Below are positions 1 through 24,160 of a stretch of DNA of 24,160 nucleotides, piece by piece (the first letter of the stretch is position 1; each line of letters starts with the position of its first letter). Location of the stretch: IMG/VR virus record IMGVR_UViG_3300009506_000186, positions 1 through 24,160 of that record; one strand, written 5' to 3'. The stretch comes from a virus. Made by a program: the position numbers and the translations under genes. The notes below the pieces were generated by a model. The model did no database searches. It was not told where the DNA came from and saw only the letters and a program-made list of their open reading frames with translations.

Positions 1-101
1 AACGGGTTCCATATCCACAATAAAGGTCGTACAAAAAATAGGAAAACGCCTTTAATAAATTTTGCAACAGGTTCAATGAATAACCAATCAATAACGCTCA
101 T
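1..101 (-). CDS. N-terminus of a small hydrophobic protein, cut by window edge
   Basis: The ATG at 101-99 overlaps the TGA stop of the preceding repeat-protein gene in an ATGA arrangement. It is preceded by AGGGGTGAT, a good Shine-Dalgarno site, so translation is probably coupled. The 33 visible residues begin MSVIDWLFIEPVAKF. From about residue 11 to 31 they form a strongly hydrophobic stretch rich in Phe, Val, Leu and Trp, which is probably a membrane segment. The frame stays open to the edge of the window. A hydrophobic protein at the end of a tail gene cluster could be a holin or another lysis or entry membrane protein, but too little is present to name it. The open frame, RBS and overlap support a real gene. 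Confidence 0.7.
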   Translation of the reverse strand, partial: MSVIDWLFIEPVAKFIKGVFLFFVRPLLWIWNP

Positions 102-1954
102 ATCACCCCTGCCATTGACCGTTTGAATATTACAATCCTTGATAGGGATCCGGCAAAAGTTCCCATATCTCCACTAATATCTTTCTCGTAAAAATCGTAA
201 CCGATAGCCTCTTTAGGTTCCCAAGTAACATCCTCATCTTCAAAGATTACGTGTTCATCTTTAAAAATAACCGATTGCAGACTGCGGTAAAGTTGACCGG
301 AAAAACCAATAGCGCCAGCAACCGTTCTCTGATACAGGGTCATTCCAGATTCAACCGATGCAGCAACAATACCGCTGAAAGATTGCAAGCCACTGGCTGC
401 CCGCTGAAAGACTCCTTTTCTGGATACTTCTCCGTTAAATGATTGCTGCCCGGTTAAAGACCTGAAAAGTTGTGCAAACCTAGAAAGAGTGCCTGAAAAA
501 TCTTCGCTACCGGAAACAGATCGATTATAGAAAACTTTTCTGGCAACCGTACCGGTCATTGAAAATGCACCGGCAACATCCCTGAATATTGCAATGACAC
601 CATTGACGACACCCGTCGCACCGGGCAATGAACCAAGTACGGAACGAAAATAACTTGCATAACGGTTAACCGTACCGGAAAATCCAAACGCACCCGATAA
701 ACTTCTAAATAAAGATGTCTGTCGGTTAACTTCTCCATAGGTGTCAAAATCGCCCGATGGTTCCCGTCTAAAGATTGCCTTGCGGGACAGTTCGCCAGAC
801 TCATCGAAGGCGCCCGTTTCTGACCGCGCCAAGTTTGCCTGTCTTGCAACTTCACCAGAACTGTCTATCTGTCCATCGGTGTAGCGGTAAAGTGTGGCTT
901 GGCGTGATAGCTCGCCGGAAGCATCAAACTCGCCAGCTTCGGCACGTGGAAATATAGCTTTGCGGACTACCTCGCCAGCAGCGTCGGTTTGACCAGCTTG
1001 GTTACGGGCGTATTCAGCTTGGCGTCCTAATACGCCCGAAGCGGAAGGTTGATCTCCAACGGTTTTACGAAACCCCGAAAAAGCACGTGCGGATTCTCCG
1101 GGACCAAGACTGAAAGCGCCATCAACATTACGATAGTAAACGGTAACAGCGGCACCTTCGTGCGGAGTCCATTCGTATGCGTCTGTATCTTCAAAGCTTA
1201 CATCTTCATCTGTGAAGGTGTATTCTATAATCTTCTGACCGTCTACGTCACCGGAAAATCCAGCTTCTCCGGCTACGGATCGGGCGAAAAATCCCTGACG
1301 GGAAACAACACCGCCCATATCGAAGGAGCCAGCTTGCGGCCTGTGGAGATCGGACTTTCTGGACACGACACCGGATTGTGCTGGAAGACTTCCTGCTACC
1401 GTTCTCGGATATGATTGACTCGTGTCCTCTGTAACTGTCACGGTAGGCGTGATAGAAAGCGTTTGGCTCTCTGTTGAATCTACTATCTGAAAGCCATATT
1501 GATCGCCGTTAGTCTTATCCGCCCCGGAAAAATCAACTGCAATATGGTATTCGGTTTCGGCATCCGGGCCAAGGTCGATGGTGACATCCGCGTTGCTGCC
1601 TTCGCGTTCAACTCCATCTGTTTCATCTGTCAAGCCTCCATCGGCGGTACATTTCCACCCGGCTGCCTGGACTGTAGTACCGTCTACAAGATCCGTTGTG
1701 GCGTTATAGGTAAGTTCACCTGTGTTGCCTAATGGTATCCAGCTTCCAGGGGCATCGGTAATATTACGCCATTGGAGTGAAAAGGTTTGCAGGGCAGGAT
1801 TTTTACCGGCAGTTGCATTTTTTAGGTGGATAGCAATAATCAGGTTATCAGCGGAAAAATCGACAATAGAAGTGTTATCCGAGCCGCTTAAATCTGTACG
1901 GGTAGCGCTGAGAAACCTAACACCGGTTATGCTATGATAATAGGTAGTTGCCAA
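98..1954 (-). CDS. Large repeat protein, probable tail appendage or receptor-binding structural protein
   Basis: This 618-aa protein has three parts. Residues 1-180 look like a beta-rich, Ig-like or tail-associated domain. Residues about 184-558 form an array of 20-residue repeats of the pattern R-(Q/K)-A-x-(L/F)-x-R-S-x-x-G-x-F-x-x-S-G-E-V-x. The array is interrupted once, and the tail of the protein has one more copy. An acidic block (FTDEDVSFED near 246, FKDEHVIFED near 564) occurs twice, once inside the array and once after it. The start is TTG at 1954-1952, directly after the TAA of the previous gene. AGGTGGGGA lies just upstream and there is no in-frame ATG before about residue 213. Such R..G..F.G repeats are known from phage tail proteins. 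The tail-distal position fits an appendage or host-contact role, which is inference. No enzymatic domain is recognised. Confidence 0.8.
   Translation of the reverse strand: MATTYYHSITGVRFLSATRTDLSGSDNTSIVDFSADNLIIAIHLKNATAGKNPALQTFSLQWRNITDAPGSWIPLGNTGELTYNATTDLVDGTTVQAAGWKCTADGGLTDETDGVEREGSNADVTIDLGPDAETEYHIAVDFSGADKTNGDQYGFQIVDSTESQTLSITPTVTVTEDTSQSYPRTVAGSLPAQSGVVSRKSDLHRPQAGSFDMGGVVSRQGFFARSVAGEAGFSGDVDGQKIIEYTFTDEDVSFEDTDAYEWTPHEGAAVTVYYRNVDGAFSLGPGESARAFSGFRKTVGDQPSASGVLGRQAEYARNQAGQTDAAGEVVRKAIFPRAEAGEFDASGELSRQATLYRYTDGQIDSSGEVARQANLARSETGAFDESGELSRKAIFRREPSGDFDTYGEVNRQTSLFRSLSGAFGFSGTVNRYASYFRSVLGSLPGATGVVNGVIAIFRDVAGAFSMTGTVARKVFYNRSVSGSEDFSGTLSRFAQLFRSLTGQQSFNGEVSRKGVFQRAASGLQSFSGIVAASVESGMTLYQRTVAGAIGFSGQLYRSLQSVIFKDEHVIFEDEDVTWEPKEAIGYDFYEKDISGDMGTFAGSLSRIVIFKRSMAGVI
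281..1405 (-). repeat. Tandem 20-codon (60-bp) coding repeats
   Basis: Within the 618-aa protein, the Arg that opens each unit falls at residues 311, 331, 351, 371, 391, 411 and 431, exactly 20 residues apart. One 21-residue unit follows, and the phase resumes at 472, 492 and 512. More diverged units extend on both sides to about residues 184 and 558. The units are similar in protein but clearly diverged in DNA, so this is an old, selected array rather than a recent slippage expansion. The regular period suggests a repeating beta structure along a fibre or stalk. Confidence 0.8.
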
Positions 1955-2269
1955 TTATCCCCACCTAACAGTACAATTTGGAGTATCAGCCATTTGATCC
2001 GAGATAGCGCAGCAATACGGTCTGAATATTCCAAGGCTGCAAATATTCTGCCCGCCGTATTTATCTATCTTTAGATACCGGCATCCGTGGTCAGTTCCAA
2101 ATGGATGATTTTGTGGTGACATTAATAAACAGCAATCACCACAGCGAGAACATTCAGCCGTTTTTATTTCCCATTTATCGCCGCGCTTGCGGGCGATTGG
2201 AGTCATTCCCGCAAAGACATATAGATTGGTCTTGGCGTATTGATCCGGTATTTCTAGTTCGATTTTCAT
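1955..2269 (-). CDS. CxxCxxCC-type metal-binding protein (YkgJ-like)
   Basis: This 104-aa protein has nine cysteines. The core is C40-S-R-C43-G-D-C46-C47, followed by C63, C77, the pair C86-C87 and C99. The leading CxxCxxCC, the later single Cys residues and the RPYCC segment match the pattern of the YkgJ family of predicted zinc- or iron-chelating proteins. The molecular role of that family is not established. The first 35 residues are a non-Cys beta-like lead. The ATG at 2269 overlaps the TGA of the upstream small structural gene, and the stop abuts the TTG start of the repeat protein. The gene therefore sits inside the tail operon. It could be a virion component, a protein-modifying factor or a chaperone for the neighbouring repeat protein; the sequence does not decide. 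Confidence 0.75.
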   Translation of the reverse strand: MKIELEIPDQYAKTNLYVFAGMTPIARKRGDKWEIKTAECSRCGDCCLLMSPQNHPFGTDHGCRYLKIDKYGGQNICSLGIFRPYCCAISDQMADTPNCTVRWG

Positions 2270-2562
2270 CAGTCAATAAAAACCGTAATCAAATCGTTTG
2301 AAGCGACACTGCTTGCCGAATCATCATAGATTAACCCATTTGTAAATTCTACCGGCTTGCCGGGAGTAAACTGCGCCGTGGTTCCAGACGCTACTCTTAA
2401 ATCTAAAACCTTGTTAGCGCTGGCATCTATAAAAACTACATTTTTGTCAGAACTTAAAGCCGTTACATAAATACCCGCAATTCTAATTTTACACTGTGAG
2501 ATAGATACGTCTGCGCCGAAGGTGTCTATTGTGATAGGATTTTGAGTTAAAACATTTGCCAT
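2269..2562 (-). CDS. Small beta-rich phage structural protein, function unknown
   Basis: This 97-aa protein begins MANVLTQNPITIDTFGAD and is made almost wholly of short alternating hydrophobic stretches with Gly, Ser and Asn turns, typical of a beta sandwich. Small proteins with this opening and composition are common in phage structural clusters, but I do not know a proven role for them. The ATG at 2562 is preceded by GGAGTAAAAGAG, a good ribosome-binding site. It lies 5 bp after the stop of the very large internal virion protein. It is co-transcribed with the tail genes and may be a minor virion, capping or fibre-attachment protein. Confidence 0.7.
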   Translation of the reverse strand: MANVLTQNPITIDTFGADVSISQCKIRIAGIYVTALSSDKNVVFIDASANKVLDLRVASGTTAQFTPGKPVEFTNGLIYDDSASSVASNDLITVFID

Positions 2563-2567
2563 CTCTT

Positions 2568-5500
2568 TTACTCCGTTTGTTTTTTCATTAGATTAAAATA
2601 TTCATGCATCCCCTGTTGCAGTTGTATGGTTTTTCCCCTAATTTTTTCAGTGGTTTTATCTAACTTATTTTGAATCCTTAATTGAGATTCAAACATTTTT
2701 TCTCTCGGTCCTTGCGCTCCCACATTATAGGGTAAGAAATAATTTACAGTAGTTCTTTTAGATATTTTACCGTATGGATCGGTATAAGCCTCAAGATTTT
2801 TGCTCAAAATCGGTAAGTTTGCCTCTATTCTTTCAGTGAAAGTTTTAGGATGTCTATAAGTCCTATCAATGATTGTATTTGTGAATCTAATTAAAGAACT
2901 TGCCGGGATTAATTGTTGAACTGTAAAAGCAGATTGGGAAAAAAAAGAATAATCGATATCCCCATTTAAGACAGAAAAAAAAGCCCCAATTGATTGAGTA
3001 GACGATTGCCTCCCTATAAACTCAGAATATCCGCCGAGCATATCAGTAAAGTTTTTTATAGCCGATTGTGAAGCCGATTTTGGATTTTCATCAAAATAAT
3101 ATTTAGCCGCTGCTGGCATTGCCATTGCCAAAGCAAACGGCCCAAAGTACCAGACAGGTATATAAGTGTCTCCAAATTGATATGAATATGGAACTTTCTT
3201 GGCGGCATAGAATAATTCTTTTTTATCAGGGTCAGACGGGGGTGACCAAGTTGTATTACCATTGTAAGCCATCAAAGCTCCTACGGCGGTCACGATACTA
3301 CCGGATAAAACTTTTGCTCCTGCTTCCTGCGTCCACTTTCCCCTGACAGCACCCATAGGACTGTGTTCAATCATCTGAATGCCGACATTTACCGGTGTTT
3401 TTAAAAATGGAATATACCAGGATGAAACCTTACCGATTACGGGAAGTTTTCTCATATAATCCATGCCATAACCCAAAGAGTTTAGAGCTTTGGATGGTAA
3501 AGAAAGTCTTGGGTCGTTTGGTTCAAACTTGTTTCTTAAAAGATACTCCTCGGCAAGTTCAACTGATCGCGCATAAGCGTCTGTTTCCGGCACCCCGTTT
3601 TTCATTAGTCTGGTCATTTCCCCAGCGCTAATCATAGCTTGCATAAATTTATCGGTGCCATCCATGAACCGTGGGACAACCGTTAATGCCTTTGGCAACT
3701 GCGCTGTTCTTGCTCTTTCAAACTCTGTTCCCATTTCTATTCCGATTTCGGGCTTAGTAGTTCCAGCGGATTTTACCAACCTCATAGAATCCATAAAAGC
3801 CCTTGCACCATTTGGGATAGCATTAACAGCCGCCTTATAATAAACAGGGACATCTCTTAGATACGCTTCTCTTGCTTTGCCGGTTAGCCCGGATTGCACC
3901 CAATCAATCCCTGCCCGCGTCGCCATATCAAAAGGTCTTGTTAAAAAAGTACTTTCAAGATTCCAAAAGGCATTTCTTTCTTGGGTTGTTATGCCTGAAA
4001 GCATATTTGAATACCTATAAGCATCTATCATTTCAGATACAGATGGGGGAACTTTCTTTGCAACCATGTCAATTAATTCTAAAGTTGCATCGGCCCTGTC
4101 AGCCTCATTAGTTAGCTTATCTATTTCTCTATATTTTTCAAAAATAAGCTTTTGCTCTTCTTTGCTAAGTGTAAAAGATTCAGGCTTTTTATTAAGTATA
4201 GTATCAGTCCATCCATACTTTGATTTAACTTTATCAAGTTGTTTGTTGGCCCAATGAATAAATGTTTGTGGGCTTGCTTTCTTTGACCAAAACGCCGCCG
4301 CCTGAATGAACTGACCATAGCTTCGCATAGTCCTGTCAACTTCTTCGACTATTTCGGTCGCCTTCTCAAAGTCTCCGGCTTTCTGATAAGTATCTATAAG
4401 TTTCTGATAGGTTGCTCCCCGGTTGCCCATGTTGTTCTTTTCGTCGCGGGCATACTCTAATGCAGACGATAACCCCTGCTTTCTAATTACCTCATCAGCA
4501 GCGCCGAAAGATTCAGCATTGGGTTGAACAAAATAATCCTGTGGTTTTATCTCTGCGGCTTTTTCTCTTAGAGTAGGATCAATCTCTTTTGCTTCTTGGA
4601 TAGTCTTTAGAAATTTACGCTGACGTGTAGGCTTGGTCGAAAATGATCCGCGCTCTTCTTTCAACTTTTCAAGCGCCGCCATTGCAGCACGCTTTACAGG
4701 GGAATCTTCAATACCAAAAGCCTGAGCGCCTTCGCCTGTTCCTATTTTCTCCTTTGAAAATTTTTCAAATTCATATGGGGAACCGTGCCATGCTGTGACT
4801 TGCCCGGTTTCGTTGTTGATGTAAGGTCTAATCGCTTCAAGGGCAGATTTAGATGCTTTCTTGACTTCATTCAACCCCAGATACCCGCCCGGTGAACCGG
4901 CAGCATAGATAGCGCCAATTCCGGCACCCTTGGCAAAAGCCGCTGCCTTCTTCCCCTCTGGCGCACCCGCCGCTTCTTGCAATCCGAAAACCGTACTAAA
5001 AGCAGGAGCTTTCAAATATTTTTTAAGTGGCACCATGACTTTAAAAAGCGCGTCTAAGGTAGCCGTCTTTGCCGCTTCGGTTATCCCGGCAGCAAATGGG
5101 CTATCCCCTCTTTTATATGCCTTAGATGCACCCGCCATATAAGGTAAAGTAAATCCAGATTCTACGTCCAAAGCAAACTGAACCGCGCCAAAAACTGATT
5201 GTCCCAAAGCCTCCGATATCATTTCAACTAAAAAAGAAATACCAACCTTCTCGGCTCTCCCGCGCCAATAATCAGCGTTCTGATTAAAATGGTTGGCAAT
5301 ATCCTCAAATAATCCTTCTTTTTGCATTCCGGTAGAAATACTTACATAGTCTGTAACAGCATCCAAATGCGCCGCCAATGAAGCAAAAGCCCTATTAGTC
5401 GCTGCTATAAAATTATATCCTCCGGCAATATAGGGTTTCACCATAGGGAAAAGAGCTTTTGCAAAATTCTCTCTATGCTTTGCCCCATCTTCAATAGGTT

Positions 5501-5582
5501 TGCCAGACAGATAATCATTCAAATAACTATCCACATCAAACGGAGCAGGATCGGGCTTTATGTAGGTCGTCATCTGAGGCAT
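2568..5582 (-). CDS. Large internal virion protein (T7 gp16-position), with ADP-ribosyltransferase motif fragment
   Basis: This 1004-aa protein is the largest in the window. It is third in a run of three stacked genes that matches the order gp14-gp15-gp16 of T7, whose products leave the capsid and extend the tail into the host envelope. It is mostly helical, with several Ala/Gly-rich hydrophobic stretches in the first 240 residues and again around 745-850. That suits a protein that inserts into membranes during DNA entry. Residues about 264-290 (AWHGSPYEFEKFSKEKIGTG and the following EGAQAFG) match the opening motif of phage ADP-ribosyltransferase domains. The WGLYFA-type continuation and a catalytic Glu region are not seen. 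The C-terminal third (FLKTPVN motif near 720) resembles the C-terminal region of large polyvalent phage proteins. No lysozyme or transglycosylase motif was recognised. The start overlaps the previous stop by 1 bp (TAATG). Confidence 0.75.
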   Translation of the reverse strand: MPQMTTYIKPDPAPFDVDSYLNDYLSGKPIEDGAKHRENFAKALFPMVKPYIAGGYNFIAATNRAFASLAAHLDAVTDYVSISTGMQKEGLFEDIANHFNQNADYWRGRAEKVGISFLVEMISEALGQSVFGAVQFALDVESGFTLPYMAGASKAYKRGDSPFAAGITEAAKTATLDALFKVMVPLKKYLKAPAFSTVFGLQEAAGAPEGKKAAAFAKGAGIGAIYAAGSPGGYLGLNEVKKASKSALEAIRPYINNETGQVTAWHGSPYEFEKFSKEKIGTGEGAQAFGIEDSPVKRAAMAALEKLKEERGSFSTKPTRQRKFLKTIQEAKEIDPTLREKAAEIKPQDYFVQPNAESFGAADEVIRKQGLSSALEYARDEKNNMGNRGATYQKLIDTYQKAGDFEKATEIVEEVDRTMRSYGQFIQAAAFWSKKASPQTFIHWANKQLDKVKSKYGWTDTILNKKPESFTLSKEEQKLIFEKYREIDKLTNEADRADATLELIDMVAKKVPPSVSEMIDAYRYSNMLSGITTQERNAFWNLESTFLTRPFDMATRAGIDWVQSGLTGKAREAYLRDVPVYYKAAVNAIPNGARAFMDSMRLVKSAGTTKPEIGIEMGTEFERARTAQLPKALTVVPRFMDGTDKFMQAMISAGEMTRLMKNGVPETDAYARSVELAEEYLLRNKFEPNDPRLSLPSKALNSLGYGMDYMRKLPVIGKVSSWYIPFLKTPVNVGIQMIEHSPMGAVRGKWTQEAGAKVLSGSIVTAVGALMAYNGNTTWSPPSDPDKKELFYAAKKVPYSYQFGDTYIPVWYFGPFALAMAMPAAAKYYFDENPKSASQSAIKNFTDMLGGYSEFIGRQSSTQSIGAFFSVLNGDIDYSFFSQSAFTVQQLIPASSLIRFTNTIIDRTYRHPKTFTERIEANLPILSKNLEAYTDPYGKISKRTTVNYFLPYNVGAQGPREKMFESQLRIQNKLDKTTEKIRGKTIQLQQGMHEYFNLMKKQTE

Positions 5583-7132
5583 TATTCAATCTGCTTCTCA
5601 AGATTCTCTTGTTGCTCTTGTAAGAACTTCATTCTCTCAGCCATCGGCACTTGATTGGCTTGACCCAATTCGATACCCTTCATTCGGATTTCATTTCGAG
5701 TTGGATATTTTTTTAATTGAAGTTGATGTTTAATCCATTCGTCCAGCTCACCCTGCGCCCTTGCAATCGCAATTGTTTGCTGTGGTGTCTGCACTAAATT
5801 TTCAATCTTAGCGTAAGCACCTTGAATTTTCGGGAATATCATATTAACAATAGCAGCATACCCTTCGCGCTTGCCAGCTTCAATTTCACCTGTTAATTTT
5901 GTCTCAAGCTTGTTTATGTATTGCTCTTTGTCTTGATCTTCTAAATATGGTGTGATAATAATTTGTTTTTTAATTTCTTCCTGGGGCCACTCCTGAGTTA
6001 TCATTTGGTTTATTTTGACAATCGCTGCCGCCCGTTGAACAGGGTCAACCGGAGTTTTCTTATTGGCTGCATCTTTGACAGCAGTCGCCCAAGTTTTAAG
6101 TTCATCTCCTTTTAAGAACTGAGATTTACGTAATTGATTCATAACAGAGGCATAGTTACCATTTAAAAATGCCATGCCAATATTTCGTTCTTCATCGTCA
6201 TGGGCGGTTTTATTCGAGCCTGTTTGAGCATTATTATATTGTGTTTCGTAAGCGTCTAACCATTGGCGAACCTCAAACTTAATATCGGGTTCCATTTTAC
6301 TATGGGTTAAATCCTGACGCATTTTTGTAAAATCAGGTACACCGTTTGACTCATACTTAGTTTGAAGTTCTGATTGTATTCTATCAATAGCATATTGCTT
6401 TGATTTTGTTTTAATATCATTTTTTAAAGAAAGATATTGTTCTTCTCCCAAATCCATTTTCCACGCTTCTAAAGCCTTACCCGCCGCCTCTGGGTTTTGA
6501 TCGATTCTTTCTTGCATATTGGCATAAAGCATAGTGGACTTATATTTTTTCTTCAACGCCGTGATATCTTCCCCTGGATGCGCGGATTCCAACCATTGAT
6601 AGAGATCACCTATGGTTTCTGCCACTGCACCACTTTGAAATCCGGCTTGCCGAATATCCTTTTCAGCTTGAAAAACTCTACCGGCTTCAACTTCGGCTAA
6701 ATACCGCTTGCCTTCTTCGGCCTGATATCGTGCAAGTATATCAAGGTTCTGCTCTCTCTTTCGATCAAGCAATTCTTTTAAAGCTAATTGCTGCTCTCCA
6801 TTCTCAGAGCCTTCGTTTGTTTTCTCAAAAGATTTATTGAAAAATTCGTCATATTGTTTATCAAGGTTGTAGGCGTCTTTTCCTTTCTTGGCTAAAAGCT
6901 CACTTAACGCCTGTCTATCCTGGTCTCGCCATTGATTATATAAATCACCTACAACGGCAGCATCCCGCTGTTGCTGTAAAACTTGCGCTCTCGCTATCAG
7001 AACATTCCCAAGTTTTTCATATGCTCCGCCTATTTGCTGGGATGGTCTTAAATCTGCATAATCTGTCGGCAATCCTGCCGGTAAACTTTCTCTTTGTGTA
7101 TATCGTGGTACTTTCGGAGCTGTTAAAGGCAT
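5582..7132 (-). CDS. Internal virion protein, coiled-coil rich (T7 gp15-position)
   Basis: This 516-aa protein is predicted to be almost entirely helical. It is rich in Gln, Glu, Lys and Ala with long heptad-like stretches, for example residues about 60-170 and 400-516. The first 40 residues are Pro-rich and probably extended (MPLTAPKVPRYTQRESLPAG). No enzymatic motif is visible. Its size, helical content and place between the gp14-like and gp16-like genes fit the middle internal core protein of short-tailed phages, which forms part of the ejection tube through the periplasm. Both ends overlap the neighbours by 1 bp (TAATG), so translation is coupled and stoichiometric production is likely. 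The assignment rests on position and composition, not on a recognised sequence motif. Confidence 0.7.
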   Translation of the reverse strand: MPLTAPKVPRYTQRESLPAGLPTDYADLRPSQQIGGAYEKLGNVLIARAQVLQQQRDAAVVGDLYNQWRDQDRQALSELLAKKGKDAYNLDKQYDEFFNKSFEKTNEGSENGEQQLALKELLDRKREQNLDILARYQAEEGKRYLAEVEAGRVFQAEKDIRQAGFQSGAVAETIGDLYQWLESAHPGEDITALKKKYKSTMLYANMQERIDQNPEAAGKALEAWKMDLGEEQYLSLKNDIKTKSKQYAIDRIQSELQTKYESNGVPDFTKMRQDLTHSKMEPDIKFEVRQWLDAYETQYNNAQTGSNKTAHDDEERNIGMAFLNGNYASVMNQLRKSQFLKGDELKTWATAVKDAANKKTPVDPVQRAAAIVKINQMITQEWPQEEIKKQIIITPYLEDQDKEQYINKLETKLTGEIEAGKREGYAAIVNMIFPKIQGAYAKIENLVQTPQQTIAIARAQGELDEWIKHQLQLKKYPTRNEIRMKGIELGQANQVPMAERMKFLQEQQENLEKQIE

Positions 7133-7629
7133 TATCTTACCTTCGCTAATGCTGTCGATAAAGACATAGGTTGAAGAGTATTTTTCTTAAAGATATTTTT
7201 CCAATCAAATTTAGACGCAGAGGTTAGCAGCGTTGATCCGGCATTAAGATAGCTGGCAGCCCCAAACTGCTTGGCATAAGTACCAAATAAGTTCGCTTGA
7301 GATTTTGCACTCCAACTTCCAAGATCAGCCTTATACCTGATGATAGCAGCATCAATGTCAGCTTCTTTCTGGGTTGCTTCCAGGACTCCTAGACCGGCAT
7401 CAGTACCGGACATACCAGCGATAACCCGCTGGCGTGATATATATTTGCTGACATCCCGCTTTAATTGCGCTTCTTCAATGTCGGCCTCATCTTGGATATA
7501 TTGAGCCTGATAATTAGCTAAAGCCTGGTTGTATTTATATACTTTGCTTGCATCTTGCCCCTGTTTATATTCGCCGTAGGCTTTTATGCCGGTCCCTGCT
7601 AAGTTTAATATTCCAGCAACCGCACCCAT
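7132..7629 (-). CDS. Internal virion protein (T7 gp14-like)
   Basis: This 165-aa protein opens with a Gly/Ala-rich hydrophobic segment (MGAVAGILNLAGTGIKAYGE). A long amphipathic helix rich in Gln, Ala and Tyr follows (residues about 20-75). The RQRVIAGMSGTDAGLG turn comes next, then a second helix. Small phage virion-core proteins of the T7 gp14 type share this plan and are thought to form a pore in the outer membrane during ejection. It lies directly after the nozzle gene and before two larger internal proteins, as in T7. The ATG at 7629 overlaps the TAA of the nozzle gene by 1 bp. The family call is from pattern and context. Confidence 0.75.
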   Translation of the reverse strand: MGAVAGILNLAGTGIKAYGEYKQGQDASKVYKYNQALANYQAQYIQDEADIEEAQLKRDVSKYISRQRVIAGMSGTDAGLGVLEATQKEADIDAAIIRYKADLGSWSAKSQANLFGTYAKQFGAASYLNAGSTLLTSASKFDWKNIFKKNTLQPMSLSTALAKVR

Positions 7630-10001
7630 TAAAAATCCCCTTCAATTAAAATAGCGCCTATTTCCATCGGCAATGGTTCATTGCATTGAATATAGACCGT
7701 TGCCTCGTTATCTGATCCTTCATTAAATGGCATGTCTCTTGTCCATCCCGTAAATGGTTCTGTAGTGTCATCATAATCTATAGAATCAGTGTGAGATGAA
7801 TCAGAACCAAATAAGCCGCCCATAGAATTAACCAGAAAAATACTCGTATTTGCAATCCGTTTAATTACACCCTGAAGCGGTCCTTCTCTATCTGATATAA
7901 CAGCGTCTAAAGTTTCCATTTCAGGCGTATAAGGCAAACCCAAATGTATCTTTGAAGCTGCATCTTCCAGAGTTACCGATCCACTTGTTACGGTTAGGTC
8001 AGAAACCACAACACCGTCGGCAAGGCCGGAAAGACTCTCGCCTTCTAAATGATCCAGGCCAGAAATAGTGGACGTTTCGGCACCATCATAGGTAAGCCCG
8101 GAATCTATAAAAAAAGCATCTTCCAAAGAAGACCCCCAATTAAAAGGCTTCATTCTTTCAATATATTTTACAAGATCTCCGTTGATGGTCCTTTTAATAA
8201 TTGCCCACAATTCATCTTCTGATGTTCCTGGGATTACAGCAATAGATTCAAACTCACCATCAGCACTCGTATGTTTTGACCAACCAAGGACATCATGTTC
8301 TTTAAGATAAGTTAAGGCTAAAAGCACACCGTCTTCTCTTACACACCAAAGGATTTGATAGGGGTGTTGTTGATAGGCAATGGATTTGATTTTATAATCT
8401 TTAGTTAGATGCTCTGATAGTACAATCATGTCAGTACTGACATAGCGGTCACTTCCAAAGTCATATCTCATTTCACGTAAAATTTTGCCGTTTCTCTGAA
8501 CAAAAAAAATGGCATCCCCGATATTAACCGGCATGATTCTTTCACTACCCCAAGCCGAATCTCTTTTTGCAACGTGGTCTGAGGGGGTTAATGGTTCTGT
8601 ATCCGATGGTCCCGATAGCCACCATTCCTCTCCTCTGGTTCCTATAATTAATTTTCTGCCACCTGAAATCCAAAGGATGTCATTGACCTTCGTGGCGGCA
8701 AGAGTTAATTGTACTGACTCATCATCGCTTGCATCTGCTTCCGTAAAAGTTGTATAAAGAGATGTATCAGACGTATAAATTTTATCGGGATCGTTGGGGT
8801 TTCCACCAAATACAAGCCGGTCTTCATAGAAATCTATTGTCCGGGGATAATCCGCTGCCCCCCATTCATCCGGGGCATTTGTAAAAGAAACATCGGATAT
8901 CGCCCAATTATCATGGTCAGACCTAACTAGTTTTCTTGGCACAAAGTCTTCATGTACGATATACATCGTATCGGCAGATTGGACAAAATATAGGTCATCT
9001 AAAACATCCTGAGTGTAGGTTGTGGTAAGCTCATAAACTGTACCGCTGCTATCTCCAAAAGGATATTGAGCTACGGGAACAGAAAAACTACTTGTCCATC
9101 TTGCAATGCCTTTTGATACCCTGAATTCATCAATCCAACCTTTAATTGGTTGGGTTCCGGCTTCCGATCCGATAACAAACTCATCTGTAATATCTGGTAT
9201 TTCCGATATATCTGTTAGAGTTGCTACCGCAGTACCGTTAATGCATAAAGCCCAATCATTAGCATTTCCACCCCAACCGCGTATTATAGAAATATGATAC
9301 CAAACATCCTGTTGCGGACTCCAACCCTCATACTTTAATTGTATAGTCTGAATCGATGACGCAACGGCCCTTAATTCTAAGTAGTCTCCAGTATAGTCAT
9401 AGCGAAAATCCCAGTAGTCAGTCCCGCTGCCCTGTTTGAAAAACATCTTATCGCCATAGTTGCTATAAAACCGTACCCAAAAATCTATTGTAAAGACTCC
9501 TGTTGACATATACCAATCAGCATGATCGGCGATTGATAAGTAGTCATCACTGACACCAAAATAGCAACAGGAGGGACCAAATTTCTTTTGAGCTGTATTA
9601 ATTTTGACATTATTGTTTACCGTAACAGTATGATCCGTGTCGCCAGAATCCTCTATGTCGGTTGAGTTATCCGTACCATCAAAATGCAATAAAAGTTTTG
9701 TATAAGTGTCTACCGTCTGAATCTGCCCACCATTCCGGTAAAATCTAAAATATAAGTTCCCAGCTTCTATGATATAGGAATCCGTAGCTGAAAATTCAAA
9801 TGGGATTAACCTTACCCCTTGTTCGCTGTCTTTTACTTCTGCGATATATTCAAACCCGGGTCTTCTTGTAATCGGACCCTGGGCAAGTGGAAGAAAATTG
9901 GTAAGGGTTTTGCAGCCGTTTTTATATTTCTGCAATTCATACCGGCTATATAAGCGTGGCGTAAATTCCCCCGCGTTAAATGATTCTTTTAAAACTCTCA
10001 T
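7629..10001 (-). CDS. Tail nozzle protein (T7 gp12-like) with inserted LamG-like domain
   Basis: This 790-aa protein forms the lower part of the short tail. Residues 1-98 carry the usual opening of the family (ESFNAGEFTPRLYSR, KTLTNFLPLAQGPITRRPGF, LIPFEFSATDSYIIEAG). The second part resumes at about residue 320 with YELTTTYTQDVLDDLYFVQS and ADTMYIVH, which in homologues normally follows almost at once. Residues about 101-315 between them are an extra domain: LLLHFDGTDNST, FTIDFWVRF, WYHISIIRG and GWIDEFRVSKG are typical of LamG/concanavalin-like jelly rolls. The inserted domain probably projects from the tail and may bind glycans. Without it the protein would be about 575 residues. The ATG overlaps the adaptor stop (ATGA). 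Confidence 0.88.
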   Translation of the reverse strand: MRVLKESFNAGEFTPRLYSRYELQKYKNGCKTLTNFLPLAQGPITRRPGFEYIAEVKDSEQGVRLIPFEFSATDSYIIEAGNLYFRFYRNGGQIQTVDTYTKLLLHFDGTDNSTDIEDSGDTDHTVTVNNNVKINTAQKKFGPSCCYFGVSDDYLSIADHADWYMSTGVFTIDFWVRFYSNYGDKMFFKQGSGTDYWDFRYDYTGDYLELRAVASSIQTIQLKYEGWSPQQDVWYHISIIRGWGGNANDWALCINGTAVATLTDISEIPDITDEFVIGSEAGTQPIKGWIDEFRVSKGIARWTSSFSVPVAQYPFGDSSGTVYELTTTYTQDVLDDLYFVQSADTMYIVHEDFVPRKLVRSDHDNWAISDVSFTNAPDEWGAADYPRTIDFYEDRLVFGGNPNDPDKIYTSDTSLYTTFTEADASDDESVQLTLAATKVNDILWISGGRKLIIGTRGEEWWLSGPSDTEPLTPSDHVAKRDSAWGSERIMPVNIGDAIFFVQRNGKILREMRYDFGSDRYVSTDMIVLSEHLTKDYKIKSIAYQQHPYQILWCVREDGVLLALTYLKEHDVLGWSKHTSADGEFESIAVIPGTSEDELWAIIKRTINGDLVKYIERMKPFNWGSSLEDAFFIDSGLTYDGAETSTISGLDHLEGESLSGLADGVVVSDLTVTSGSVTLEDAASKIHLGLPYTPEMETLDAVISDREGPLQGVIKRIANTSIFLVNSMGGLFGSDSSHTDSIDYDDTTEPFTGWTRDMPFNEGSDNEATVYIQCNEPLPMEIGAILIEGDF

Positions 10002-10900
10002 TGACTAATTCCAGAATCGGTAATCCACGAATCTTTAGTGTCTACGGATTTTTTGGTTTCCCTATAATCTGCCACCTGCCCCTGAGATAGATATAATTGA
10101 TAAAATCCAAGCATCTTATCAATATCGGTTGCTTTTTTCTTTAATGGTATTACGAGCTTTGCCGCCAGAGCAGCAGAAAAAGCATTGATAAATCTTGAAT
10201 TATAAAGATCCGGGTCCGTAACCTGACTCGAATAAATCAAAACGGCATCTGCTACCGTAGTCAAAATTCTCTGGTTTGGAGACACCCCTATAGTAATAAA
10301 ATCAGGACCGGGGCCGTCTGTACCATCATCAATCCTTATAGGTTTTAGACAATCTGAGGGAACGTCATAGGTATAACCGTTTGCATATTTAGTCGCCACT
10401 TCTTTACGAATACATGATCCGCCGGATACATATGCAGTATATTTACTTCCGTCTACACCCGTAAGGCTAAAAGAACCACCATCAACTTTCGTAATGTCAA
10501 ATACTTTTCCATTTACTTCTGTCATTCCGACAACATCATAAATATAGATTAAATTACCAGTGGCATAAGGATGGCTTGCAACCGAAACAACCGGCGGGGC
10601 CGCTTGTGTAATAGCCGTAATAGTTAAAATATCGTTGCTAGCACCGTCATTGGGATAAATCCCGAAATCGTCTGTATAATCAAGCAGCATGTGTTTTTCG
10701 GAAAAATTCCAATGATGCGCCTCTAAAACCTGATCTCTAACATATGGATAGAAAGTTGCACAAAGCTTTGCCGTTTTAGTGCTTTCTGCGTCAAGTTGTG
10801 CTTGGGTTATTATTGTCTCGCCAAGCATCTGTAGGGCAAGATTGCAAATAGTCAAACTTGTTGATTCCGACGAACTTTCGTCAAGTAAAATTATCGGCAT
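9998..10900 (-). CDS. Tail adaptor/gatekeeper (T7 gp11-like) with inserted FCCH-like domain
   Basis: This 300-aa protein joins the portal to the nozzle. The N-terminal part (LTICNLALQMLGETIITQAQ, then AKLCATFYPYVRDQVLEAHH and WNFSEKHMLL) is characteristic of T7-type tubular protein A. The family normally continues quickly into a (Y/F)-x-Y-x-(L/V)-PSDCL segment, found here at about 176-184. Residues about 92-166 form an extra domain with ITAITQAAPPVVSVASHPYA, a GMTEVNGKVFDI segment and SGG near its end. That pattern is widespread in phage proteins and resembles the FCCH domain first defined in ubiquitin-activating enzyme E1. It is almost certainly a decoration of the tail with no ubiquitin link. 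The gene is followed by the nozzle gene with a 4-bp overlap. Its start is 11 bp after the fibre gene stop, with AGGA upstream. Confidence 0.87.
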   Translation of the reverse strand: MPIILLDESSSESTSLTICNLALQMLGETIITQAQLDAESTKTAKLCATFYPYVRDQVLEAHHWNFSEKHMLLDYTDDFGIYPNDGASNDILTITAITQAAPPVVSVASHPYATGNLIYIYDVVGMTEVNGKVFDITKVDGGSFSLTGVDGSKYTAYVSGGSCIRKEVATKYANGYTYDVPSDCLKPIRIDDGTDGPGPDFITIGVSPNQRILTTVADAVLIYSSQVTDPDLYNSRFINAFSAALAAKLVIPLKKKATDIDKMLGFYQLYLSQGQVADYRETKKSVDTKDSWITDSGISQ

Positions 10901-10910
10901 AAATAAAATC

Positions 10911-12836
10911 CTAAGACGCTATGGTTCCAAAACTCTTCCACGTTCCCGAAGTACCGGCGGTTATGCAAACCCAACCGACATTTCCAGAAGCATCGGCAAC
11001 CGTATTCCAACAAATATCTCCACGCCCCCACGTGCCGCTTGATGGCGCAGCTTCACCGTAAACGTGTTTTAATTTCCCAACCATTGTAAAGGTAGTAAAT
11101 TGAGTATAGTACACTACGCCAATATTATTAGCTACCAATCCGCCAGCACCAAGATAAATATTATAAGTTGGTCCTGTAGATAGACATTGATTATCAGTAA
11201 TTATACATGAGTTGTCCGAATCAGAACTTAAAATAATATCGTAAGTTGCAAACCCTATAAACCCATTTCCGCTTATAATTATGTTTTTAGCCTCATCCCC
11301 AAGGGTTTCAACGCCCTGAGTACATGATTGACCGGAATAGACTATAAATTTATTATTAGTAATTTTGTGGCCTATCTGTTGAGTGCTTGCCGTACCCCTG
11401 TCGATAGTAACCCCAGACGTAGCCGTACCATTCATAGCAAAATAGTTACCATTGATAATCCAATCTATACTTGGACCGCTTGTTCCATCAGATATATAAA
11501 TTCCATATTTGTAATTATAATCAATAATACAGTTTTGAATTAAAACATGGCTGGCAGATAATCCGTACACCCCATATTCCGCCCCATAAATTAAGGTGTT
11601 ATTTATCATACAACTTTCAGCAGAATTATTGGTGTCATTAAAAGATATTCCCATAGCGCCAGTAGCGCCATCGTCCAGAATAAACGAACAATTAGAAATT
11701 GAGTTATTGACAGATTCTCCAAGAATAAGAATACCAACATGACCATAAGCGCTTGAAACATTATCAAACACGCTTGACCAGCACCAATTAGCTTCTATAG
11801 CAGTCGCAAAACCATCTATATAAATATCTCTTAATATGATATTAAATGGGCGTGTCCCTGTAACCCCGGCTATGTCAATACCTATATATGCATTTGGGGT
11901 TGAGGTATATCTGGTAGATTGGGCTATTTCAAAATTAGATAAGGTGACATTGCTTGTCTGATTAATTAAAATCGCACTGCAATCGTCGCATATTATTCTG
12001 TTATAATAATCCCCGGTGCCTGAAATTGTTAAACCATGAAAAGCAATGGACAATTGTGTATCAATTAGGTATGAACCATTTAATTCAATCTTGGCCCCAT
12101 ATGATACAGAGGCAAGAGAAGTTAAACAGGATTGAAGGGCGTCTGCCGTTACATCCCCATTGGTACCGTCGTTATATGCCCCCCACCATTCAGGATAGAC
12201 AGTACCGCCATCAGTAAATAAAACCGGGTTAGTATAATTGTTAGATACATCAAATATCTGCTGGTCTTGATTAGCAGTAATATGGCCTGGGGAATAGACA
12301 GTAAGGCTTATAGAAGCATCAGGAATAATTATAGCTCCGGGTTCAAATCTTAAATAAATATTTGCTGTAATAGTTTCGGAAGTCGAAAGAACATAGTTCG
12401 TTTGGGCATCCCTATCTACATTAGTAAATACTAAAATCCCCTTATTGGTAGAACCAATCGAATCAACCAAATCCTTTATGGTTCTATCCCCCGTGGTCGT
12501 TGCCGCACCCTGGTCTGTAGCGGTTGGATCAATATAATAGACCCCCGGAGGCATAGGAATAATAGAGATATAATCCCATGTTTCCGGCCCATACCCACTG
12601 ACAGATACAGTATATTTGAATCGTTGCGCCGGGGAATAATCGCTATCATCTATATAAAATGAAAACGTTCCGTCGCTTTCTGAGGCAATCGCACTATCAG
12701 CATCGGCAGAACCACCACTAACAGCAGTATAAATAGTTGCCTTTGTGGTCGTTCCGGCAAGGTAAACAGTTATAACCGCCCCTTCAACCGCGTTGCCCCT
12801 TCCGTCCTGGACTACGTTCTGGTAAATGTATCTCAT
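10911..12836 (-). CDS. Tail fiber / tailspike-like protein with right-handed beta-helix
   Basis: This 641-aa protein has an N-terminal beta domain (about 1-95) with DGRGNAVEGAVITVYLAGT and SDGTFSFYIDDSDY, similar to the carboxypeptidase-regulatory/Ig-like fold. The motif VYPEWWGAYNDG (about 213-224) is typical of the entry to pectate-lyase-type beta helices in phage tailspikes. Residues about 245-585 are repeating short strands rich in Asn, Ile and Ser (NVTLSNFEI, NSISNCSFI, HVLIQNCIID), as expected for helix coils. The last 45 residues (PSSGTWGRGDICWN, GWVCITAGTSGTWKSFG) match a small C-terminal domain shared by many tail proteins. It probably binds, and may cleave, a surface polysaccharide, but no catalytic residues can be assigned. 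The gene starts within the stop of the previous gene (ATGA) and precedes the tail-tube genes. Confidence 0.85.
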   Translation of the reverse strand: MRYIYQNVVQDGRGNAVEGAVITVYLAGTTTKATIYTAVSGGSADADSAIASESDGTFSFYIDDSDYSPAQRFKYTVSVSGYGPETWDYISIIPMPPGVYYIDPTATDQGAATTTGDRTIKDLVDSIGSTNKGILVFTNVDRDAQTNYVLSTSETITANIYLRFEPGAIIIPDASISLTVYSPGHITANQDQQIFDVSNNYTNPVLFTDGGTVYPEWWGAYNDGTNGDVTADALQSCLTSLASVSYGAKIELNGSYLIDTQLSIAFHGLTISGTGDYYNRIICDDCSAILINQTSNVTLSNFEIAQSTRYTSTPNAYIGIDIAGVTGTRPFNIILRDIYIDGFATAIEANWCWSSVFDNVSSAYGHVGILILGESVNNSISNCSFILDDGATGAMGISFNDTNNSAESCMINNTLIYGAEYGVYGLSASHVLIQNCIIDYNYKYGIYISDGTSGPSIDWIINGNYFAMNGTATSGVTIDRGTASTQQIGHKITNNKFIVYSGQSCTQGVETLGDEAKNIIISGNGFIGFATYDIILSSDSDNSCIITDNQCLSTGPTYNIYLGAGGLVANNIGVVYYTQFTTFTMVGKLKHVYGEAAPSSGTWGRGDICWNTVADASGNVGWVCITAGTSGTWKSFGTIAS

Positions 12837-13180
12837 TCGATCTTCTTGGGTCTTCCAATGGTTTTCTTTTCAGTCGGATTGGTAAGTTCATCTTTTAATT
12901 CAGCGATCTCCATATCTCTTAGCTTGCTCCACATCTGCTTTCTGTTCCATGTTTGAGGCACACGAAAATTGAACTTATCTTTTAAAATCCGTTTAATCTC
13001 AACATTCGGTCTAGGATCGGACCCGGCATCAACTGTGGTTTCTTCCGGGGTCTCTTCTCCCTCTTTCTTAAAGTACTTTCCAGGTGGGTCTTCCCCTTCG
13101 TATATTTCTCCAGGCTTCCACAGATTCTCTTTCCAATAGCACTCTTTCCAACAGATTGCTCTATACGGAAATTTTTTCAT
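12833..13180 (-). CDS. Small charged phage protein, function unknown
   Basis: This 115-aa protein has an N-terminal segment YRAICWKECYWKENLWKPGE with two Cys and several Trp/Tyr, an acidic Pro/Glu-rich linker (about 28-60), and a basic C-terminus ending in GRPKK, which resembles an AT-hook core. Openings of the type CWKECYW..LW.PGE..EG occur in small phage proteins encoded near head or tail genes, but I know no function. AAGGGGGAAAA precedes the ATG at 13180, which overlaps the glycosyltransferase stop (ATGA). Its own stop overlaps the fibre start in the same way. It may belong with the fibre, since the two are coupled, or be the last member of the accessory cassette. Confidence 0.7.
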   Translation of the reverse strand: MKKFPYRAICWKECYWKENLWKPGEIYEGEDPPGKYFKKEGEETPEETTVDAGSDPRPNVEIKRILKDKFNFRVPQTWNRKQMWSKLRDMEIAELKDELTNPTEKKTIGRPKKIE

Positions 13181-14244
13181 TTTTCCCCCTTCAGCTTTTG
13201 GTATAACTCGATATATTTTTTTACATATACAGCCCGATTAAAATTAGCAAAGGCGTATTCTTTAGTTGCTTGCCTTAAATTTTTTGTATTATCGTTAAGA
13301 TCGATCCAGCATTTTTCTATCTGTTCCGCTATTGAACTAAGATCAAAAGGCTTTGCATGGTAGGGCGTGTAATCCCCATTATAAGAAACAACCGGCACCC
13401 CTGCAGCCATCATTTCCATGTGTACCCTTGACATTATTCCTGAGTAGTTAGAATTAAACCCAATATCTGCACCCTTAATAAAAGGATCTACCGTATTGCT
13501 TCGCATCTGAAAATTTTCAATGCAATTAAGCAAAAGATGCATTCTTTTAGACCGGCAAAGAATATTCCTAAAAAATTCTATGTCTATTACCGGCAGCGCA
13601 AAAACATTTAGTTTAGCCGTAGGTATTTTTGCTATAATCTTTGGCATGGAAAAGATTATATGCAGTGGTAGCTTTTCTATCCTGGGATAGTCGCAACTTA
13701 TAATCGCCGGCCTATTCTGATATTTCCATGCAAAGCCGTTCTCGTATCTTTCAAGGTCAATCGAGTTAGGTATATAGACAAGCCTGCTGTTTTCATCGAA
13801 TAGAACAGAAATATCGTATTCATGCTGATTTAAAACCACACAAGCATCATAATCCCAGATAGCGTTTATATGCGTTACTGTAAATGCTGGCTCCTGAATA
13901 TTTTTTATCATAAAAGCAAATTCTTTTAAGAGCATGTTTTCAACCGGCCCATGCATGATTGAAACAAGAATGTGCTTTTTTCTATTTTCTTCTTTCTTGA
14001 TATATTCAAAAAGTGGGGGGGGTAGCCCGGAATGGATAACCCAAATATCAGCATCATAGGCTTTATTCCAAAGTGAAGAAGTCAACCAATCATCAGTGAT
14101 ATCATGGTTCTTTGGATTTACGGCGTCTATTAGATTAGAATCCAATCCCTCCCGGCGCTCGTACTTAATCTGGTCTTTAGTCGATTCATACATGCCAGAC
14201 TTGCCGGGAGCCATAGGAGTAAAATGTATTACCCGCATTGGCAC
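13177..14244 (-). CDS. GT4-like glycosyltransferase
   Basis: This 355-aa protein has a GT-B layout. The N-terminal half begins MRVIHFTPMAPGKSGMYEST, where the GKSGMY loop replaces the usual glycine-rich GG-x-x loop. Then come SIMHGPVEN and VVLNQHEYD. VYIPNSIDLERYE (about 156-168) is the typical hinge between domains. The C-terminal half has SGIMSRVHMEMMAAGVPVVS (about 268-287), which is the GT4 nucleotide-sugar motif with E277 in the expected E-x-x-A-x-G-x-P-V-V context. It likely transfers a sugar from a nucleotide donor, either to a virion protein or to a host surface glycan. The longest frame starts at GTG 14244; the ATG two codons later (14238) gives the more normal start MRVIHF, and neither has a strong SD. 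It overlaps the methyltransferase gene by up to 16 bp. The DNA is visibly AT-rich compared with the head genes. Confidence 0.85.
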   Translation of the reverse strand: MPMRVIHFTPMAPGKSGMYESTKDQIKYERREGLDSNLIDAVNPKNHDITDDWLTSSLWNKAYDADIWVIHSGLPPPLFEYIKKEENRKKHILVSIMHGPVENMLLKEFAFMIKNIQEPAFTVTHINAIWDYDACVVLNQHEYDISVLFDENSRLVYIPNSIDLERYENGFAWKYQNRPAIISCDYPRIEKLPLHIIFSMPKIIAKIPTAKLNVFALPVIDIEFFRNILCRSKRMHLLLNCIENFQMRSNTVDPFIKGADIGFNSNYSGIMSRVHMEMMAAGVPVVSYNGDYTPYHAKPFDLSSIAEQIEKCWIDLNDNTKNLRQATKEYAFANFNRAVYVKKYIELYQKLKGEK

Positions 14245-14783
14245 ATGCCTATGATTGGGTTATCATAATTAGATTCAATCGGCATCATGTTAAAATCAAG
14301 CAAATCAACTATTGGAAAAATTTTATTCAACAAATCTCTTAATTCTTGCGGTCTATATTCTCTGATATGATATTCGCTTTTGCGGTAACGGCTTAACTTA
14401 TTGGGGGTTGATAAAAATAATGTCCCTGTATCTTTTAAAACATTCTTGCACTTTTCAATCATACCGCGATCATCCCTGATATGTTCGATAACATCTATCA
14501 TCGTGATAAAGTCAAATTTGTTCCCGATTGTTATTATGTCATCGATAGACGAATTAAAAAATTTAATCTTATGATTGTTAAAACATCTTTGTGCAAACTT
14601 TATGGCGTTTAAATCCAAATCGATTCCGGTTATATGAATAGCACTTCTTGTAAATAAATGAGTCCCAAAGCCAGTTCCGCAACCAACATCTAAAACACTC
14701 CCGCTTATTACCTCAGATATCTTTTCATAGATATCAAATTGTGGCGACAACATATATTGAAGGCGGTTCCAAAGTCCGTACAT
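14229..14783 (-). CDS. Class I SAM-dependent methyltransferase
   Basis: This 184-aa protein has the standard Rossmann methyltransferase motifs. Motif I is VLDVGCGTGFGTHLF (about 30-44). The acidic residue that binds the SAM ribose is in GIDLD (about 53-57). FDFITMIDVIEHI (about 90-102) is the post-II/IV segment typical of the Methyltransf_11/23 group, and TLFLSTPNK (about 121-129) follows. Members of this group methylate small molecules, sugars or proteins; DNA-methylase catalytic motifs such as NPPY or PC are absent. It starts in the stop of the previous gene (TAATG at 14785-14781) and overlaps the glycosyltransferase, so the two are made together. A shared role in building or capping a modified glycan is a reasonable inference. 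The protein is short for the family, and its C-terminal cap ends GMCQCG. Confidence 0.87.
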   Translation of the reverse strand: MYGLWNRLQYMLSPQFDIYEKISEVISGSVLDVGCGTGFGTHLFTRSAIHITGIDLDLNAIKFAQRCFNNHKIKFFNSSIDDIITIGNKFDFITMIDVIEHIRDDRGMIEKCKNVLKDTGTLFLSTPNKLSRYRKSEYHIREYRPQELRDLLNKIFPIVDLLDFNMMPIESNYDNPIIGMCQCG

Positions 14784-15538
14784 TATTCACCATGATAGGT
14801 TATCGGAGGCGGGAAAAAGGGTTCTCCGTTATTATAAAGCAAAACCGTCTTGTCACCCCTCCCCCATGCAAACATCATCCACGACTGAACCACATGCTGC
14901 CGGATAAATTCAGGTTGCTTGTAGGCATCCTGTTGGATCTCTACATTGTCCCAGAACCACTTTTCGAGTTCCAACGCCCCCGGAGGTTGCTCATATTTAT
15001 CAGAAGGCCCAAACATCAACTCAAACTCTGTGCAGTACCTTTTTAAGATAACATTGACATCGGGGCTTAAGTTATCGTCAATTAGCTTTCTGACGGTCTT
15101 GTATCTTTGTTTTCCAACTTCAAGACCGTGACAATAAAAGTATCCCCCGTAATTTCTATTAACAAAATCTCTTTTTTCTATTCCGCACTTGCACCAGAAG
15201 GTAGGATTTTCAATAGCAACCTTTTCCTCAAGTTCCCACAAAACCATCAGCTCGTGAAAAGACCTTGGCATTATCACAACTTTATAACACTCAAGGCATC
15301 GTTGTGGAATAAACCCGAATCCCTTAACTATGAGCTGATATTCATTACAAAACATATTTTTGTTCGGATTTACATATATCCAGACAGCCTCAGTACTTAA
15401 CGCCGGAGTCTTATGAATCTTCTGGCTTTCAACAGAAACAAATCTTCCCCCGGTGTTTATAAACCCAACATTTTCCATCCGGGGAATAAGGTTCTTAAAA
15501 TCAAGTTCCTTATAAAGATTTGGGTTATTCGCCCACAT
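14783..15538 (-). CDS. Cys-containing phage protein of unknown function
   Basis: This 251-aa protein has several metal-site-like features: C81-x-x-C84 in FIPQRCLECYKVV, C116-K-C118-G, and C136-H137 in GGYFYCHGLEVGKQRY. Single Cys residues are at 64, 91-region-free segments excepted, and at 169 (RYCTEFELMFG). The central block from about 75 to 175 looks like a conserved domain, and the N- and C-termini are less distinctive. I have an impression of similar proteins beside phage methyltransferases and glycosyltransferases but know no assigned function. It is preceded by GAGGGGAAAGGCA, a strong ribosome-binding site. Its stop overlaps the methyltransferase start by 1 bp. Position suggests it belongs to the modification cassette, perhaps as a zinc-stabilised enzyme or adaptor. 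Confidence 0.75.
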   Translation of the reverse strand: MWANNPNLYKELDFKNLIPRMENVGFINTGGRFVSVESQKIHKTPALSTEAVWIYVNPNKNMFCNEYQLIVKGFGFIPQRCLECYKVVIMPRSFHELMVLWELEEKVAIENPTFWCKCGIEKRDFVNRNYGGYFYCHGLEVGKQRYKTVRKLIDDNLSPDVNVILKRYCTEFELMFGPSDKYEQPPGALELEKWFWDNVEIQQDAYKQPEFIRQHVVQSWMMFAWGRGDKTVLLYNNGEPFFPPPITYHGE

Positions 15539-15556
15539 TGCCTTTCCCCTCTTTAG

Positions 15557-15784
15557 TTATCCGGCTGTAACGGTTAATGTAAAGGTATCAGATGCAGCAA
15601 TCACAGTGTCCTTATTTACATAGATAACTCCGCCTTGAATCTCAGAACTAGCAGACACCACAAAACGCATTACCTGTTGGCCCTTGTTTACATCAGTCAA
15701 AGGGTTTCTCAAGGCGGTAGTGGTTTTATCGCTTCCTTTACGAGAATCACCAACACCGTAAACAGTTGAAGTATAATCGGTCAT
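15557..15784 (-). CDS. Small head-region protein, function unknown
   Basis: This 75-aa protein is rich in Thr, Val, Ser and Asp and is probably beta-structured (VMRFVVSASSEIQGGVIYVN, DTFTLTVTAG). It has no signal peptide or membrane segment. It lies after the cement protein, separated by 44 bp that hold a GC-rich hairpin. The ATG at 15784 is placed 5 bp from AAAGGAG, an excellent ribosome-binding site, so it is probably well expressed. Good translation signals and the position just after the capsid genes suggest a minor head or decoration protein. No homologous family is recognised. Confidence 0.7.
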   Translation of the reverse strand: MTDYTSTVYGVGDSRKGSDKTTTALRNPLTDVNKGQQVMRFVVSASSEIQGGVIYVNKDTVIAASDTFTLTVTAG

Positions 15785-15802
15785 TTTTGCTCCTTTAAAG
15801 AA

Positions 15803-15820
15803 GGGGCGGTTTCCCGCCCC
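15803..15820 (-). terminator. GC-rich hairpin with GAAA loop, terminator-like
   Basis: On the minus strand GGGGCGG-GAAA-CCGCCCC is a perfect 7-bp stem closed by a GNRA tetraloop, followed by TTCTTT. It sits between the stop of the cement protein gene (15829) and the strong RBS of the 75-aa gene. The U-tract is short and interrupted, so it may be a partial terminator that lowers downstream expression, or an mRNA 3'-end stabiliser for the capsid transcripts. Confidence 0.55.
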
Positions 15821-15828
15821 AAAAATAA

Positions 15829-16287
15829 TTACTTGGTAGGAGTCTCAGTATCAAGACCCATCCAAGCATCCATAGCGCCGGTTGTCATATTGCTTCCGAC
15901 GGTAGAATACTGCACGCCGATATATTTGTTAATCGTACCGGCGGGAAGCCTAAAAGACTTCCGAGTTCCGGCAGCGTCAGCAGCGGAAAAAGTCACAGAT
16001 CCCAAAACGGCGCCGCTTGTAACAGCAGAAACCGTATGATGATAAACTTTTGCCACAACATAGGCCGAAGCATTTAGGGCCGTTGCCACCTGGAAATTGA
16101 CCACCAGCCCGTTGTTCCCCTCTCCTGGATCTGGCGTTGTTGCGCCGGAAGTTGTCCCAAGCTCTTTCAACCAGTCCTTATAGAAGGTACCCAAGTACAC
16201 TACATTAGTGCCGGTCACGGTCGAAGCCGAAGAAGCACTAATAACTTGAGCGTCGGAAAATTCAAGTTTTGAATCTAAAATAGACAT
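15829..16287 (-). CDS. Capsid cement/decoration protein (Bbp16-like)
   Basis: This 152-aa protein is beta-rich and begins MSILDSKLEFSDAQVISASS with TNVVYLGTFYKDW shortly after. The order LxFSDAQxI, Ser/Ala-rich turn, then VxxLG matches the Bbp16 cement proteins of BPP-1-type phages, which bind the outside of the capsid lattice. The middle (GLVVNFQVATALNA) and the C-terminal LPAGTINKYIGVQY segment also fit that family. It directly follows the major capsid gene. The start ATG at 16287 has AGGAGGG 8-9 bp upstream. This SD lies in a small TACCC/GGGTA hairpin (about 16294-16312), which could dampen initiation. The family assignment is by motif memory. Confidence 0.78.
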   Translation of the reverse strand: MSILDSKLEFSDAQVISASSASTVTGTNVVYLGTFYKDWLKELGTTSGATTPDPGEGNNGLVVNFQVATALNASAYVVAKVYHHTVSAVTSGAVLGSVTFSAADAAGTRKSFRLPAGTINKYIGVQYSTVGSNMTTGAMDAWMGLDTETPTK

Positions 16288-16320
16288 ATCAATTACCCTC
16301 CTGATATGGGTATAAAAGTT

Positions 16321-17289
16321 TTAGGTTAAAGCGGCCTCAGTAATAATAATCTGGTCACAGAGCCTTACCGGAACACCCTTGAAAGTTAAAACAGGGCCGG
16401 GGGCCAAGCCATCGGCAAAAGAATAGTTGATATTGGTTTTATCTTTTGCGCGAATTTCCATCTGCGTCAAAACAGTCTGATTTGCATAAATTCTGCGGCC
16501 TGGACCTTTGGTGAGCCTGTTCAACAAGGAAATCAGATTGTCCTCATCAAAAGTGTTTGAAGCACCGGCAGATTCAATATTTGCAACTCTTCCGATGGAC
16601 CGTGAGTTTTTGACAACCATACCGGCCTTCCAGACAAACTGGTCTACATAGGCTCGATATTTATTATTGCTGGAATCCCTGACCGTTTCAATCCCTAAAT
16701 CGTTGTGGGTCAATCCGGCAGTACTGTTTTTCGGGAAAATCATATAAACACCATTCGGACTCCAATCGACTACAAAAATTGAAGTCAAATCAGAACCAGT
16801 GCCACCCTCCCCGATAACATTTGTAGTTGCGGCTAGAGATGCCATACGCGGAGCGAGACCCGTAAATTTCTCCGGGGTCGTTGCTGCATTTCCGTACAGC
16901 ATGGTTGAAGCCATTGTCTGGCCCAAACCTTCAACAAAAGCCATAGCCTCGTCATTTCTTGCCTGCATCGGATTTGGAAACGCATTGATAACCTCGACAT
17001 CAGATTCGCTATAGGTCTCAAGCATACCGATGACATCCACCATTTCTTTCGTGGTTGATGCCTCGTTAGCAACACCGGCATTGAGTTTTCTCCAAGACCC
17101 TGCCGGTAGGGACGTGCGCCTTACGGTTTTGTTAGAAAATGTATCGTTCGCCTCGCGCCAAATAGCATCTTGCAAAATATCATTCTGTTGATTCAGCACT
17201 TCGGCAATAGAAGCCATATCGCCATTGGGATCTTTCCTCTTGGCGACTTCAACTAGAGTAAGTTGCTTAAAAGCATTTAAAGTTGACAT
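16321..17289 (-). CDS. Major capsid protein (HK97-fold, BPP-1-type)
   Basis: This 322-aa protein follows the scaffold gene and precedes the cement gene, the standard order. Features typical of the group are the N-terminal TLVEVAKRKDPNG with IAEVLNQQNDIL, the RRTSLPAGSWRKLNAGV segment that normally forms part of the E-loop, EMVDVIGMLETYSESD, MLYGNAATTPEKFTGLA, and FKGVPVRLCDQIIITEAAL at the C-terminus. The predicted fold is HK97. A separate scaffold gene is present, so no long N-terminal delta domain is expected, and none is seen. AAGGAG lies 11 bp before the ATG at 17289, slightly further than usual. The DNA is less AT-rich than the accessory cassette, consistent with a conserved core gene. 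Confidence 0.93.
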   Translation of the reverse strand: MSTLNAFKQLTLVEVAKRKDPNGDMASIAEVLNQQNDILQDAIWREANDTFSNKTVRRTSLPAGSWRKLNAGVANEASTTKEMVDVIGMLETYSESDVEVINAFPNPMQARNDEAMAFVEGLGQTMASTMLYGNAATTPEKFTGLAPRMASLAATTNVIGEGGTGSDLTSIFVVDWSPNGVYMIFPKNSTAGLTHNDLGIETVRDSSNNKYRAYVDQFVWKAGMVVKNSRSIGRVANIESAGASNTFDEDNLISLLNRLTKGPGRRIYANQTVLTQMEIRAKDKTNINYSFADGLAPGPVLTFKGVPVRLCDQIIITEAALT

Positions 17290-17309
17290 TGTTTAGTTCA
17301 CTCCTTGCG

Positions 17310-17993
17310 CTAACCCTTGCCCTCCATTGACGGAAACCTCAACATGGGTTGACCCGCCTCATTTAATCTTGGGCCTTCGGGCTGTGCGCCTTTTCCGGGT
17401 TTTAAAAATGTGTCTTCCGAAATCGCTTCGGCGATACGCGCAAAGAATTTTATAACCTGGGGATTATCCCCAAATCTGGTATCTTCAAGGAACTTCTTAA
17501 AATCAGCATCGGCTAGCTTTTCATGATTCAAAACCCTTTTGGCAGATTCAACCTTTGCATCATAGCTGTTTCCCCATTCGGCTTTTAAAGCTTTCTCGGC
17601 CTCTAAATGATTGGACTCAATACTGTCTTCAATCGCCTTTAGGGATTTCTGCCATCTGGAAGCATCGGCCTGTATAATCGCTTCAAACTGTTTCTGGTTG
17701 ATTCCGTTCTCAAATGCTGTTTGCTTGAATGCTTTAAGTGTGTCCTCGTCAACATCATAACCGTCCGGCTTTTGAAAACTATAGCCGTCCGCTGATTCCG
17801 GCGGTTTTACCTGATTCGATTTCAGATCGACATAACTTTTTGCCAGTTCTGAGCTATCTTTAATTTCTTTAAGATGCTCACTTTCCCTCAAATCCTCCGG
17901 CAGTGTTTCAATAAAAGCCGGTGGTTCGGGCGGCGTGTATTCCACATAGTTTCCGGTGTCATCCTGAGTAAACAATGTCTTTTCGCCTTCCAT
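17310..17993 (-). CDS. Capsid scaffold protein
   Basis: This 227-aa acidic, helical protein lies immediately before the capsid gene. It has an N-terminal Pro/Glu-rich part (YVEYTPPEPPAFIETLPEDL), a central SADGYSFQKPDGYDVDEDTL segment seen in many phage scaffolds, and a long charged helix (about 85-200). The C-terminal FPSMEGKG is basic enough to bind the capsid shell. A longer frame could begin at TTG 18014, but the ATG at 17993 is chosen because GGGAGAAAGT sits directly before it. The TTG lies inside the U-tract of the upstream hairpin. Scaffold directs procapsid assembly and leaves before DNA packaging. Expression may be set by the structured leader at 18013-18067. Confidence 0.87.
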   Translation of the reverse strand: MEGEKTLFTQDDTGNYVEYTPPEPPAFIETLPEDLRESEHLKEIKDSSELAKSYVDLKSNQVKPPESADGYSFQKPDGYDVDEDTLKAFKQTAFENGINQKQFEAIIQADASRWQKSLKAIEDSIESNHLEAEKALKAEWGNSYDAKVESAKRVLNHEKLADADFKKFLEDTRFGDNPQVIKFFARIAEAISEDTFLKPGKGAQPEGPRLNEAGQPMLRFPSMEGKG

Positions 17994-18012
17994 ACTTTCT
18001 CCCTTCGGTGAC

Positions 18013-18067
18013 AAAAAAAGGGCAGTGTAGCTGGATTTCTCCAGGTGTGGCCCACACTGCCCCTTTT
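18013..18067 (-). terminator. Terminator-like branched hairpin in the scaffold leader
   Basis: On the minus strand AAAAGGGGCAGTGT (18067-18054) pairs with ACACTGCCCTTTT (18028 downwards) through about 14 bp with one G-U pair, and the transcript continues in a run of seven Us. Inside it CTGGA-GAAA-TCCAG (18044-18031) forms its own GNRA-capped stem. GTGTGG/CCACAC (18057-18045) offers a competing pairing that uses part of the outer stem. It has the form of an intrinsic terminator, yet it lies only about 20 bp before the scaffold start, so it is probably leaky or regulated. Confidence 0.7.
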
Positions 18068-18078
18068 AAGTCTTATTA

Positions 18079-18095
18079 TCGGTGGATCAGACCGA
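18079..18095 (-). other. Small hairpin in the scaffold leader
   Basis: TCGGT and ACCGA form a 5-bp stem with a 7-nt loop, about 12 bp before the terminator-like structure. AT-rich sequence (18096-18136) precedes it on the transcript. A GUCGG/CUGAC pairing with that AT-rich part is an alternative. The whole gap of about 140 bp between the Bbp19-like gene and scaffold holds no recognisable ORF. Confidence 0.4.
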
Positions 18096-18136
18096 CAAAT
18101 TTTTTAAATTTTAGTCAGATTTTTTCTAAATCGTTC

Positions 18137-18454
18137 CTATTTTTCTGGTTTTAGCTTCTGAAAATCCAAAACATCATCTAAATTATTGCCAAGGTTGAGC
18201 ATAGTCATAATATATAGACCAATATGCCTTGAACCTTCATTGAAATACGTCCACGAGTTACCTGTCATGGAAAGATGAAAAACCCGGCACATTGATAAGA
18301 TATCCCACAAAACCTGACGACCATCAGGCGATTTCAACATAGTTCTATATGAATTTAGAAGCTCCTGATTCTTGGCACGGATCTCAATGTCTTTTTTCTG
18401 GCTTTCTATGTAATCTTCTAAATAAAGACCTTCGGTTAATTCTTTAAGATCCAT
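18137..18454 (-). CDS. Bbp19-like small head-module protein
   Basis: This 105-aa helical protein has the block SPDGRQVLWDILSMCRVFHL followed by an aromatic NSWTYFNEGSRHIGLYIMTM segment (about 43-92). The pattern GR..L..IL..C.VF...........F.EG.R..GL.I...L is that of the Bbp19 family, found between portal and scaffold/capsid genes in BPP-1-like phages. The function of that family is not established. Here it sits in the same place. The ATG at 18454 overlaps the methyltransferase stop by 11 bp. The N-terminal 40 residues are charged (SQKKDIEIRAKNQELL). It is the last gene before the structured leader and terminator-like hairpin. Confidence 0.75.
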   Translation of the reverse strand: MDLKELTEGLYLEDYIESQKKDIEIRAKNQELLNSYRTMLKSPDGRQVLWDILSMCRVFHLSMTGNSWTYFNEGSRHIGLYIMTMLNLGNNLDDVLDFQKLKPEK

Positions 18455-19079
18455 TCACCCACATCCAGGAATCGTGTATATCTTCCGGTTTTCCGAATAC
18501 AAACCACGGCCTTATATCATATGCGCTTGTATAGGCGTCCACAGCTTCTTTAACTTGGCATATATTCGGCCTCGCGGTCATCTTGTTGTAATCGTGTCCG
18601 GCGATAATCCCACCAGGTTTTACTTTAGGACTCCATAAAACAATATCATTTATGACCATTTCAAGCCGATGGTCAGCATCAATGTAAACAAAATCTAAAG
18701 AAGTGTCTTTAAAATCTTTCACGGCTTCTTTGCTTGATTTTGGTAAAAGACAAACATTAGAATATTCTTTAAATCTTTTTGCTGTAAATCTAAAAGCCTC
18801 ATTAAAAACTTCATCATCAGCATCTACTATCTGACCCATAATCTTTACTTTTGTACCACCGGGATAGGCTTGCCAAGAATCAATTAAGTAAAGCTCCAAA
18901 TTGGGGTGTCTTGTTATCAGGGTTTCTGAATAGTCACCCTTCCACACCCCTATCTCAGCACCTTTATTAAATTCAAGTGTTTTAAGTAGCTTGGGAAGAT
19001 CGTTTCTACCAAAATCAACTATCCTGATAGGACTTTTAAATTCAAGAGGATAGTTTTGAAAAATGTGAGTTAGGGTCAT
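18444..19079 (-). CDS. Class I SAM methyltransferase (Methyltransf_24-like)
   Basis: This 211-aa protein carries GAEIGVWKGDYSETL (about 40-54) as motif I, LYLIDSW (about 63-69) with the SAM-binding Asp, LDFVYIDADHRLEMVINDI (about 128-146) and KPGGIIAGHDY (about 154-164). These are hallmarks of the Methyltransf_24 group, in which the D-A-D/G-H-D residues often contribute to a metal-assisted or O-methyl transfer. The substrate is unknown. Its placement between portal and the Bbp19-like protein, with a 4-bp ATGA overlap to the portal, is unusual for an enzyme. It may modify a virion component or be a hitchhiking gene. A segment KIMGQIVDADDEVFNEAFRF (about 79-98) is probably the substrate lid. 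Confidence 0.85.
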   Translation of the reverse strand: MTLTHIFQNYPLEFKSPIRIVDFGRNDLPKLLKTLEFNKGAEIGVWKGDYSETLITRHPNLELYLIDSWQAYPGGTKVKIMGQIVDADDEVFNEAFRFTAKRFKEYSNVCLLPKSSKEAVKDFKDTSLDFVYIDADHRLEMVINDIVLWSPKVKPGGIIAGHDYNKMTARPNICQVKEAVDAYTSAYDIRPWFVFGKPEDIHDSWMWVNGS

Positions 19080-20785
19080 GCTTTTCCAGTTAATGCCGTT
19101 AGTGCATTATCTCCTGAAGTGTCGGCAGAAGCCAATGCCCTTGTTGCTTCTGCGGCGGTCTTTAAGCTTTCAATCTCCTGGGCCATTTGCTGCACTTGCT
19201 GGTACATCTGCCTTACCTGACCGGCTTCTTCGTCTGTGCGCGTCACCTGGGGAGGTAAGGACAGGTTTTGTGCATATTCGTCTAATAGATAGTCACAGTT
19301 TGTCTTTGCCGCTTGATCCGGTGAGGATGCCTTTAAACTCTCAACCGCTGTTGCAATCTCGACATAAGACCGTAAACCTTGAAGACCTATCATCTTCTGA
19401 GCCTGGGCAAGCAGAGAAATAAAATTGATTCTTAAAGACGATCCCTGGAGTTCCGGCGGCGGCGGAGGAATCATGCCAAATCTATTCATTATGTTAAAAG
19501 TACGCTCCAACATCGGCTGTAATACTTCGGTTATTTGGAGTTCTGTCACCGGCCCCAGCATGATTAATTTTTCCTGGCTTCTTTCAACTACTTCCGTCGC
19601 GGTCATTTCGGGACGGTCTGTAATAAGCAGAAATAAATCTCTTTTAAAGATTGTATGAATCATGTTGGTAATCTGTTCGATCTTCATTTCAGAACCCTTA
19701 TAATCGAAATTCATTTCAAACAGTTTACCAACCGCATCTCTTGGATCATTCGCCGCAACCGCATTAATTCCACCTGGAAGCATATTCAAGGCATCTTTTA
19801 GGTTGGCGGGGACTCTAAGGGGAGGGTCAACCTCTTTGTGTATGGCTTTTAAAGAAGATTTCTGAATACTTTGAAGCATCTTGACAAGCCCCAGAGCCGT
19901 ATGCCCCGGACCCGTAGCATACGCCTCAAGATCATTAGTCTTCCATCTTCCAACTGCAAAAGGCTTTTCCTCGTATCCGCGCTCTAATAAAAATCTATTT
20001 GTTTTTTTATACTCCCACCAACACGAACTATAAGGCATATTCTTATAGTCTATCCTATTAGGATCTCTTGCCTGGTTTCTTTCTATGGCATGGCAAATTT
20101 CTATCCACTCAAACGGCTTGGTTTTAGCAATATTTCTCGTATCATCTGAAACCGTATCGGGCCACAATGATACAATATTGTGCGCTCTCAATGGGTATCT
20201 TAGATACAAGGTGTCGATAATGCCGGTATTTCCTTCGGCAAAACAATACGTCCCAGGAGTATAAAGAGTAAATCTTACAATTTTGTCAAGATCCGGCTCG
20301 CAGACTATAACAGCATTCCCAAAACCACCCTCATCATTGTAAAGGTTATGGATCTTAGGATAAAAATTAGAGTTAGCCAAAACGGAATACATCTGGTTTT
20401 GAACGTAATCACACCATATCTGTACAGTGTCTATCTTGTTTATGGCTCTGTCTGACGCTTCAATCCTGAACCACGGCCTAGATTGGGAAGATAACCCACC
20501 CTGAATGCCCGATGCTAAAAGATCGTTGTCCTCAGAGGCAACAGGGTCTAAAATCTTAGCAAACCTGTTTTTCTTCTGGTGGGGTTTTTCTCCCTTGCTG
20601 ATATAGATACCCTTTTGGGGAAGGATATATTCCGTAATCTCCTTGCACTCATCGAGCCATGTCTGCCGGTCAAGTTCAAGTTCCTTTAAGCGGTTTGCTC
20701 TTTTCTGTACCGGGTTTAAATTCTCGACATCGTTTACAGATGGAGAAGCAGAATTAAATTCAGTCGAATCTACCGTTGTGGTCAT
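19076..20785 (-). CDS. Portal protein (head-to-tail connector, T7 gp8-type)
   Basis: This 569-aa protein matches the podovirus head-to-tail connecting family. The N-terminal RANRLKELELDRQTWLDECK is followed by ITEYILPQKGIY and then ASGIQGGLSSQSRPWFRIEA, a very typical signature. Further signs are YNDEGGFGNAVIVCEPD, ATGPGHTALGLVKMLQSIQK, VDPPLRVPANL and MTATEVVERSQEK. The C-terminal 70 residues form a Gln/Ala-rich coiled coil (QMYQQVQQMAQEIESLKTAA). Twelve copies would form the ring through which DNA passes, with TerL docking outside and the gp11-like adaptor below. AGGACAATAA precedes the ATG at 20785, which abuts the previous stop. The length is ordinary for the family. Confidence 0.93.
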   Translation of the reverse strand: MTTTVDSTEFNSASPSVNDVENLNPVQKRANRLKELELDRQTWLDECKEITEYILPQKGIYISKGEKPHQKKNRFAKILDPVASEDNDLLASGIQGGLSSQSRPWFRIEASDRAINKIDTVQIWCDYVQNQMYSVLANSNFYPKIHNLYNDEGGFGNAVIVCEPDLDKIVRFTLYTPGTYCFAEGNTGIIDTLYLRYPLRAHNIVSLWPDTVSDDTRNIAKTKPFEWIEICHAIERNQARDPNRIDYKNMPYSSCWWEYKKTNRFLLERGYEEKPFAVGRWKTNDLEAYATGPGHTALGLVKMLQSIQKSSLKAIHKEVDPPLRVPANLKDALNMLPGGINAVAANDPRDAVGKLFEMNFDYKGSEMKIEQITNMIHTIFKRDLFLLITDRPEMTATEVVERSQEKLIMLGPVTELQITEVLQPMLERTFNIMNRFGMIPPPPPELQGSSLRINFISLLAQAQKMIGLQGLRSYVEIATAVESLKASSPDQAAKTNCDYLLDEYAQNLSLPPQVTRTDEEAGQVRQMYQQVQQMAQEIESLKTAAEATRALASADTSGDNALTALTGKA

Positions 20786-21049
20786 TTATTGTCCTAATAA
20801 TGTCGGCCTGTAAGTCGTTGGCTCTGCCAGACTTCCCGGCTTGGTTAATAGAGTCTGCTTTCTACCGGAAAGAAGCTTTTTTAATTTTTCCAACTGGCTT
20901 TCCGGTTCAGCCTTGGCCTCTTCCGGTATCGCCGGAGGTGCTTCCACTTTCGGGGTTTTAATCTGTGAAGACTTCAAAACCCCATAGGCCGATGCACCCG
21001 CACCAACCAAGGCAGAAGCAGCCGTTATAATCGGTATTGCAGCACCCAT
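20786..21049 (-). CDS. Small Gly/Ala-rich phage protein
   Basis: The frame can be extended upstream to 21082, but the ATG at 21049 is chosen because CAGGAGTTATAAT precedes it exactly and the previous gene ends at 21051. The 87-aa product starts MGAAIPIITAASALVGAGAS, a small-residue hydrophobic helix able to insert into a membrane. A Pro/Glu/Lys linker (about 28-50) and a tail with RKQTLLTKPGSL and PTLLGQ follow. Small proteins ending in a R..T(I/L)LT...G....LLG pattern are common next to portal genes of short-tailed and other phages. No function is established; a minor virion or ejection protein is possible. Confidence 0.75.
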   Translation of the reverse strand: MGAAIPIITAASALVGAGASAYGVLKSSQIKTPKVEAPPAIPEEAKAEPESQLEKLKKLLSGRKQTLLTKPGSLAEPTTYRPTLLGQ

Positions 21050-21050
21050 A

Positions 21051-21395
21051 TTATAACTCCTGTGTGATCGTGATATGCTCAATCACGTTTTTAAATCCAA
21101 AATATTTCACAAATTTTATAAACTTCTTATTCTCATCCGAGAAACCTATCTTGGTCACTCCGACAGTTTTAACATTCAACCGCTTCAAAGCATCCTTAAT
21201 AATGTTCCAATCACTTAAAAGATGCTTTAAAATAGTCTTTGACCACCTGAACACTTGAAGATGGACTATCGCATTTTCGGGCATCCTTAAATCAACCGCC
21301 AGATAACCGTAAATGCCATCCTCGTCAAAACCCTCAAAAAAGATGCTGCCGTGTTCCTTGGAAAATACAGGTGTTTTCTCTACATTTCTAATCAT
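21051..21395 (-). CDS. GNAT-fold-like small phage protein (T7 gp13-type position shifted)
   Basis: This 114-aa protein has YGYLAVDLRMPENAIVHLQV, a helix LKHLLSDWNIIKDALKRLNV, VGVTKIGFSDENKKFIKF and VKYFGFKNV. The last part resembles the end of N-acetyltransferase-fold proteins (K-x-x-K-F-x-K-x-F-GF). Related phage proteins include the small acetyltransferase-like internal virion proteins. A clear acetyl-CoA pyrophosphate loop (Q/R-x-x-G-x-G/A) is absent, so it may be structural rather than catalytic. It starts at ATG 21395 with only a weak AAGA upstream, just after the three-hairpin RNA. That makes RNA-controlled translation plausible. Confidence 0.7.
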   Translation of the reverse strand: MIRNVEKTPVFSKEHGSIFFEGFDEDGIYGYLAVDLRMPENAIVHLQVFRWSKTILKHLLSDWNIIKDALKRLNVKTVGVTKIGFSDENKKFIKFVKYFGFKNVIEHITITQEL

Positions 21396-21406
21396 AATCT
21401 TGGCTA

Positions 21407-21496
21407 GGCCGGAGGCGAACCCCCGGCCCGCCGAAAGGAGGTCAAAATATCCGACCGGGAAAGGTTAGTCGGATTCCCTGCAACCTCCGTTGAGGG
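21407..21496 (-). ncRNA. Compact three-hairpin RNA element with possible pseudoknot
   Basis: Between the small interrupted ORF (stop at 21500-21498) and the GNAT-like gene the transcript can fold into three helices. H1 (21496-21476) is CCCTCAAC-GGAG-GTTG-c-AGGG, 8 bp with one bulged C. H2 (21474-21449) is ATCCGAC/GTCGGAT, a perfect 7-bp stem with a 12-nt loop. H3 (21428-21407) is GGCCGGGGG-TTCG-CCTCCGGCC, 9 bp with one G-U pair. The linker between H2 and H3 contains ACCTCCTTTC, which can pair with the GGAG loop of H1 and is the same as the 16S rRNA 3' tail. No convincing ORF crosses it. It may be a cis-regulatory leader, a processing site or an unrecognised RNA motif. Confidence 0.5.
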
Positions 21497-21497
21497 A

Positions 21498-21677
21498 CTA
21501 TTTTTCTTTCTTCCCTTTGCCTTTATGCGTCTTGCTATACATATATCCCCTGTAAGCACGCTCGGCCTTTTCCTTTGAGTCATACATGCAATCGCCATGT
21601 CCTATGGCGTATTTGCCGTTTCCTCAGTTTCTTACCGGCATAATAGATAATTCCAATTCTCCAATATATTTTTTCAT
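21498..21677 (-). pseudogene. Small Cys-type ORF interrupted by in-frame TGA (mutation or recoding)
   Basis: From ATG 21677, preceded by GGGAAAGGGAA, the frame reads MKKYIGELELSIMPVRN, then TGA at 21626-21624. It continues in the same frame as GNGKYAIGHGDCMYDSKEKA and ERAYRGYMYSKTHKGKGKKEK to TAG at 21500. The second part, and MPVR before the TGA, read like a family of small phage proteins of the form MPVRKCxNGKxxIGxGxCxYxSKxxAERAY. The TGA stands where the first Cys is expected, 11 residues before the remaining Cys. TGA serves as a normal stop elsewhere here. Explanations are a point mutation, a sequencing error, or read-through, including selenocysteine. A hairpin fitting bacterial SECIS rules lies 14 nt downstream. 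The family comparison is from memory. Confidence 0.55.
21593..21609 (-). promoter_or_regulatory. SECIS-compatible hairpin after the in-frame TGA
   Basis: On the transcript CGCCAT-AGGAC-ATGGCG is a perfect 6-bp stem with a 5-nt loop. It begins 15 nt after the TGA at 21626-21624, and the loop Gs lie at +22 and +23. A G in the first two loop positions at this distance meets the loose published consensus for bacterial selenocysteine insertion elements. A 6-bp stem arises easily by chance, so this is suggestive only. Confidence 0.3.
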
Positions 21678-21687
21678 TTCCCTTTCC

Positions 21688-23241
21688 CTATTGCCCGTAT
21701 GCTAAAACGTCATAGTCTATTTTTGCGGTTGCTAAAGTTTCCCGCATCTGGGGAGTCGTCATAACCGGGCCACCAAATGTTAATGCCAAAGAATCAGCCT
21801 TATTCGGGGACCGGCCCAAGTTCTGTTTGACTTCCCTTTTATCCTGTAATTGATACTGGTCTTTATTGTTTAACGCACATTCGTGAATACAAAGCTCTTC
21901 TTTGAGTTCAGGATCTTTCGGCAAACCTCCGCCTTTTTCCATCCAATCTTTAACCAGACAGTACATTTCCGTCCTAAGATTGTAATAATTCTGCGGCTCA
22001 TAGCTTCTATTTCCTCCCCTTACAGGGTAAAGAAGATGTCCGTATCCTCGTTGTCGTAATATATAACAGACCGTGTTTCCGGCTCCAGACTCATCAATAA
22101 ATATGGCGTCCGGCTTCCAATCTTCGATTTCTCGTATAACGATTTCAGCAAGTCGCTCAGGTCTTGTGCTGAAAGTCTTGAAGGGCTGAACGCCCAAACC
22201 CTGCCTTCGGCAGATACTAGCCACATCAGAACCACCCTCCGATGGATCGATCCCCATTATTTTAGGTTCAGTATAAAAATCTCTTTCCGAGATACTTCGC
22301 TGTGAGCTTTCCTCAAACAGATACGGGCTTATCAGAATAAGCGTAGACCCCCTCGGAGGCTTTCCTCTGACCCTGACCCTGCAAAAGTCGGAATCTATGC
22401 CGTATCGCGCAATCTGTCCCTTTATTTCTTCTTTCTTGGACATCTTGGCAAAACGACTATCAACCTCAAAACAAATCCATCTGCCGTCACCCCTCCTTAA
22501 CTCAACACAATGCGGATTGCCTATTAACATACCGTCTTTATCGGTTTCACCGTCAAATCCGTAAACGACCTTGAAGTCAGACTCAAAACAATTAAAAAAA
22601 TAGCCGGTATTCAAGGTGGGATTGCCAAGCATGACCCAGACACAGTTTTCAGTCGTCATGGACCCTTCGGCTACTTCCATGATCTTGTCATGGATTGCTG
22701 AAGCCTCATCCATCAACAATAAGACAGATCGGTCATGCGTCCCCGCAAAGGCCTCCGACCTATCTTTGTTCCAAGGAATCGCGTTGGCCCTCCACGTAAA
22801 CTCCTTTGTCGGGTCCATTGAATAGTAATGAGCAGTTGCCGTGTGCTTGTACCAATCGGAATTTCTCGAAACCCCCGTCCACTTAGCGAGTTCCCGCCAT
22901 GTTTTTGTCTCTAACTGAGGCTTTGTATTCGCCGTTACCGTTACTTGGGGGTCAACCCTCGTACTCATAAAATGATCCGTTACCCAAGAAGACAAGGCAC
23001 CCTTGCCAATACCATGCCCAGACCTTATAGCAATACGGACAGAATCTTGCTTCTCACCAGAAAGAACCTTGTTATACTCCTTCTCTAATTTTAAAAGAAC
23101 CTCCACCTGCCAATAATCCGGCCCGTCAGAATCTACTAAAAACGTCCCCTTGGACTTCCAAGGATATTGAAACAATACAAACTCTAAAGGCTTGTAAATG
23201 AGCTGAGAATATATCTTAACTAACTTAGAAACGTCATCCAT
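21688..23241 (-). CDS. terL: Terminase large subunit (packaging ATPase/nuclease)
   Basis: This 517-aa protein pumps DNA into the procapsid and cuts it. ATPase motifs: Walker A SGHGIGKG (74-81), VTANTKPQLETKTWRELAKW (101-120), Walker B VLLLMDEAS (173-181) with D178/E179, and the coupling motif LGNPT (205-209). The nuclease domain has GIDPSEGGSD (330-339, D332), IFIDESGAG (380-388, D383) and NKADSLALTF (480-489, D483), the usual acidic triad. The Walker A has Gly81 where Thr or Ser is normal. The start ATG overlaps the previous stop by 8 bp with a weak upstream SD. The length is typical for this family. It acts with the TerS-like protein and the portal. Confidence 0.95.
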   Translation of the reverse strand: MDDVSKLVKIYSQLIYKPLEFVLFQYPWKSKGTFLVDSDGPDYWQVEVLLKLEKEYNKVLSGEKQDSVRIAIRSGHGIGKGALSSWVTDHFMSTRVDPQVTVTANTKPQLETKTWRELAKWTGVSRNSDWYKHTATAHYYSMDPTKEFTWRANAIPWNKDRSEAFAGTHDRSVLLLMDEASAIHDKIMEVAEGSMTTENCVWVMLGNPTLNTGYFFNCFESDFKVVYGFDGETDKDGMLIGNPHCVELRRGDGRWICFEVDSRFAKMSKKEEIKGQIARYGIDSDFCRVRVRGKPPRGSTLILISPYLFEESSQRSISERDFYTEPKIMGIDPSEGGSDVASICRRQGLGVQPFKTFSTRPERLAEIVIREIEDWKPDAIFIDESGAGNTVCYILRQRGYGHLLYPVRGGNRSYEPQNYYNLRTEMYCLVKDWMEKGGGLPKDPELKEELCIHECALNNKDQYQLQDKREVKQNLGRSPNKADSLALTFGGPVMTTPQMRETLATAKIDYDVLAYGQ

Positions 23242-23488
23242 AAGCTTTTCGCAATAAAAAAGGCTGTATATCAGATTCGGTAATGTACTGCCTTAAAATA
23301 CGCTCTATATGCGCCATCTTGACCTCTTCTGAATAAAAAAACTCTTTTATACCGAAAAATTTGTGACGGGTGTTATGCATAGTCCTCGGCGCGGAAACCG
23401 GGGGGTGGGGGTCAAGTTCTCGTACCCCTCTATTAGATTTTACTTTTTCCTGGTAATTTTGATTAATTGTGTTGTTATCCTGAATCAT
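23234..23488 (-). CDS. Small ORF between terminase subunits, function unknown
   Basis: This 84-aa frame runs from ATG 23488 to a stop inside the TerL start. It has no SD at its first ATG. Better-placed internal starts are Met37 (23380, after CCGAGGACT) and Met58 (23317, after AGAGGTCAAG), so the product may be only 27-48 residues. The C-terminal part (SEEVKMAHIERILRQYITES) looks like a normal helix. The middle (LDPHPPVSAPRT) is encoded by C-rich DNA with runs of six and five Cs and does not look like a fold. It may be a real small terminase-associated protein or a leader that couples translation to TerL. No family is recognised. Confidence 0.5.
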   Translation of the reverse strand: MIQDNNTINQNYQEKVKSNRGVRELDPHPPVSAPRTMHNTRHKFFGIKEFFYSEEVKMAHIERILRQYITESDIQPFLLRKAYG

Positions 23489-23627
23489 TTTAGTATGTTA
23501 TGGCATAAAAAGCATCAAAAGTTTACATAATGTTTCTTATCGGACGTAATTATAACACATTAATATGATTATTAATAATAACATTGCAAATTGCAAAAAG
23601 GTGCGCCTTACACTATTGATATTATCA
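23489..23627 (-). other. AT-rich intergenic region with possible operator repeats
   Basis: The gap of 139 bp has no convincing ORF. It contains two copies of the palindrome TTGCAA in TTGCAAATTGCAA (about 23584-23596), a TTATTAATAA palindrome (about 23570-23579) and the extended -10 site described separately. Together these look like a promoter/operator region for the packaging and head genes. Binding proteins are unknown. Confidence 0.45.
23549..23557 (-). promoter_or_regulatory. Extended -10 promoter for the structural operon
   Basis: The minus strand reads TGTTATAAT, a perfect sigma70 -10 hexamer with an upstream TG at the extended -10 position. No good -35 sits 17 bp upstream, where the sequence is a plain AT-rich stretch; extended -10 promoters can work without one. 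The start would be near 23542, about 55 bp before the small ORF, and would drive TerL and the genes after it. Confidence 0.55.
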
Positions 23628-24137
23628 TCAAATATCTGCATCATTATTGAGTGATTCATCAGCTGTTGTGCTTGATCCAGCATGTTTCATCTGGAGCTTT
23701 TTGGCCTGTTCTTGGGCATCCTGGAACACAATTTCTATGGTTACAGCAGAGCCAGTTCCCGTTTTACCCTCTTCAAGCCTTCTTAAATTACTAATCTTAT
23801 CAAGGACATAGCCATAGTTTCCAAGCGTGGCCTTTTTATGGACATCCTTGTTAGACATTTTTTGTAATATATCCAACTCCATACCGCTTAAAATGTCAGT
23901 TCTTACATTTTTGTAAGTATTCAGGATGTCGTCAGAAGGCAGGAGTTTCTTAAAGTTCTTATAGACAGAGTGAATATAAGGTCTGGTGTAATTTAGTTGG
24001 TTAGCGATTTGACCAAAGGACAGCTTGTGTACATCTCTAAGGCGGATGACTGTTCGTGGATCAAGTTTAATGCCATTTTTAGTACGCCCGTCTATTTTGA
24101 TTTCTTTATTTGTGGATTTAATTACGGCTTTGGTCAT
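23628..24137 (-). CDS. terS: Terminase small subunit candidate (HTH protein)
   Basis: This 169-aa protein has a helix-turn-helix at about 40-60 (LSFGQIANQLNYTRPYIHSV) after a basic N-terminus. A helical middle follows (DILNTYKNVRTDILSGMELD, then KATLGNYGYVLDKISNLRRL). The end is acidic and Ser/Asp/Gln-rich with an IEIVFQDAQEQAKK helix. N-terminal HTH, central oligomerisation helices and a flexible C-terminal tail are the plan of small terminase subunits, which recognise the pac or cos site and form a ring. It lies upstream of TerL in the expected position. A phage transcription regulator is the main alternative, since HTH position and length would also fit. The ATG at 24137 has only a weak upstream SD. 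Confidence 0.72.
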   Translation of the reverse strand: MTKAVIKSTNKEIKIDGRTKNGIKLDPRTVIRLRDVHKLSFGQIANQLNYTRPYIHSVYKNFKKLLPSDDILNTYKNVRTDILSGMELDILQKMSNKDVHKKATLGNYGYVLDKISNLRRLEEGKTGTGSAVTIEIVFQDAQEQAKKLQMKHAGSSTTADESLNNDADI

Positions 24138-24160
24138 ATTATAAAGTTAGCAGGGCAAGA

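Follow-up and report, generated by a model that had tools for sequence, protein, structure and literature searches.

A gap downstream of the terminase gene terL holds a real, conserved, sense-strand structured RNA whose fold rests on comparative evidence: covarying helices in four phages. It is a structured motif absent from Rfam and located at a fixed junction between packaging and head genes. The window, i.e., the whole stretch of DNA analysed, comprises all 24,160 bases of an IMG/VR record, and since this record is classed as linear, it is possibly a fragment. It contains a phage structural block with its main genes on the minus strand, among them a portal gene (PF12236, E 3e-131) and a GP7-type capsid gene. 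Among annotated phages, the nearest are podoviruses of the epsilon15-like kind and others similar to them (TerL identity ~35%), together with the TPA genome vir555 (42%). Upstream of the element lies terL (21688..23241, minus strand; PHROG terminase large subunit), which is its neighbour in all members. Downstream, a gene of 114 aa (21051..21395, minus strand) has no Pfam or PHROG family match. Its originally proposed GNAT-like character agrees with the predicted fold, for which acetyltransferases are the best PDB matches (E 2e-5, mean pLDDT 71, moderate confidence), and it does lack a Shine-Dalgarno sequence, as had been suspected.

Three consecutive hairpins are present where they had been claimed, on the transcribed (minus) strand at 21497-21407, within an intergenic gap of exactly 102 nt between the stop codon at 21500-21498 and the next ATG at 21395. 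H1 (21475..21497) has 9 bp with one bulged C and a GGAG loop, its arms being UCCCUCAAC and GUUG(C)AGGGA. H2 (21449..21474) pairs AUCCGAC with GUCGGAU and adds a closing U-G pair, giving 8 bp around the loop AACCUUUCCC. The single-stranded linker CCUCCUUUC (21433..21441, with CCUCC at 21441-21437) leads to H3 (21407..21428; 9 bp, GGCCGGGGG-UUCG-CCUCCGGCC), which is lengthened by an outer GGC/GCC pairing of 21432-21430 with 21404-21402. The minimum free energy (MFE) of the element is -48.9 kcal/mol, with z of about -3.1 to -3.5 against dinucleotide shuffles, of which 1 in 200 was as good. In the MFE structure, GGAGGU pairs with ACCUCC around H2 and H1 is broken; the form with H1, H2 and H3 is 0.7 kcal/mol higher. 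The structure had also been described as much denser than elsewhere in the window. This is true of raw stability, as no other 100-nt stretch is more stable, but once G+C is corrected for, an intrinsic terminator at 18001-18100 comes first and the element second.

Three other IMG/VR phages, whose TerL proteins are 44-76% identical to that of the window, share this layout between their terminase and portal genes. In L002 (76%, TerL search), terL is followed directly by a gap with the same parts, and TerL alignments placed these parts at the same junction in L010 (47%) and in L011/L012 (44%, identical elements). The gaps of the four members measure 102, 154, 167 and 139 nt, the second being that of L002. 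Throughout, the H1 loop is purine-rich (GGAG in the window, otherwise AAGGGG, GGGG and UCCAAGGAG), the H2 loop carries a UUCCC/UCCCC tract, the linker CCUCCUUU is invariant, and a GC-rich H3 precedes the next start codon. Between H1 and H2, one additional hairpin is present in L002, L010 and L011. The constant neighbours across members are terL and the portal block. As the GNAT gene and the small gene upstream of the element come and go, both being absent from the junction in L002, the element is tied to the terL/portal junction rather than to either gene. As to the original suggestion that the structure may govern translation of the GNAT-like gene, the next gene is without a Shine-Dalgarno sequence in three of the four members; in L002, which lacks a GNAT gene at this place, the gene that follows has one (AAAGGA).

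A descriptor scan of the collected loci returned these four members and no further convincing case. Two additional scans with TerL and one with portal, run on viral contigs, likewise yielded only four distinct members, other relatives having no such structured gap. Neither the GNAT protein scan nor a single-protein portal scan produced relatives, TerL and portal alignments in genome contigs gave none, and no DNA similarity was detected in annotated phages. Pseudomonas phages AF and HU1, which share the gene order, have overlapping genes and no element, so its job is not a general one. Besides L002, a two-motif pattern scan had returned L004, which was rejected because its motif is a Shine-Dalgarno sequence and gene start on the opposite strand. 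In L003, the gap after terL (6264-6369) holds a GGAATCCGGAC-like unit repeated in tandem, which has no relation to the element.

Covariation was assessed in the four distinct members, with helix registers set by hand after the sequences had been seen; pair counts were made on these hand-set helices because the MAFFT alignment misaligned the linker of L011. Two-sided changes affect 6 of the 7 compared pairs in H1, 8 of 8 in H2 and 5 of 9 in H3, and the comparison of H2 pairs includes one G-G mismatch, in L010. Arms from the same phage paired at 100, 97 and 100%, compared with 55, 45 and 66% for arms swapped between phages. On the sense strand, all four members fold better than their shuffles (z of -3.5, -5.7, -5.75 and -4.6). 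The antisense fold is weaker in every member, and 21 of the 173 sense-strand pairs are G-U; on these two grounds an antisense element was rejected as less likely. The changes on both sides of all three helices, together with the missing Rfam match described below, bear out the original prediction of a structured RNA outside known families. Neither of the two outcomes named beforehand as refuting it, absence of covariation in relatives and conserved coding through the region, was observed.

That prediction had also included a pseudoknot between the H1 loop and the linker. Its 5′ strand would be GGAGGU at 21483..21488 (minus strand) and its partner ACCUCC at 21442-21437. A loop-linker helix of 6-9 pairs can form in each of the four members and is uncommon in their shuffles (0.079, 0.0014, 0.0016 and 0.026). 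The proposed pairing of linker and H1 loop is thus possible in every member. When loops and linkers were exchanged between members, however, own partners were not preferred, the combination of own loop and own linker ranking 8th of 24. The 3′ core of the pseudoknot is invariant, and as the core letters hardly vary, covariation does not test this pairing. It is plausible that the linker reaches back to the purine-rich loop of H1 and forms a long-range pseudoknot with it. The sequence CCUCCUUU also corresponds to the anti-Shine-Dalgarno tail of 16S rRNA.

Known classes of RNA were compared with the element. A search of the whole window against Rfam 15 returned no match at the gathering cut-off; the best sub-threshold match scored 15.6 bits where the cut-off was 39, and nothing was found up to E=10 at the element in L002, L010 and L011. 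An intrinsic terminator, which would have a GC-rich stem with a U-tract directly behind it, was rejected, since H3 of the window is followed by UAGCCAAGAUUAUG without a U-tract and does not appear among the terminator scan results. Protein coding was rejected as well: the four gaps have no conserved reading frame, no alignable peptide and no shared start, even though one short frame happens to remain open across the linker in all four members. Like a bacterial SECIS, the element adjoins a gene with an in-frame UGA, but it lies 3′ of the stop codon, and two of the four members have no UGA gene (L010 has Cys, TGC; L002 has no small gene), so this reading was also rejected. T7-like phages carry intercistronic processing or stabilising hairpins, usually one long hairpin. 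The element resembles these in being intergenic, on the sense strand and between co-transcribed phage genes, but differs in its several hairpins with constant loop and linker motifs. The pRNA of phi29 is a structured phage RNA linked to packaging and has an Rfam model. Although the element is likewise a structured phage RNA tied to packaging, the Rfam searches gave no match to the phi29 pRNA fold, and more distant relatives of this kind of terminase have no such element next to them. In transcription control, a comparable RNA is HK022 putRNA, a cis-acting antiterminator of ~70 nt with two stem-loops, which binds RNA polymerase, suppresses termination at terminators 10 kb or more distant and is located in early operons near promoters (PMC9378689). 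Both are short phage RNAs of consecutive stem-loops in an operon with terminators downstream; the element, however, has three hairpins as well as a pyrimidine linker, and its place is between terL and the head genes.

We tentatively favour a cis-acting role in the late mRNA of a small podovirus-like clade (PF12236 portal) at the packaging/head boundary, a reading that is quite possible but falls short of probable. On the minus strand from 23208 to 19587 no sigma70-like candidate was listed, and the element is therefore probably internal to a longer transcript. Within it, the RNA would form H1, H2 and the GC-rich H3, in some members with the extra hairpin between H1 and H2; the CCUCCUUU linker would stay free of these helices and probably dock on the H1 loop. 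The element would mark the boundary between a packaging block (terL and an optional small gene) and a head block (an optional GNAT gene, a small gene and portal). Such a compact barrier would fix a point of RNA processing or protection and would separate translation of the two blocks. If the element does control late transcription or mRNA processing, it would offer a small, portable part for regulation and a case in which RNA-based control could be tested among podovirus-like phages.

Other roles were weighed against this boundary function. By analogy with putRNA, the RNA might bind elongating polymerase in cis and cause read-through of head-operon terminators. Strong terminator-like hairpins do lie downstream in the same operon, and putRNA is likewise a short RNA of stem-loops, with a long reach, but the element comes after terL and not at an early promoter, and the downstream terminators may serve to step expression down; we regard antitermination as unlikely. 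A translational switch for the next gene, in which exchange between H1 and the GGAGGU:ACCUCC helix alters ribosome access, would make use of the Shine-Dalgarno-like GGAGG in the H1 loop and the anti-Shine-Dalgarno CCUCC in the linker. The two forms differ by only 0.7 kcal/mol in the window and 1.2 in L010, the next gene mostly lacks a Shine-Dalgarno sequence, and the MFE structure of L002 pairs the linker with AAAGGA. Yet ~90 nt separate GGAGG from the start codon and no other start codon follows it closely, the members differ in their next gene, the linker-free form of L002 is 5.2 kcal/mol worse through Shine-Dalgarno pairing and not through H1 pairing, and the MFE structure of L011 has no nested GGAG:CUCC helix, all of which makes a switch improbable.

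The RNA could also be cut from the terL transcript to work in trans as an sRNA, or as part of the terminase motor in the manner of phi29 pRNA. It is compact, well folded and placed after terL in all members (directly so in L002), and its free CCUCCUUU could pair with Shine-Dalgarno sequences. As neither an Rfam match nor a promoter or terminator of its own was seen, and other TerL relatives lack it, this role is distinctly doubtful. We see an equally slim chance that the element regulates late phage transcription as an RNA that needs no protein, i.e., a new class of antiterminator, or that it is a working RNA linked to the terminase, in a clade without a known isolate. Least likely are ordinary intergenic hairpins, e.g., a terminator, without a specific role. 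For them speak the small number of members, other strong hairpins in the window and an AU-rich stretch after H3 in L011. However, the U-tract is missing after H3 in the window, L002 and L010, and the common layout, the constant loop and linker motifs and the many two-sided changes all oppose this explanation, which covariation brings close to refutation.

Outside the element, the small upstream gene (21498..21641, minus strand), which ends one base before H1, probably encodes a phage selenoprotein, judging from its sequence. Its translation begins MPVRN[UGA]GNGKYAIGHGDC (MPVRN-UGA-GNGKYAIGHGDCMYDSKEK), and the gene has an in-frame UGA (21626-21624) at a conserved Cys as well as an internal SECIS-like hairpin (21609-21593). 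About 30 viral relatives have Cys (TGC/TGT) at this codon, whereas TGA occurs in the window, L011/L012, L101/L102 and L111 (other TGA genes: L011 2663-2788, L101 3001, L111 3001); TAA, TAG or TGG occurred in none read. Other genes of the window use TGA as an ordinary stop. A strong Shine-Dalgarno sequence precedes the small-gene start in L101 and L111. Under the criterion for a bacterial SECIS, a stem-loop lies 16-37 nt after the in-frame UGA and inside the gene. In all four distinct TGA genes the hairpin loop begins 20 nt after the UGA and has a G within its first two positions, while such a hairpin at -6.5 kcal/mol or better occurs in 3 of 31 Cys genes (hypergeometric p ~0.0007, relatedness ignored). 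The hairpins of the TGA genes fit the bacterial SECIS model quoted in PMC13188914, which sets an energy limit of -7.5; that of the window is just short of this limit alone (-6.9) and reaches -12.7 with its lower stem. No paper on phage selenoproteins came up in text searches of the literature, a weak indication of novelty. In L127 3001, L132 3001 and L138 3001, the small Cys domain apparently forms a fusion with a longer protein that carries SFDYDGVLST / SFDFDDTLST and looks HAD-like by eye; the 70-aa piece from L127 has no Pfam match.

Elsewhere in the window, intrinsic-terminator-like hairpins with co-directed genes on both sides lie within the head operon at ~18016-18070 and 15820-15803 (minus strand); these may lower expression stepwise or be passed by the polymerase. 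According to Pfam, two methyltransferase-like genes and one weakly glycosyltransferase-like gene stand among the structural genes, at 18444-19079, 14229-14783 and 13177-14244 (minus strand).
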